Assembly (NCBI RefSeq): GCF_029245835.1
Contig: NZ_JAQWOO010000009.1
Coordinates: forward strand, 1 to 59,011
Direction: 5' to 3'
From: Algibacter sp.
GTDB taxonomy: Bacteria > Bacteroidota > Bacteroidia > Flavobacteriales > Flavobacteriaceae
DNA length: 59,011 nt
The stretch's first letter is position 1. Each line of letters starts with the position of its first letter. The notes under the pieces were generated by a model. The model was given only the letters and a program-made list of their open reading frames with translations. It was not told the DNA's origin and ran no database searches. Shown piece by piece: positions 1-59,011 of this stretch. The position numbers and the translations under genes were made by a program.

Positions 1-2
1 TT

Positions 3-140
3 AACCCTATTACAATCAAAAAACATGGCAGAAAAGCTAAAAGTATTTTTAAACATGGGCTCTCTTTCTTAGCTAGTGTATTGTTAAACACTGAAAATCA
101 AATGAATACTAATATATTCCATTTTTTGTCATGTACTTAG
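3..140 (+). mobile_element. C-terminal fragment of IS4-like transposase (cut by window edge)
   Basis: An open frame enters from the left edge and stops at TAG 138-140. It gives about 45 residues with the pattern KKHGRKAKSIFKHGLSFL and ends in FLSCT. From memory, basic KAKSxFKxGL runs and an FLSCT end are typical of the C-terminus of IS4-family transposases in Flavobacteriaceae. The catalytic DDE core would lie outside the window, so activity cannot be judged. The stop codon lies inside the 3' end of the convergent esterase gene (12 bp overlap), so the right end of the insertion sequence should fall at or just after 140. It could instead be an old fragment, since the terminal inverted repeat cannot be recognised without the other end. 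Confidence 0.7.
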
Positions 141-1577
141 GGGATATTTATAAAAACTAACTAGTTCTAAATCATTTGTGTTTGTTATGAAGTTCCCAAC
201 TTCATTTTCAGCTTGAGCTAAGTATGAAATTTCAGAGCTGTTTCCTGGGTGCTCAGAAAGGGTAAATACAATATTATTTTGATTTAGATTAATATTTGTT
301 ATTGTAGAAGTTCCCGCATTGGTCAATTCAAAATTTTCTGCAACGGTATCCATTTCAAGATTAATAGCGTCTGTCTCAACAATTAAGGTGGTGTTATTTT
401 GAAGATAAGCATCAGTAATCATTGGAGGGGTTACTTCGTCTGAAGTTGTTGTACCATATAGGTCTCTGTTAATTAAAGCAAATATACGATCAGCAAATGA
501 TTCATATCCACCTGCGAATAGAAAATGACAGTAATCGCTCCTGTATAATAATGAGGCAGTAGACATAATTGAAATATCTGAATTTTCATATGCCAATTGC
601 CTTTGAGCTTCTTTTACTTGCATTAAATTCACAAAGGGGTCAGAACCAGAGAAATTTATAAGGCTGTAGCAACCATTCTTAGTTTGAAAAATATAAAAAT
701 GCTCAATATTTGGATAATCTGTTAGCCATGAATTTTTCAAATCAATAAATTCATTTTTGTATTCAGCAGTTGAAGTAGCAACTTTGGCGTTATGTTCACC
801 CTGGGACCAAAGGACAGATCTAACATAATTTTTAAGACCTGTTTTAGTAAGGCGGTAGTACATTTTACCATAATTAGAGCTTTGTGAAGTTTGGTAGTCA
901 CTAGGGGCTTTAAAAAAGTCAATTTCCTTTCCGCCAACTGCTCCATTAAATATTGCAACAGGTATATTTGTTGTGTTTACTATGGAGTTAGCAAGTTTTA
1001 ATCCCCATTGTCCGGTATTGCCATCCGAATCTCTCGATCCATCACCTTGCCCAATATACCATTCGTCATTACTTAATAAGTTTGATGTAGTATTTGTACC
1101 ATTTGCATATACACGTATAAAAGGATCAATAAAACCATTTGCACTTGCTACTCCAGATAATTTTCTTGCTTCTGCATTAGATTGGCCTTGTATAATGTAA
1201 ACGTCACCAGCCACTATATCATCAATTTCTTTTTCAAGGATTAAAGAACTGTTGATTTCACTAAATATTTTTACAGAATAATTTACAAGTTCTGCATCAA
1301 TTTTAATATCAAAATTGAAAGAGGCAATATTTGAAGTAAAATTTAATGTATGAGAAGAGGTATTATATAAGATATTATCTCTATAAACTTCTACTTGAAT
1401 GGAATTGTAATTTGATGCTGATTTATTTACCTCGCCTTCAATAATAATACTACCCTTGTTTGTAATTAAGTCCCTACCTAAAAGTTGCTTGTCAAGCGGA
1501 ATAGTATTAAATGTAACTTGGCCATAAGATAAACTAAATAGCAATAATAATAATAAGAGTGTTATAATATGTTTCAT
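129..1577 (-). CDS. Secreted SASA-type carbohydrate (sialate O-acetyl-) esterase-like protein
   Basis: The product has 482 residues with a signal peptide (hydrophobic residues 4-18, ending SYGQ), so it is exported. An SGNH/SASA (DUF303) hydrolase core follows. The nucleophile motif GQSNA is at 131-135 (Ser133), GxxNGAVGG-like block II is near 210-215, SQGE is at 258-261, and the Asp/His pair is in SDYCH (Asp348, His351). These are the expected catalytic elements for removing acetyl groups from sugars; the substrate cannot be read from sequence. The last ~100 residues form a beta-rich domain. The end, after FYKYP, runs into the tail of the IS4-like transposase. A natural C-terminal part, such as a T9SS sorting domain, may have been lost there (inference). 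It stands alone on its strand. Confidence 0.8.
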   Translation of the reverse strand: MKHIITLLLLLLLFSLSYGQVTFNTIPLDKQLLGRDLITNKGSIIIEGEVNKSASNYNSIQVEVYRDNILYNTSSHTLNFTSNIASFNFDIKIDAELVNYSVKIFSEINSSLILEKEIDDIVAGDVYIIQGQSNAEARKLSGVASANGFIDPFIRVYANGTNTTSNLLSNDEWYIGQGDGSRDSDGNTGQWGLKLANSIVNTTNIPVAIFNGAVGGKEIDFFKAPSDYQTSQSSNYGKMYYRLTKTGLKNYVRSVLWSQGEHNAKVATSTAEYKNEFIDLKNSWLTDYPNIEHFYIFQTKNGCYSLINFSGSDPFVNLMQVKEAQRQLAYENSDISIMSTASLLYRSDYCHFLFAGGYESFADRIFALINRDLYGTTTSDEVTPPMITDAYLQNNTTLIVETDAINLEMDTVAENFELTNAGTSTITNINLNQNNIVFTLSEHPGNSSEISYLAQAENEVGNFITNTNDLELVSFYKYPLST

Positions 1578-2253
1578 GGTTGGTAATGATTAACTAATAG
1601 CAATAATACTTAAAACATTATACCACAATACTTGAGGGAAGTTTGTAGATTTTGGGTGTGCTATAAGTTCTCGGAAGTCCTTAATCTAAAAAATAGAATT
1701 ATATCTGAAACTTAGATAACAACATCAAATACAGATATCTGAGTATATTTAGATTAAATTAATACTTTTTTTTAACAAATATTTATTCTAGTTATAAATA
1801 CTAGAAAACAAATAAAAATTATAATTAGAAATATCAATTAATAGCAGCGGAAAATTACAATTTTTCACATAGTATGCGTCTAAAAAAATTAAAAAACGTC
1901 CATCTTTTCGTTCAAAAACAAATTTTTAGGGTGTAAGTAATAACGGAATCACGACATGCTATAAATTCATGTATAATTAATGATTTAAAAAGTAGTTAAT
2001 AAATTGTGAGTTCAAGTAATAAGTGCAACCCGAATATTTAAAACTACTGGATTTTACACCAGTATTTTTGAGATCAATATTTATATTCGTTCCGTTTTAA
2101 CTTTTAAAATATTAAAAAGTTAAGATAGGCTTTTGTTGATATTTTTTTAGTTAACAATGATATCATATTCCATAAATGCTTTGCTTAAAACAATTATGTG
2201 TAGGTAAAAACTGTTTGTAGCGTCTTTAATCATAAAATAAATCGATAAAACGA
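1578..2253. other. Gene-free AT-rich region
   Basis: About 680 bases between the divergent esterase gene and the promoter of the next gene hold no convincing ORF. Two hairpins are visible. One is TACTGG/CCAGTA at 2045-2064 followed by five T, which looks like a terminator with no gene upstream. The other is an AT-only stem at 2097-2123 (TTAACTTTT/AAAAGTTAA). I see no tRNA-like or known RNA fold. Confidence 0.5.
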
Positions 2254-2283
2254 TTGTTTTTAACGTTTAATTACATAGATTTG
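2254..2283 (+). promoter_or_regulatory. Bacteroidetes-type promoter
   Basis: TTG at 2254-2256, a 19-base spacer, then TAGATTTG at 2276-2283 match the TTG-N(17-23)-TAnnTTTG consensus of the phylum's primary sigma factor. The expected start of transcription near 2289 leaves a leader of about 20 bases before the ATG at 2309. Confidence 0.65.
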
Positions 2284-2308
2284 TTTTTTAAACCCTTAAA
2301 TCTACAAC

Positions 2309-2755
2309 ATGAAAGTTAAGATTATTTTATTTAGTTTAGGCCTTTTCTTTTTTACTAGTATTGGTTTTGCTCAAAAAAACAAAGGACCAAAAAGTTTTAT
2401 TAGCGAAAAAGTTACTATAAATAAATACCATAATAAAGGTGAGTTGGAGCGTATGCAAAAAGGTCAATTAATAACTCTTTATTCTGAAAGAATTCAAGTA
2501 CTTGCTAGGACGTTGCCTTATGTTGCTTTTGCAACAAAACCAGGTATAACAATGGCTACTTTGGGGATTCCAACTAATAATGATAATAAAAAAGCACTAG
2601 ATAATCAATTTGAATCTACTGATGATTATTTGGAAAAGGCTAATGAATTCCATAGGGAGTACTTACCATATTCTGATACTGGAAATTTAATTGCTGGAAT
2701 ATTGTTTTATGAGGAAATAATGAAATCGCTTCATCAGTACGATGATTTTCGTTAA
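2309..2755 (+). CDS. Small exported protein of unknown function
   Basis: The product has 148 residues. It starts with a clear signal peptide (residues 1-22, hydrophobic core IILFSLGLFFFTSIGFA, then Q). The mature part is about 126 residues, mixed charge, probably mostly helical, with no cysteines and no motif that I recognise. One stretch (ARTLPYVAFATKPG) is hydrophobic but too short and interrupted for a membrane segment. It has its own promoter, stands alone, and precedes another exported protein and the T9SS modules. No function is assigned; a periplasmic or surface role is inferred only from the signal peptide. Confidence 0.7.
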   Translation: MKVKIILFSLGLFFFTSIGFAQKNKGPKSFISEKVTINKYHNKGELERMQKGQLITLYSERIQVLARTLPYVAFATKPGITMATLGIPTNNDNKKALDNQFESTDDYLEKANEFHREYLPYSDTGNLIAGILFYEEIMKSLHQYDDFR

Positions 2756-2996
2756 ACAATATTTTTTAATAGTATTTACCTTTTTTGTAGTAAGTATAGA
2801 TTGATTTTTGTTTTTTGAATTTTCCTCTTTTATAATATAGAGAAATTTAAAAAGTTAGTGTCAATTTTTGGTTTAAAGTCTTTCGCTTCGACATCATATT
2901 TTTTTAAAAATCAAACACTTTTCTTTATATTCGATTGCATTTAATCGATTGTTTTTCTGATAATAATTACATAAAATATGTATTTTGACGAAAAAA
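2756..2996. other. Intergenic region with a motif shared with the 2.25 kb promoter
   Basis: No ORF is seen. CGATTGTTTTT at 2946-2956 followed after seven bases by TAATTACATA (2964-2973) repeats the arrangement at 2251-2277, where six bases separate the same two words. There it overlaps the -33 element of the promoter of the preceding gene. Confidence 0.4.
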
Positions 2997-3027
2997 TTGG
3001 TATTTCATGGATTTTTTTTTATTTTTG
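2997..3027 (+). promoter_or_regulatory. Candidate Bacteroidetes-type promoter
   Basis: TTG at 2997-2999 and TATTTTTG at 3020-3027 with a 20-base spacer fit the consensus. It would give a leader of roughly 45 bases before the ATG at 3079. In such AT-rich DNA a chance match is possible. Confidence 0.5.
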
Positions 3028-3078
3028 AATATTAATTATTAAAAAATTATTTTTAGTTTTAAACTAAAATATTTAACT

Positions 3079-4404
3079 ATGAAAAACTATACCCAAATCA
3101 TTTTCATATTTCTTTTTTTAGTTGCAAATAGTTTTGCGCAACAAGAAAAAGGAATAATAGGCAGTAACAATTGGTTGGATAATTGGACAGATTTTAAACC
3201 TCAATTAAAAGATTACGACGAACCAACTAAAATATTAGCAGGTAATATTACTGAAAATACAACCCTTTATAAAAAGGAAGTGTACTTATTGCTAGGAAGT
3301 GTTTTTGTTACCAATAATGCAACACTTACTATTGAACCGGGAACATTGATACTTGGTGATTTTCAAACTAATGGATCACTAACCATATCAAGAGGTTCAA
3401 CTATTTTTGCTGAAGGTACAGAAACCGACCCAATAGTTTTTACTTCAAACCGAAGTGTAAAAAGACCAGGTGACTGGGGAGGTATCGTTATATTAGGAAA
3501 TGCTCCAATAAATAGGTTTGGTTCTGGATCTGCAGCCATGTTTTATCCAGATTTAAAAGCATATGATTACGTTAACGCTAATTATGGAGGTAATGATGCT
3601 ATGTCTAGCTCAGGAGTAATAAGGCATACCAGAATTGAGTTTGCTGGTAAAAGAATTTCTGAGGATGTTTACTTTAATGGTTTGTTTTTAGCAAGTGTAG
3701 GAAAGAAAACAAAAATAGGCAGTATTATGGTAAGTCATTCAGCTGGTAATGGTTTTGAAGTTTGGGGCGGTAAATTGGCAATGTATAGATTGGTATCCTT
3801 TAATTGTCATGGTAGCGATTTTAAATTTAATTATGGTTCAAGATCAATATTGCAAAATTCTTTAGCAGTAAGATCGCCTTATGCTTCAAATGGTGGACGG
3901 TCGAGATGTTTGGAAGTTAGATCTTACAATAAAAAAGAAGAATGTGATTTTTCTAAAAAACTAACATTGTTAACAACCAAAAATTTAACGTTTTTAAATT
4001 CTAGTGAAGATTTAGAAACAGATATAAAAATGAATCTAGTAAAGGAAGCTGTTTTTATAGGACAAAACACTTCTATTGATATGAGTAAAAGTGTCATATC
4101 AGGATTCAATCCCGCCGTAATTTTAGATGAAAAGATTATAGTAAATCAGGAAAATTTAGAGAAAATAAATTTTAATGCGATGTTGTTTAACAACTGCAAT
4201 GGAAATATTTTTTTAGAATATAACTCAAATAATGAGGATTTAGAGAACTGGTATGGCAATAGTGCATTTTTCAATGTGTATTCAAAAAGCGATAATTATG
4301 AAACTTTTATAGATACGAAGAGTATCAAAAGACCAGATTTTAGATTGCGAATTAATAAAATAATTGCATCAAACGAAGTAGATCCAGATTTACGAATGGA
4401 TTAA
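3079..4404 (+). CDS. Exported beta-helix-type surface protein
   Basis: The product has 441 residues with a signal peptide (1-20, ending NSFAQ). From about residue 55 it contains the pattern AGNITENTTL..LLLGSVFVTNNATLTIEPGT, then PIVFTSNR and GDWGGIVILGNAPI. This belongs to a family of Bacteroidetes exported proteins with a right-handed parallel beta-helix, often found near TonB-dependent receptors or T9SS genes. The central part (150-270, with IRHTRIEFAGKRIS and SHSAGNGFEVWGG) continues the helical-turn pattern. I see no type A or type B T9SS C-terminal domain: the last residues (IIASNEVDPDLRMD) are not of that type. No enzymatic residues are recognised. It is monocistronic, just before the first T9SS module. 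Confidence 0.65.
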   Translation: MKNYTQIIFIFLFLVANSFAQQEKGIIGSNNWLDNWTDFKPQLKDYDEPTKILAGNITENTTLYKKEVYLLLGSVFVTNNATLTIEPGTLILGDFQTNGSLTISRGSTIFAEGTETDPIVFTSNRSVKRPGDWGGIVILGNAPINRFGSGSAAMFYPDLKAYDYVNANYGGNDAMSSSGVIRHTRIEFAGKRISEDVYFNGLFLASVGKKTKIGSIMVSHSAGNGFEVWGGKLAMYRLVSFNCHGSDFKFNYGSRSILQNSLAVRSPYASNGGRSRCLEVRSYNKKEECDFSKKLTLLTTKNLTFLNSSEDLETDIKMNLVKEAVFIGQNTSIDMSKSVISGFNPAVILDEKIIVNQENLEKINFNAMLFNNCNGNIFLEYNSNNEDLENWYGNSAFFNVYSKSDNYETFIDTKSIKRPDFRLRINKIIASNEVDPDLRMD

Positions 4405-4547
4405 TAATTTATGGTAATAAAACCTTAGGCTTCTGTACTTCCCAGTTTATACTCTTATAATTTTTTTAAATTCCTTAAAAATCTAAATAAATACATTGGA
4501 TGGCATAAGTTTTTAGATGTTTTATTTACTAAAGCAAATAAGATTAT

Positions 4548-5993
4548 ATGAGGACCTTTACTCTATTTAATTATATTGGTATTTTCATTTTCTTTTTAAG
4601 TGGAATTGGAACTATTAATGCTCAAATAGTTATAAGTAAGCCTAATTTAGGTTTTACACAGGCCTGCGCAAGTCCTTCATTTAATACTTATAATGTAACG
4701 TTTTCTTTCTCTCCAGAATCTGCTTTAGAGACTTCAAATCAATTTATTGTTGAACTCTCTGATGGAACTGGTAGTTTCTCAAATCCAACAGCAATTTATA
4801 CTTCTGCAGCAGGAACGGTAACTACCTCGCCAGTTACATTTAGCTTTTCAATACCAACATCAACTGCTGGTGAAGCCTTTAGGATACGATTAAGAAGTAC
4901 AGCACCAGCCTCAATAAGCTCAAGTTCTAATGCTTTTTCTGCGTACTATAAAGCACAAGACACCCCTTTTTCTATAAATAATTTAATTGCTTCAGGTGCT
5001 TACTGCTCAGGAGGAAGTTATTTATTAACTATCGATAACCCCGGTGTTTTTTCAAATGACTCACCTTTAAAATATCCTTCACTAACATTCAAATGGTATA
5101 AAGAAACTAGTCCAACAACCTCGGTTTTTGTGGCCGATGGAGAAACATTATCTGTTAACGAACCGGGAACCTATTTTGTAGAAACCAACTATGGGTCTTG
5201 TACTTCAAATTCATTTTCAAATCGTGTTACAGTAAGCGAAGTCTCTTCAGGCTCTACAAGTAATATTAGCTCAAGTTTAGGTAATCCGTATTGTTCTTCA
5301 AACGGACCTACGGTCTTAAATGCAATTAATGGAAATAGTTACCAGTGGTTTAAAGATGGTAAAGCAATTTCTGGTGCTACAAGTCAGATGTATGAAACCA
5401 ATGATTCTGGTGAATATTCGGTGAATATAGATTTAGGAAATTGTATGACAAACGCATCCATAAACATAGAAACAACAGGATTTACAAGCAGTATTAATGT
5501 AAATGACATAAATAATATAGATGAAGACGAAACGCTAATGGTAACTGTTACTACTTCGGCTAATAACCCTGAGTATAATTGGTATTTAAATGATGTGATG
5601 ATTAATGGTGCATCTGCCAATAGTTATGAAGTAACTCAAACCGGTTCTTATAAAGTTGTAATTACTCAAACTACAAGTTGTAATGCTTCAACAGAATTTC
5701 CTTTTATAGTAAGAGAAGCATTTCCAAATGTTGAAAAAATCCCGAATTTGATTAGTCCTAATGGAGATGGTGAAAATGATACATGGGTAATTCCACAAAC
5801 TTATGTTAGTGGAACAGATACAGAAGTGATTTTGATAAGTTATCAAGGTAGAATAGAACTTAAAACAAATAGCTATCAGAATAATTGGCCAGAAAATCAA
5901 TTAGATTTTAAAGCGATTAACCCCATTTATTATTACATCATAACCACATCTGATGGTAAAATAAAAAAGGGTACAATAACAGTCGTCAAGTAG
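4548..5993 (+). CDS. T9SS-secreted protein with type B (gliding motility-associated) C-terminal domain
   Basis: The product has 481 residues. A signal peptide (1-26, ending INAQ) is followed by Ser/Thr/Asn-rich beta-sandwich modules. Two short Ig-like units contain paired cysteines and the word YQWFKDGKAISGA (about 255-300) or YNWYLNDVMINGA (about 340-375). The last ~85 residues begin with IPNLISPNGDGENDTW and end in IKKGTITVVK, the signature of the CHU_C/TIGR04131 type B sorting domain, so the protein should leave the cell through T9SS. The next gene starts one base after the stop and encodes a PorP/SprF-type protein. Such pairs are known for SprB/SprF, so the neighbour is the likely dedicated secretion or anchoring partner. 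Confidence 0.88.
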   Translation: MRTFTLFNYIGIFIFFLSGIGTINAQIVISKPNLGFTQACASPSFNTYNVTFSFSPESALETSNQFIVELSDGTGSFSNPTAIYTSAAGTVTTSPVTFSFSIPTSTAGEAFRIRLRSTAPASISSSSNAFSAYYKAQDTPFSINNLIASGAYCSGGSYLLTIDNPGVFSNDSPLKYPSLTFKWYKETSPTTSVFVADGETLSVNEPGTYFVETNYGSCTSNSFSNRVTVSEVSSGSTSNISSSLGNPYCSSNGPTVLNAINGNSYQWFKDGKAISGATSQMYETNDSGEYSVNIDLGNCMTNASINIETTGFTSSINVNDINNIDEDETLMVTVTTSANNPEYNWYLNDVMINGASANSYEVTQTGSYKVVITQTTSCNASTEFPFIVREAFPNVEKIPNLISPNGDGENDTWVIPQTYVSGTDTEVILISYQGRIELKTNSYQNNWPENQLDFKAINPIYYYIITTSDGKIKKGTITVVK

Positions 5994-5994
5994 C

Positions 5995-8631
5995 ATGAAA
6001 ATATATATACTACATATAGTTTTATTTTTCTGTATTACTCAGCAACTCTATTCTCAAGACGATGGAGTTGTTGCGTTTAATATACCTTCTAGAAATTCTT
6101 TAAAATTTAACAGACATTTTATTAATCCGACATTTAGTTTTGTTAGAGAACAAAATAAATATATCAGCTTTAATAATAAGCGTGAATGGGCTCAATTTGA
6201 TAATGCTCCTCAAACTTATTTGTTTAGTTATTCAGGAAGGTTTAGAGAAAATATTGGTGCTGGAGTTACATTATTTCAGCAAGATTATGGGGTTTTAACG
6301 ACTTTTGGAGGAGTTTTAAATTTCGCTTACAATGCTGTCCTAGACAGGGAAAGCAATTTAACTTTTGGGCTGAATCTTGGTTTTTACAAAAGTGGAATAA
6401 ACGAGGGTAATGTTATTACAAATTCTCCAGAGCCGTCTCTTGAAAATTTTCCTTCAAATTCAATAATTACAATAAATCCAGGGATAAATTACGGTACTGA
6501 GTTTTTAGATTTTGGTGTTTCTATTAATAATTTGGTATCCTACAATTTAGCATCTTCAAAAATGATAGAAGATGATCCGGAGCAAGGTTTTCAAGCATAT
6601 ATTATGTACACTGGCTATTTAAATAGTCGTGGTTTTTTTGATGAAAGTAGATTTTCAAGTTTAATACGTTCTGAGTTTCAAAAAGATCAAACGGTTATAT
6701 CAGGAATGGTAATGTTAATGGTGCCTAAAGGGTTTTGGGCTCAAGCTGGATATAATAGTTTATATACATTGTCTGCCGGTATTGGTTTAAATATTACAAC
6801 TCAAATAGCTATTGAATATAATTATGGGAAAGGTGTTGGTGGCTTTTCTGCTTTTGGAAACGCTCATGATATTACTTTGGCTTATAAATTTGAGAATAGA
6901 AACCGGTATGCTTATAGTGGTGATGATGATGAAGAAGGATTATTAATGTCTACAACCAAAAAAAGAAAATCTAATGTAAATAGAAGAAGGTCCTCTAAAT
7001 CGACTTCAAGTAAAAAGAAAAAACCAGTAGTTACTAAAAATAATAATGTTAACTCGGATAAAGTAGCTGAAGAAAAACAAGTAAAATTAGCAGAAGCAAC
7101 ACGAGTAAAAGCAGAACAAGAGGAGCAGGCTAGAATAGCAGAATCAGCACGTATTAAAGCTGAGGCAGAAGCTCAAGCAAAATTAGAAGCTGCAGCACGA
7201 GTAAAAGTAGAACAAGAAGAGCAGGCTAGAATAGCAGAATCAGCACGTATTAAAGCTGAGGCAGAAGCACAAACAAAATTAGCAGAAGCAGCAAGAGTAA
7301 AAGTAGAACAAGAGGAGCAGGCTAGAATAGCTGAATCAGCACGTATTAAAGCTGAGGCAGAAGCTCAAGTAAAATTAGAGGTTGCAGCACGAGTAAAAGC
7401 AGAACAAGAGGAGCAGGCTAGAATAGCAGAATCAGCACGTATTAAAGCTGAAGCCGAAGCACAAACAAAATTAGAAGCTGCTACACGACTAAAAGCAGAA
7501 CAAGAGGAGCAGGCTAGAATAGCAGAAGTAGCTCGTATTAAAGCTGAAGCCGAAGCACAAACAAAATCAGCAGAAGCAGCACGAGTAAAAGTAGAACAAG
7601 AGGAGCAGGCTAGAATAGCAGAAGTAGCACGTATTAAAGCTGAAGCCGAAGCTCAAGCAAAATTAGAAGCTGCTGTACGAGTAAAAGCAGAACAAGAGGA
7701 GCAGGCTAGAATAGTAGAATCAGCGAACGCTAAGGCTGAGGAAGAAGCGAAAATTAATGAGATCCTTTTAGATGAGGTTTTGATTAAATTTAAAAAATCT
7801 ACTGAATCATCTAAAAATACTCAACAAAAATTATTAAACAAATTAAGTGAAAAAGTTGCAGCTAAACAACAAGATTTAAATGACTTAATAAAAGAAAATG
7901 ATTTAAGTGAAAAAGGAATTTTTAGTGCTCCAAAAGCCTTCAAAAGTGTATCTGCAGAAAATAATGCTATAGAAGCTTTAAAACTTGAAATTGATAATTC
8001 TATTGAATTACGAAATACTAAAATTACAGAGATTGAATCGCTTTATAAAGAGCGACTTAAAAAAGTTAAAAGTAAAGATGACTTAGTAAATATTGAATAT
8101 TTAAATGTTATTAAAGCTTTAAAAATAGAACAGTTGCAAGCTAAAAATATTAAGAAAAATTTAGTGTCAACATTAGAAGATATTAAAGTTGCTACAGATT
8201 TTGAAAGAAGAAGGCGAATTAAACGTGCGGCTTATGATAATGAAAATGATAGATATAACAAAGATAGAGCTACTTTGGAGCGTATTAAGAAATTTACAGA
8301 CCTAAGTACTGAGCCATTAACAAAACAAGATTTTAATCATGGAGAGGAACTTAGTAATATCCAAATTGTGAAAGATGTAAACAATGTTGAGGAAGGGTAT
8401 TATTTAGTTGTAGCAGTGCATATTGATGTAAGTAAAAGAGATGAGTTTTTAAAGAAAGCTGTTGCTGCTGGAGAAAATAATATCAACTTCTTTTTTGATG
8501 TAAATACTAGCAAGTACTATATCTATTATGAGAAGTTTGATAATATAGGTCAAGCTAAATCATCATTAGATACTAACAAAGGAAGTAAGCCATATAATAG
8601 TAAAATGTCCATGGTGAAAATTGAAAATTAG
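5995..8631 (+). CDS. PorP/SprF-type outer membrane protein fused to coiled coil and SPOR-like tail
   Basis: The product has 878 residues; PorP/SprF proteins usually have about 300-350. A signal peptide (1-20, ending LYSQ) precedes a PorP/SprF beta-barrel domain to about residue 310, with family words such as FNRHFINPTFSF and GINYGTEFLDFGVSINN. A very basic linker (320-350, KKRKS..RRRSSKSTSSKKKK) leads to seven near-identical 32-residue units (about 363-585, core EQEEQARIAESARIKAEAEAQ) predicted as a long coiled coil. More charged helix runs to about 795. The last ~78 residues (GYYLVVAV..YYIYYEKFDNIGQAKSSL) resemble a SPOR domain, which in known proteins binds peptidoglycan. I infer a barrel in the outer membrane with a periplasmic arm reaching the cell wall. 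It follows the type B substrate gene by one base. Confidence 0.8.
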   Translation: MKIYILHIVLFFCITQQLYSQDDGVVAFNIPSRNSLKFNRHFINPTFSFVREQNKYISFNNKREWAQFDNAPQTYLFSYSGRFRENIGAGVTLFQQDYGVLTTFGGVLNFAYNAVLDRESNLTFGLNLGFYKSGINEGNVITNSPEPSLENFPSNSIITINPGINYGTEFLDFGVSINNLVSYNLASSKMIEDDPEQGFQAYIMYTGYLNSRGFFDESRFSSLIRSEFQKDQTVISGMVMLMVPKGFWAQAGYNSLYTLSAGIGLNITTQIAIEYNYGKGVGGFSAFGNAHDITLAYKFENRNRYAYSGDDDEEGLLMSTTKKRKSNVNRRRSSKSTSSKKKKPVVTKNNNVNSDKVAEEKQVKLAEATRVKAEQEEQARIAESARIKAEAEAQAKLEAAARVKVEQEEQARIAESARIKAEAEAQTKLAEAARVKVEQEEQARIAESARIKAEAEAQVKLEVAARVKAEQEEQARIAESARIKAEAEAQTKLEAATRLKAEQEEQARIAEVARIKAEAEAQTKSAEAARVKVEQEEQARIAEVARIKAEAEAQAKLEAAVRVKAEQEEQARIVESANAKAEEEAKINEILLDEVLIKFKKSTESSKNTQQKLLNKLSEKVAAKQQDLNDLIKENDLSEKGIFSAPKAFKSVSAENNAIEALKLEIDNSIELRNTKITEIESLYKERLKKVKSKDDLVNIEYLNVIKALKIEQLQAKNIKKNLVSTLEDIKVATDFERRRRIKRAAYDNENDRYNKDRATLERIKKFTDLSTEPLTKQDFNHGEELSNIQIVKDVNNVEEGYYLVVAVHIDVSKRDEFLKKAVAAGENNINFFFDVNTSKYYIYYEKFDNIGQAKSSLDTNKGSKPYNSKMSMVKIEN
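7081..7752 (+). repeat. Seven tandem 96-bp coding repeats
   Basis: The word GAGCAGGCTAGAATAG recurs at exact 96-base steps; its GCAG falls at 7125, 7221, 7317, 7413, 7509, 7605 and 7701. Each unit encodes 32 residues. Copies differ by a few substitutions (Ala/Val, Lys/Thr, Glu/Ala) but show no length change, so the frame and heptad-like pattern are kept. Confidence 0.92.
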
Positions 8632-8998
8632 ACTAGTTTTATCGATGGTGAAGAAGTGTTTATAGTTATTATTATCTATAGATTCTTACTCTTCATAACA
8701 TAATACGTAAAATGAAATATATTCTATTGTTTTGAAATAAAATTATATTTTGAATGAAAATTTCTACATAAAACATATTTTTTATCGATAAAATAACTAA
8801 TAAAACGATAAACCGCTTAATATATTCAAACTCTCTTTATTTTTACAAAAATATTCCTGATATTTATACCGTTAAATAGCATAAATTATAGGTAAATGAA
8901 TTTATTTATAGGAAATAAACTATAATTAAATATATTTAACAAAGCAAGCTTCTTTTTAACTATCCCCAGTTATAAAGAAGGAATATATAAAATCAGCC
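8632..8998. other. Gene-free AT-rich leader region of the adhesin gene
   Basis: No ORF is found in 367 bases. The region includes TTTATCGATAAAAT and AAAACGATAAA near 8781-8813, related to ATCGATAAAACGATTG upstream of 2309. I did not find a clear TTG-N19-TAnnTTTG promoter; TATTTTTAC near 8840 is one base off. A leader of 100-150 bases is likely. Confidence 0.45.
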
Positions 8999-11900
8999 AT
9001 GTACAAAACTACTTATTTGAAAATTGGGTTTGTTATTTTATTCCTTTTAGTGAGTGTACAAATGTTTGGGCAACTTCCAGTCCCTTTTACACCAAGATTA
9101 CCTAATGGTAGCATAAAAGTTAAAGGAGATATTTTATTAATAGGTAATAATATCATTACCGCTAAAGATTTACCTCTTCCGTATAATGGTTCAGAAATAA
9201 ATAATAATAATGAAGGTGTTTACGTAAATGTTGCTGATGGAGGGGACTCTTCAATTTTCAGTTCAAGTAGTGCAGACTTAGCAATAAATAATTCTTGTAA
9301 AAGTATTTTATATGCAGGTTTATATTGGGCTTCTGTTTATCCATTGGAAATTGCTAATAATAGAAGTGTCCAATTTGAAGGCACCCCTAGAATTGAAGAT
9401 TGGAACCAAATAAAATTTAAATTACCTACTGGAGGATTTATTGATTTAGTAGCGGATGATGACTCTGATCCTGTTGGAGAGGAAGATGATATTATTTTTG
9501 ATGGCTATGAATATTATGGTTTAGGTGTAACTAATTCATTTAAAGACTCACCAATAATTTGTTATAAGAATGTTACAAGTTTATTACAAGGCTTACCAGA
9601 TGCTGATGGACAATATACTGTAGCTAATTTAAGAGCAACAAGAGGAATAAGAAGAGGAGGGTGTTCTGCTGGTTGGACACTCGTGGTTATTTACGAAAGC
9701 CCTATTTTACCTAGTAAATTTATTTCAGTTTTTGATGGATATGCAGGTGTTCAAAATACGACAGAGTTAGATATTCCTGTTTCTGGATTCCAAACATTAC
9801 CATCCCCTTTACCCGTAAATTCTAATATTGCGGTTGCTGCATTAGAGGGAGATATTGGTCTCACTGGCGATTCTTTTCAATTTAAAGCAAGCACATCAGG
9901 TGCTTATACCGTTTTAAGTGATGCCATAAATCAGGCCAATAATTTTTTTAATTCTACTATAACCATAAATGGAATTCACGCTACTAATAGAAATCCAGCT
10001 AGTTTAAATACCCTAGGATTAGACATTAATAATTTTAGGCTACCAAATCCTCTTAACTCAGTTTTGCCAAATAATGCTACTGCTGGGGATTTAAAGTTGA
10101 CAACAAATGGAGACGGATATGGGGTATTTTTAACATCGTTTGCTGTTGAAATAATTGAGCCAAAGATAACACTAACAAAAGTAGTTGAGGATGCATTAGG
10201 TAATGATATTGGTAATCAATTAGTTAATCTCGGAGATGAGTTAAACTATGTTATTGGTTTTCAGAATACTGGAAATGATGATGCTACAAATCTTATAATA
10301 CGTGATGTTCTTCCAACAAATATAGTATTTAATTATCCCACAGATATGGGCTTGCTACCACCTGGGGTTACAGTACAAAGTTATAATCCTACAATCAGAG
10401 AACTTATTTTTAGTGTTGATAATTCTGTGGTTGAAGAAAATGATCCAGCACAAGAAATTCGTTTTAAAGTAGCGGTTGTTTCATCTTGTAGTTTGTTAAG
10501 TGATGCTTGTTCTAACATAATAAGTAATCAGGCTTATGTTACATACAATGGTACAATAAATTCAACATTTATAATTTCAGATGATCCCAGTTTCAGTTCT
10601 AATACCGGCTGTTTAATAACTCCAGCGGCAACTAATTTTTTAGCTGATCTAAACTGTATATTTAGTGAAGAAGTTATTCTTTGCGGTGACAGTACCGTTT
10701 TAACTGCTGCTAATGGATATGATTCTTATTCATGGTCAACTAGCCCAACAGGAACTCCTGTAATAGGAACAACACAATCCATTACAGTAACAGCAACAGG
10801 CACTTATTATGTGCGTAATACTGCTATAGCACCTTGTCAATCTATAGAGCAAGAATTTGATGTAATTACCTTTGGAGCTGGTGTTACCAACCCTGTAATT
10901 CCATTTGCAGATCAGGTTGTTATTTGTCCTAATGATGGTAAAGAATTACCAAATATATTTTTATGTGGTGGAAATGGTCCTAGGCTCATTGAAACCAATA
11001 TTACAGATACAACTTCCATTATTTGGGAACAACTTGATGAAACAAGTTGTACCGCTATTACTAATCTAGACTGCGCAAACGAAGATGCTGCTTGTACTTG
11101 GAATCAAGTAACTACAGGTCCTAATTTTATGGCAGATACTGCTGGACAATTCAGGTTAACTTTAAACTATGATGGTGGATGTTTCAACCAATTTTATTTT
11201 AATGTTTATACCAATTTATTAGCTCCTACTGTGACCTCAAGAGATATTTATTGTACAACTCCAGGTGAAATTGTAGTAGGGGGTGTACCAAGTGGATATG
11301 AGTATAGTATAGATGGCGTTAACTATCAAACAAGTAACGTGTTTTCAGTTAATACACCTAATATTTACACGATATACATTAAACAAATAGGAGTAGATCC
11401 AAACCCATGTATATTTACTGTACCCGATGTTCAAATAAGACAAACAGATTTTACAGTTTCTACGATTATTACACAACCACTTTGTTATGGAGATCTTGGT
11501 AGTGTTTCGATAGCAGCAAATGATGTGCGTCCGCAATATTTCTTTTCAATTTCTCAAGGAGGAACCCTAGTAAATAGTATTGGACCTATAACTCCAAATA
11601 ATTATACATTTTCAAACTTAAATCCTGGAACATACACTATTGATGTTTCTACAGAAGATGGTTGTGTGTATTCTGGTGATATTGATATTATTGAACCTCT
11701 ATTGTTAGAAGCCACCTCTGCATTAACAAAACCATTAACGTGTACAGATGGTGAAATTACAGTGTATCCAACGGGAGGAACACCGCCTTATTTCTATTTT
11801 GTAAATAGTACAACAGTTTTTCAAACAACTCCAGTAATTCCTGTGGCAAACGCTGGTATATATAATATTATAGTTGTTGATGCGAATAACTGTTCTGCAG

Positions 11901-14900
11901 AAACATCCATAACTGTTGATGCTATTCCTGCTCCAGATTTTACTGTAAATTGGACAGACATTGCTTGTTCTGATGCAGGTGATGTTGGTACTATAACTAT
12001 TAATGTTACTAACCCAAATGGTAACACTTTAGAGTATAGTATAGATAATGGCGTCACATTTTCAAATTCAAATATTTTTATAGCATTAGCAGATGGAAAC
12101 TATGATGTAGTTGTTCAGTATAGTTCTGGTCCAGATTCATGTTTAACACTTCCTCAATCTGTAAGCATCACAACGCAATCAATAGTAACTGGTTCTGCTA
12201 CTTTAACAACACCATATAGTTGTAATTCTAACGGCATTATTACCGTTTCAGGAGCAAATGGAGGTACTGCTCCGTATACTTACAGTTTAGATGGTTTGAA
12301 CTTCCTACCAGGAACAACATTTACAGGATTAACTGATGGAACATATACAGTTACTATTAGAGATTCTGGTGGCTGTACATTTATTGCAGCTCCAATTACA
12401 ATTACTGCGCTTAACCCACCAACAGATTTAGATTTTAGTAATACAGCATTAAGTTGTCCAGCTATTACTTCAGAGGTAACTATTACGGGAACAACAGGAG
12501 GAACACTTCCTTTAGAATATCAAATTATAACACCAGTTGGTTCAGCAACAGCATATCAAACCTCTAATATATTTCCTGGGTTAAGTCCAGATACGTATAC
12601 ATTTCAAGTTAGAGATGCTTATGGATGTACATATAGTGAAACATTTACCATTGCACCATTACCGCCAATAACTGTTAGTACAGTCATCACTAAAGATTTA
12701 GATTGTACAGCCTCTCCTGATGGCATTATTACAGGAAATATTTCTGGAGGAACTGCTCCATTTACATATGCCGTTTCTTTTAATGGAGGCGCATATAGTG
12801 GTTCTAATTCAGTAACAGGAACATCATTTGCGCATACGGCAACTTCAGATGGAACATATCAATTTCAAATTACTGATGCTAATAGTTGTATTGCAGATTC
12901 TGGAGTACAAACGATTAATGCTATTTCGTTGCCTGAAATCATTTCAGTGACACAAACACAGCCTATTTTATGTCATGGCGATAATAATGCTGCAATAGAT
13001 ATAACCATTAATAATGCAGTTGGGACGCCACCTTTTATAATTAATGTAAATAACGATACAACAGCTACAGATTATGGTACGCAAACATCAGGATTACCAG
13101 CAGGAGATTATACGATTACCTTAACTGATGCTAATTTATGTGTTGATACAGACACTATTACTATTACAGAACCAAATGCTATTGATTTTACCTTAGCTAA
13201 AGTAGATATTACTTGTAATACTCCTGGAGGTTCAAGTTTAGGGGCAATTACCATACAAAATGTAACGGGCGGAACGGCTCCGTTTACTTATTACATAACA
13301 AATAATTTTGGTGATGTCATTGCTGGAAATCCATATTCAGCAGTATCTAATGAAGATCATACATTTAATATTATCAATTTTGGTACGTATACGATTAATA
13401 TTGTTGATGCTAATGGATGTAGTTTTTCAAGACAAGAAATTATTGCATCTCCACCGTCAGATTTATTAATTGATGTAACAACGGTAGTACCTAATTGTAC
13501 AACAGGAGGAACTGCGGTAGTTGAAGCTATTTCAATTGTAGGAAGTGGAAATTATGAATTTGGTATTTTAGAATTCAATTCCGCACCTTATACATCTACC
13601 TTTTTACCATCAGATGTTGGATTTCCTAACCAAAGAACATTTACCAATCTAACACCAGGAGTGATTTACACGTTTGTGGTTCATGATTTAACAACGGGTT
13701 GTTATTTTGTAAAATCTGCAGACGCTTCTATAGCACCAGCTTCAACCTTAACATCTTCAGTTATTCCTAACAATGTTATCTGTCAAGGTGAAAATAATGG
13801 CAGTGTAACCTTCACTATTGATAATTTTGATAGTACAACAACATCTGTTGATTATGAAATATTTACCGCTTTCACTAACGTTTTAGTAGACGGACCATCA
13901 AATGTAGCAGTAACTTTCGGAACACCAGAAACAGTAACAACGCCAGCACCAGGGACATTATCTCCTGGACAATATTATATTCGTTTTACTGAAAATGGAA
14001 CAGGATCTTTCAATGGTTGTGAATCTGCTTCAGTTATTTTCGAAATTAGAGAATCAGCAGTAGCTTTAAGTGTTACAGCGACTGTTGATAAAGATGCTAA
14101 TTGTAATCCAAATTCAGGAATTATAAGTGCTATTGCAACAAATGGAACGCCACCATATTTATATCAATTAACAACATCAGCAACACCGCCATTAGCAACA
14201 GACCCATTATGGGCTTCAGCGAATACGTTTAATGCAGATGCTAATAGCTATTATGTGCATATTTTAGATGCTTATGGATGTATTCAATCTACACCAATAA
14301 TTGTTTTACCATCAGATCCAGAACCAATAATTACAGCGACACTAAGTAATCAATGTACAGTTACAGAAGGGAATTTTGCAATAGATGTTGTATTAACATC
14401 GGCTAGTATAGCACCATATAGTTATAGTGTTGATGGTGGCGCTTTTCAAACAAGAATAGTACCTTTTACAATATCTAATTTATCATCTGGGACACATACC
14501 GTTGAGGTACAAGATGCTAACGGTTGTGGCAATTTAGTTTCAGTAGATATAGAATCCCCTTTAGAAATAATTCCTGCAATAACAGCATTACCAACTTGTA
14601 ATGATAATGATGGGCAAATAACCATAACCGGATCTGGTGGGTCAGGTACTTATGCATATTCTATAAGCCCTAACCCAGCATCAATTACTTTAGCTGGAAA
14701 TGTGTTTTCTGGTGTGCCATTTGGAACTTTTGTAGTTACCATTACGGATACTGTAACAAGTTGTTCTGAAAACGTTACCGTAGTGCTTCCAGGAGCAGTA
14801 CCTCCAACGTTTACAACAACATCAACTCCAGTAACATGTTTTAGTGATAACGATGGTACTTTCGAGCTAAATGTTAATGGCTACTCAGGAGCATATACTT

Positions 14901-17338
14901 ATGAGGTTTTTGATAGTTCGTCTGTTTCAGTTTTTGGAATGGTACCAGCCAACACATCAACAAATCCGGAATTAGTTACTGGGCTTTTAGCGGGAACGTA
15001 CTCAGTAGTGATTACAGAAACCGCAAGTCCGTTTTGTTCAGCAACATCAAGTGTTATTATTTCTTCACCATCAGATCCTTTGAATTTGATTGCTTTAGAA
15101 ACATCTAACGTTACCTGTGATGATGATAAAGGAACAATTATAGCTACTGCTTCAGGAGGTTGGGGAAGTTATGAGTATGAATTAACAGGAACAGCAACAG
15201 TAGCATATTCTTCTAACGGCACATTTACCAATTTATCAGCGGGTGCATATACCATTAATGTTAGAGATGCTGGTGGATGTATTGTTTCAGAAAATGTTCC
15301 ACTTAATTTACCAACACCAATAGACGCAACAATTTCAGCTACACCAAGCTTATTGTCTTGTTTTGGAGATTCCAATGCAAATATTACAGTTAGTGCAGTA
15401 ACAGGAGGACAAGGCACAAATTACACCTATACACTTAATAGGGTTGCTCCAACGGTGAGTGCTTCAGGACCACAAACGTCTCCTATATTTAACGGATTAG
15501 GAATAGGAACTTATAATGTAGTTGTTACTGATGGTTATAATTGTGAATTTACTACAGCCAATGTTGTTATTACACAACCTACAGAAGTTGAAGCAAATTT
15601 AGTAAAAGCAACATCACAAACCTGTACAACGCAAACCACATTAACTTTAAGCGCTTCTGGAGGAACAGATCCTTATGAATATAGCGATACAGCTTCTTTT
15701 ACAACGGTATTAGGAACCTTCGTTACTTCAGTAACCTTTCCAGTGACTACTGGTACATATAGGTATTATGTTCGAGATGCTAATAGTTGTTCAGCCAATG
15801 TATCTAATGATATTACGATTGACCCATTACCAACTTTAACGGTAAGTTTAGATACTACTAATGCTGTGATAAATTGTGCTGGTGATGATAATGGCGTTAT
15901 TATCGCTTCCGCGGAAGGCGGCCTAGGTAGTTATGTTTATACACTACAAGATGCTTCAGGGAATCCTATTGCGCCAGTAACTCAAACAAGTCCGGGCGTA
16001 TTTACAAATCTTCCAGTAGGAAATTATCAGGTACAAGTAGATAGTGGCGATTGTTTAGAAATTTCTGCGGTAGCTCCAATTACAAATGCAGCAGTTCCTC
16101 TGGATGTCACGTTCAACCCAATTGATGTAACCTGTAATGGAGAGAATGATGGGATGTTAGAAATTACAACTTCTGGAGGTTCAGGAACTGTAAAGTACGC
16201 CATTTCTCCACAATTAGATCAATTCTTTGATGTTGAAACTGTTGAAAATTTAGCTCTAGGAAATTATGATATTGTTGTTCAAGATGAATTAGGGTGTTAT
16301 GTAACTTATAATTTTGATATCGATCAGCCATTACCTTTAGGATTTACTTATACCATTACTAGTGAAGCTCCTTGTGATGGTGATTCAACAGGGGAATTTA
16401 CTATAGAAATTCTAGGAGGCGAACCTCCATATAGCGTGAGTTTAGACGATGTGACTTACACACAATTACCGTTAGGTACAACAACATATACATTTTCTGG
16501 ATTAGAGGGTGGCGAAAAAATGGTTTATGTTTTAGATAGTGGGAACTGTGGTGGAGATAGTCCATTTTCTATCCCTTTAGCAGAACCAGTAATTCTTGAC
16601 CCATTAGCCAATATTGATTTTGAATGTATTAACGACTTCACAAATAACACCAATACAGTTACTAATCGAGTTACCGTTACAGTAGATTCTAGCATAACAG
16701 ATACTTCTGTTCTAGAATACTCGTTAGATGGCGCTCCTTTTGCAACAGGAACTGGGATTTATGAAAATTTAACTGCAGGACCTCACAGTATTGCAGTGCG
16801 TCATCCAAATGGTTGTGTTCAAATTACAGATAACGGTATTCCTTTTGTTATTGATACCTTTCAACCTTTAGCTTTAGTTTTAGATGATGGCGGGTTAAAT
16901 GAGATAGTAGCTACATCCTCAGGTGGAGCAGCACCTTATGAGTTTAGACTTAATGACGGGTCTTATGGCGACGAAAATACTTTTCTGATTTTTGAATCAG
17001 GTGATTATAGAGTTACTGTAATTGATGCCAATGGTTGTGAAGTTTCTGCAACACGATTCTTTGAATATGTTGATGTATGTATACCAAACTATTTCACACC
17101 TAATGATGATAATGTTTTAGATGAGTGGGGACCCGGTTGTGCCGATCAGTATCAAAATTTAACCTTCGATATTTTTGATAGATATGGAAGAAAAATAGCC
17201 ACCTTAAGAATAGGAGATAAGTGGGATGGTAAGTATAAAGGCGTAGAATTGCCTTCTGGAGATTATTGGTATGTGGTAAAACTGAATGAACCGCAAGACA
17301 AACGAGAGTTTGTTGGACATTTTACACTATACAGGTAA
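8999..17338 (+). CDS. Giant SprB-like surface adhesin with type B T9SS C-terminal domain
   Basis: The product has 2779 residues. A signal peptide (1-25, ending MFGQ) is followed by an N-terminal beta-rich domain (about 30-385, including ASVYPLEIANNRSVQF and GCSAGWTLVVIYE). A DUF11-like module (about 390-535, LVNLGDELNYVIGFQNTGNDDA) and an Ig-like module (555-620) come next. From about 745 to 2680 there are roughly 22 SprB-type repeats, each 75-90 residues, opening with a lone Cys (for example LTCTDGEITV or VTCNGENDG), then GGTxPYxYS, LxxGTYTIxVxDxxGC. The last ~88 residues (IPNYFTPNDDNVLDEW..GHFTLYR) are a type B sorting domain. By analogy with SprB, it should be a long filament on the cell surface acting in adhesion or gliding. 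The PorP/SprF gene starts 12 bases later and probably forms an operon with it. Confidence 0.9.
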   Translation: MYKTTYLKIGFVILFLLVSVQMFGQLPVPFTPRLPNGSIKVKGDILLIGNNIITAKDLPLPYNGSEINNNNEGVYVNVADGGDSSIFSSSSADLAINNSCKSILYAGLYWASVYPLEIANNRSVQFEGTPRIEDWNQIKFKLPTGGFIDLVADDDSDPVGEEDDIIFDGYEYYGLGVTNSFKDSPIICYKNVTSLLQGLPDADGQYTVANLRATRGIRRGGCSAGWTLVVIYESPILPSKFISVFDGYAGVQNTTELDIPVSGFQTLPSPLPVNSNIAVAALEGDIGLTGDSFQFKASTSGAYTVLSDAINQANNFFNSTITINGIHATNRNPASLNTLGLDINNFRLPNPLNSVLPNNATAGDLKLTTNGDGYGVFLTSFAVEIIEPKITLTKVVEDALGNDIGNQLVNLGDELNYVIGFQNTGNDDATNLIIRDVLPTNIVFNYPTDMGLLPPGVTVQSYNPTIRELIFSVDNSVVEENDPAQEIRFKVAVVSSCSLLSDACSNIISNQAYVTYNGTINSTFIISDDPSFSSNTGCLITPAATNFLADLNCIFSEEVILCGDSTVLTAANGYDSYSWSTSPTGTPVIGTTQSITVTATGTYYVRNTAIAPCQSIEQEFDVITFGAGVTNPVIPFADQVVICPNDGKELPNIFLCGGNGPRLIETNITDTTSIIWEQLDETSCTAITNLDCANEDAACTWNQVTTGPNFMADTAGQFRLTLNYDGGCFNQFYFNVYTNLLAPTVTSRDIYCTTPGEIVVGGVPSGYEYSIDGVNYQTSNVFSVNTPNIYTIYIKQIGVDPNPCIFTVPDVQIRQTDFTVSTIITQPLCYGDLGSVSIAANDVRPQYFFSISQGGTLVNSIGPITPNNYTFSNLNPGTYTIDVSTEDGCVYSGDIDIIEPLLLEATSALTKPLTCTDGEITVYPTGGTPPYFYFVNSTTVFQTTPVIPVANAGIYNIIVVDANNCSAETSITVDAIPAPDFTVNWTDIACSDAGDVGTITINVTNPNGNTLEYSIDNGVTFSNSNIFIALADGNYDVVVQYSSGPDSCLTLPQSVSITTQSIVTGSATLTTPYSCNSNGIITVSGANGGTAPYTYSLDGLNFLPGTTFTGLTDGTYTVTIRDSGGCTFIAAPITITALNPPTDLDFSNTALSCPAITSEVTITGTTGGTLPLEYQIITPVGSATAYQTSNIFPGLSPDTYTFQVRDAYGCTYSETFTIAPLPPITVSTVITKDLDCTASPDGIITGNISGGTAPFTYAVSFNGGAYSGSNSVTGTSFAHTATSDGTYQFQITDANSCIADSGVQTINAISLPEIISVTQTQPILCHGDNNAAIDITINNAVGTPPFIINVNNDTTATDYGTQTSGLPAGDYTITLTDANLCVDTDTITITEPNAIDFTLAKVDITCNTPGGSSLGAITIQNVTGGTAPFTYYITNNFGDVIAGNPYSAVSNEDHTFNIINFGTYTINIVDANGCSFSRQEIIASPPSDLLIDVTTVVPNCTTGGTAVVEAISIVGSGNYEFGILEFNSAPYTSTFLPSDVGFPNQRTFTNLTPGVIYTFVVHDLTTGCYFVKSADASIAPASTLTSSVIPNNVICQGENNGSVTFTIDNFDSTTTSVDYEIFTAFTNVLVDGPSNVAVTFGTPETVTTPAPGTLSPGQYYIRFTENGTGSFNGCESASVIFEIRESAVALSVTATVDKDANCNPNSGIISAIATNGTPPYLYQLTTSATPPLATDPLWASANTFNADANSYYVHILDAYGCIQSTPIIVLPSDPEPIITATLSNQCTVTEGNFAIDVVLTSASIAPYSYSVDGGAFQTRIVPFTISNLSSGTHTVEVQDANGCGNLVSVDIESPLEIIPAITALPTCNDNDGQITITGSGGSGTYAYSISPNPASITLAGNVFSGVPFGTFVVTITDTVTSCSENVTVVLPGAVPPTFTTTSTPVTCFSDNDGTFELNVNGYSGAYTYEVFDSSSVSVFGMVPANTSTNPELVTGLLAGTYSVVITETASPFCSATSSVIISSPSDPLNLIALETSNVTCDDDKGTIIATASGGWGSYEYELTGTATVAYSSNGTFTNLSAGAYTINVRDAGGCIVSENVPLNLPTPIDATISATPSLLSCFGDSNANITVSAVTGGQGTNYTYTLNRVAPTVSASGPQTSPIFNGLGIGTYNVVVTDGYNCEFTTANVVITQPTEVEANLVKATSQTCTTQTTLTLSASGGTDPYEYSDTASFTTVLGTFVTSVTFPVTTGTYRYYVRDANSCSANVSNDITIDPLPTLTVSLDTTNAVINCAGDDNGVIIASAEGGLGSYVYTLQDASGNPIAPVTQTSPGVFTNLPVGNYQVQVDSGDCLEISAVAPITNAAVPLDVTFNPIDVTCNGENDGMLEITTSGGSGTVKYAISPQLDQFFDVETVENLALGNYDIVVQDELGCYVTYNFDIDQPLPLGFTYTITSEAPCDGDSTGEFTIEILGGEPPYSVSLDDVTYTQLPLGTTTYTFSGLEGGEKMVYVLDSGNCGGDSPFSIPLAEPVILDPLANIDFECINDFTNNTNTVTNRVTVTVDSSITDTSVLEYSLDGAPFATGTGIYENLTAGPHSIAVRHPNGCVQITDNGIPFVIDTFQPLALVLDDGGLNEIVATSSGGAAPYEFRLNDGSYGDENTFLIFESGDYRVTVIDANGCEVSATRFFEYVDVCIPNYFTPNDDNVLDEWGPGCADQYQNLTFDIFDRYGRKIATLRIGDKWDGKYKGVELPSGDYWYVVKLNEPQDKREFVGHFTLYR

Positions 17339-17350
17339 TAAGAGCTCTGA

Positions 17351-18346
17351 ATGAAAAGAATTATGCAACTAAGAAAATTATATATAGGTCTGCTGCTCAT
17401 GGTTATCACTAACGGTTACAGCCAAGAGTTGAATTTACCAGTATTTACACAATATTTGGCTGATAACAATTTTGTAGTATCACCAACGTATGCAGGTATA
17501 GGCGATAATTTAAAAATTAGAGCAAACGGACTTACACAGTGGGTAGGAATAAAAAATGCGCCTGATAATCAATCGATTTATGGCGATGTTAGAATAGCTG
17601 ACCGTTCTGGAATTGGAGTTTCCTTTTATAATGATAGAAACGGTAATACTATCCAATCGGGCGGAAAAATATCTTTTGCGCATCATTTAGTTTTAGATTA
17701 TTATTCAAAATTGTATCTGTCTTTTGGTATATCATACAACATCAATAATTTTAGAATTGATATTAATAATTTTAATACCACACAACAAAACCCAATTATA
17801 GACCCCTTTGTTACCGATGATAGAAGAACAACTAATAATAATTTTGATGTTGGTGCTTTGTTGAGGTATAAAGGCGGATTCTTTAGTTTTAATGCAAATA
17901 ATATTTTAGATAAAAAATTAGATAAAACCATACGCGTTTCAGAACCTAATTTGCTTTTAAATTACCAGATATATTCTGGCTATACCTTTAAAGGTCCAAA
18001 AAAGAGTGGTTTAGAATTTGAACCTTCAATTTACTATCAGATGTTTAGTAGTGATAAACGTTCTAGTACAGATGTGAATTTTAAATTCAGAAAATATAAT
18101 AGAGATTACGATTATTTTTGGGCAGGAATATCCTACCGATTCTTAAACGATCAATTTTTTAAACCTTTAAATGTAGGACCAATGGTAGGCTTTCAAAAGT
18201 CTATTTTTTACTTTGGATATGCTTATCAGATTACAACAAACGAGCTTTCAGCCTATAACTCTGGAACACATGTTGTAACTATTGGTTTAAACTTTTTACA
18301 AGGAATTAGTAATTGTCCTTGTACGCAGAGTGCCGTACGTAAATAG
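17351..18346 (+). CDS. PorP/SprF family T9SS outer membrane protein, partner of the adhesin
   Basis: The product has 331 residues, the normal size for PorP/SprF. The signal peptide is hydrophobic (about 9-22, ending GYSQ); translation could also begin at the ATG at 17363. The family words are clear: PVFTQYLADNNFVVSPTYAGIG, LRANGLTQWVG, DRSGIGVSFYNDRNG and GISYNIN. The rest is alternating barrel strands ending near QGISNCPCTQ. SprF is needed for secretion or attachment of SprB in Flavobacterium johnsoniae (known for the family). Here it lies 12 bases behind the SprB-like gene, so I infer the same service for that adhesin. A terminator hairpin closes the unit. Confidence 0.9.
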   Translation: MKRIMQLRKLYIGLLLMVITNGYSQELNLPVFTQYLADNNFVVSPTYAGIGDNLKIRANGLTQWVGIKNAPDNQSIYGDVRIADRSGIGVSFYNDRNGNTIQSGGKISFAHHLVLDYYSKLYLSFGISYNINNFRIDINNFNTTQQNPIIDPFVTDDRRTTNNNFDVGALLRYKGGFFSFNANNILDKKLDKTIRVSEPNLLLNYQIYSGYTFKGPKKSGLEFEPSIYYQMFSSDKRSSTDVNFKFRKYNRDYDYFWAGISYRFLNDQFFKPLNVGPMVGFQKSIFYFGYAYQITTNELSAYNSGTHVVTIGLNFLQGISNCPCTQSAVRK

Positions 18347-18449
18347 TAGTTTTTACAACTATTATTAAACATATTTCTTTCCTTTTTTTGAAAATTTTAG
18401 AGCATAAATACATTGTATCGTTTTTAAAATTTTAATAGGTTTAAATTTG

Positions 18450-18477
18450 AAAGTGTACTATTATGGTGCACTTTTTT
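18450..18477 (+). terminator. Rho-independent terminator after adhesin/PorP unit
   Basis: A nine-pair stem AAAGTGTAC/GTGCACTTT (one G-U pair) at 18450-18458 and 18466-18474 with a short loop is followed by a T-rich run. It lies about 100 bases after the PorP stop codon. Confidence 0.75.
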
Positions 18478-18607
18478 CTTAAATCAATTCAACTTTAACA
18501 CTTTATTAGTAAGGGCTCTTCTGTTTTATTGTCTCTTTAACTAAAACACAGAATCTTTCTTTATACATTTGTTTAAACATTTTTATGAAAGCTTTAGTAA
18601 ATTAAAT

Positions 18608-20599
18608 ATGAAAAAAAATATTTTCCTTTTATTAGCGTTAATTGTTTTTAGTATTGGTAATTCTCAAATTTTAGAACCTGTAAAATGGAAAACATCTGTT
18701 GAGAAAATTACAGATACTGAATATAATTTGCTTACTCAAGCAACTATTGAATCTGGATGGCATTTGTATTCTCAAGATGTTCCTGAAGATGGTCCTATAC
18801 CTACAACATTTACTTTTGATGATGCCAATGGCGCTTTTAAATTTATTGGTAATACAAGTGAAGAAGACGGGCATATTGTAGATGACCCAGTTTTTCAAAT
18901 GAAAATTAAATTCTTCGATAAATCTGCAGTATTTCTTCAAAGAGTGGAGTTGTTAGGAGATGTTAAATCTGTTGAAGGTACTGTCGAGTTTATGGTGTGT
19001 GATGATACTAGATGTTTACCTCCAACTGAAGTTGCTTTGGTTTTTAATATCAATGGAAATATTGATTCAGAAAACACAAATTCAACAGAAGAGCAATCCA
19101 TAGATAACGAGGCGGTAAACAACATGCTTTACGGAATGACGCCTAAAGATATTACATTGGTATCCGGTAAAATTCAAGAAAAAAAATCGCTTTGGACTAT
19201 TTTTGGATTAGGTTTTTTAGGAGGTTTGTTAGCCCTTTTAACACCCTGTGTGTTTCCAATGATTCCCTTAACAGTTAGCTTTTTTACTAAAAAAAGCGGT
19301 CAAACTAAAACCTCTGGTATTGGAAAAGCACTATTATATGGCTTTTTTATTCTATTAGTTTATTTAATATTGAGCATCCCTTTTCATCTTCTGGATTCAG
19401 TAAATCCAGATATTTTAAATGAGATATCAACCAATGTCTGGTTGAATGTCATTTTCTTTATTGTTTTTGTGTTTTTTGCTTTCTCATTCTTTGGGTATTA
19501 TGAATTAACATTACCTGCAAGTTGGACAAACAGAACAACTCAAGGTGAAAATGCCGGAGGTTTAATTGGAATTTTCTTTATGGCCTTAACCTTAGCCATC
19601 GTTTCGTTTTCATGTACAGGACCCATTTTAGGCTCGCTATTAGCAGGCTCTTTAACCGCTGATGGTGGTGCGTGGCAACTTACTGCTGGTATGGCAGGTT
19701 TTGGGGTGTCTTTAGGCTTACCATTCGCCTTATTTGCCATGTTCCCAAATATGATGAATGCCTTACCTAAATCAGGAGGGTGGCTAAACACAACTAAAGT
19801 TATTTTAGGATTTTTAGAATTAGCTTTGGCTTTTAAATTTCTATCTAATGCCGATTTAGTAAAACATTGGGGACTCTTAAAGATTGAACCTTTCTTAATA
19901 CTTTGGATTATTATTTTTGCAGGTTTAGCATTATACCTATTCGGAAAAATTAAATTCCCACATGATTCTCCAATTAAAAAATTGTCATTTTCAAGAATTG
20001 CTGGAGGTATACTAGTAGCTGCGTTTGCAATATACTTAGTATCAGGTTTCAGAGTAAATAAAGAAACAAACACATTTACGCCTTTAACTTTACTAAGTGG
20101 TTTAGCACCTCCTGTTGGATATAGTTGGTTTTACCCAAGTACTACAACAAATAACCTGAAAACGTTTAAAGATTTAAAAGAAGGTATTGCTTTCGCAAAA
20201 GAAGTAAATAAGCCAATTATGATTGATTTTACAGGTTACGCTTGTGTAAACTGTAGAAAGATGGAAGAACATATCTGGCCATTAGATAAAATTGATAATT
20301 ATTTACGAAATGAATATGTGTTAATTTCCCTGTATGTTGATGATAAAAAAGATTTACCTGAAGCAGAAAAAGTTGAGGTAAATAGAGTGAATGGAGGTAA
20401 ACGATTACTAAAAAATTACGGTCATAAATGGGCTAATTTTCAAACGCAATTTTTCAAATCAAATTCGCAACCTTATTATGTGTTACTAAATTCTGAAGGG
20501 AATCGAGTGTTAACTGAACCTGTAGGATATACTCCTGATGAAAATGAATATGCTCAGTTTTTAGAAAGCGGTTTAGAAGTGTTTAATAAAAGTAAATAA
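18608..20599 (+). CDS. Thiol:disulfide interchange protein DsbD family
   Basis: The start is set at ATG 18608 (MKKNIFLLLALIVFSIGNSQ), which gives a proper signal peptide and 663 residues. The ATG at 18569 would lie inside a likely -7 box (TACATTTG, 18564-18571). All three redox centres of DsbD are visible: an N-terminal periplasmic domain with CDDTRC, a membrane domain with TPCVFPMIPL and FSCTGPILGS plus about eight hydrophobic segments, and a C-terminal thioredoxin-like domain with YACVNCRKMEE. The family passes electrons from cytoplasmic thioredoxin across the inner membrane to periplasmic thiol proteins. The next gene is 39 bases away on the same strand, but its PLP enzyme has no obvious link. 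Confidence 0.9.
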   Translation: MKKNIFLLLALIVFSIGNSQILEPVKWKTSVEKITDTEYNLLTQATIESGWHLYSQDVPEDGPIPTTFTFDDANGAFKFIGNTSEEDGHIVDDPVFQMKIKFFDKSAVFLQRVELLGDVKSVEGTVEFMVCDDTRCLPPTEVALVFNINGNIDSENTNSTEEQSIDNEAVNNMLYGMTPKDITLVSGKIQEKKSLWTIFGLGFLGGLLALLTPCVFPMIPLTVSFFTKKSGQTKTSGIGKALLYGFFILLVYLILSIPFHLLDSVNPDILNEISTNVWLNVIFFIVFVFFAFSFFGYYELTLPASWTNRTTQGENAGGLIGIFFMALTLAIVSFSCTGPILGSLLAGSLTADGGAWQLTAGMAGFGVSLGLPFALFAMFPNMMNALPKSGGWLNTTKVILGFLELALAFKFLSNADLVKHWGLLKIEPFLILWIIIFAGLALYLFGKIKFPHDSPIKKLSFSRIAGGILVAAFAIYLVSGFRVNKETNTFTPLTLLSGLAPPVGYSWFYPSTTTNNLKTFKDLKEGIAFAKEVNKPIMIDFTGYACVNCRKMEEHIWPLDKIDNYLRNEYVLISLYVDDKKDLPEAEKVEVNRVNGGKRLLKNYGHKWANFQTQFFKSNSQPYYVLLNSEGNRVLTEPVGYTPDENEYAQFLESGLEVFNKSK

Positions 20600-20638
20600 T
20601 GATGTTGTAAATATTCATAAATCTCGATTAGTGTTATT

Positions 20639-22129
20639 ATGGATTCAATACTAAAAAAGCCAAAAAACCTTGAAAACTATTTCGAACAGTTTCGAAAGAA
20701 TATAATTGGTATTGATGCGCATTTTTATTCTCCTTACGGAAGAAAAAAGATTATTTATGCAGATTGGACAGCTAGTGGAAGACTATATCGTCCAATTGAA
20801 GAAAAGATATTAAATGAGATAGGACCTTTTGTAGCAAATACCCATACCGAAACTTCTATTACGGGTTCGGTTATGACTTTGGCTTATCACGATGCTAGAG
20901 CTATTATTAAAAACCATGTAAATGCCTCAAAAGATGACGTGCTAATAACGGTTGGTACAGGAATGACAGGTGCAATAAATAAGTTTCAACGTATTTTAGG
21001 GCTTAAACTAAATGAGAATTTAAAAGATAACACAAAAGTTCCTGAAGAAAAAAGACCAATTATTTTTGTATCGCATATGGAGCATCATTCTAATCAAACC
21101 TCATGGTTAGAAACCATTGCTAGGGTAGAAGTTATTCCTTCAAATGAAAACGGTTTACCATGTGTAATTAAGCTAGAAGCACTCATAGAAAAATATAAAG
21201 ATTGTCCTATTAAAATAGCAGCCATTACAGGTTGCTCCAATGTTACAGGCATTAGAACAAATTACCATGAAGTAGCTAAGATTATGCATCAAAACAATGG
21301 ACTTTGTTTTGTTGATTTTGCATGTTCTGCACCTTATATTAATATCGATATGCATCCAGAACATGAACATGAATATTTGGATGCTATTACCTTTTCACCT
21401 CATAAATTTCTAGGAGGACCAGGTTCTTCAGGAGTACTGATTTTTAATAAAAAATTGTATAAGAATTTAGTTCCTGATAATCCAGGAGGAGGAACCGTAA
21501 GCTATACAAACCCTTGGGGTAACCATGATTATATTGACGATATTGAAACTAGAGAAGATGGCGGAACACCAGGATTTCTTCAAGCTATTCGTATTGCGCT
21601 TTCAATTCAGCTTAAAGAAGAAATGGGAGTCCAGAATATTTTAGATAGAGAACATGAATTAAATATGTTAGTTTTTGATAGACTTTCTACTATTGAAAAC
21701 CTTAAAATTTTAGCACCAGAACATCAAGATAGGCTAGGTGTTTTTTCTTTTTATATAGAAGATGTTCATTATAATTTAATTGTAAAACTTTTGAATGATA
21801 GATTTGGAGTACAATCTCGTGGCGGTTGTTCTTGTGCTGGAACTTACGGGCATTATTTATTGCATCTAGACCAATTAACCTCTAAAGCTATTGAAGAAAA
21901 AATACTTGAAGGCTGTTTGATGAAACGACCAGGATGGATTAGAATGTCTATTCATCCAACCATGACTAATGCCGAAATTGAATTTATTTGTATGGCTATT
22001 GATGAGGTTTCAAAGCATTTTAAAACTTGGGGTAAAGATTATGAATATAATGCTATAAAGAATGAGTTTATCTACAAGGGAAACCATGGTATTGAAAAGG
22101 CCATAACTAAAAACTGGTTTAAACTTTAA
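20639..22129 (+). CDS. Aminotransferase class V-fold PLP enzyme (cysteine desulfurase-like)
   Basis: The product has 496 residues, soluble, with no signal peptide. Fold type I PLP features are clear: TGTGMTGAINK (about 106-116), SHMEHHSNQTSWLE (145-158), VDFACSAPY (225-233) and the Schiff-base lysine Lys256 in TFSPHKFLGGPGSSGVLIF. A cysteine-bearing loop RGGCSCAGTYGH sits where cysteine desulfurases carry their active-site Cys. At 496 residues it is longer than IscS/SufS (about 400), and a C-terminal block (PGWIRMSIHPTMTNAEIEF) follows. It is likely to act on a sulfur or selenium amino acid, but the true substrate is unknown. The stop lies inside a hairpin shared with the convergent gene. Confidence 0.78.
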   Translation: MDSILKKPKNLENYFEQFRKNIIGIDAHFYSPYGRKKIIYADWTASGRLYRPIEEKILNEIGPFVANTHTETSITGSVMTLAYHDARAIIKNHVNASKDDVLITVGTGMTGAINKFQRILGLKLNENLKDNTKVPEEKRPIIFVSHMEHHSNQTSWLETIARVEVIPSNENGLPCVIKLEALIEKYKDCPIKIAAITGCSNVTGIRTNYHEVAKIMHQNNGLCFVDFACSAPYINIDMHPEHEHEYLDAITFSPHKFLGGPGSSGVLIFNKKLYKNLVPDNPGGGTVSYTNPWGNHDYIDDIETREDGGTPGFLQAIRIALSIQLKEEMGVQNILDREHELNMLVFDRLSTIENLKILAPEHQDRLGVFSFYIEDVHYNLIVKLLNDRFGVQSRGGCSCAGTYGHYLLHLDQLTSKAIEEKILEGCLMKRPGWIRMSIHPTMTNAEIEFICMAIDEVSKHFKTWGKDYEYNAIKNEFIYKGNHGIEKAITKNWFKL

Positions 22130-22157
22130 AGATTAAACCAGTTTGAAAATATTTTTT
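22112..22157. terminator. Shared bidirectional terminator hairpin
   Basis: An 11-pair perfect stem AACTGGTTTAA/TTAAACCAGTT at 22112-22122 and 22133-22143 overlaps the last codons of the PLP-enzyme gene. On the minus strand it is followed at once by five T, which suits the glutaminyl cyclotransferase gene. On the plus strand the T run (22152-22157) is eight bases away. Confidence 0.7.
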
Positions 22158-22165
22158 AAAGATGC

Positions 22166-23200
22166 TTATTTTTCAAGTATCTCTACTTCAAACAATTTAT
22201 CCCAACGTTTTCCGGTTACAAAAATAGTTTTCGTGTTTGGGTTATAAGCAATACCGTTTAAAACATCTAAACCTTCATGTTGAGTCACCAATTTCTTTAA
22301 AGGTTTAAAATCTACAACACCAACTACAGCGCCATTTTTGGGATTAATTATTGCAACGCCATCTTTTTGGTAGCGATTAGCATATATTTTCCCATCAATC
22401 CATTCCATTTCATTTATACCAACTATTTTCCCTTTGTTAGTATATACTTGGATGAATTCTTCCTCCACTAGGGACTCAGAATTTAGTAACCATATTTTTT
22501 CAGTTCCATCACTCTTGTAAATGGTGTTGTTATAGTTACATAAACCCCAACCTTCTTTACTATTGCCGTATCTAAAGCTATTTATTTTTTCAAACGTATT
22601 CACATCATAAACAAAACCAGTTCCTTTTTGCCAGGTTAGTTGGTATACTTTATCATTTAAAATTGTGAGACCTTCACCAAAATATTCATCAGCTAAATTT
22701 ATGTTTTTAAGCACTTTACCTGTTTTATAATCTAACTTTCTAAGCTTCGATTCTTTAAGCTGCCCGGTACTTTCGTAAAGGGTATCATTATGAAATTCTA
22801 ATCCTTGCGTGTAAGATGTAATATCGTGTGGATACTCATTAATTATATTATAAGTATATACTTTAGGTAATTCACTGTTTAAAATAGTAACGGTAGATGT
22901 TGTGGTTTGTTTTTCACCATTGAAATATACGGTTGCTTCAATAGTTTGCTTTCCTAATTTGAAGTTTTTTAAAATTGAATTTTTATTAATTTTATTGCCA
23001 CTTAACCGATATGAAACAGAATCAATAGTATAATTTTTCTTGTTTTCTAAAGATAGTTGTAAAGTTTCGCTATTTGAGATATTACCTTTATTGGCATTTG
23101 TTTTAATGGCGAAATCCTTTTTTTTCTGACCAGAATTTGAGCCACAGGAAACTAATACTATACCTAAAAATATGATTGTGAGATATTTGAATATATTCAT
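22166..23200 (-). CDS. Glutaminyl-peptide cyclotransferase (plant/bacterial QC type), lipoprotein
   Basis: The product has 344 residues. A lipoprotein signal (hydrophobic 8-18, lipobox LVSC, Cys19) anchors it to a membrane facing the periplasm. An Ig-like segment of about 75 residues follows. A five-bladed beta-propeller of the glutamine cyclotransferase family starts near 115, with YPHDITSYTQGLEF, YESTGQLKESKLRKLDYKTGKVL, YFGEGLTILNDKVYQLTWQ and EGWGLCNYNNTIYKSDGT. The enzyme turns an N-terminal Gln of a peptide into pyroglutamate. In Bacteroidetes such periplasmic enzymes suit the many exported proteins whose signal peptides are cut before Gln, as several in this window are. It is divergent from the SRP RNA gene. 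Confidence 0.88.
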   Translation of the reverse strand: MNIFKYLTIIFLGIVLVSCGSNSGQKKKDFAIKTNANKGNISNSETLQLSLENKKNYTIDSVSYRLSGNKINKNSILKNFKLGKQTIEATVYFNGEKQTTTSTVTILNSELPKVYTYNIINEYPHDITSYTQGLEFHNDTLYESTGQLKESKLRKLDYKTGKVLKNINLADEYFGEGLTILNDKVYQLTWQKGTGFVYDVNTFEKINSFRYGNSKEGWGLCNYNNTIYKSDGTEKIWLLNSESLVEEEFIQVYTNKGKIVGINEMEWIDGKIYANRYQKDGVAIINPKNGAVVGVVDFKPLKKLVTQHEGLDVLNGIAYNPNTKTIFVTGKRWDKLFEVEILEK

Positions 23201-23254
23201 CTTAAATTTATAATTTACAGCAAGATATTTATTTAAAATCAGTTTAAAAAATCA

Positions 23255-23284
23255 TTGTGAAAATTTTAAAAGGTTGTATCTTTG
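23255..23284 (+). promoter_or_regulatory. Promoter of SRP RNA gene
   Basis: TTG at 23255-23257, a spacer of exactly 19 bases and TATCTTTG at 23277-23284 give an excellent match to the Bacteroidetes consensus. The RNA stem starts at 23290, the distance expected for the first transcribed base. Confidence 0.85.
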
Positions 23285-23289
23285 CAATC

Positions 23290-23390
23290 GGCAAGTCCTA
23301 CACAACCAGCTCCTGTTGAATCCTCCAGGTCGGGAACGAAGCAAAGGTAAATGGTCGTAGCGGTGTGATGTAGGTAGCTTGCCTTTTTTT
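23290..23390 (+). ncRNA. ffs: Small signal recognition particle RNA (4.5S type)
   Basis: The sequence folds as one long hairpin: GGCAAG and TCCTACA near 23290-23302 pair with TGTAGG and CTTGCC at 23369-23383. The apical part holds the universally conserved SRP core, CCAGGTCGGGAACGAAGCA (compare GGTCCGGAAGGAAGCA in Escherichia coli), which binds the M domain of Ffh. Seven T directly follow the closing stem, acting as terminator. The ~100-nt size is that of the Bacteroidetes small SRP RNA without an Alu domain. With Ffh it targets nascent membrane proteins to the translocon. A 78-codon minus-strand ORF across it is spurious. Confidence 0.93.
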
Positions 23391-23592
23391 GTACCCAAAA
23401 TTTAGATTTTGAAAGCTGAGTGCATCAAAATATTTGATTTTGGACATCCCAACGAAGCTTGGGGTCTCTGTTAGAAACTTAAATCTTGAAAGCTTTGGCG
23501 CATCAAGATTTTTTAGTTTATTGTATAGTCCCACTTAGGTGGGAATCTCTTGATTATTATTGTATTTTTAAAGAATTAAATTTCTAATTTTT
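23391..23592. repeat. Cluster of small palindromic repeats behind the SRP RNA gene
   Basis: Two palindromes, CCCAA-CGAAGC-TTGGG (23448-23463) and TCCCAC-TTAG-GTGGGA (23529-23544), are each followed by a TCTC word. Between them the phrase TTGAAAGCT..GCATCAA appears twice (about 23408-23428 and 23486-23506). This looks like two copies of one short repeat of about 80 bases. No coding potential is credible. Confidence 0.55.
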
Positions 23593-24396
23593 ATGTCTAA
23601 AGTTGTTTTAATAACCGGTGGTTCCTCAGGAATTGGAAAGTCTATTGGTGAGTTTTTATCAGAAAAAGGACTCATAGTTTATGGTACGAGTAGAACTCCT
23701 GAAAAGTATAAAGCAAGTAAGTTTCCCATTTTATCTTTGGATGTAAAAGATGAAGCTACAATTTATGAAACCGTAAAAACGATTATTGATAATGAGGGCA
23801 AGTTAGATGTTGTTATAAATAATGCAGGAGCTGGAATTACAGGGCCTATTGAGGAAATTCCAAACGAAGAAATAAAAAACAATTTTGAAACTAATTTTTT
23901 CGGACCAATACATGTTATTAAAGCGGTATTGCCTCAAATGCGAAAACAACATTCTGGATTAATTATAAATGTAACTTCAATTGCTGGTTATATGGGATTG
24001 CCTTATCGAGGGGTTTATAGTGCAAGTAAAGGCGCTTTAGAGCTATTAACAGAGGCTTTTAGAATGGAAATTAAAGACTTTAACATAAAAATGACAAACG
24101 TTGCACCTGGGGATTTTGCAACCAATATTGCAGCGGGTAGATATCATGCGCCATTACTTGATAACTCACCATATAAAAAACCTTATGGAGATACTTTGGA
24201 TTTAATGAATACGCATGTTGATAATGGTAGTAATCCTAACATGATGGCTACAGCGGTTTTTAAAATTATAAATACACCAAATCCGAAAGCGCACTATAAA
24301 GTAGGGGAGTTTATGCAGAAATTTTCTATTGTTTTAAAACGAATTTTGCCAGATAAAGTTTACGAGAAAATATTGATGAAGCATTATAAGTTATAA
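23593..24396 (+). CDS. Short-chain dehydrogenase/reductase (SDR)
   Basis: The product has 267 residues, a classical SDR. The cofactor motif TGGSSGIG is at 8-15 and NNAGAG at 76-81. The catalytic Ser is in VTSIAGYMG, and YSASKGALE carries the Tyr and Lys. The residue after strand 2 region (GTSRTPEKY) has an Arg, usual for NADP(H) preference. The substrate is not predictable; the C-terminus (KFSIVLKRILPDKVYEKILMKHYKL) is basic and amphipathic, as in SDRs acting on lipophilic substrates. It stands alone between SRP RNA and a convergent lipoprotein gene. A weak stem CCAATTA/TAATTGG (24399-24427) lies behind it. Confidence 0.88.
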   Translation: MSKVVLITGGSSGIGKSIGEFLSEKGLIVYGTSRTPEKYKASKFPILSLDVKDEATIYETVKTIIDNEGKLDVVINNAGAGITGPIEEIPNEEIKNNFETNFFGPIHVIKAVLPQMRKQHSGLIINVTSIAGYMGLPYRGVYSASKGALELLTEAFRMEIKDFNIKMTNVAPGDFATNIAAGRYHAPLLDNSPYKKPYGDTLDLMNTHVDNGSNPNMMATAVFKIINTPNPKAHYKVGEFMQKFSIVLKRILPDKVYEKILMKHYKL

Positions 24397-24431
24397 TGCC
24401 AATTATTATTATCAAATGGTAATTGGTAGAA

Positions 24432-25853
24432 TTATCTATTTATTAATCCAAGTAGTTGTTCTTCTAAATGAATTGAAAAAATATTAGTATTACTGTTTGT
24501 AATCTTTTTATTCTTATCAATTAGTAGCGTTTTTGTCATGGGATAAACGGCCAATATCTCTAAAGCTTCATTAGGGTTGTTAAGTTTAAATTCGCTAGTA
24601 TTAATAAAACCATGACTTTCTAGAAGTTTTTTAGATTGCTCTAAACTATATTCATCTATATTAATAGCAATAAATTTTACTTCAGGATATTTAACTTTTA
24701 GTTCTTTTAGTTTATAATGACTTTCCTTAAAATGTTCAAAATATTTATGGGACCAGAAGCTTAAAACAGTTGGAGAGTCTATTAGCGTATTAATTTTAAT
24801 AACGTCTTCATTATAATTTACAACCTTAATCTCTGGAAACTTCAAGCCTTCTTTTAAGTGATTAATAGAATTTGTGTAATGCGACATCATCTTCTTACCT
24901 TTCTCGTTACTACTTTTACTTAGGTAAGATTTTAAAAGTGTATTATTATGTTCTTCATTTTTACTTTTAGATAAATAACCCATTGCAAAATGATATAATA
25001 AATCATCTTTTATTGATGTATTTCCAATCAAGCTGTCTACAATTTTTAGTCTGTCTAAATTATAGCACAATGATTTTCTATCAAAACACGCATTATTCTC
25101 GTGTATGTCATGTCTCTTAAGTGATAAATTACTTAGGTTATACCTCAAAAACTTATTGTATATGTGATGTCCATTCAAAAACTCATCATCATAATTAATA
25201 TCTTTTCTGTAATCATAAAAGTCATTAGGTAATGCATTTAAAATGGCCGCTTTATTTTTTCCATAATGCACAAAAGGGTAGACCTCTTTACTTGAATAAT
25301 ATGAGTAATCAATATTAGCTTTTGCTATTTTTAAGAATAATGGAGACGGGTTGTATTTGTTAGTAAAATGCTCTAATGCTTTTAATTTATAAGCTTTTAA
25401 TGAGTCTACTCGTTTTTGAAAGGTAATACCATCAAGTTGACAGAGCTCAATAATATATTTTTCTTCTTGCTCGTTTTTTAAAAACTCATTGATAAAATAA
25501 TTATTTTTTTTATTGCCTTTACCACTGTAAACTAAAGATTCATCAAAATCTAAAGTGTTTAGCCTAAATAGTAAACTATCTTCAGGTTCTAATAGGATTA
25601 ATTGAAATTCACCACCGTGCCTTATGGTGTATAGACCTTTGTTTAATTTATCAACTTTATATAAAAACCTATTTCTACCATCTAGCTTAACCGTGTCAAT
25701 AATGGTCTTGTTTTTTGATAAAACAATGTGCTTTGTATTTGGGTTTATTATCTCACCACCTAAATAGGCATAGTCAAGAGCAGTCTCGTTACCGTCTTTT
25801 TTACAACTAATTAAAGTTAAAAGAATACATGTAATTGTAAAGTATAACTTCAT
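24432..25853 (-). CDS. Thioredoxin-fold lipoprotein lacking the CxxC active site
   Basis: The start is set at ATG 25853 (MKLYFTITCILLTLISCKK), which gives a textbook lipoprotein signal with lipobox LISC and a product of 473 residues. An upstream ATG at 25883 would only add ten polar residues. An N-terminal beta domain (about 25-110, like DUF4369 of TlpA-type proteins) is followed by a helical middle (110-330). A C-terminal thioredoxin/TlpA-like domain has KFPEIKVVNYN, TVLSFWSHKYFEHFKES and KVKYPEVKFIAINIDE. Where active TlpA proteins have WxxWCxPC, this one has WSHKYFEH, so it cannot do disulfide exchange by the usual chemistry. It is more likely a structural or binding protein on a periplasmic membrane face. 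Confidence 0.78.
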   Translation of the reverse strand: MKLYFTITCILLTLISCKKDGNETALDYAYLGGEIINPNTKHIVLSKNKTIIDTVKLDGRNRFLYKVDKLNKGLYTIRHGGEFQLILLEPEDSLLFRLNTLDFDESLVYSGKGNKKNNYFINEFLKNEQEEKYIIELCQLDGITFQKRVDSLKAYKLKALEHFTNKYNPSPLFLKIAKANIDYSYYSSKEVYPFVHYGKNKAAILNALPNDFYDYRKDINYDDEFLNGHHIYNKFLRYNLSNLSLKRHDIHENNACFDRKSLCYNLDRLKIVDSLIGNTSIKDDLLYHFAMGYLSKSKNEEHNNTLLKSYLSKSSNEKGKKMMSHYTNSINHLKEGLKFPEIKVVNYNEDVIKINTLIDSPTVLSFWSHKYFEHFKESHYKLKELKVKYPEVKFIAINIDEYSLEQSKKLLESHGFINTSEFKLNNPNEALEILAVYPMTKTLLIDKNKKITNSNTNIFSIHLEEQLLGLINR

Positions 25854-26206
25854 AAATTCTTCCTGAGTGATTTGTACTAACAAAAATATAGCTTGTAACT
25901 ATAAAGTGCTGTTAATGCGTTGTTAAATATTTTACTAAACACATAGGTCATTAAAAGCTTTAAAAACTTAAATATAGCCTTAGTTTAAACTCATATTTTT
26001 ACCGTAGAAATATTATTTGCCATTAATACCCGAATAATACTGCAAATAGCTAAAAATATAGTCAGCACGAATAAAATGTATATTGTTTTTTTTTAAATAA
26101 TAGTCTACTTTTTCTTGACGCATGACGTTACTTTAAAATTAGAGCAACTAAGTTTTCGTCTAACCAAAGGAATTTTTTACTTTTGCAAAAAATTAAACAA
26201 ACCCTT
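25854..26206. other. Divergent intergenic region
   Basis: About 350 AT-rich bases between the divergent lipoprotein and ABC-F genes. The only clear signal is the -7 box TACTTTTG at 26178-26185 for the ABC-F gene; no good -33 TTG stands at the right distance. No tRNA, hairpin array or ORF is seen. Confidence 0.45.
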
Positions 26207-27832
26207 ATGTTATCAGTATCAAATCTTTCTGTTCAGTTTGGTAAACGTGTGCTTTTTGATGAAGTAAATACCAGTTTTAATAATGGTAATTGTTATGGCA
26301 TCATTGGAGCTAATGGATCTGGAAAATCTACATTTTTAAAGATTATTTCAGGGAAACAAGAACCAACGTCTGGTCATGTGTCTTTAGAGTCTGGTAAACG
26401 TATGTCTGTTCTAGAACAAGATCATAATTTATACGATGCACACACCGTTTTAGAAACGATTTTGATGGGTAATAAACCACTATTTAAGATTAAGTCTGAA
26501 ATTGATGCACTATATGCCGATTATTCAGATGAAAATGCAGAGAAAATTGGGGAGCTTCAAGTTAAATTTGAAGAGATGGATGGTTGGAATGCAGATAGTA
26601 ATGCGGCTTCCATGTTATCAAATTTAGGTATTAAGGAAGAGTTTCATTATACATTGATGGCAGATTTGGATGGAAAACAAAAAGTGCGTGTGTTATTGGC
26701 GCAGGCTTTATTTGGTAGCCCAGATGTATTGATTATGGATGAGCCTACCAATGATTTAGATTATGAAACTATCTCATGGTTGGAAAACTTTTTAGCAAAC
26801 TATGATAACTGCGTGATTGTAGTATCTCACGATAGACACTTTTTAGACGCCGTTTGCACACACATTTCTGATATTGATTTTGGAAAAATAAATCACTTTT
26901 CTGGTAACTATACGTTTTGGTACGAGTCCTCGCAATTGGCAGCAAGACAACATGCGCAACAGAACAAAAAGGCAGAAGACAAGAAAAAGGAATTAGAAGA
27001 ATTTATTCGTCGTTTTTCTGCTAACGTTGCAAAAAGTAAGCAAGCAACCAGTAGAAAGAAAATGATTGAAAAACTTAATATTGGTGATATTAGGCGGACA
27101 AGTCGTCGTTATCCAGCTATTATTTTTGAACGCGAAAGAGAAGCAGGAGATCAAATTTTAAATATTGAAGGCTTATCAGCTTCAACAGAAGGAGAAACCT
27201 TATTTAAAAACATTGATTTAAACCTAGCAAAAGGAGATAAAGTTGTTGTGTTTTCTAGAGATTCTAGAGCTACAACAGCATTCTATCAAATATTGAATAA
27301 TAAAGAAAAAGCTGATTCTGGTAAATTTATGTGGGGTGTAACAACAACACAATCGTATTTGCCTCTTGATAATAGTGAGTTTTTTGATAATGAGTTAACG
27401 CTGATTGATTGGTTACGCCAATGGGCAACTACAGAAGAAGAACGTGAGGAAGTTAATATTCGTGGTTTTTTAGGTAAAATGATTTTTAGTGGTGAAGAGG
27501 CTTTTAAAAAATCTTCAGTATTATCAGGAGGTGAAAAAGTGAGGTGTATGTTATCAAGAATGATGATGATGAGAGCCAACGTACTTCAATTAGATGAACC
27601 AACCAATCATTTAGATTTGGAGAGTATTACAGCATTTAATAACTCCCTAAAAAACTTTAAGGGTACCATTTTATTTACAACACATGATCATGAATTTGCA
27701 CAAACTGTAGCTAATAGAGTTGTAGAATTAACTCCAAACGGCGTTATAGATCGTTACACAACGTTCGATGAATATATGCAGGATAAAAAGATTAAGGATT
27801 TACGCGATAAAATGTACGCAGTAAATGTTTAA
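26207..27832 (+). CDS. ABC-F family ATP-binding protein (ribosome-associated type)
   Basis: The start is set at ATG 26207 (MLSVSNLSVQFGKRVLF). An ATG at 26183 would lie inside the likely -7 box. The product has 541 residues with two ABC domains in tandem and no membrane segments. Domain 1 has Walker A GANGSGKS and Walker B VLIMDEPTNDLD. Its signature position reads MADLDGKQKVRVLLAQAL instead of LSGGQ. A charged linker (about 245-310, with KKAEDKKKELEEF) follows. Domain 2 has a degenerate P-loop (VVFSRDSRATTAF), a good LSGGEK signature and a Walker B LQLDEPTNHLD. ABC-F proteins act on the ribosome in translation or rescue. The divergent P-loop of domain 2 resembles the YbiT-like branch; this is a recollection. 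Confidence 0.85.
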   Translation: MLSVSNLSVQFGKRVLFDEVNTSFNNGNCYGIIGANGSGKSTFLKIISGKQEPTSGHVSLESGKRMSVLEQDHNLYDAHTVLETILMGNKPLFKIKSEIDALYADYSDENAEKIGELQVKFEEMDGWNADSNAASMLSNLGIKEEFHYTLMADLDGKQKVRVLLAQALFGSPDVLIMDEPTNDLDYETISWLENFLANYDNCVIVVSHDRHFLDAVCTHISDIDFGKINHFSGNYTFWYESSQLAARQHAQQNKKAEDKKKELEEFIRRFSANVAKSKQATSRKKMIEKLNIGDIRRTSRRYPAIIFEREREAGDQILNIEGLSASTEGETLFKNIDLNLAKGDKVVVFSRDSRATTAFYQILNNKEKADSGKFMWGVTTTQSYLPLDNSEFFDNELTLIDWLRQWATTEEEREEVNIRGFLGKMIFSGEEAFKKSSVLSGGEKVRCMLSRMMMMRANVLQLDEPTNHLDLESITAFNNSLKNFKGTILFTTHDHEFAQTVANRVVELTPNGVIDRYTTFDEYMQDKKIKDLRDKMYAVNV

Positions 27833-28069
27833 TTAATTTTGTGAATTAGATGTGATAGCTTCTATGGCAATGCGTGCTTTATCAAGTTCGTCTTTATGGA
27901 CAGAGACTTGTTTGAGTGGTGCATTAGAAGCTCCAAAAATAGGGGATAGTCCCGAATCTGTTTCATCCTTTATAACCGGAATGATATCATGTTTTTCTAA
28001 TTCAGAAATAATTTTTTGTACTACCAATAAATCACCTGTAAAAATTTCTATATAGTTAGAATCAGACAT
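27833..28069 (-). CDS. DUF2007 small protein, copy 1
   Basis: The product has 78 residues, a single DUF2007 domain (also called putative prokaryotic signal transducing protein). It shows the pattern YIEIFTGDLLVVQKIISELEKHDI, then IKDETDSG and VSVHKDELDKARIAIEAI. It forms a small ferredoxin-like alpha/beta fold; its function is unknown. It ends directly against the convergent ABC-F gene with no spacer. A paralogue lies 158 bases upstream on the same strand, matching in length and in the words IKDE and VHKDEL. Confidence 0.8.
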   Translation of the reverse strand: MSDSNYIEIFTGDLLVVQKIISELEKHDIIPVIKDETDSGLSPIFGASNAPLKQVSVHKDELDKARIAIEAITSNSQN

Positions 28070-28227
28070 AGCTTTTATATTTAGTTATAGAATAATATAT
28101 ATTAAAAAAGAACAAGTTTTAAAATCACAAATCACTTCATTAAACACAAGTTATTAAGCCTTAAAAATTAACTCCCACCTTAAATTAAAATCCTTGTTTT
28201 CTATCCCTTTATTAAAGGAAGTATGGA

Positions 28228-28458
28228 TTAAGTTTGTAATTTAGATGTTAATTTTTCAACTGTTTTAAAGGCGCTCTTGAGTTCATCCTTATGAACATGA
28301 ATTTCTTGTAAGCCCTGAACAGGAGATCCAAAACCAGCTAATCGTGCTGATTCAGATTCGTCTTTAATTATTGCACATATGTTTAAATTTTGAAGCTCGT
28401 TAAAAATACGTTGAACTTCGATAAAATTTCCTGAAAATACTCTGATGTAATTAGACAT
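28228..28458 (-). CDS. DUF2007 small protein, copy 2
   Basis: The product has 76 residues, a paralogue of the preceding DUF2007 protein. It carries YIRVFSGNFIEVQRIFNELQNLNI, AIIKDESESARLAGFGSPVQG and IHVHKDELKSAFKTVEKL. The two share the N-terminal start MSxxYI, the IKDE and VHKDEL blocks and the overall length, and differ mainly in the central loop. This points to an old tandem duplication. No function is known. It is likely co-oriented with the first copy, but a gap of 158 bases leaves room for a separate promoter. Confidence 0.8.
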   Translation of the reverse strand: MSNYIRVFSGNFIEVQRIFNELQNLNICAIIKDESESARLAGFGSPVQGLQEIHVHKDELKSAFKTVEKLTSKLQT

Positions 28459-28529
28459 ATCTTAAATTTTTAAAGCTCCTTTATTAAAGATACGAAATTT
28501 TTGAATACAAAATAAGCTACAAAAGAGAA

Positions 28530-28561
28530 AAACCTTTCAAATTTTAAAATCTGAAAGGTTT
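28530..28561 (-). terminator. Terminator of pheT
   Basis: A perfect ten-pair stem AAACCTTTCA/TGAAAGGTTT at 28530-28539 and 28552-28561 lies 26 bases after the pheT stop. On the minus strand it ends in GGTTTTTCTC, a short T run. Confidence 0.8.
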
Positions 28562-28586
28562 AGCATGTAATATGATAATTAGAAAT

Positions 28587-31013
28587 TTACCTTAATTCAG
28601 CTCCAAGCTGTTTTTCAAAATTACTTTGAAGCTTATTCATAATTTTATCAATCTGCTTATCAGTAAGCGTTTTGTTTTCATCTTGTAAAGTAAAACTAAC
28701 GGCATAACTTTTTTTGCCTTTTGGTAAGTTTTTTCCTTGGTAAACATCAAATAGATTAACACCTCTTAATAATTGCTTTTCGCTTTGTTTAGCAATTTTA
28801 TATATGGATTCAAATGTTATATGGTCATCTAAAAGTAAAGCAAAATCACGACGAACTTCAGGATATTTAGGAATGGCTTTAAACTTAATTTTATTGTGTT
28901 TAACAAGGTCTAAAATGGTGTCCCACTTAAAATCTGCATATATAATCTCTTGTGCTATATCAAAATGCTTAAGGATAGGCTTCTTAACTAAACCAAAATC
29001 AACCAGTTTGTTTTTTCCTAATCCAAAACTTATACCTTCTGCAAATAAATCACTTTTAATTGGTGATTCATTAAATCTAGAGATTCCTAAACGGTTAAGT
29101 ATAGAAATTATTAAACCCTTCATCAAGAAAAAACCTGTTTGCTTATTGGTACCGTACCAATTTTCTGATGTTTCTTTACCGGTTATAAATAGGGATAAAT
29201 GTTTAAATTCTTCGCGCTTATCGTCAAAACCATGATAGGTTTTTCCAAATTCAAATAATTTTAAATCAGAGCGTTTTCTGTTGATATTAAAGGATGCAGC
29301 TTCTAAACCAGAAAATAATAAGGACTGCCTTAATACGGATAGATCTCTACTTAAAGGGTTAAGCATTGTTATATTATGCGCTTCTTTTAACTGCTCACTT
29401 AATGCTACATAATTTGGTGTTGTAAGTGAGTTCGATAGAATTTCAAAAAAACCCTGTGAAACTAATTGATTTCCAATAATATTTTGAATTTTATAATCTT
29501 CAAAGCGTGTTGTAGAAGAAATAGATGCGTTAAGTTTTTCCGTAGTTTTAATATTGTTATATCCGTAAACACGCAGTATTTCTTCAATAACATCAGCCTC
29601 TCGCTGAACATCATTTCTGTAAGCAGGTACCGTTAATCCTAAACCTGTTTCAGTAACATTATTTACTTTGATATCTAACGAAGTTAAAATACGTTTTATA
29701 GTTTCTTTTGGAATTTCTTCACCAATTAATTTTTCGGCATTTTGAAAACTTAAACGTACCTCAAAATCTTTAATTTTTTTTGGGTATGCATCAATAATAT
29801 CGCTCGTTATTTCGCCACCAGCAATCTCTTGAATTAATAAAGCAGCTCGTTTTAAAGCGTATTCACAAATATTTGGATCGACACCACGCTCAAACCTAAA
29901 GGAAGCATCGGTATTTAATCCGTGACGTTTAGCAGATTTTCTAACACTTACAGGATTGAAGTAAGCGCTTTCTAAGAAAATACTAGTGGTGCTTTCTGTA
30001 ACTCCAGAATCAATACCTCCAAAAACACCAGCAATACACATGGGTTTTTCATTATCGCAAATCATTAAATCATCTTCGTGTAATTCCCGTTCTATGCCAT
30101 CTAAAGTGATGAATTTTGAGCCAGCTTTTAAAGTCTTAACTTCAATTTTGTTACCTGAAATTTTTGTAGCGTCAAATGCATGTAGTGGTTGTCCTAAATC
30201 GTGTAACACATAATTAGTTGCATCTACAATATTGTTTATTGGGCTTAAACCAATGGCTTTTAAACGGTGTTGTAACCAAGCGGGTGACTCAGCAACTTTT
30301 AAACCAGAAATGGTAACACCACAATAACGCGGTGCCAAATCTTTATTTATAACATCAACATCTATTTTTAAGGTGCGGTTTTCAACATTAAAGGCACTTA
30401 CAGATGGTGTAATTAATTCTAAATTAATATCTTTTTGTACTAAACCTGATTTTAAATCGCGAGCAGTTCCTAGGTGGCTCATAGCATCTGCTCGGTTTGG
30501 TGTTAAACCAATTTCAAAAACCTGATCGTTTTCAATATCAAAAATATCAGCAGCCAATGTACCTACTGTAATTTTATCATCTAAAACTAAAATACCATCG
30601 TGAGATTTTCCTAAACCCAATTCATCTTCGGCACAAATCATACCATGACTTTCCTCACCTCTAATTTTACCTTTCTTGATAGTCCAAGACTCACCTTCAT
30701 CAGTATATAAAGTTGTTCCTATAGTAGCTACAGGTACTTTCTGTCCAGCAGCAACATTAGGTGCACCACAAACAATTTGTAATGATGCATCTCCACCAAT
30801 ATCAACTGTTGTTATTTTTAATTTATCTGCATTGGGGTGCTTAATGCAAGTTAAAACCTCGCCAACTACGACACCTTCTAGTCCTCCTTTAATCGATTGG
30901 TATGTATTTAAACCCTCAACTTCAAGTCCTAAATCTGTAAGTAATTCGCTGGTTTGTTCTGGTGTCCAATCTGTTTTTAAAAACTGTTTTAACCAGTTAT
31001 ATGAAATTTGCAT
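28587..31013 (-). CDS. pheT: Phenylalanine--tRNA ligase beta subunit
   Basis: The product has 808 residues, the usual full length. In order: the N-terminal region MQISYNWLKQFL, a tRNA-binding OB fold (about 40-150, VVVGEVLTCIKHPNADKLKIT, QIVCGAPNV), the B3/B4 editing domain (about 210-400, HDLGQPLHAFDATKI, ESAYFNPVSVRKSAKRHGLNTDASFRFERGVD), the B5 domain and the inactive synthetase-like core. The C-terminal anticodon-binding FDX-ACB domain has YPEVRRDFALLLDD and SYAVSFTLQDENKTLTD. It forms the alpha2beta2 enzyme that charges tRNA-Phe; pheS is not in this window. It has its own promoter and terminator, so it is a single-gene unit. Confidence 0.97.
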   Translation of the reverse strand: MQISYNWLKQFLKTDWTPEQTSELLTDLGLEVEGLNTYQSIKGGLEGVVVGEVLTCIKHPNADKLKITTVDIGGDASLQIVCGAPNVAAGQKVPVATIGTTLYTDEGESWTIKKGKIRGEESHGMICAEDELGLGKSHDGILVLDDKITVGTLAADIFDIENDQVFEIGLTPNRADAMSHLGTARDLKSGLVQKDINLELITPSVSAFNVENRTLKIDVDVINKDLAPRYCGVTISGLKVAESPAWLQHRLKAIGLSPINNIVDATNYVLHDLGQPLHAFDATKISGNKIEVKTLKAGSKFITLDGIERELHEDDLMICDNEKPMCIAGVFGGIDSGVTESTTSIFLESAYFNPVSVRKSAKRHGLNTDASFRFERGVDPNICEYALKRAALLIQEIAGGEITSDIIDAYPKKIKDFEVRLSFQNAEKLIGEEIPKETIKRILTSLDIKVNNVTETGLGLTVPAYRNDVQREADVIEEILRVYGYNNIKTTEKLNASISSTTRFEDYKIQNIIGNQLVSQGFFEILSNSLTTPNYVALSEQLKEAHNITMLNPLSRDLSVLRQSLLFSGLEAASFNINRKRSDLKLFEFGKTYHGFDDKREEFKHLSLFITGKETSENWYGTNKQTGFFLMKGLIISILNRLGISRFNESPIKSDLFAEGISFGLGKNKLVDFGLVKKPILKHFDIAQEIIYADFKWDTILDLVKHNKIKFKAIPKYPEVRRDFALLLDDHITFESIYKIAKQSEKQLLRGVNLFDVYQGKNLPKGKKSYAVSFTLQDENKTLTDKQIDKIMNKLQSNFEKQLGAELR

Positions 31014-31390
31014 AAATCAATATCCTATTTGAAGTGACAAATATAAAATATTGCTGCAAGCATTCAAATAAAGCCTTGCGTTTTGTTGGTATATTGTTAT
31101 GATTTTGATTAATAAATTTTAAACTGATTTTAAGAAGTAAATAATTTTAGTGGTACTAGCGGTTTTAATGTTTTCCTATAAAGAAAAAAATAAATTTAAG
31201 ATACTTGAAAAGCTTTAGTATAGAATAAAGTTGAGGGTTAATAATTGTTTGAATTTCCATTTTAATTTTGAAATTATTTCTGAAAACGAATTACAAGATT
31301 TTAATGCTGAAGAAGATACTAAAGTTAAAATAATAGAATATGGAAACGATGCAGTTATATGCAAATTTAAGGTTTTGAAGGTTTTATAAT
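31014..31390. other. Intergenic region with promoter of pheT and a coding remnant
   Basis: The right part of the pheT leader holds its promoter. From about 31215 an open plus-strand frame without a start codon runs to TAA at 31387-31389. It gives about 57 residues (ending EYGNDAVICKFKVLKVL) with coding-like composition. It may be the 3' end of a decayed gene. Nothing else is seen. Confidence 0.35.
31038..31067 (-). promoter_or_regulatory. Promoter of pheT
   Basis: On the minus strand TTG (31065-31067), a 19-base spacer and TATATTTG (31038-31045) match the consensus exactly. Transcription should start near 31032, about 19 bases before the ATG at 31013. Confidence 0.75.
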
Positions 31391-31861
31391 TTAAAGGTCT
31401 TCCAACATCATATTAAAATCGTATTGTAAATCTTCATGCAGTTTATCAATTGTTTTTTTAGCTAATAAAATTTGACGATTGTACATGTTTTGAAGTTGTG
31501 TACTTCTTTTTATTGTTGGTTTAAAATCTTTTAGTTTTTTGCAAAAATAGAGAAGGAGCTCTACTTCAGTTTCTTTTTTCTGTGAGTAACGGATAAACTT
31601 TTTAACGTTTCTGAGTATTTTCCGAACGCTTTTTCTAATATAAAAATAGCTATCACGATTTATAATTTCAAACTCATCGTCCATATAACTTTTTACTGTT
31701 TCTATATAACCACTTTCGTTATGTGATTCAAATAGTAAGTAGGTAAGAAGCTCTTTGTTTTCTTTTTTAAACCTTGCTAAACGTAAACATAGTTCTTGGG
31801 TTTCTTTATGTGAAAGCGTATTTAGCTCTTTTTTGATTTCGGGAAGTGGTATGGCTTTCAT
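31391..31861 (-). CDS. Conserved-looking cytosolic protein of unknown function
   Basis: The product has 156 residues with no signal peptide or membrane segment. It is strongly charged and almost wholly helical by composition (LNTLSHKETQELCLRLARFKKENKELLTYLLFE; KSVRKILRNVKKFIRYSQKK), perhaps a small helical bundle. Two Cys are present but not in a metal-binding pattern. I do not recognise the family. Its leader contains a GC-rich palindromic repeat (31875-31902) whose outer edge is about 14 bases before the ATG, so the repeat will form a hairpin in the mRNA close to the ribosome-binding region. Confidence 0.6.
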   Translation of the reverse strand: MKAIPLPEIKKELNTLSHKETQELCLRLARFKKENKELLTYLLFESHNESGYIETVKSYMDDEFEIINRDSYFYIRKSVRKILRNVKKFIRYSQKKETEVELLLYFCKKLKDFKPTIKRSTQLQNMYNRQILLAKKTIDKLHEDLQYDFNMMLEDL

Positions 31862-31874
31862 AAATTTTTTTATA

Positions 31875-32022
31875 CCCCTAAAGTCCCCTCAAGGGGACAA
31901 TTATTCTGGCATATCTGTGTGTTTATATTTTGTTTAAATTATAGTATCTTAAATATCTGGATTATTTTATTCCGAAAATTTTTAGCGTCTAGATTGTCCC
32001 CTTGAGGGGACTTTAGAGGGGC
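31875..32022. repeat. Inverted pair of palindromic repeats flanking 90 bp
   Basis: Two copies of one 24-base sequence, inverted to each other, lie at about 31876-31900 and 31993-32016. Each contains the palindrome GTCCCC-TTGA-GGGGAC and an outward tail ACTTTAG(A)GGGG. The 90 bases between (31903-31992) are AT-rich and non-coding. The right copy is followed by seven T (32023-32029) and might also end transcription. The layout, palindrome inside and GGGG-rich tail outside, is the same as at both ends of the cassette in recG. The rest of this gap to 32239 holds no gene. Confidence 0.8.
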
Positions 32023-32239
32023 TTTTTTTGATTTTTATTTCTTTTCAATTTATAACTAATTTATTTATTAGTTAATATTTATCAAACAAAGGTGATAAAT
32101 ATAAAAAAATCATAACAAGTGATAAGGATTTACAGATATTAAAAATGAACTTATTTTTTGATAGGAGACTTAAATTGGCGGATATTTGCGTTAGTGCTGC
32201 CTGTCTCATGCAAACACCCAAATGATTTAAAATTAAGTT

Positions 32240-34651
32240 TTATCTCAATTTAGGAAAATCGCTAGGATTTAATTCATGCATCACATCATAAATAGCCTCA
32301 TAAATATCTTCTGCTGAAGGTTTTGAGAAGTAGTCGCCATCATTACCATATGCGGGTCTGTGTGTTTTAGCTGTTACCGTTTTAGGAGCACTATCTAAAT
32401 ATTGAAAAGCATTTTGCTCATTTAAAATTTTATCTAAAATATATGCTGAGGCTCCACCAGGTACATCTTCATCAATAATAATGACTCTATTTGTTTTTGC
32501 AATACTTTTTATTATATCATGATTTAAATCAAAAGGCATTAATGATTGTATGTCAATAACTTCGGCATCTATTCCAACTGCTAAAAGGTCTTTTGCCGTT
32601 TGTTCCACAATACGTAATGTAGAGCCATACGATACTACTGTAATATCAGAGCCTTCTTTTATAATTTCTACTACGCCTATAGGTGTTTTAAGCACACCTA
32701 GATTATTTGGCATTTTCTCTTTTAGTCTATAGCCATTCAAGCATTCAACAACTATTGCCGGGTCGTCACCAAGTAAAAGGGTGTTATAAAAACCAGCAGC
32801 TTTAGTCATGTTTCTTGGTACTAATAAATTAACACCTTTTGCTAAATTTAAAATGCCTCCCATTTGAGATCCAGAATGCCATATGCCTTCTAATCTATGT
32901 CCACGAGTCCTGATTATTAAAGGGGCTTTCTGTTTGCCTTTTGTTCTGTAATGTAATGTGGCTAAATCGTCGCTAATTATTTGAATACAGTAAAGAATAT
33001 AGTCTAAATATTGAATTTCAGCTATAGGTCTTAAGCCACGTAAAGCCATACCAATACCTTGACCAATTATTGTAGCTTCTCTTATTCCTGTATCAGCAAC
33101 ACGTAATTCGCCATGTTTCTCTTGAAGGCCTTCTAGTCCTTGATTAACATCTCCTATATTACCTGTATCTTCTCCAAATATTAGGGCTTCAGGGTAGGTG
33201 CTAAAAATAGCGTCAAAATTATCACGAAGTATAATTCTTCCATCTACTTGTATAGCATCATCGTTATAAGCAGGCTTAATTTCTTTTATTCTTGTGTTAG
33301 AGCGTTGCGTTTCAGAATATAAATGCGAACTAAATTTAGGCTGAATAGTTTCAAAATAATTATTAATCCATTTGCTTAAAACTTTCTTTTCTGTAAAAGA
33401 CTCTTCAACAGTATACCTTAGTACTTTTCTAGCGTGGGATAAAATATCTTTTCTTGTTGGCTCACCAATCTTTACTAAACTGTCTTTTAATTTTGAAATA
33501 AAAACACGGTTAACACTATGTGATTCAACTTGATTTAAAACAGAAATGAGTTCTTGTTGTTCTTTTTTTACGGGCCTTAAAAAAGTGCTCCATGCATTCT
33601 GTCTAGCTTCTCTTACGGTTCTTTTAACAGACCTCTCAATTTCAATAAGTGCTTCATTTGTGGCAATACCACTCTCAATAATCCAATTACGGAATTTAGT
33701 GTTGCAATCATTTTTTGTCTCCCAATCTAAGCGTTCAACGGATTTATAACGCTCATGAGATCCTGAGGTAGAATGTCCTTGTGGTTGTGTTAATTCTTGA
33801 ACATGAATTAAAACAGGAACATGCTCTTCTCTTGCAATAGCTGAAGCTTCTTGATAGGTTTGAATAAGGTTTGCATAATCCCAACCTTTTACTCGTAAAA
33901 TTTCAAATCCTTTTTGGTCTTTATCCCTTTGAAAACCTTTCAGGATTTCTGAAATATTCTCTTTAGTGGTTTGATGTTTCGCATGCACTGAAATACCATA
34001 TTCATCATCCCAAATACTAATCACCATTGGGACTTGTAATACGCCTGCAGCATTGATAGTTTCAAAAAATAGCCCTTCGCTTGTACTTGCATTTCCAATA
34101 GTGCCCCAAGCCACTTCATTTCCTTCAATAGAAAAATGTGTTGTGTTAATCCCTTTAATTTCTCTATATATTTTTGAGGCTTGTGCTAAACCTAATAAAC
34201 GTGGCATTTGTCCTGCAGTAGGAGAGATGTCTGCACTAGAATTATATTGCTTGGTTAAATCTTTCCAGCTTCCATTGTCATTTAAACTATGTGTAACAAA
34301 ATGGCCTCCCATTTGTCGACCAGCAGACATGGGTTCTAAATCTATATTTGTATTTGCGTATAGACCAGCAAAAAACTGTTCTGGGGTTAGTTCTCCAATA
34401 GCCATCATAAAGGTTTGATCTCTGTAATATCCAGATCTCCAATCCCCTTTCAAAAAAGCTTTTGCCATGGCTAATTGCGGGATTTCTTTGCCATCACCAA
34501 AAATACCAAACTTAGCTTTTCCGGTTAGTACTTCCCGACGCCCTATTAAACTGCATTCTCGACTGATCAGAGCTATGCGATAGTCTGCAATAACTTCAGT
34601 TTTAAAGTCTTCGAATGATAAGTTGTTTTTTACGTTGGTTAAGGATTGCAT
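32240..34651 (-). CDS. Branched-chain/2-oxoacid dehydrogenase E1, fused alpha and beta subunits
   Basis: The product has 803 residues. The E1 alpha half (about 60-360) carries a thiamine-diphosphate site (GNASTSEGLFFETINAAGVLQVPMV) and DDEYGISV. The E1 beta half (about 465-795) has ALIFGEDTGNIGDVNQGLEGLQEKHGELRVADTGIREATIIGQGIGMALRG and RTRGHRLEGIWHSGSQMGGI, typical of E1 beta. The two chains are separate in most bacteria; the one-chain form is common in Bacteroidetes (recollection). The enzyme decarboxylates a 2-oxoacid and hands the acyl group to lipoyl-E2. The branched-chain substrate is a family-based guess. E2 and E3 genes are not nearby. It is a single gene with its own promoter. Confidence 0.87.
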   Translation of the reverse strand: MQSLTNVKNNLSFEDFKTEVIADYRIALISRECSLIGRREVLTGKAKFGIFGDGKEIPQLAMAKAFLKGDWRSGYYRDQTFMMAIGELTPEQFFAGLYANTNIDLEPMSAGRQMGGHFVTHSLNDNGSWKDLTKQYNSSADISPTAGQMPRLLGLAQASKIYREIKGINTTHFSIEGNEVAWGTIGNASTSEGLFFETINAAGVLQVPMVISIWDDEYGISVHAKHQTTKENISEILKGFQRDKDQKGFEILRVKGWDYANLIQTYQEASAIAREEHVPVLIHVQELTQPQGHSTSGSHERYKSVERLDWETKNDCNTKFRNWIIESGIATNEALIEIERSVKRTVREARQNAWSTFLRPVKKEQQELISVLNQVESHSVNRVFISKLKDSLVKIGEPTRKDILSHARKVLRYTVEESFTEKKVLSKWINNYFETIQPKFSSHLYSETQRSNTRIKEIKPAYNDDAIQVDGRIILRDNFDAIFSTYPEALIFGEDTGNIGDVNQGLEGLQEKHGELRVADTGIREATIIGQGIGMALRGLRPIAEIQYLDYILYCIQIISDDLATLHYRTKGKQKAPLIIRTRGHRLEGIWHSGSQMGGILNLAKGVNLLVPRNMTKAAGFYNTLLLGDDPAIVVECLNGYRLKEKMPNNLGVLKTPIGVVEIIKEGSDITVVSYGSTLRIVEQTAKDLLAVGIDAEVIDIQSLMPFDLNHDIIKSIAKTNRVIIIDEDVPGGASAYILDKILNEQNAFQYLDSAPKTVTAKTHRPAYGNDGDYFSKPSAEDIYEAIYDVMHELNPSDFPKLR

Positions 34652-34672
34652 AGGTTCATGCTTTTAGCGTTG

Positions 34673-34703
34673 CAAAAGTAGTTAAAATCTGCCTTTTTTG
34701 CAA
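34673..34703 (-). promoter_or_regulatory. Promoter of the E1 fusion gene
   Basis: On the minus strand TTG (34701-34703), a 20-base spacer and TACTTTTG (34673-34680) fit the Bacteroidetes consensus. The predicted leader is about 15 bases. Confidence 0.65.
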
Positions 34704-34819
34704 TTTAATTTTGAGCTAAAAAACTATGAAATCCGTAATAATTAAAATTTTAGTGTTGTTATTATGAATTATATGAAATTTATGTAGGTAAAAACTAATA
34801 ATAATGTAATACCATTGTT

Positions 34820-37648
34820 TTAATACCAACGTCTTCTAAATAGACCTAAAAGTGCTTGTGGGTCTGCGGTGAATTTAAAACGAATTTTTTGATCGTAATT
34901 AGGTTGACCAATTTCCCAACCTAAGTTAGAATATATCGGAAAATAAACTTCAAAATAATCTGTAACTAAATTTATTCGTATGCCTGAATCATAAACAAAT
35001 TTTGGAGAAATAAATTTGTTTTTTACTAAGCCTAAATCTCCATAAGCAAGAATGTACTGCCAGATAGTTGTACTGGCATTTATAGTAGTTATCCATTGAT
35101 TTGCAAATGGTGTTTCTAATTTAGATTTAAAACCACCTTCAGCTTCAATATATTGTTGACTAAAAATACCTGTTGCTTCAGAGCGTCCTAAATAGTTGTA
35201 ATCGAATAAATAATCTGTTGGTCTATCTAAAGCAAAACTAAAATAATTCGAATTACTATCTGTGTTGTTCTTTAAAAAAGCACCTGCAAATGCGCGGATA
35301 TTTATTTGTCTGTTACTTTCAAAAAGGCGTCTGAATTCATAATTAAAAGATATTTTACTGAACTTATCACCAATTTGAAAATCGCCATACCATTTGTTAT
35401 AGTTAATTAAATTGTCATTAGAATTCACATATCTAAGATTCAAAATACTATAATTTGGTTCATTTGAGGTTAAAACATTTGTTAAGTCTTTATCTCTATT
35501 AATATTTACATGTCTTAAGCTTAACCATTGCCTTTTATTAGATCTAAAGTCGTTATTTTCTCTAAATGAAAATAGAATTGAAGGTGTGATTTGTCGAACA
35601 AATAAATCTTCGGCATAAGAACTATAGCCACCAGCTATACCGTAGGTTATAGAATATAAATCTTTGTTTTTTACATAATGTGTTTTAAAAATTGAAGCAG
35701 AACCCGTTAGTGATTTTGATTTAAATGAATAACGTGGAGCAATCTTGTAGTCAAAAAGTTTTCTTAGAACTGTTTTGTTATAAATTTTAGCGCCTGCAGT
35801 AAAACCATCATAAATATTATTAAACTCAACTATTGGCATAAAAAATACCTGATTGAAATATGGGTCTTCAATATCTTGAAAAAGTCTAAATTGAAATGGT
35901 TTATTGTTGAAGAAAAAACCTTTTAACGATTTCCAATTATCTCGTAAATTAAATTCTGGAATACTATTACTATAATTTAATACAAGTTTATTGGCATCTA
36001 AACGCGGAATGGTTAAGGTCTTGTTTTTATTAATGTTCTCTACCCAAATTTTTGAAACAATACTATCGTTATTAAGGCTATATAGCGAAACAGGAGCTTT
36101 ATTGTTATTTCTATTTAAAATGGTAAGTGTAATAGAATCTTCAGTTTTTTTAACCTTTTTAATTTTAAAATCTATGGTCTTCCTAGTTGTTAAATAATCT
36201 TCAAAAAACCAATCAATATCTTTTTCTGTTTTAGATTTGATAAGTTTTTTGAAGTCGTTAACGTTAGTTTCTTTTAGTTTATTTTCTCTTAAAAAGGATT
36301 CAATACTATTTTCAACAATATTCTGATTTACAAAATCATCTAAATATTTAAGTCCAACACCGGCCTTGTATTTATTAGCAATATTTTTATTGAATTTTAA
36401 TAACGAATCTTTAGCCATTGTTAGTGGTTGGTCTCTATTCGTTCTTGCCATTAACATATATGCTAAAACATATTTATCATTAAATTTCATATCAGCAGCA
36501 TGAAATGAACGGACACCCCAAAAATCGGAGATTTCACCTAAAAATTTCATGTTAGGGTAGTGCTCATCAACATATTTCATTAAATAATAAATCTGTATGC
36601 CGTCAATTAACCATTGCTCTTTTCTTGGATTAATTAAAAGGGTATTTGATAAGTAATTATATAAAGCAATTTTTAAAATTTTCAATTCGTATTGAAAATG
36701 GTTGGGATAAGGTTTTATAAAACTTGGTAAAAAATTAAGCCCGTAAATAGGGTCTTTTTCATAATCAATTTGAGTTATGAGCAATTTATTATGTGGGTAT
36801 TTTCCAAATTTTTTAGTGATGAATTTGGTGACTTTTTCTGTAATCAATATTTTGTCAATAACTTCTAAGCCTTCATCACCTATATTTGAGATTAAAGTGA
36901 AATTATCATCTTGTACACTCTTAAAATCTGAAATTTTACTCAAAAATAATTTGTTATTAAGTCTATTATTTCCTTTAAGATTAACTATTTGTTTGTCAGG
37001 GAGTTGTTTTGTTTTTTCTACATCTAATTCTGAGATTAAATCATATCCGTTTGGGTGTTCAATCTCTAATGTGACATCTGATTTAGGAATAAATAAATCG
37101 TCTAAATTTTTATTACTAAAATAATGCCATTTGCCATTATAAATAGCAGGAGTTATATACCAGTATCTTAAGTTTATATCGCCTTGATCTGTAATACCAT
37201 ATTTAGTAAATTTCGCACTTGGAATTTTTACTAAATATTGAAGGTTAATAGAGTAAGAATCATTAGGTTTTACGGGTTTGTTTAAAATAACTTTTAGAAT
37301 ATCAATTTGATTTTTTACTTGTTGAAATATTAAATTTTCACCATTTTGCTGCATAGAAGTAACTACAGAATAGCCTCTATCTTTGTTTTTAGCAAGATGA
37401 AAATCGTTATTATATTCATCAGCAATACGAATGGCTAAAGGTGTTTTTTTTGTAGCGTAACTATTGTTCCAATCGTTTAAATAGATGGTGTCTAAAACAT
37501 CATTTGTCGTATTTTGATACTGTATATTTTGAGTGATTTTTATTTGTCTATTATCAATATCAAAAATAGCTTTGACATCAATTTTATTTTGACCAAAACT
37601 TGTAAGACAAATTAAAAAAAACAGAAAACAGTTAAAAAAAATTTTCAA
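34820..37648 (-). CDS. M1-peptidase-like protein without HExxH, with barrel-like C-terminal half
   Basis: The product has 942 residues and a signal peptide (1-19, ending TSFGQ). Residues 20-500 look like the M1 aminopeptidase fold. An N-terminal beta domain has IKITQNIQYQNTTNDVLDTIYLNDWNNSYA, followed by a gluzincin-like helical domain with KEQWLIDGIQIYYLMKYVDEHYP, the place of the WLxEG helix. The zinc motif HExxH is absent from the whole protein; the equivalent helix reads LKIALYNYLSNTLL. From about 590 to 942 it is rich in aromatic beta strands (PYFNQVFFMPIVEFNNIYDGFTAGAKIYNK) and ends in RRRWY, like an Omp85/surface-antigen barrel. I infer an outer membrane protein with a non-catalytic peptidase-like periplasmic part. 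Confidence 0.72.
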   Translation of the reverse strand: MKIFFNCFLFFLICLTSFGQNKIDVKAIFDIDNRQIKITQNIQYQNTTNDVLDTIYLNDWNNSYATKKTPLAIRIADEYNNDFHLAKNKDRGYSVVTSMQQNGENLIFQQVKNQIDILKVILNKPVKPNDSYSINLQYLVKIPSAKFTKYGITDQGDINLRYWYITPAIYNGKWHYFSNKNLDDLFIPKSDVTLEIEHPNGYDLISELDVEKTKQLPDKQIVNLKGNNRLNNKLFLSKISDFKSVQDDNFTLISNIGDEGLEVIDKILITEKVTKFITKKFGKYPHNKLLITQIDYEKDPIYGLNFLPSFIKPYPNHFQYELKILKIALYNYLSNTLLINPRKEQWLIDGIQIYYLMKYVDEHYPNMKFLGEISDFWGVRSFHAADMKFNDKYVLAYMLMARTNRDQPLTMAKDSLLKFNKNIANKYKAGVGLKYLDDFVNQNIVENSIESFLRENKLKETNVNDFKKLIKSKTEKDIDWFFEDYLTTRKTIDFKIKKVKKTEDSITLTILNRNNNKAPVSLYSLNNDSIVSKIWVENINKNKTLTIPRLDANKLVLNYSNSIPEFNLRDNWKSLKGFFFNNKPFQFRLFQDIEDPYFNQVFFMPIVEFNNIYDGFTAGAKIYNKTVLRKLFDYKIAPRYSFKSKSLTGSASIFKTHYVKNKDLYSITYGIAGGYSSYAEDLFVRQITPSILFSFRENNDFRSNKRQWLSLRHVNINRDKDLTNVLTSNEPNYSILNLRYVNSNDNLINYNKWYGDFQIGDKFSKISFNYEFRRLFESNRQINIRAFAGAFLKNNTDSNSNYFSFALDRPTDYLFDYNYLGRSEATGIFSQQYIEAEGGFKSKLETPFANQWITTINASTTIWQYILAYGDLGLVKNKFISPKFVYDSGIRINLVTDYFEVYFPIYSNLGWEIGQPNYDQKIRFKFTADPQALLGLFRRRWY

Positions 37649-37785
37649 TTTTCAATAGCATTAACGGTTAATAAATTCATGAAAGGCGTTGCAATATAGT
37701 AAAATATGATGGGTTATAACTTAGCACTACAGTTATGATGGGTATATGATAATTGTGGTGTTTAATAGATATAGAAGTTTGCGTT

Positions 37786-38475
37786 TTAAAAATTAGGACT
37801 TAGACCTGAATTTTTATAAAAATTATCTAATATGGTGATTACTTCATCTTCGGTATCTACCAAATGAATAAGATCTAAATCTTTTTCGCTTATATTACCA
37901 AAAGTTTCAAGTAGTGTACTTTTAATCCAATCCATCAAACCTTTCCAGAAATCAGTGCCGACTAAAATAATTGGGAACTTTTCAATTTTATAAGTTTGTA
38001 TGAGTGTCATAGCCTCAAAAAGTTCGTCTAGTGTACCAAAACCACCAGGCATAACTACAAAGCCCTGAGAGTATTTAACAAACATTACTTTTCTAACAAA
38101 AAAGTAATCAAAATCTAAACTTTTATCATGGTCTATATAAGGATTATCATGCTGCTCAAATGGTAAATCTATATTTAAACCAACAGAAGTTCCTCCACCT
38201 AAATGAGCACCTTTGTTACCGGCTTCCATAATACCAGGTCCACCACCTGTAATAACGCCATAACCAGCTTCAACAATTTTTTTAGCTACGTTTTCTGCGA
38301 GTTTGTAATATTTATGATCTGGCTTTGTTCTTGCTGAACCAAAAATAGACACACAAGGTCCAATTTTACTCATTTTCTCAAAACCATTTACAAATTCGCC
38401 CATGATTTTAAAAATGGCCCAAGAGTCGTTAGTTTTTATTTCATTCCAGCCTTTATGGTGCTTTTCTTTTCTCAT
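37786..38475 (-). CDS. LOG family protein (TIGR00730, Rossmann fold)
   Basis: The product has 229 residues. It has the two LOG signatures: GGGPGIMEAGNKGA (about 79-92) and PGGFGTLDELFEAMT (about 143-157). Members hydrolyse nucleoside 5'-monophosphates to free base and ribose 5-phosphate (cytokinin-activating LOG in plants, PpnN-like in bacteria). The N-terminal extension of about 40 residues (KTNDSWAIFKIMGEFVNGFEKM) is typical of the bacterial subgroup. Cytosolic. It lies 46 bases downstream of uvrA on the same strand, so co-transcription is possible. Confidence 0.87.
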   Translation of the reverse strand: MRKEKHHKGWNEIKTNDSWAIFKIMGEFVNGFEKMSKIGPCVSIFGSARTKPDHKYYKLAENVAKKIVEAGYGVITGGGPGIMEAGNKGAHLGGGTSVGLNIDLPFEQHDNPYIDHDKSLDFDYFFVRKVMFVKYSQGFVVMPGGFGTLDELFEAMTLIQTYKIEKFPIILVGTDFWKGLMDWIKSTLLETFGNISEKDLDLIHLVDTEDEVITILDNFYKNSGLSPNF

Positions 38476-38521
38476 AGTTCAAAATATTTATGCTTAAGCT
38501 TTAATCAATTTAGGTATAAAG

Positions 38522-41353
38522 CTAATTTAATTCTTTTTTAAGAAACTTTGCTGTGTAGCTTTTCTTGTGTTTTATAATAACTTCTGGCGTGCCTTCTACA
38601 ATTATTTGTCCACCGCCTTTACCCCCTTCATAGCCAATATCGATAATGTGATCTACCGTTTTAATAACATCAAGATTGTGTTCAATTATTAGCACAGTAT
38701 TGCCTTTATCTGCTAATTTATTAAGTACAATCATTAATACTCTTATGTCCTCAAAGTGTAGTCCTGTTGTAGGTTCATCTAAAATATAAAAAGTATTTCC
38801 TGTATCTCTTTTTGAAAGTTCTGTAGCCAATTTGATTCGTTGTGCTTCTCCACCAGAAAGCGTTGTGCTTTGTTGTCCTAGAGTTATGTAGCCCAAACCA
38901 ACATCTTTTATGGTTTTTAGTTTTTTATAAATTTTTGGAATATGTTCGAAGAATTCTACAGCTTCATTCATGGTCATATTCAAAACATCACTAATGTTTT
39001 TACTTTTATATCGAATTTCTAGAGTTTCACGGTTAAAACGTTTCCCTTGGCAAGTTTCACATTCTACGTAAACATCAGGAAGAAAATTCATTTCAATAAC
39101 GCGCAAACCACCACCTTTACAGGTTTCGCAGCGTCCGCCTTGTACATTAAAACTAAAGCGACCTGCTTTATAACCCCGAATCATCGCTTCGGGTATTTTA
39201 GCAAACAAAGCCCTGATTTCGCTAAATGTCCCTGTGTAGGTTGCAGGATTACTTCGTGGTGTTCTACCTATTGGAGACTGATTAATATCTATAACTTTAT
39301 CAATATGCTCTAAGCCTTTTATGCTTTTGTATGGCATTGGTTTTTTAACACCATTAAAATAGTAGGCATTTAAAATAGGGTAGAGTGTTTCGTTAATTAG
39401 TGTAGATTTTCCGCTTCCAGAAACACCAGTTACACCAATCATTTTTCCTAAGGGAAATTTTACCGAAACATTTTTTAAATTGTTTCCAGTACAGCCTTTA
39501 AGTTCTAAAGTTTTGCCATTTCCTTTTCTACGTTTTTTTGGTACTTCAATTTCTTTTTTTCCGTTTAGGTAATCTGCGGTAAGTGTATCGTGTGTTTTTA
39601 GTTCGTCTGGATTACCAATACTAATGATTTCTCCTCCAAATTTTCCAGCTTTTGGACCAATATCAATAACGTAATCTGCACGCTCAATCATGTCTTTATC
39701 ATGCTCAACTACAATAACTGAATTGCCAATATCCCTTAGTGAAACTAGAGAATTGATTAGTTTTTCGTTATCGCGCTGATGCAAGCCTATACTTGGTTCG
39801 TCTAGAATATAAAGTACACCAACGAGTTGCGAACCAATTTGTGTAGCTAACCGTATGCGTTGTGCTTCACCGCCAGACAAAGATTTAGAACTTCTATTTA
39901 ATGATAAATAATCTAAGCCAACATCCAATAAAAACTGAAGTCTAGATTTAATTTCTTTAACAACTTCTTCAGCAATTTTTAATTGTTTTTCTGAAAGGTG
40001 TTCGTTTAAATTATTAAACCATTCTGAAAGTTCAACAATATCTGTATTAGCAAGTTCTGCTATGTTTTTTTCGTTTATTTTGAAGTAAAGTGATTCTTTT
40101 TTTAAGCGAGAGCCTTTGCAAACAGGACATTCAACTTTATCCATATAATCTTTTGCCCATCGTTTTAAAGATCTTGATTCTGCGGTTTTATATTGGTTTT
40201 CGATAAAATTGGCAATACCTTCAAAATCGATTTTATAGTCACGAGTAACGCCTAAAGTTTTACTTTCTACTGAAAATTTATCATTTCCACCATACAGAAT
40301 AATTTGTTTTGCCTCTTCTGGAATGTCTTTATAAGCATCAGTCAATTTAAAATTGAACCGTTGTGCTATGGTTTCTAATTGCTTGAAAATCCAGCTGTTT
40401 TTCTGTGGACCATGAGGCGCTAATGCTCCAGATTTAATGGATAAAGAATCGTCTGGAATAATTTTATTTTCGTTGATTTGATATAAGGTTCCGATTCCGT
40501 TACAATTAGAACAGGCGCCTTTAGGAGAATTGAATGAGAAATTATTGGGTTCTGGATTTGGATAAGAAATCCCAGAACTAGGGCACATTAAGCTTCTGCT
40601 GAAATAGCGTGCTTCATGAGTATCTTGGTCTATAATTAAAAGTACATCTTCACCATGATACATGGCGGTGTTAATGGTTTCTGTAAGGCGTTTATCAATG
40701 TCAACGTTTTCATCAATAACGAGTCTATCAATTACAATTTCGATATCATGAGTTTTGTAACGGTCTAATTTCATCCCTTTTACAATGTCGCGAATCTCGC
40801 CATCGGTTCTCACTTTTACAAAACCTTGTTTTGCTATTTGCTCGAATAACTCGCGATAATGTCCTTTTCTTGAACGAATTACAGGCGATAATACATTAAT
40901 GCGTTTACCACTAAAATCTTTAATAATAAGTGCTTTAATTTGGGCATCGCTATAGCTAACCATTTTGTTACCCGTATTATAACTGTAAGCATCACTAGCA
41001 CGAGCAAAGAGTAAACGTAAAAAATCGTAAATTTCGGTGATAGTACCCACTGTTGAGCGTGGTGATTTACTGGTAGTTTTTTGCTCTATAGCAATAACAG
41101 GAGAAAGTCCATCAATTTTATCAACATCAGGACGCTCTAAACCACCTAGAAATTGTCTGGCATAGGCTGAAAATGTTTCGATGTATCGACGTTGCCCTTC
41201 GGCATAAATAGTGTCGAAAGCCAATGAGGATTTCCCGCTGCCAGATAAACCTGTAATAACTACAAGTTTTTCCCGTGGAATGGACACATCAATATTTTTT
41301 AGATTGTGTACTCGGGCTCCTTTTACTTCGATAAAATCTGTGAATTGGCTCAT
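38522..41353 (-). CDS. uvrA: UvrABC system protein A
   Basis: The start is set at ATG 41353 ([21 protein letters not shown]), giving 943 residues; the ATG at 41371 adds only MQLCLF and overlaps a -7-like box (TAACTTTG, minus strand, 41369-41376). All UvrA features are present: the first Walker [10 protein letters not shown], the UvrB-binding region, zinc-finger cysteines (CPSSG.., [29 protein letters not shown]), the second Walker [10 protein letters not shown], two LSGGEAQRI signatures, and Walker [11 protein letters not shown] and [10 protein letters not shown]. It finds bulky DNA lesions and loads UvrB in nucleotide excision repair. The LOG gene follows it. Confidence 0.97.
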
Positions 41354-41440
41354 AAATAGGCAAAGTTGCAAAGTTACGGGTTTTGAGTTTAAAAATGAAG
41401 TGGGTTTAACTTGTTGTTTGTTAAATTCTTGCTAAGTTTT

Positions 41441-41640
41441 GTTTCGCGCAAAGACGCTAAGACGTCAAGATAAAAAGGCAAAAAAAGATATGATTATGAT
41501 TAGAATTGAATTTGGCGGATGGCTGCGCAAGGGATAGTAGTGGAAAGCCCACAGCGCAGCGAGGACTTGTAATGGATAGCCCGACCTAGGTCCTGAACTA
41601 AATTCAGGATATAGGTTGCGCCAAAATAAAAAATGATGAC
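41441..41640. repeat. Intergenic short-repeat cluster
   Basis: The region upstream of uvrA contains a CGCGCAAAGACGCTAAGACG phrase (about 41444-41463). An element follows at about 41524-41586 with AGTGGAAAGCCCACAGC, GCGAGGACTTGTAA and AGCCCGACC. A hairpin CCTGAA..TTCAGG lies at 41592-41608. The 17-base AGTGGAAAGCCCACAGC and the flanking GGGAT and GCGAGG.CTTGTAA words recur inverted at 55151-55206. Confidence 0.7.
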
Positions 41641-42363
41641 TTACTTTGTTCCTTTAACGTCGTCAATCTCTAAGCCTAAAATTAAAAGTTTATGAAAGCT
41701 TGGTAATTGTGCGCCACTTTCTGTAATTGTCCAGTCACTCCATGAGGCTTCTAAACCTTGTATTGGCAAAATAGAAGTCCACATTTTAAAGGCTGTTGGC
41801 TTGCCATTATCATCTAGTAACCAAAGGTAAGAATCGCCAGGAGTTGAGCCACCAGTAGTGTAAGTTACAAGCAATGCATCTTTATTGTTTTGAGTTTTTA
41901 CGAGCCTACGCTCCACGCCAGCATCGAATACTTTGTAGGGCGCCACAAGCCAAAAGGAATCGTTATTAAAGTATGTTATGGCTTTCTCGATAAGCGCTTT
42001 AGCCATATCGCTTTCGTTTTTAAAACTGTGGACATAAACTATACTTTTTGAATTGTCGTTTAAATCTAGAATGACTTTGTTTTGTTTCCAGTAGACATTA
42101 CAGATGTTGTTTGCCTTATCCCACTCGTAGTGGTGTCTTTTTTTAAACGTCCACTCAATATAATTGGTGTTTTTATAAGCTTCGTAGTCTAAAGCATTTA
42201 GCATTTTATACGCTAAAGCATCAGCTTCCTCGCCTTGGATACCAGTTGGTAAATCTTCATTATATTTAAAGTATAAGAAGCCAAAAAACAACAGACTTGG
42301 TAGCGTCAAAAAAATGATGATGCCAGTAATTATTTTGAATATTTTTTTAGGCTTAGCTGCCAT
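41641..42363 (-). CDS. Membrane-anchored protein of unknown function
   Basis: The product has 240 residues. One N-terminal membrane helix (about 9-30, IFKIITGIIIFLTLPSLLFFGFLYF) has a lysine-rich cytoplasmic start, so the rest should face the periplasm. The soluble part starts ALAYKMLNALDYEAYKNTNYIEWTF, and later strands (NICNVYWKQNKVILDLN, DSYLWLLDDNGKPTAFKMWTSILPIQGLEASWSDW) alternate like the half-barrel of LolA/LppX-type lipid carriers. That fold is only a guess from the pattern. I recognise no enzyme motif. It lies 71 bases downstream of the gamma-glutamyltransferase gene on the same strand. Confidence 0.62.
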   Translation of the reverse strand: MAAKPKKIFKIITGIIIFLTLPSLLFFGFLYFKYNEDLPTGIQGEEADALAYKMLNALDYEAYKNTNYIEWTFKKRHHYEWDKANNICNVYWKQNKVILDLNDNSKSIVYVHSFKNESDMAKALIEKAITYFNNDSFWLVAPYKVFDAGVERRLVKTQNNKDALLVTYTTGGSTPGDSYLWLLDDNGKPTAFKMWTSILPIQGLEASWSDWTITESGAQLPSFHKLLILGLEIDDVKGTK

Positions 42364-42434
42364 AAAATGTTATTTAGTTTCAGTTTGGTAATAGCTAAAT
42401 TATTAAAGAAGAATGATTTAGTGAAGAAATTAGA

Positions 42435-44132
42435 TTAAAAACCGACAGCAGTATCATCTCCTCGATAATCTGCACCACCTTCGTACGAGTTGTCATCTAA
42501 TACAAGTATTCCATCGACTTTGCCAATTACCGGAGCGTCTTTTTGGTTAATAGAGTAGCCTAATGCTTCGAGTTGTTTAATTAATTTTCTATCAAATGAA
42601 TTGGGTTCCATTCTAATTTCGTCTGGCAGCCATTGATGATGAAATCGTGGTGCATTTACCGCTTCTTGCATAGTCATTTTGAACTCATGAACGTTTAAAA
42701 TGGTTTGTAAAACCGATGTTATAATTGTTGCTCCACCTGGTGTTCCAAGAGTCATATATAATTTTTCGTTTTTTTCAACAATGGTAGGTGTCATTGAACT
42801 TAACATACGTTTTTCTGGTTCTATTTTGTTAGCCTCTGCGCCAATAAGTCCAAACATATTTGGTTCTCCGGGTTTGCTGCTAAAATCGTCCATTTCATTA
42901 TTTAAAAAGAAACCAAGTTCTGAACAATATAATTTAGAACCATATGCACCGTTTAATGTGGTTGTTACAGCAATGGCATTACCAAATTGATCTACGATAG
43001 AGAAGTGCGTAGTTTCGTCACTTTCAATAATCTGAATATTGCCATGAGACACAGCGGAGGATAAGGTGGCTTTTTCAAATGAGAAGTCACTCATTCGTCC
43101 ACTTAAATAATTTTCTTGAATTAAAGTTTTAATAGGGATGTTAACAAAATCAGGATCTCCTAAATAAAAACTTCTGTCGGCATAAGCGCGTCTTTCAGCT
43201 TCTGTAATGGCTTGTATGGTTTTTAGTGAGTTATGTCCGTATTCATCTAAATGGAATGGTTCAAGCATTTTCAATATTTGTGCTAAGCAAATCCCACCGC
43301 TAGCAGGAGGTCCCATAGAAATTATTTCTAAATCATCATAACTAAAAGTTATCGGATCACGCCATTTAGCTTCGTATTTTGCTAAATCTTCTTCGGTTAT
43401 TATACCTCCATTATCTTGAATAAACTTTGCAAGAATTTTTGCAGTTTCACCTTTATAGAATTCATCTTTGCCATGTTTTAAAATACGTTCGAAAGTTTTT
43501 GCTAATGCTGGCTGTTTAATGACATCGTTTTCTTTCCAATGCTTATCAAAAATAATAGAGTCTTTATTAGCTTTAAGGAAAAGCGGCTGATATTTTTTTA
43601 TTGTTTTTGCTTGCTTTTTCGTTACCTTAGTGCCTTTATAAGCTAAAGCAATAACGGGTTTTAGAATATCTTCAAGAGGGAGTGATCCTAATTTTTCGTG
43701 CACTTCAAAAAGACCTGCAACCGTACCTGGAATTCCAACGGCCATAGCGCCTAAGGTGCTTTTTCCGGGAATCACATCGCCGTTTTCATCTAAATACATG
43801 TCTTTAGTTGCAGCCATTGGCGCTTTTTCTCTAAAGTCAATAGAGCCAATATCTCCATTTGCTTTTCTATAAACCATAAAACCGCCACCGCCAATATTAC
43901 CTGCAAAAGGGTAAGTAACAGCCAAAGCTAATTGAGTAGCACACATCGCGTCAAAGGCATTTCCGCCTTTTTTAAGAATATCGCTTCCTATTTCAGACGC
44001 TTCAGCACGTGCTGAAACAACCATAGCGTTTTTTGTAATAAGCCCTTTAATAGGTGTTGGGGTTTGCTCCGTTTTTTTGCATGAAAGAAAAAAGCAAAGT
44101 AATATAATACTATATAAAAAGTGTTTACTCAT
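42435..44132 (-). CDS. ggt: Gamma-glutamyltransferase
   Basis: The product has 565 residues. A lipoprotein signal (residues 5-18, lipobox FLSC, Cys18) places it on a membrane in the periplasm. The substrate pocket GNIGGGGFMVYR is at about 79-90. The autoprocessing threonine is at ETTHFSIVDQFGNAIAVTTTLN, where the precursor is cut into large and small subunits with Thr as the new N-terminal nucleophile. The later words RMLSSMTPTIV and LGTPGGATIITSV are typical. It splits glutathione and other gamma-glutamyl peptides. Its start overlaps the end of the ACP phosphodiesterase gene by 8 bases, so the two are translated from one mRNA. Confidence 0.93.
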   Translation of the reverse strand: MSKHFLYSIILLCFFLSCKKTEQTPTPIKGLITKNAMVVSARAEASEIGSDILKKGGNAFDAMCATQLALAVTYPFAGNIGGGGFMVYRKANGDIGSIDFREKAPMAATKDMYLDENGDVIPGKSTLGAMAVGIPGTVAGLFEVHEKLGSLPLEDILKPVIALAYKGTKVTKKQAKTIKKYQPLFLKANKDSIIFDKHWKENDVIKQPALAKTFERILKHGKDEFYKGETAKILAKFIQDNGGIITEEDLAKYEAKWRDPITFSYDDLEIISMGPPASGGICLAQILKMLEPFHLDEYGHNSLKTIQAITEAERRAYADRSFYLGDPDFVNIPIKTLIQENYLSGRMSDFSFEKATLSSAVSHGNIQIIESDETTHFSIVDQFGNAIAVTTTLNGAYGSKLYCSELGFFLNNEMDDFSSKPGEPNMFGLIGAEANKIEPEKRMLSSMTPTIVEKNEKLYMTLGTPGGATIITSVLQTILNVHEFKMTMQEAVNAPRFHHQWLPDEIRMEPNSFDRKLIKQLEALGYSINQKDAPVIGKVDGILVLDDNSYEGGADYRGDDTAVGF

Positions 44133-44727
44133 ATAATTCTTGTTTTAAAGCCTCTAATTTTTGTTTGGAGGAAGCAATTAGTTCATCAAAAAAATCGGAA
44201 AATTCAGTTTCAAATTCTGAATAAAAAGCTTCAAGTTCAACCACGGCTTCATTCATACTAGAACGGTTTTTGGTACGTCTGTTCATGCCCGCTAAAACTC
44301 TAGAGATACCGTCGATAGAAGCATAATTTAATAGCCAATTATCGGCTAACATGTAAGGCATCATTTTTTGAATGCGTAGCGGTAGCATGTCATAATTGGC
44401 TTCCAATGAGGCATAAAAATTTTCTGTATATTCCTCCAAAGGCGTGTCGCTATAATTTGACCAATTTTTAGCTAGAAAATGATCGTAAAGAATATCTACA
44501 ATAACTCCAGAGTAATGACTGTATTTTTCATGAAGCCTTTTGGTGCTTAGTCTTACCGTTTTGTGAGCATCTGTAAAAGTGTCAATATGACGATGCAATA
44601 ATATACCAATCTGTATGTCTTTAGGGTATTTTTTATATTTTTTTCCTTTAATGCCGTCTGCAATAAAATTTCCAATGGTAATTGAATCGTTATCACCAGA
44701 AAGATAAATATGGGCTAAGTAGTTCAT
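44125..44727 (-). CDS. Acyl carrier protein phosphodiesterase (AcpH-like)
   Basis: The start is set at ATG 44727 (MNYLAHIYLSGD), giving 200 residues; the longer frame to 44814 has no family similarity and covers the start of the divergent acyltransferase gene. The family features are NFIADGIKGKKYKKYPKDIQIGILLHRHIDTFTDAH, a metal-binding HD-like cluster, and VIVDILYDHFLAKNW. AcpH enzymes remove the 4'-phosphopantetheine group from acyl carrier protein. It overlaps the ggt gene by 8 bases and is 41 bases from the divergent acyltransferase start. Confidence 0.88.
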   Translation of the reverse strand: MNYLAHIYLSGDNDSITIGNFIADGIKGKKYKKYPKDIQIGILLHRHIDTFTDAHKTVRLSTKRLHEKYSHYSGVIVDILYDHFLAKNWSNYSDTPLEEYTENFYASLEANYDMLPLRIQKMMPYMLADNWLLNYASIDGISRVLAGMNRRTKNRSSMNEAVVELEAFYSEFETEFSDFFDELIASSKQKLEALKQELYE

Positions 44728-44768
44728 AAAATAAATATATGTATTTTTGAAACCTAAACAATACATTT

Positions 44769-45839
44769 TTGAAAAAGCTTCCAAACTTAGATGCATTACG
44801 TTTTTTTCTTGCATCTTTAGTTATTATTTATCATATTCCTAGTTTATCTAAAAATCAAGGGTTACCATATTTTGATGCTTCACCTATATTAAACAAAGGG
44901 GTAGATGCGGTTTATATGTTTTTTGTGCTCAGTGGGTTCTTAATTATGAGATTAATCTATATTGAAAAGAAAAATAATAAGTTTTCTATTAAAAATTTTT
45001 ATATCAGAAGAATATTAAGAATATTACCATTGTATTACCTAATAGTTATTTTTGGTTTTTTATTTTATCATTACCTTTTACCTCTTTTTAACATCCCTTA
45101 TGAGAATAATTACAATTTTGTAAGTAGTGTTTTGCTAACTGTTTTTTTTCTGCCTAACATATCTACATTTCTCTATATGCCCGGTGGTATACTTGATGTC
45201 TTGTGGTCTATCGGAATTGAAGAGCAATTTTATTTAATGGTAGCCCCTTTGTTTTATTTTGTAAAAACCAATAAGATTTTTAAAGTTATTGTCACTATAA
45301 CTTTCGGGTATTTTTTAATTTATCATTTACAAGGTTTTGAGTTTTTACGAAGGTTTCAATTTGTTTATTTTTTCTTATTTTTTGGCGGAATAGTCTCTAT
45401 TTTAGAAGAAAATAAAAAGTTAGAATTTTTGAAAACGAAACTATTATTTTCATTAATGATTTGTTTTTTAATTATTTTATATTTTTTTACAAATATTTTT
45501 GAATTTGAAAACTACATCTTAAAAAAAACACTAACAGTCGTTTTATTTGGTTTTTTTGTACATACTATGAGTTGTAATAACTTTAATTTTAAAATTAAAA
45601 ATAGATTATTAAACTATTTTGGCAGGATATCATATGGTATATATATGTATCATGTAATAGCTCTTAATGCAGTTGTTTTTTTATTTTTAAAACTAGAACA
45701 ATTTGAATTATTTAATGATACTATTACAATTATATTAATAAATATTTTAACATTTGCACTTACGATAATATTCGCTCATTTTTCGTACAAATATTATGAA
45801 TTGCCATTTTTAAAATTAAAAAATAAATTCAGATCATGA
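44769..45839 (+). CDS. Membrane acyltransferase (acyltransferase family 3, OafA-like), TTG start
   Basis: The product has 356 residues starting at a TTG codon. No ATG is available in frame after the stop at 44748, and the conserved N-terminus LPNLDALRFFLASLVIIYHIP must be included. About ten hydrophobic segments follow. The catalytic-type His of the family is in IIYHIP. Further family words are FFVLSGFLIMRL, FYIRRILRILPLYYL and VLWSIGIEEQFYL. Such enzymes acetylate or acylate cell-surface sugars in the cytoplasmic membrane. A possible -7 box TATTTTTG lies at 44742-44749. The last codons overlap the ATG of glmM by 4 bases (ATGA). The gene is even more AT-rich than its neighbours, which is partly due to membrane codons. 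Confidence 0.85.
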   Translation: MKKLPNLDALRFFLASLVIIYHIPSLSKNQGLPYFDASPILNKGVDAVYMFFVLSGFLIMRLIYIEKKNNKFSIKNFYIRRILRILPLYYLIVIFGFLFYHYLLPLFNIPYENNYNFVSSVLLTVFFLPNISTFLYMPGGILDVLWSIGIEEQFYLMVAPLFYFVKTNKIFKVIVTITFGYFLIYHLQGFEFLRRFQFVYFFLFFGGIVSILEENKKLEFLKTKLLFSLMICFLIILYFFTNIFEFENYILKKTLTVVLFGFFVHTMSCNNFNFKIKNRLLNYFGRISYGIYMYHVIALNAVVFLFLKLEQFELFNDTITIILINILTFALTIIFAHFSYKYYELPFLKLKNKFRS

Positions 45840-47224
45840 CACTTATAAAATCAATTTCAGGAATTAGAGGAACTATTGGCGGGCAAGTAGGTGATAACTT
45901 AACACCTATAGATGCTGTAAAATTCGCATCAGCTTATGGCGTTTGGTTAAAGCAACAACGCCATAAAAAAAACTACAAAGTTGTGGTTGGTAGAGACGCT
46001 CGTATTTCTGGAAAAATGATTCAAAATTTAGTCATGAATACCTTAATTGGTTTAGGTATAGACGTGGTTGATGTTGGTCTTTCTACAACACCTACAGTTG
46101 AAATAGCGGTACCTATGGAACATGCTGATGGTGGAATAATTTTAACAGCAAGCCATAACCCAAAACAATGGAATGCGTTAAAATTACTTAACGAAAAAGG
46201 TGAGTTTTTAGATGCTGTTGAAGGCGCAAAAATTCTAGACATTGCAGAAAGTGATAACATGACTTTTGCTGATGTTGATAGCCTAGGAAAAATAACAAAA
46301 AATAAAGCCTATATAGATTTACATATTATAGAAGTTCTAGATTTAGATTTGGTAAATGTAAAAGCCATAGAAGAAGCACGTTTTAAAGTGGTTGTAGATG
46401 GTGTAAACTCCACAGGCGGTATCGCTATTCCGTTACTTCTAGAGCGTTTAGGGGTAGATGTAATTAAGTTATACTGTGAACCAAACGGACATTTCCCGCA
46501 CAATCCAGAACCTTTAAAAGAGCACTTAACAGATTTATCTGCGGAAGTTAAAAAGCATAATGCCGATTTTGGAATTGTGGTAGACCCAGATGTAGATCGT
46601 TTAGCCTTTATGGACGAAAACGGAGAGATGTTTGGTGAAGAATACACGCTTGTAGCTTGTGCAGATTACGTTTTAGGAATAACCCCAGGAAACACTGTGA
46701 GCAATATGAGTTCTACCAGAGCACTGCGAGATGTTACCGAAAAACATGGCGGTATGTATGAAGCCAGTGCGGTAGGCGAGGTAAATGTTGTAAATCTGAT
46801 GAAAAAAAATAAGGTCGTAATAGGTGGTGAAGGTAATGGCGGAATTATTTATCCAGAGGCGCATTACGGTCGGGATGCGTTGGTTGGTGTAGCCTTATTT
46901 TTAAGTCTATTGGCAGATAGAAAAGTTAGCGTAAGTGCGCTCAGAAAAACCTACCCAAGTTATTTTATGGGAAAAAAGAAAATTGAATTAACCCCAGGTT
47001 TGGATTTTGATGGTATTCTTAAAACCATGGAAAACCGTTACCAAAACGAGGAATTAACGACTATTGACGGGGTTAAAATCGATTTTTCAGAAAGTTGGGT
47101 ACACCTCCGTAAAAGTAATACAGAACCCATTATTAGAATTTATACCGAAGCAAAATCGCAAGAAGAAGCCGATGCTTTAGGCGATAAATTTATTGCCGAA
47201 ATTGGTGAGATTGCTAATAGTTAA
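45836..47224 (+). CDS. glmM: Phosphoglucosamine mutase
   Basis: The product has 462 residues, close to the usual length. The active-site phosphoserine loop TASHNPKQWN has Ser106. The metal-binding loop DPDVDRLAF is near 248-256, the sugar-binding loop GEGNGG near 333-338 and the phosphate-binding end RKSNTEPIIRIYTEAKS near 427-443. It converts glucosamine 6-phosphate to glucosamine 1-phosphate for peptidoglycan and LPS precursors. Specificity over phosphomannomutase is assigned from overall resemblance to flavobacterial GlmM (recollection). Translation is coupled to the acyltransferase by the ATGA overlap. Confidence 0.87.
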   Translation: MTLIKSISGIRGTIGGQVGDNLTPIDAVKFASAYGVWLKQQRHKKNYKVVVGRDARISGKMIQNLVMNTLIGLGIDVVDVGLSTTPTVEIAVPMEHADGGIILTASHNPKQWNALKLLNEKGEFLDAVEGAKILDIAESDNMTFADVDSLGKITKNKAYIDLHIIEVLDLDLVNVKAIEEARFKVVVDGVNSTGGIAIPLLLERLGVDVIKLYCEPNGHFPHNPEPLKEHLTDLSAEVKKHNADFGIVVDPDVDRLAFMDENGEMFGEEYTLVACADYVLGITPGNTVSNMSSTRALRDVTEKHGGMYEASAVGEVNVVNLMKKNKVVIGGEGNGGIIYPEAHYGRDALVGVALFLSLLADRKVSVSALRKTYPSYFMGKKKIELTPGLDFDGILKTMENRYQNEELTTIDGVKIDFSESWVHLRKSNTEPIIRIYTEAKSQEEADALGDKFIAEIGEIANS

Positions 47225-47614
47225 AAAAGTCACGGCGAGGAAGTATGACGAAGCAATCTCTTGAAGTTTAGTAAACCTATTTTTTAGAAGCTATTTCCCG
47301 CTTTCCGTTATATCTTTCTGCGAAGCAGTCCCGAACTTGTTTCGGGATCTTGCACTAATACAACTTTTGTAAATTAGTAAAGAGCAGAACTATTATTTTC
47401 GCAAAAAGGATGCCACTTCAATCGGGGCTAACTTATCCGCTATGGCAATTTATTCCTGCGAAGGCAGGAATCTCATCATCAAATACCTTTGCTTTTAGAG
47501 TCAAGTATATTCTTCGTGTTTATCGCTAAAAAGACCGTTTGTTAGTTTAGGCTTAAAATAGCTATATTGTACAAAATAAAACAGGTATTTAAAAACTTTT
47601 AAACATAACTAATT
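47225..47614. repeat. Intergenic cluster of short palindromic repeats
   Basis: About 390 bases without a gene. It contains GGCGAGGAAGTATGACGAAG followed by CAATCTC (47234-47260), a CCCGCTTTCCGTTATATCTTT phrase near 47298-47317, and TCCCGAA-CTTGT-TTCGGGA (47329-47347) followed by TCTTGC. AAAAGGATGCCACTTCAATC with GGGGCT follows near 47404-47429, then TTCCTGC-GAAG-GCAGGAA (47453-47470) followed by TCTCATC. Several of these end in an ATCTC-type word, as do the palindromes behind the SRP RNA. I recall similar phrases as interspersed repeats in many Flavobacteriaceae. Confidence 0.7.
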
Positions 47615-47642
47615 CCTCTCCTTTGGAGAGGCTAGGAGAGGC
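47615..47642. repeat. GC-rich palindromic repeat at the symporter start
   Basis: The perfect palindrome CCTCTCCTTTGGAGAGG (47615-47631) is followed by CTAGGAGAGGC and, after TTT, the ATG at 47646. Its plan (palindrome, short spacer, AGG-rich tail ending in GC) matches the ends of the recG cassette and the pair at 31875-32022. The tail supplies the purine-rich bases where a ribosome-binding site would be. Confidence 0.75.
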
Positions 47643-47645
47643 TTT

Positions 47646-48971
47646 ATGAAAAAACTAGCATTACATTGGAAGATTATAATAGGAATGGTTCTCGGAATCA
47701 TTTTTGGTTTTATTATGAATACCCTTGATGGTGGAAAAGGGTTTGTAACCGATTGGATTGCACCTTTTGGAACCATATTTATAAACCTTCTTAAGCTAAT
47801 CGCAGTGCCATTAATTTTAGCATCTTTGATTAAGGGCATCTCAGATTTAAAAGATATTTCTAAAATTAGAGATATGGGATTACGAACCATAGGCATTTAT
47901 ATCGTAACTACTTTAGTGGCTATAATTATTGGTTTAAGTATTGTAAACATTGTTAAACCTGGGGATGGTATGCCCGAAGAAACGATAGCAAAAATTAAAC
48001 TTAAATATGAAAACGATGCCGGTGTAACCGATAAGTTGATGAAAGCTTCTGCCCAAAAGGAAGCAGGTCCATTACAGTCTTTAGTTGATATATTCCCAAG
48101 TAATATTTTTCAATCGTTTGCTGAAGCATCTATGCTTCAAGTTATATTTTTCGCATTATTTGTTGGTATTTCTTTACTGCTAATTGGAGAGAAAAAGGCA
48201 AAACCATTGGTTGATTTTTTTAATTCCCTTAATGAGGTGGTTATGAAAATGGTAGATTTAATCATGCTATTTGCGCCTTATGCAGTTTTTGCGCTTTTGG
48301 CTAACGTAATTATTGCTTTTGATGATGTTGAAATTTTAATCAAATTGCTCTATTATGCATTTTGCGTTCTTGGTGGTCTTATATTAATGATTGGTTTCTA
48401 TCTAATCTTAGTGAGTGTATACACAAAAAAATCACCAATGTGGTTTTTACAACAAATAAGTCCTGCGCAACTTTTAGCATTTTCTACAAGTAGTAGTGCA
48501 GCAACGCTACCTGTAACTATGGAACGTGTGGAAGAACATTTAGGAGTTGATAAGGAAGTATCTGGTTTTGTGCTTCCTGTTGGGGCTACCGTAAATATGG
48601 ATGGAACCAGTTTGTATCAGGGTATTGCAGCCGTATTTATCATGCAAGTTATTTGGCCTGAGGGTTTAACATTTACTAATCAATTGGTTATTGTGCTTAC
48701 TGCATTATTAGCTTCCATTGGGAGTGCAGCGGTGCCTAGTGCGGGTATGGTGATGCTGGTTATTGTATTAGAATCTATTGGGTTTCCGGCAGAATTATTG
48801 CCTATTGGTTTGGCGCTTATTTTTGCGGTTGATAGACCTTTGGATATGTGTAGAACGGTTGTAAACGTAACTGGTGATGCAACAGTATCTATGATTGTTG
48901 CGAAGTCTTTAGGGAAATTACACGATCCAAAACCTAAAGAATGGGATGATCATTATGAAGAAGTGAAGTAA
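47646..48971 (+). CDS. Dicarboxylate/amino acid:cation symporter (DAACS family)
   Basis: The product has 441 residues with about eight membrane helices and two re-entrant hairpins. Family motifs are visible: LKLIAVPLILASLIKGISDL, the serine-rich loop AFSTSSSAATLPVTMERVEEHLG, the substrate and sodium site LPVGATVNMDGTSLYQG, and VPSAGMVMLVIVLESIG followed by FAVDRPLDMCRTVVNVTGDA. These transporters take up glutamate, aspartate or C4-dicarboxylates with protons or sodium. NMDGT with DRPLDMCRTVVNVTGD suggests an acidic amino acid as well as dicarboxylates, but the substrate is not certain. The start lies four bases after a palindromic repeat. Confidence 0.92.
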   Translation: MKKLALHWKIIIGMVLGIIFGFIMNTLDGGKGFVTDWIAPFGTIFINLLKLIAVPLILASLIKGISDLKDISKIRDMGLRTIGIYIVTTLVAIIIGLSIVNIVKPGDGMPEETIAKIKLKYENDAGVTDKLMKASAQKEAGPLQSLVDIFPSNIFQSFAEASMLQVIFFALFVGISLLLIGEKKAKPLVDFFNSLNEVVMKMVDLIMLFAPYAVFALLANVIIAFDDVEILIKLLYYAFCVLGGLILMIGFYLILVSVYTKKSPMWFLQQISPAQLLAFSTSSSAATLPVTMERVEEHLGVDKEVSGFVLPVGATVNMDGTSLYQGIAAVFIMQVIWPEGLTFTNQLVIVLTALLASIGSAAVPSAGMVMLVIVLESIGFPAELLPIGLALIFAVDRPLDMCRTVVNVTGDATVSMIVAKSLGKLHDPKPKEWDDHYEEVK

Positions 48972-49002
48972 GGCTGTATATGTCAATAAAAACAATTTCA
49001 AA

Positions 49003-50163
49003 ATGAGTACGAGTATATTATTAACATCACCTATAGTTTCAGTGGAATGGCTTCATGAGCATATGAACGCCGATAATCTTATTATTTTAGACGGCACGAT
49101 TAATAAAGTTTTTGATAAGTCATCAGAACAAATACCAAATGCTAGACTTTTTGATATAAAAATGAAGTTTAGCGATGTATCCAATCCATTTCCTAGTGCG
49201 TTTCCATCGTCAAAACAATTTCAGAAAGAAGCTAGAAATTTAGGAATAAATAATGACAGCGCTATTGTCGTTTATGATGATAAAGGTATTTATTCTAGTG
49301 CTCGTGTTTGGTGGTTATTTAAAGCATTTGGTTATAAGAATGTGGCGGTGTTAAATGGAGGTTTTCCTGAGTGGAAGAAGGCTAATTATGGTTCGGAATT
49401 AATGCAGAATTATAATGGTAATAAAGGCAATTTTGTTGCTAATCTTCAGCCCAATTATATGCAGTTTTTTGATGATATTGAGAATGCATCAAAAAATCAA
49501 ACCCATAAAATTATTGATGCGCGTTCTTCAGGACGGTTTAATTGTACCGAGCCAGAACCCAGAGCAGGATTGCGCATGGGAACCATACCAAACTCTGTGA
49601 ATTTACCATATACAGAGTTGTTAGAAGATGGGGTTTTGAAATCTAAAAAGGATTTAGCCAAAGCTTTTTATATGGTTGCAGAACAAGATGATCCTATAAT
49701 ATTTTCATGTGGTTCTGGGTTAACGGCATGTGTTTTAGCTTTGGGTGCAGAACTTTCTGGATATAAAAATATATCGGTTTATGATGGATCTTGGACCGAA
49801 TATGGAAGCTTAACAACAGGAGATATGGGAGAACCAAGTACATGGACAAAAGATAATCTGTTAGCTTATATTTTAATGTATGTTTCAAATTCTGATTTAG
49901 TGGAATCTAGAAAGGAAAAAAAATATATTTTAAGTCGGGTAGATAAAGCTGTTTATAATCGTGTGAGTGAACAATTTGAAACCGATAACGATTATCAAAG
50001 TATTCAAAATATCATTGAAGCTGTAAGAGCTCATGATTATTATCGAAATGATTTAGCCGATTTATTTGCTGATATAAAACTGATGGCTTTTGCTGATGGT
50101 GATTATGCTCCTATGGAACAAATGATTTATAGCCATTTGAAAAAGATTTTGAAGGAAGGTTAA
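49003..50163 (+). CDS. Two-domain rhodanese sulfurtransferase with C-terminal helical extension
   Basis: The product has 386 residues. Two rhodanese domains are present: an inactive first one (about 8-125, LIILDGTINK..IPNARLFDIK..YDDKGIYSSARVWWLFKAFGY) and an active second one (about 150-275). The persulfide cysteine is in FSCGSGLTACVLALGAELSG. CGSGLTA resembles 3-mercaptopyruvate sulfurtransferase more than thiosulfate sulfurtransferase. The usual proteins end near residue 285. Here about 100 further residues follow (from KDNLLAYILMYVSNSDLV to FADIKLMAFADGDYAPMEQMIYSHLKKI), helical and TerB-like in their final part. It probably moves sulfur in the cytoplasm. It starts 31 bases after the symporter gene. 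Confidence 0.85.
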   Translation: MSTSILLTSPIVSVEWLHEHMNADNLIILDGTINKVFDKSSEQIPNARLFDIKMKFSDVSNPFPSAFPSSKQFQKEARNLGINNDSAIVVYDDKGIYSSARVWWLFKAFGYKNVAVLNGGFPEWKKANYGSELMQNYNGNKGNFVANLQPNYMQFFDDIENASKNQTHKIIDARSSGRFNCTEPEPRAGLRMGTIPNSVNLPYTELLEDGVLKSKKDLAKAFYMVAEQDDPIIFSCGSGLTACVLALGAELSGYKNISVYDGSWTEYGSLTTGDMGEPSTWTKDNLLAYILMYVSNSDLVESRKEKKYILSRVDKAVYNRVSEQFETDNDYQSIQNIIEAVRAHDYYRNDLADLFADIKLMAFADGDYAPMEQMIYSHLKKILKEG

Positions 50164-50380
50164 TGTAATAGAGTAACTTGATTGAAGAGCATCTTACAGT
50201 GTTTGCAAAACATACTACTGACGCTTTTGTTGAAAATAAAAAAACAAATAAAAAGGTGGATTTTATTTTGAAGAGTTTAAAGTAGCTAAGACGTGTATAA
50301 GTTATTATCCTCTTTTTTTATTAATAAGGTTAAGACTTATCTAAAATGAGTTTCTATTTAAAATTAATACTTCAATTGAA

Positions 50381-50812
50381 TTATAAATAAATAGTAACTG
50401 TATTATCATCCACTTCAAAGGTTTTATCGTTTACTTCTACATCAATAAGATTCCCAAAATCACAACATTCATCAGTTTGTGGTGCAGTTGTTTTGTATGA
50501 TACCATAGCGACTATTTCAGAATTTATTTGAATTTCTAAAGTATCTGTTGGATTTTGTTTTTCAACATAAAGAAAGCCGTTGGAATTAATGATACTAAAT
50601 TCAACTTGATTTTCAGAGGTGTTATTTATTAAAATGTTTTCTTTAGTTATGTTATCTTGGAGTATAAGGTTTTCGTCAGTGGAGTTATCAACTAGGTTTA
50701 TGTTAAGATATGGAGCTACGCATAAAACGGTAGAACAATCTGGAACGCCGTCATCTGATTTACAAGCAATAAACAGTATAACAAGTAAAAGGTAGGTTGA
50801 TTTTTTTATCAT
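50381..50812 (-). CDS. Small lipoprotein of unknown function
   Basis: The start is set at ATG 50812 (MIKKSTYLLLVILFIACKSDDG), giving 143 residues and a lipobox LFIAC; the ATG at 50839 would only add MHLLKNIYP before the signal. The mature part is beta-rich and acidic with several Cys (DCSTVLCVAPYLNI near the N-terminus, TDECCDFG near the C-terminus), perhaps forming disulfides. No family is recognised; similar short lipoproteins are common and poorly described in Flavobacteriaceae. It stands alone. Confidence 0.68.
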   Translation of the reverse strand: MIKKSTYLLLVILFIACKSDDGVPDCSTVLCVAPYLNINLVDNSTDENLILQDNITKENILINNTSENQVEFSIINSNGFLYVEKQNPTDTLEIQINSEIVAMVSYKTTAPQTDECCDFGNLIDVEVNDKTFEVDDNTVTIYL

Positions 50813-50898
50813 GGGGTAAATGTTTTTTAATAGATGCATGAAACTTTAAAAGGTTGCGTACGTGCTAAAGAAAACTAGTATTTTTTTAAAGACATGAA

Positions 50899-51318
50899 TT
50901 ACTCTAAAAACTTGTTTTTCAATTCGGGAGTAGGAATCATGCAAGCATCTTTTTTACCATACCACTTGTATCGGTTTTTAGCAATAAAATCATAAACCCA
51001 ATTGCGTATAACCTTTGGAACAATAAGAAATATAACCAATATATTTATTGGAAACCCCAATTTTGAAGCTACTTTTAAAGCGGCAGTACTTTTATAATGA
51101 ATTCCTTTTTTAGGGGTGTATAGTAAAATAGAATCTAATTTTATAGTATCTATGTTGTAGTGCTCAATAATCTTTTTCCCAATATCACTTTGCAATGCTG
51201 TAAACATAAATAGATTGCTTTTGTCATGTTTTATTACATAATTTACAGCACCATTACAAAGGTTACAAACACCATCAAAGAGTATTAATTTTTTATTATC
51301 GGGAACTCCAAAATTCAT
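50899..51318 (-). CDS. DCC family thiol-disulfide oxidoreductase-like protein (DUF393)
   Basis: The start is set at ATG 51318 (MNFGVPDNKKLILFDGVCNLC), 139 residues. A -7-like box (TATCTTTG, minus strand, 51322-51329) just upstream makes the ATG at 51345 unlikely. The DUF393 hallmark FDGVCNLCNGAVNYVIKHD with its CxxC is at about 14-32. TALQSDIGKKII and a final basic, partly hydrophobic region (INILVIFLIVPKVIRNWVYDFIAKNRYKWYGKK) complete the family pattern. The biochemical role is not established; a thioredoxin-like redox activity is assumed from the CxxC. It is likely in line with mutS2 upstream (85 bases). Confidence 0.82.
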   Translation of the reverse strand: MNFGVPDNKKLILFDGVCNLCNGAVNYVIKHDKSNLFMFTALQSDIGKKIIEHYNIDTIKLDSILLYTPKKGIHYKSTAALKVASKLGFPINILVIFLIVPKVIRNWVYDFIAKNRYKWYGKKDACMIPTPELKNKFLE

Positions 51319-51430
51319 ATTCAAAGATAGTACTTTGTAAATCACTTAAAAAGTGGTTTAAATGGGTGTTTAAAATTAATTAACGAGCAATAATTAGAGC
51401 ATTTTTAATAAAGAATACTTAAACAAATAC

Positions 51431-53599
51431 TTACTTTTTTACCGCTTCAACCAATTCCAACTGCTCCAAGCTCACATTAGTTGTAAATATACCGTAATTA
51501 ACAACCGCTTTGTTTTTTTCAATTTTATCAATAGTGCCTATAGCTCTGCCATCAAACATTCTAACACGATCACCTAATCTTAAAGTTGCTTTTGGTTTAG
51601 GCGCTTCAATAGCTTTTTGTTTTGCTATTTTTTTCTTTTTTCGGATAACTTCTACTTTCTTTTCGGCTTCTTGTTTTACTTGGGTTTCTTTAGCTTTTAT
51701 TGCTTTTTTCGCTTTCGCGGAAACTTTTTTACGCTTAGAATTTTCAATCTGAACCACTTTAAAAAGTTCTCCCATTAATGCTTTCTTCTGCTTATTATCA
51801 AAGTATTTTTCGGCGATATCATTAACTTTTTGCCCTAAATAAATCAAGCGCTGATTGCTATCATACAACTCTTGATAGCTTTCTAGTTTCTTCTGAATTT
51901 TAGCATTTATTTCTTCTAGCTTATCTGCTTCCTCAAGTTTTTTCTTTTCGTTTTGTTTTAATGATTGTCCTGTTTTTTCTAATCGAGAACGTTCCTTTTG
52001 TAGTTTTGCAATAGTGGCATCAAAACGCACTTTGCTGCGTTCTATCTTCTTTTTAGCACGATTAATTAAGCTATAGGGAATACCGTTTTTTTGTGCGACT
52101 TCAAACGTAAAACTACTTCCGGCTTGACCGATAACCAACTTAAAAAGAGGTTCTAAACTGCGTTCATCAAATAGCATGTTAGCATTTAGCATAAAGGGCA
52201 ATTCGTTTGCTAATATCTTTAAGTTTGAGTAATGTGTTGTAATAATACCGTAAGCTTCACGGTGGTAAAACTCTTCCAAAAAGGTTTCAGCTAAAGCACC
52301 TCCCAATTCAGGGTCACTTCCTGTTCCAAATTCATCAATTAAAAAGAGGGTATTTTTATTACACTTTTTTAAGAAATAATTCATTTGTTTTAAACGGTAG
52401 CTATAGGTACTTAAATGATTTTCAATAGATTGATTGTCACCAATATCACTTAAAATTCTATCAAATAAACACACTTTACTGCGTTCGTGCACAGGGATAA
52501 GCATCCCACTTTGCAACATAACTTGAAGTAAGCCAACCGTTTTTAGGGTAATACTTTTTCCACCAGCATTAGGACCAGAAATTACAATAATTCGGCTATC
52601 CTGTTTTAATTCTATAGTTTGCGGAAAGGTTTTTTCTTTCTTCTCTAAATTATTCAAATAGAGCAGTGGATGATAGGCATCTCGCAAAGACATGCTTCTG
52701 TCTTCTGAGAATTCTGGAAGAATCCCATTCATAGATTTTGCATATTTCGCTTTCGCGGAAATCACATCTATATCAATTAAAAAACTTTGATAATCTTTTA
52801 ATAATGGTAAAAACGGACGCATAAAATCCGTAACGTCTTTTAAAATCCTAATAACTTCTTCGCCTTCCTCGTATTCTAAATTATTGAGTTCTCTGCTGTA
52901 TTGTAATGTGGTTTCTGGCTCAATATAAACAATGCTTCCAGTTTTACTACCGCCCATAATAGCTCCTTTAACTTTACGTCTGTACATGGCCTTTACAGCC
53001 AATACACGTTTGTTGTCTACTACAGATTCTCGAATATCATCTAGATATTCAAGATTATGATACATGTTTAAAGCACTGCTAAAACTAGAATTTATTTTTC
53101 CTTTTATCTTATTTATCGATTGTCGTAAATCGAAAAGTAAATTAGAGGCGTTGTCTTTTATATCGCCAAAGCGGTCCACAATACCATCCACTTTTTCAAT
53201 AAGAATTTTAGTAACCTCAATATGTGATGCAAACTGGTTTAAATTTGGGTAATACTCTTCAAATTTGTTTAAAAAAGTTACAATAGCATTCACAGAAATC
53301 GACATCGCTACAATTTTTTTTAAGCCATGTACTTCTAAAAACGTATTTTCAATATTAAGAAGTTTTATTTCTTTAGTTATGCTATCGAAACCATGATTTG
53401 GTATGCGATTATCATTGTAAAATGACGATACATATTCATTAGTTAAATTTAAAGCAACCTCTAAGGCTTCACGCGTTTTATATGGCGAAATTTGCAAAGT
53501 CTTTTCATGTCCAAGAGGTGTTACACAGAGTTCGCTAATCTGTTGTAAAACCGTTTGAAATTCTAAATCTTGTAATGTTTTTTCGTGGATGTGTATCAT
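51431..53599 (-). CDS. mutS2: MutS2 family protein without Smr domain
   Basis: The product has 722 residues; Firmicute MutS2 has about 780-790. Lever and clamp helices (about 1-290) are followed by an ABC-type ATPase with Walker A SGPNAGGKSITLK (about 338-350), Walker B NTLFLIDEFGTGSDP and the switch THYSNLK. A long charged coiled coil (about 515-600) and a lysine-rich linker follow. The end is an SH3-like or KOW-like segment (LRLGDRVRMFDGRAIGTIDKIEKNKAVVNYG). The C-terminal Smr nuclease domain is missing: the gene stops at a normal TAA with no remnant behind it. MutS2 suppresses recombination or rescues collided ribosomes in other bacteria, depending on species. The gene holds two copies of the 17-mer TTTCGCTTTCGCGGAAA. 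Confidence 0.92.
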   Translation of the reverse strand: MIHIHEKTLQDLEFQTVLQQISELCVTPLGHEKTLQISPYKTREALEVALNLTNEYVSSFYNDNRIPNHGFDSITKEIKLLNIENTFLEVHGLKKIVAMSISVNAIVTFLNKFEEYYPNLNQFASHIEVTKILIEKVDGIVDRFGDIKDNASNLLFDLRQSINKIKGKINSSFSSALNMYHNLEYLDDIRESVVDNKRVLAVKAMYRRKVKGAIMGGSKTGSIVYIEPETTLQYSRELNNLEYEEGEEVIRILKDVTDFMRPFLPLLKDYQSFLIDIDVISAKAKYAKSMNGILPEFSEDRSMSLRDAYHPLLYLNNLEKKEKTFPQTIELKQDSRIIVISGPNAGGKSITLKTVGLLQVMLQSGMLIPVHERSKVCLFDRILSDIGDNQSIENHLSTYSYRLKQMNYFLKKCNKNTLFLIDEFGTGSDPELGGALAETFLEEFYHREAYGIITTHYSNLKILANELPFMLNANMLFDERSLEPLFKLVIGQAGSSFTFEVAQKNGIPYSLINRAKKKIERSKVRFDATIAKLQKERSRLEKTGQSLKQNEKKKLEEADKLEEINAKIQKKLESYQELYDSNQRLIYLGQKVNDIAEKYFDNKQKKALMGELFKVVQIENSKRKKVSAKAKKAIKAKETQVKQEAEKKVEVIRKKKKIAKQKAIEAPKPKATLRLGDRVRMFDGRAIGTIDKIEKNKAVVNYGIFTTNVSLEQLELVEAVKK

Positions 53600-53777
53600 T
53601 CCTAAGTATAGCCTCTAAAAATAAAGAAATGCAAAGTTAAACAATCTTAAGCTGATTTTTAATATGTAAAGTGGATGTGTTAAAATGTTAATTAACAAAA
53701 CACTAACACCTGTGTGTCTTTATTCTTTATAATTTGTAGGGTATCAACAAACATCAATCAAACTATCATCAGTTGTG

Positions 53778-53808
53778 AAAGCTCAATCGGAAATTTTGGT
53801 TGAGCTTT
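53778..53808. terminator. Hairpin, probable terminator
   Basis: A perfect nine-pair stem AAAGCTCAA/TTGAGCTTT (53778-53786 and 53800-53808) with a 13-base loop. On the minus strand it lies 12 bases after the stop of the next gene and probably ends it. The T-rich side (TTTTGATTTTAATTT) is on the plus strand, where no gene precedes it. Confidence 0.6.
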
Positions 53809-53819
53809 TGATTTTAATT

Positions 53820-54410
53820 TCATTCTACGAAAAACTTATAAGCACCAGTATCCTCCGATTTTTTTATTTTGGAGAATATGGTTATTTGGTCGTAATCGCG
53901 AGAGATACCGTTTATATATAAGTACTCTGAGTAGTCAAAATTAGGAGGTGCTAAATAGTAAGTTCCAGATTCCAAAAGTTTAATACCGAACTTGCTTGTG
54001 AAATTTACGCTATCATACTCGTTTTTAACTTCAATTATTTCGTCGTAACTATTTTTTGCTAAACCATTTAAAACAACAATATTGCTATTTGTAACGGCTA
54101 TTTTTGAAAGTGTACCAAATCTAGTCTTTTTATACAAAGTCAAATTAAAATACAAGTATGGGTCTGTATCTAGGTTTAAAAAGTCTGATAATATGATGTT
54201 TTTATTATCTACCGTAATTTGGTTATTGTCAATTATTGTATTAACATAAATCGTGTCGTTTAATTGAAACGTCGTTTTATCATTTTCAATTTGAACCAAG
54301 TTATTGTTTTTTATTTCTATAGATTGGTAGTCATATTCTTCTTCAGGAGGGCAACATAAACCAGCACATAGAGAAATAGTAATTAAAATTAACGTATTAA
54401 AAATTTTCAT
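53820..54410 (-). CDS. Exported protein of unknown function, probably a lipoprotein
   Basis: The start is set at ATG 54410 (MKIFNTLILITISLCAGLCC), 196 residues; an ATG two codons earlier is equally possible. The N-terminus has a hydrophobic core followed by LCAGLCCPPEEE, which may be a lipobox (LCAG is off consensus, but AGLC fits). The mature part is beta-rich with many Asn, Asp and Tyr (LVQIENDKTTFQLNDTIYVNTIIDNNQITVD), suggesting Ig-like or beta-sandwich structure. No enzymatic motif is recognised. It lies 42 bases downstream of the miaE-type gene on the same strand. Confidence 0.65.
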   Translation of the reverse strand: MKIFNTLILITISLCAGLCCPPEEEYDYQSIEIKNNNLVQIENDKTTFQLNDTIYVNTIIDNNQITVDNKNIILSDFLNLDTDPYLYFNLTLYKKTRFGTLSKIAVTNSNIVVLNGLAKNSYDEIIEVKNEYDSVNFTSKFGIKLLESGTYYLAPPNFDYSEYLYINGISRDYDQITIFSKIKKSEDTGAYKFFVE

Positions 54411-54451
54411 AAACAAATTAATTAATGTAATAACGCCAGAATAGTTGCGTC

Positions 54452-55033
54452 TTAGCCGTGTATAGTTTCAGATTTTCCATAATTCTGTATCACTTCAGCT
54501 TCAAAATCTATAAGTTCTTGCCAGCGTTTGTCAACATCAATATCTTTCCCGTATTTACGAGCAAAACCAATAAAAGTCGAATAATGTCCAGCTTCGCTAA
54601 TCATTAAATCGTGATAAAATTTTGAAAGTTCTGGGTCTTTTATTTCTTTTGAAAGTAGTTTAAAACGTTCGCAACTTCTAGCTTCAATCATGGCAGAGAA
54701 CAACAACCTATCTACCATAGATTGCAATCTGTTTCCGCCTTTATTCATAAATTTGTATAGTTCGTTCACATAACTGTCTTTGCGTTCTCTACCTAGTTTG
54801 TAACCCCGCTTTTTAATGATGTCATGCACCATTTGGAAGTGTTCTAATTCTTCTTGAGCTAAAAGGAGTAAATCTGTAACTAAATCGGTGTGTTCAGAAT
54901 TAAGCGTTATTATTGTAATGGCATTGGTAGCCGCTTTTTGTTCGCACCACGCATGGTCGGTTAATATTTCTTCAATATTAGATTCTACAATGTTTACCCA
55001 ACGAGGGTCTGTAGCTAATTTTAATCCAAGCAT
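54452..55033 (-). CDS. miaE: tRNA-(ms2io6A)-hydroxylase, MiaE type
   Basis: The product has 193 residues, normal for the family. The ferritin-like four-helix diiron fold shows its ligands as E-x6-ExxH-type pairs: DHAWCEQKAATNAITII (first Glu), LAQEELEHFQMVHDII (ExxH), SAMIEARSCERFKLL and ISEAGHYSTFIGFARKYG (second ExxH-like). MiaE hydroxylates the isopentenyl side chain of ms2i6A at position 37 of tRNAs in an oxygen-dependent reaction. It stands between the recG gene and the unknown lipoprotein gene, all on the minus strand. Confidence 0.9.
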   Translation of the reverse strand: MLGLKLATDPRWVNIVESNIEEILTDHAWCEQKAATNAITIITLNSEHTDLVTDLLLLAQEELEHFQMVHDIIKKRGYKLGRERKDSYVNELYKFMNKGGNRLQSMVDRLLFSAMIEARSCERFKLLSKEIKDPELSKFYHDLMISEAGHYSTFIGFARKYGKDIDVDKRWQELIDFEAEVIQNYGKSETIHG

Positions 55034-55072
55034 ATTTAATCGTTTTTGTAAATGTAGTTATTTTAATTTTTT

Positions 55073-55226
55073 TGGCATTACCACAAGGGTCGGGCTTTTA
55101 TTCATGCATTTCTATTTTAAATTTCTGAATTCATGAACATAAATATTTCGTTACAAGCCCTCGCACCTCCTACGTCGGGCTGTGGGCTTTCCACTGCAAT
55201 CCCTAATGCGGGTTAGGTGTTCCAAT
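55073..55226 (-). repeat. Interspersed repeat copy in the recG-miaE gap
   Basis: Read on the minus strand it runs GGGATTGCAGTGGAAAGCCC, ACAGCCCGACG, GCGAGGGCTTGTAACG and, after about 60 AT-rich bases, AGCCCGACCCTTGTGGTAAT. The exact 17-mer AGTGGAAAGCCCACAGC and the flanking words also occur at 41524-41586 on the plus strand, so this is a second copy of one repeat family. No ORF is present. Confidence 0.75.
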
Positions 55227-55258
55227 TAAAATTAACAATTCATTATTCTGTCTTCGGT

Positions 55259-57802
55259 CTAAGAGATATAATTCCAGATATTTTTATACTTACTAAGTTG
55301 TTTGTAGGTATGTAAAAAGACTTGATTTTCAGAAAGCGCCAATGAAGGGTCTATTTTCAAAATAGATTTGGCATGATGTCTAGCGAGTTGTAAAATATCA
55401 GTGTCTCTAACAATATCAGCAATTTTTAAGTTCAATACGCCACTTTGTTGGGTGCCCATAATATCCCCAGGACCACGTAAAAGCAAATCGACTTCAGCAA
55501 TTTCAAAACCATCATTAGTTCTAACCATAGTTTCTAAACGGGTTTTACTGTTTGCACTTAATTTATGGCTGGTCATTAAAATACAGTAACTCTGTTCTGC
55601 ACCACGTCCAACGCGACCACGTAATTGGTGTAATTGCGATAAGCCAAAGCGTTCTGCGCTTTCAATAATCATTACCGAAGCATTAGGCACATTCACACCA
55701 ACCTCAATAACGGTTGTTGCCACCATAATCTGAGTTTCTCCTTTAATAAAACGTTGCATTTCATAATCTTTATCGGCAGGTTTCATTTTACCGTGAACTA
55801 TCGATGTCTGATACTTTGGCATAGGGAAATCTCTAGAAATACTTTCGTAACCATCCATCAAATCCTTATAATCCATTTTTTCGTTTTCTTGAATTAAAGG
55901 GTAAACAATATAAATTTGACGTCCTTTATCAATTTCATCACGAATAAACCGAAAGACATTCAAACGATTTTTATCATAGCGATGTACCGTTTTTATCGAC
56001 TTTCTCCCTGGTGGTAATTCATCAATAATGGAGATATCTAAATCGCCATAAACAGACATCGCCAATGTTCTTGGAATTGGTGTTGCAGTCATGACTAAAA
56101 CGTGTGGCGGAATAGGAGCTGAAGCCCCACCAACCTCCCCAGAGGGGAGGCTTTTCAAAGTATTCGTAATATAACGCAAAACGTTATCAATGTCTCCAAG
56201 TACTTGTTCGTTAGTAAACCGTATAACTTTAAATCCAATTTCAGTTAAAATTGTAGTGCGTAAATCGTCTGCTTCTTTTTGTTCAATGGTATTGTGATAA
56301 CCGCCATCAACTTCAATAATTAAGTTTTTTTCTAAATTAACAAAGTCGACTATAAACTCGTCGATTATATGTTGTCTTCTAAATTTATATTCAAGATTTT
56401 TATTTCTCAAACATTCCCACAAAATAGATTCAGTATGAGTGCTGTGTTTTTTGTTTTCAGCTTGAAGTTCTTTTAATAATTTGTATGTCGATGGGCGAGC
56501 AGTCATATACTTTTTAAGTATGGCTTTTGCTTCCTCCCCATGGGAGGATTGAGGAGGGCCTTTTTGCCACAATTTTGAACGTTGTTTTACTCCAAAACGG
56601 TGTTGCTCATCTATAATGGCGAGTCCCAAATTCTTAAATTTCACTTTATCTTCAAGTAGGGCATGCGTACCAATTAAGATGTTTAATTCCCCATTTTCTA
56701 AAGCTTCATGAATAATTCGTCTTTCTGAAGTTTTAGTTGAACCCGTTAATATTTTTATATTGATATTCAGTTTATTACACCATTCAAGTAATCCGTTATA
56801 GTGCTGTACTGACAAAATTTCAGTCGGCGCCATTAAACAGGCTTGAAAACCGTTGTCAAGCGCCATGAGTATTGACATGAACGCCACTATGGTCTTGCCC
56901 GAACCCACATCACCTTGTAAAAGTCGATTCATTTGCGCATTACTTCCTAAATCGGCACGAATTTCCTTTAAAACTCGTTTTTGGGCATTGGTTAATTCGA
57001 AGGGTAAGTGGTCTTTAAAAAAGGAATTAAAATGGGTGCCAACTTGATTAAAAGGAAAGCCTTTAATTTTCGATTTATGAATTAAATTTTTGATGATTAA
57101 TTGCAGTTGAATATAAAATAATTCTTCAAATTTTAATCGGAATTGAGCCCTTGAAAGTAGCTCTTGACTCTTCGGAAAATGGACATTGAAAAGGGCAGCA
57201 TCTTTATTGATTAATTTTAATTCGGAACGTAAATTGTCAGATAGTGTTTCCGTAAATTTTCCGTTAGTTTCAATAAACAATTGCTGCATGATTTTACTAA
57301 TCACACGATTGGTAATGCCTTTATTCGATAGTTTTTCAGTAGAAGGATAAACGGGTTGCATGGCAGAACGTAGATTTTTCTCATGTTCCTCTTGCAATTC
57401 TAATTCCGGATGTGCCATATTGAATTTGCCACTAAACCAATTGGTTTTTCCAAAGGCCACATAGGTTTTATTCAACTTTAAATTTTCTCGAATCCATTTT
57501 TGTCCTCGAAACCAAACTAATTCCATGGTGCCGGTGTCGTCTTGAAAGGTCCCAACCAAGCGTTTTCCGCGTTTTTGAGCCACTTCTTTAAAACCTGTTA
57601 TTTTTCCAATAACTTGCACATCAGCATTATTACGCTGTAATTGATTGATTTTGTAATATTGAGTTCTGTCTATATATCTGTTTGGAAATAAGTTGATTAA
57701 ATCTTGATAGGTATGAATACCTAACTCCTTGCGCAACAAATCAGCACGATTAGGGCCAACGCCTTTTAAATAATCTATGGGAGTTTGCAGGTTTACAGAC
57801 AT
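55259..57802 (-). CDS. recG: ATP-dependent DNA helicase RecG with inserted DUF559 nuclease domain
   Basis: The product has 847 residues; RecG is normally about 690-705. The host parts are complete: the N-terminal wedge/OB domain (LKGVGPNRADLLRKELGI, then VQVIGKITGFKE), motif I GDVGSGKT, motif II DEQH (398-401) with RFGVKQRSKLW, motif III TAT (572-574), the second RecA-like domain with IVHGKMKP and ATTVIEVGVNVPNA, motif VI QLRGRVGRG, and the C-terminal TRP region GPGDIMGTQQSG. Residues 415-562 do not belong to RecG. They form a DUF559 domain with Glu458, FRRQH (474-478), Asp486 and EVD (497-499). RecG remodels stalled replication forks and Holliday junctions. Whether it works with the insert is unknown; the frame is open throughout and no splice residues of an intein are present. 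Confidence 0.93.
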   Translation of the reverse strand: MSVNLQTPIDYLKGVGPNRADLLRKELGIHTYQDLINLFPNRYIDRTQYYKINQLQRNNADVQVIGKITGFKEVAQKRGKRLVGTFQDDTGTMELVWFRGQKWIRENLKLNKTYVAFGKTNWFSGKFNMAHPELELQEEHEKNLRSAMQPVYPSTEKLSNKGITNRVISKIMQQLFIETNGKFTETLSDNLRSELKLINKDAALFNVHFPKSQELLSRAQFRLKFEELFYIQLQLIIKNLIHKSKIKGFPFNQVGTHFNSFFKDHLPFELTNAQKRVLKEIRADLGSNAQMNRLLQGDVGSGKTIVAFMSILMALDNGFQACLMAPTEILSVQHYNGLLEWCNKLNINIKILTGSTKTSERRIIHEALENGELNILIGTHALLEDKVKFKNLGLAIIDEQHRFGVKQRSKLWQKGPPQSSHGEEAKAILKKYMTARPSTYKLLKELQAENKKHSTHTESILWECLRNKNLEYKFRRQHIIDEFIVDFVNLEKNLIIEVDGGYHNTIEQKEADDLRTTILTEIGFKVIRFTNEQVLGDIDNVLRYITNTLKSLPSGEVGGASAPIPPHVLVMTATPIPRTLAMSVYGDLDISIIDELPPGRKSIKTVHRYDKNRLNVFRFIRDEIDKGRQIYIVYPLIQENEKMDYKDLMDGYESISRDFPMPKYQTSIVHGKMKPADKDYEMQRFIKGETQIMVATTVIEVGVNVPNASVMIIESAERFGLSQLHQLRGRVGRGAEQSYCILMTSHKLSANSKTRLETMVRTNDGFEIAEVDLLLRGPGDIMGTQQSGVLNLKIADIVRDTDILQLARHHAKSILKIDPSLALSENQVFLHTYKQLSKYKNIWNYIS
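56124..56560 (-). mobile_element. In-frame DUF559 endonuclease cassette bounded by inverted palindromic repeats
   Basis: On the coding strand the cassette opens near 56560 with GGCCCTCCTCAATCC, then the palindrome CCTCCC-ATG-GGGAGG (56533-56547). It closes with CCTCCCC-TCT-GGGGAGG (56134-56150), then TTGGTGGGGC, near 56124. The two ends are inverted versions of one design. Between them about 130 codons (after MTARPSTYKLL) encode a DUF559 domain: HTESILWECLRNKNLEYKFRRQHIIDEF with IVDFV, LIIEVDGGYH and GFKVIRFTNEQVLGDIDNVL. DUF559 is related to Vsr and other PD-(D/E)XK nucleases. The exact boundaries and any target duplication cannot be fixed without an uninterrupted recG from a close relative. 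Confidence 0.82.
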
Positions 57803-57997
57803 AGAAGCGAAATTAATGATTTCAATTAAAAAAATTAACTTATTAAATTCTTAATATCCTGTTGAATTTGAGATATTTTTATCCACAGAACTGTTTTCTT
57901 TTTGAAAATTGTTGAAAAAAATAAATTATGCGTTATATATTATAATTCAATGGTTAAATTTGGGATTCTTAAAAGATAATTAAACGCATATTGATTG

Positions 57998-59011
57998 ATG
58001 AGAAAACTCAACGAATTTATTTGGGAAACACACGGTATTCATGCTGGTACGGAACAGGATCATGTTAAACATGGTATCGATAAATTAGAAGATATTGTTG
58101 ATAAAGCTATTGAGGCTGGTAACCCAAGTATAACGTTTATAATACATTCTCCGCGACTAACAAGTTTTCGGTACACCGCTGAAAGAGATACAAACGTGAA
58201 GTTTATTCGTGGAAACAAATCATATTTAAATTATCCAAAACGTATTGCTGACCTTCGTAAAAAATACGAGGGACAAATCAATATTAAATATGGTGTTGAA
58301 TTGGAATGGATGGGGCCTGAGCTGGGTTTGCAATGGAGTCGATCAAAGATATTTCAAGCTGAAGATGCTGATTATGTAATTGGTTCTGTGCATTTTGCAC
58401 CTGAAGGATTGCCTTATGATGGCTCAAAAGAAGAAGCTCTTGAATTATTGAAGTTGAGAGGGAGTTTAGAAGCGTATTGGGATGGGTATTTTAATGAAAT
58501 GATTCAGATGATTGAATGTTTTGGCGATATGATTCAAATTATTGGACATATCGATTTGCCAAAACTAAATGTTGATATGCCTGAAGCTTTGGTGGATTTT
58601 GAAACGAGTGCGCATCCTTTAGCTAATAAATTTAGGACACTTTTAGAACTTATTGCGGATAGAAACTTATCCTTAGATGTAAATATGGCGGGTAAGTTTA
58701 AGGGCGTAGGCGTATATCCAGTGCAAAGTATTTTACGACGCGCAAATGCACTTCAAATACCAGTTTGTGTTGGTACAGATACGCATCATGTGCGCTACTA
58801 TGGCTTGAATTATAAAGAAAGTTTAGAGTATATTCAAGAAGCAGGTTACGAGAGTTATGTAAGTTACTCAAAGTTAATTCCAGAGAATCGTACTATTTAT
58901 GATGACCACGATTTAAAAGTAAAATACACGGTTTTAAATAAAGGAATCGAGTTATTAAATCAACGATTAGATGCAAATCAAAGACGTATAATTCCAGATT
59001 TTTCTTTTGGA
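57998..59011 (+). CDS. PHP-domain phosphoesterase-like protein, partial (runs off the window)
   Basis: The frame is open from ATG 57998 to the last base (338 codons), with no stop, so the C-terminus is missing. The start MRKLNEFIWETHGIHAGTEQDHVKHG carries an unusual, His-rich first PHP motif. IIHSPRLTSFRYTAERD, IKYGVELEWMGPELG, VIGSVHFAPEGLPYDG, IIGHIDLPK and VCVGTDTHH supply the other metal-binding residues of PHP enzymes. The nearest familiar relatives are histidinol-phosphatase-type PHP proteins, with similar GSVH, GHID and GTDxH blocks. The actual substrate is unknown and no his genes are nearby. It is divergent from recG, with 195 AT-rich bases between. Confidence 0.82.
   Translation, partial: MRKLNEFIWETHGIHAGTEQDHVKHGIDKLEDIVDKAIEAGNPSITFIIHSPRLTSFRYTAERDTNVKFIRGNKSYLNYPKRIADLRKKYEGQINIKYGVELEWMGPELGLQWSRSKIFQAEDADYVIGSVHFAPEGLPYDGSKEEALELLKLRGSLEAYWDGYFNEMIQMIECFGDMIQIIGHIDLPKLNVDMPEALVDFETSAHPLANKFRTLLELIADRNLSLDVNMAGKFKGVGVYPVQSILRRANALQIPVCVGTDTHHVRYYGLNYKESLEYIQEAGYESYVSYSKLIPENRTIYDDHDLKVKYTVLNKGIELLNQRLDANQRRIIPDFSFG

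Follow-up and report, generated by a model that had tools for sequence, protein, structure and literature searches.

The recG gene of an Algibacter sp. genome contains an in-frame nuclease block that is probably an unspliced mobile cassette of the homing type, with ends that act as linkers in the protein; we put the probability of this reading, which is drawn from sequence comparisons, at about two in three. The window, i.e., the whole stretch of DNA analysed, is 59,011 nucleotides long (GCF_029245835.1, contig NZ_JAQWOO010000009.1, positions 1-59,011, forward strand). The relevant features, all on the minus strand, are as follows.

55259..57802 (-), recG host gene, 847 aa, a single open frame running through the cassette
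56600..56611 (-), RecG DEQH, helicase motif II
56114..56560 (-), in-frame cassette, residues 415-563, ~447 bp, net gain of ~147 codons
56532..56560 (-), left terminal palindromic repeat, translated GPPQSSHGE, an imperfect inverted copy of the right repeat
56456..56539 (-), pair of predicted helices (KYMTARPSTYKLLKELQ...) at the N-terminus of the cassette, preceding the nuclease core
56156..56455 (-), DUF559 (EDxHD/Vsr-like) nuclease core, residues 450-549, from Pfam, profile and predicted fold
56429..56431 (-), E458, predicted catalytic, invariant in 32 aligned RecGs
56345..56347 (-), D486, predicted catalytic, invariant in the same 32
56312..56314 (-), E497, predicted catalytic, invariant in the same 32
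56306..56308 (-), D499, predicted catalytic, nearly invariant in the same 32
56294..56296 (-), H503, conserved, nearly invariant in the same 32
56123..56150 (-), right terminal palindromic repeat, translated SLPSGEVGGA
56081..56089 (-), RecG TAT, helicase motif III

The host protein matches the Pfam families RecG_wedge, DEAD, Helicase_C and RecG_dom3_C. The initial annotation described it as about 147 residues too long, with the excess in one block at residues 415-562, and proposed a search for insert-free alleles in relatives. Such alleles are present in eight of the ten genomes of the genus, and the boundaries could be read from them. These eight relatives align to RecG residues 1-415 and 564/565-847 with only 1-2 codons in between, giving a net excess of ~147 residues and a 149-residue block at residues 415-563, which largely agrees with the placement in the initial annotation. 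The cassette lies between DEQH (398-401) and TAT (572-574), which we take to be RecG helicase motifs II and III.

The insert matches DUF559 (PF04480) with a Pfam score of 99.8 bits against a cut-off of 20.6. A profile search with the insert found the catalytic domain of the homing endonuclease I-Bth0305I (E 1.8e-5), and its predicted fold resembles that of I-Bth0305I (target TM 0.78-0.79, Foldseek E 2.8e-4 and 9.2e-4). The four catalytic residues named in the initial annotation (Glu458, Asp486, Glu497 and Asp499) are all in the block at the conservation listed above, and the equivalents of these four and of H503 are all retained in every one of the 86 host-fused DUF559 copies that we analysed. 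The insert nuclease is a complete DUF559/EDxHD-type domain with an intact predicted active site. Purifying selection acts on it (dN/dS of 0.08-0.13 in five of six pairs), which is also compatible with a host function. The predicted N-terminal helices are kept among RecG inserts. The AlphaFold model of whole RecG is poor (pTM 0.32) and we therefore make no claim on the placement of the nuclease domain within RecG. A free nuclease made from an internal start was considered and rejected, as the methionine of KYMTARPS is glutamine in Maribacter inserts and so is not conserved.

Among relatives for which named loci were retrieved, 69 of 80 have the cassette at the identical RecG site, and in 12 carriers with 10 genus labels it occupies one RecG codon position. 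On a tree of the RecG flanks, the full state requires 10 changes (shuffled mean 11.1, with 118 of 500 shuffles as low), of which at least five are forced by starred branches. Cassette-end remnants were found in 8 of 47 non-carriers (G038 being the least clear of the eight), a set composed of the eight from the genus and 39 chosen non-randomly from the upper part of the listing, including same-genus partners. One remnant allele has 18 nt identical to the left end of the window's cassette followed by right-end-like sequence. The cassette is not a fixed part of RecG, since most genomes of the genus lack it, it is scattered on the tree and some empty alleles contain remnants of its ends. The remnants suggest that loss of the cassette is tolerated.

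The insert's DUF559 subfamily is also found in frame in LeuRS, MetH, IleRS, methylmalonyl-CoA mutase and others, and further relatives reside in HemD, HisF-type proteins, UvrC and UvrD-like helicases. The initial annotation had proposed a search for the cassette elsewhere: the subfamily interrupts other genes in frame, and there are also stand-alone DUF559 genes with matching flanks. In a DUF559 tree the RecG inserts group together with weak support (46), and 32 of the 86 fused copies lie with the stand-alone genes instead of in the in-frame group; this tree omitted L003 (the window's locus), L024, ten shorter duplicates of longer loci and an identical row (L163). One DUF559 match containing a stop (L082) was missed by the frame scan, meaning that broken copies are under-counted. 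Going by titles and abstract openings, such in-frame cassettes are treated neither in the 14 papers found for DUF559 nor in the 4 for COG2852.

The initial annotation also attributed repeat ends to the cassette. These are present: judged by eye, a hairpin repeat at 56560-56532 recurs at 56150-56123 as an imperfect inverted copy, although the automatic repeat finder did not report the two as a pair. The inverted ends recall those of an insertion sequence, but no target-site duplication could be delimited. The cassette has the form of a palindromic element with hairpin ends and an open frame, kept in frame with its host. The repeat unit is also dispersed in genomes of the genus as solo and inverted-pair copies. 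This raises the alternative that the repeats are themselves the mobile unit (REP-, RPE- or MITE-like), with the nuclease as a transposase inserting at many sites and the apparent site preference reflecting only what host proteins tolerate. At a threshold score of at least 35, and with mismatched flanks as the control, matching flanks were found for 32 of 48 stand-alone DUF559 genes versus 25 of 231 controls, in favour of this alternative, and one MetH gene contains two similar DUF559 copies with matching ends. However, only 8 of 43 host-fused copies have matching flanks, the repeats appear decayed in several RecG copies, and RecG inserts from different genera share one codon position and group together, albeit weakly, where random transposition predicts otherwise. 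We consider transposition of this kind unlikely, although it is the strongest of the alternatives to homing.

Comparison of insert and recG divergence bears on a second alternative, that an old recG insertion has been exchanged by ordinary homologous recombination, with its frequency set by selection or drift and the nuclease uninvolved. We compared every carrier pair with a flank dS of 0.02-0.75 (n = 17) plus G000/G003 (G000 being the window's copy), which was added by hand to give 18 pairs; close pairs share species and are non-independent, and p values are uncorrected. Based on codon differences at same-residue positions, the insert is less diverged than the flanks in nine pairs (p < 0.05), more diverged in three and not significantly different in six. 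It lies below every flank window of the same size in 10 of the 18 pairs and above every one in two. In one close pair, synonymous divergence is 0.022 in the insert versus 0.370 in the surrounding recG, and three species of genus g127 have nearly a single insert (1% difference versus 14-19% in the flanks). Insert and flanks each reject the other's tree (AU p = 0.023 and 0.0017). The near-identity of L228 and L245 spans the insert and ends within a few codons of the insert ends. Taken together with the scattered presence and the end remnants, an insert that is often far less diverged than recG, and sometimes more, indicates that the cassette moves between species separately from recG.

Ordinary recombination could be the source of the exchanges in close pairs, as long recG homology is common to both alleles. 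The six pairs with no significant difference fit this alternative, as does G000/G003: against G003, the only other carrier in the genus, the window's insert has diverged like recG (dS 0.924 and 0.876). The window's copy is hence not a recent arrival; its sequence gives no sign of recent movement and fits old vertical descent. As to co-conversion of flanking sequence, four pairs of differing state were compared, and in a single one do differences peak at the site. That pair is the carrier G003 and its sister G001, where the peak is sharp at 10 codons and loses strength when wider windows are used, while G268/G043, G256/G028 and G015/G248 showed no clear peak. In 14 of 17 close pairs, dS near the site lies under the flank average, but this also holds where the insert was not exchanged, and no codon signature near the site was common to carriers, or to full and remnant alleles, across genera. 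Ordinary tracts should fall anywhere, whereas the L228/L245 tract stops near the insert ends; moreover, in the 10 pairs noted above the insert is more similar than any stretch of flank of its own length, the predicted active site is retained in all fused copies, and the same subfamily occurs in unrelated genes. An inert, passively exchanged insert thus seems unlikely too, by a hair more so than transposition.

The initial annotation offered domestication as its alternative to homing. On this reading the domain is kept because it enables RecG to cut branched DNA or stalled forks. Purifying selection, the conserved catalytic residues, the spread of RecG carriers over many genera of Flavobacteriaceae and the occurrence of relatives in the repair proteins UvrC and UvrD-like helicases would all agree with this. 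On the other hand, the cassette is uncommon (at least 9 of 289 RecG-bearing genomes in the family sample and 12 of 240 genomes in g127), close relatives do without it and its loss appears to be tolerated, and fork cutting makes no sense in HemD, HisF-type proteins, MetH or LeuRS. Domestication is possible for some lineages, is not needed to account for the cassette, and is improbable as a general explanation.

Inteins and introns typically occupy conserved sites within conserved genes, but a cryptic splicing element is highly improbable, as is an assembly artefact: the frame is open throughout, the block starts with Gly-Pro and ends with Ala-Ser-Ala-Pro (no Cys/Ser/Thr start and no Asn end, consistent with the earlier statement that it is not an intein), no intein family is among the Pfam matches of RecG, no group I or II intron was matched by Rfam up to E 1 at the window's locus, and many independent genomes carry this block at the identical place in RecG. 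An Rfam search of 11 loci gave three matches under gathering scores (two in L104 and one in L003), none of them an intron and none credible.

To return to a homing element without splicing, which the initial annotation proposed, this is the reading that the scattered presence at one site, end remnants, recG-independent exchange, I-Bth0305I homology, repeat ends and subfamily members in unrelated genes argue for. The cassette occupies a single site of a conserved gene for which insert-free alleles exist, and its spread is independent of the host gene, although not in G000/G003. The outcomes named at the outset as contrary (a universal insert, RecG-like divergence, no repeat ends or misassembly) did not materialise as a whole; only RecG-like divergence was seen, for the window's copy against G003. 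The homing cassette would consist of an EDxHD/DUF559 nuclease and two preceding helices between inverted palindromic repeats, all read with recG. RecG would be produced with the nuclease domain inside it, carried by a loop and joined through the repeats, which would act as Pro/Gly/Ser/Glu linkers. The nuclease would cut insert-free recG alleles in the same cell, e.g., after DNA uptake, and repair of the cut allele would copy the cassette in. Later loss would occur by in-frame deletion leaving a remnant, and rare use of a new site would give rise to a new site-specific lineage, as is suggested by the two similar copies in one MetH. With somewhat less confidence, though still on the favourable side of even, we extend this to Bacteroidota generally: unspliced homing cassettes of this architecture may be widespread, sitting permanently in frame in housekeeping enzymes; recG, leuS, metH and other genes would each have a site-specific lineage that invades, decays and is then lost in frame, leaving a remnant.

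Tolerance of homing nucleases in conserved genes is usually credited to self-splicing introns and inteins, according to a review that also describes the EDxHD homing endonuclease family (PMC3943268). The recG invader instead appears to stay in the mature enzyme. If so, selfish nucleases can colonise essential genes without splicing, and the full, empty and remnant recG alleles of related species form a natural series for invasion, decay and loss. In-frame DUF559 domains and repeat-derived linker peptides in Bacteroidota proteins may be mobile DNA rather than part of enzyme function, and cassette sites would make up a set of naturally tolerated insertion points in important proteins.

The cassette combines traits of several known systems. 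It shares with I-Bth0305I (PDB 3r3p), an EDxHD homing endonuclease, the nuclease core, by profile and predicted fold, and a conserved host gene with empty alleles; however, 3r3p is by its PDB name a mobile intron protein, whereas neither an intron nor an intein was detected in recG, where the nuclease shares the host frame and lies between palindromic repeats. The ShiLan domain (PMC11855218), a homing insertion of a phage DNA methylase that is not spliced and that the authors predict to be retained in the protein, is likewise open through the host frame, with no detectable splicing, a patchy intein-like distribution and an internal nuclease. That nuclease is an HNH enzyme read in a frame other than the host's, and the phage gene is described as non-essential, whereas the recG cassette has repeat ends, leaves remnants and encodes a DUF559/EDxHD nuclease in the frame of a cellular gene. 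The same paper mentions a solitary LAGLIDADG insertion for which splicing was likewise not detected and which appears to be vertically inherited. Rickettsia palindromic elements (RPEs), according to portions of PMC10969869 and PMC3733652, are ~150 bp long and retained in frame in unrelated protein genes, and so resemble the recG cassette as palindromic elements; the latter is ~447 bp with a nuclease bracketed by repeats, and those portions mention no nuclease in RPEs. DUF559/Vsr-like nucleases (PF04480; 3hrl) are related by Pfam membership, and 3hrl is the best structural match of the insert, but its chain is a 104-aa protein, whereas the window's copy has additional helices at its N-terminus and is embedded in RecG.

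In LeuRS, MetH, HemD and HsdR, nearly all of the closest pairs listed in the exchange test are saturated. In HsdR, L168 versus one locus (entered as both L117 and L172) has fewer insert differences (p 0.008-0.0095). Phage and plasmid records gave only matches below 60% identity, in 2 and 36 records, respectively, and viral contigs contain 73 relatives, the best at 51%.

An in-frame DUF559 block between motifs II and III of RecG had been proposed in the initial annotation, and both Pfam and a comparison of RecG proteins across the genus bear this out. The host gene is:

57802-55259, minus strand: recG, 847 aa, with RecG domains by Pfam

The DUF559 match covers RecG residues 450-549 (Pfam, 99.8 bits). 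Insert-free alleles, which were to be sought among close relatives, are present in eight of the ten genus genomes, where residues 1-415 and 564 or 565-847 are matched with 1-2 codons between them; a match over the whole length was obtained in two of the ten, the window's own genome (G000) and G003. The extra block comprises residues 415-563, preceded by SKLWQK and followed by IPPHVLVMTATP, and therefore lies between motifs II and III. The solved RecG proteins 1gm5 and 9wm0 align with a short junction at the equivalent stretch.

The inserted nuclease is homologous to a homing endonuclease. A profile built from 56 RecG inserts was searched against solved proteins and matched two at an E-value of up to 0.01: 3hrl (endonuclease-like, E 5.8e-24) and 3r3p (E 1.8e-5), which is listed as a mobile intron protein. 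AlphaFold2 gave a good model of the insert (mean pLDDT 84, pTM 0.80), and Foldseek returned three matches to it at E up to 0.001, namely 3hrl and two chains of 3r3p (target TM 0.78-0.79) that are titled as the catalytic domain of the homing endonuclease I-Bth0305I. The match to Vsr is weaker (E 0.11). The predicted model of whole RecG was poor. Residues E458, D486, E497, D499 and H503 are conserved in 86/86 host-fused DUF559 copies, and each of the five in 59 or 60 of 60 stand-alone copies; a DUF559 profile served to collect these copies, and the frame scan overlooked one that carries a stop, so broken copies are under-counted.

The repeat ends ascribed to the cassette were also recovered. On the gene strand it starts with GGCCCTCCTCAATCCTCCCATGGGGAGG and ends with CCTCCCCTCTGGGGAGGTTGGTGGGGCT, which by eye represent the same hairpin-containing unit, inverted and imperfectly repeated; an automatic repeat finder did not report this pairing. 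The hairpin CCTCCCC(N1-8)GGGGAGG is present in 5/10 genus genomes, and the reversed control pattern had no match in the ten. From the sequence around the hairpin matches, the dispersed unit is approximately AGCCCCACCTAACCTCCCC-loop-GGGGAGG. Two facing hairpin units about 120 bp apart on contig C61 of the window's own genome (L335:2000-2140) lack a nuclease and are a possible non-autonomous copy; a terminator-like hairpin lies between them. The same genome has two further DUF559 genes, each bracketed by its own palindromic repeats (long direct repeats containing hairpins in one, inverted repeats in the other):

L001:1276-2012: stand-alone DUF559 gene
L002:1399-1901: stand-alone DUF559 gene

Left and right flanks that match each other, in direct or inverted orientation and at a score of at least 35, accompany 32 of 48 stand-alone DUF559 genes in the first set of loci versus 25 of 231 mismatched controls; for host-fused copies the figures are 8 of 43 versus 6 of 208. 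The right ends of four RecG cassettes (L242, L253, L271 and L293) are divergent (KIPPLGENKGA, KIPTLGENKGA, PSGGLGWA and HSEGLGWA), with site and nuclease unchanged; it seems that the end repeats are either exchanged or fast-evolving.

The insert occupies a single fixed site, and its presence is scattered. The N-terminal half of RecG was found in 289 of 299 family genomes, at least nine of which have RecG frames of 848-865 aa with DUF559. Within g127, probably the genus Flavobacterium, 12 of 240 RecG-bearing genomes gave a match across the insert. All 12 aligned carriers (the family carriers, G003 and two g127 genomes) share the same insertion place. Scanning named genomes with the insert gave 130 relatives; among the best 80 of the 130, 69 lie at that RecG site and 11 in other proteins, which by eye are isoleucyl- and valyl-tRNA synthetases. 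Genera with the insert at the site include Algibacter, Mariniflexile, Confluentibacter, Wocania, Tamlana, Flavivirga, Hyunsoonleella, Winogradskyella, Aequorivita, Polaribacter, Tenacibaculum and Maribacter, among others. The first 48 bases of the G003 insert are unchanged in Algibacter pectinivorans (L216), with equal RecG frame lengths. On a tree of 59 RecGs with the insert left out, the full state requires 10 changes versus a shuffled mean of 11.1 (118/500 shuffles equally low), so its presence tracks the RecG tree hardly above chance; at least five changes are forced by the starred branches of this tree.

The site carries K-N-x-x-P-P in 39 of 47 non-carriers. The other eight have extra residues there, mostly recognisable cassette ends (e.g., KGPPQSSNGGASIPPH and KGSSSGEVGGAFIPPH), with G038 the least clear. 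The DNA of one such remnant shares its first 18 nt exactly with the left end of the window's cassette and finishes in sequence resembling the right end; in-frame loss of the nuclease is the preferred reading, the alternative being insertion of a solo repeat. A further 20 non-carrier stretches of g127, one with a broken frame, contained two more remnants. Should loss leave remnants, alleles without any have probably either never contained the block or been replaced. The recG frame of one incomplete draft genome (L308, G797) is disrupted at the site, which could reflect decay or assembly.

The cassette has moved independently of recG. Insert and flank trees of the 12 carriers conflict, with the insert data rejecting the flank tree (AU p 0.023) and the flank data rejecting the insert tree (AU p 0.0017). 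Synonymous divergence is the stronger evidence: dS in the insert versus the rest of recG is 0.022 versus 0.370 for the genomes G386/G583, 0.076 versus 0.489 for the loci L228/L245 and 0.063 versus 0.584 for L247/L249. In L228/L245 the similarity sets in and breaks off no more than a few codons from the ends of the block. L238/L250 show the opposite (1.157 versus 0.442). Across 18 pairs, same-residue codons differ less in the insert in nine, more in three (all with L250) and not significantly in six (Fisher test, p < 0.05 uncorrected); the insert lies below all same-size flank windows in 10/18 pairs and above all in 2/18, and below all in 4/5 g127 pairs. A uniformly slow insert does not fit, because other pairs have equal or higher insert values. 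RecG-like divergence was one part of the outcome that the initial annotation had named as refuting its reading; it applies to the window's copy versus G003 (dS 0.924 in the insert, 0.876 in recG), and that copy is old, but not to pairs such as G386/G583.

Between G003 and its clean sister G001, the stretch within 10 codons of the site holds 14 differences versus a mean of 3.18, and the only window as high (1/677) is the site itself. The peak is less extreme with wider windows, of which 21/667 (15 codons), 9/657 (20), 45/637 (30) and 36/617 (40) are as high. Five pairs of equal state had no peak at the site, and three other state-differing pairs had no clear one (at 15 codons, 64/667, 486/667 and 100/667 windows reach the same height), so the G003/G001 peak is a single case. 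No codon signature common to genera is left.

We propose that the nuclease domain stays in the RecG protein and would cut empty recG alleles, whose repair would then copy in the cassette; the repeats may serve as linkers, and perhaps also help to found new sites. Among published cases, the nearest one found is the ShiLan insertion in a phage methylase, in which the nuclease is out of frame (PMC11855218), whereas in recG it is in frame. RPEs are in-frame palindromes, and the available parts of their descriptions mention no nuclease (PMC10969869, PMC3733652), whereas the recG repeats bracket one. No paper on in-frame DUF559 cassettes was found in the literature searched, which was judged by listings and left subscription journals mostly outside its scope.

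The initial annotation had asked whether the cassette also interrupts other genes. DUF559 occurs in frame in many proteins of the same family and phylum, sometimes internally and sometimes at one end of the host. At the level of families, Pfam confirmed MetH, leucyl-tRNA synthetase (LeuRS, editing domain), HemD, HisD, methylmalonyl-CoA mutase, coproporphyrinogen oxidase, UvrC, RNase H, an Eco57I-type methylase, an N-6 methylase with an HsdM N-terminus, HsdR, two UvrD-like helicases, an M23 peptidase and a type ISP enzyme as hosts, together with a class I tRNA synthetase, interpreted as IleRS, and a histidine biosynthesis protein, interpreted as HisF. In a tree of 146 DUF559 domains, host-site labels cluster (27 changes versus 81.9 shuffled). 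One group (support 94) holds 54 host-fused copies, including LeuRS, MetH, RecG, IleRS and mutase, with no stand-alone gene inside; the remaining 32 group with stand-alone genes. The RecG group is weakly supported (46). Several hosts are restriction-modification genes (L136, L138, L168 and L154: HsdR, HsdM-like, and Eco57I-type and ISP-type methylases), and the HsdR and HsdM-like copies largely form their own groups.

One MetH (L059) contains a pair of similar in-frame DUF559 cassettes, each at its own site, with their similarity bounded by eye by AGCCCCCC...GGGGGGCT ends; in another genome (L028) a repeat-like peptide stands alone at the second MetH site. In two LeuRS proteins (L043 and L049), the in-frame repeat-like peptides PPSGDLGGV and SPSGRSGG lie directly ahead of PLELNTMPGW and the nuclease is absent, suggesting solo palindrome insertions in LeuRS.
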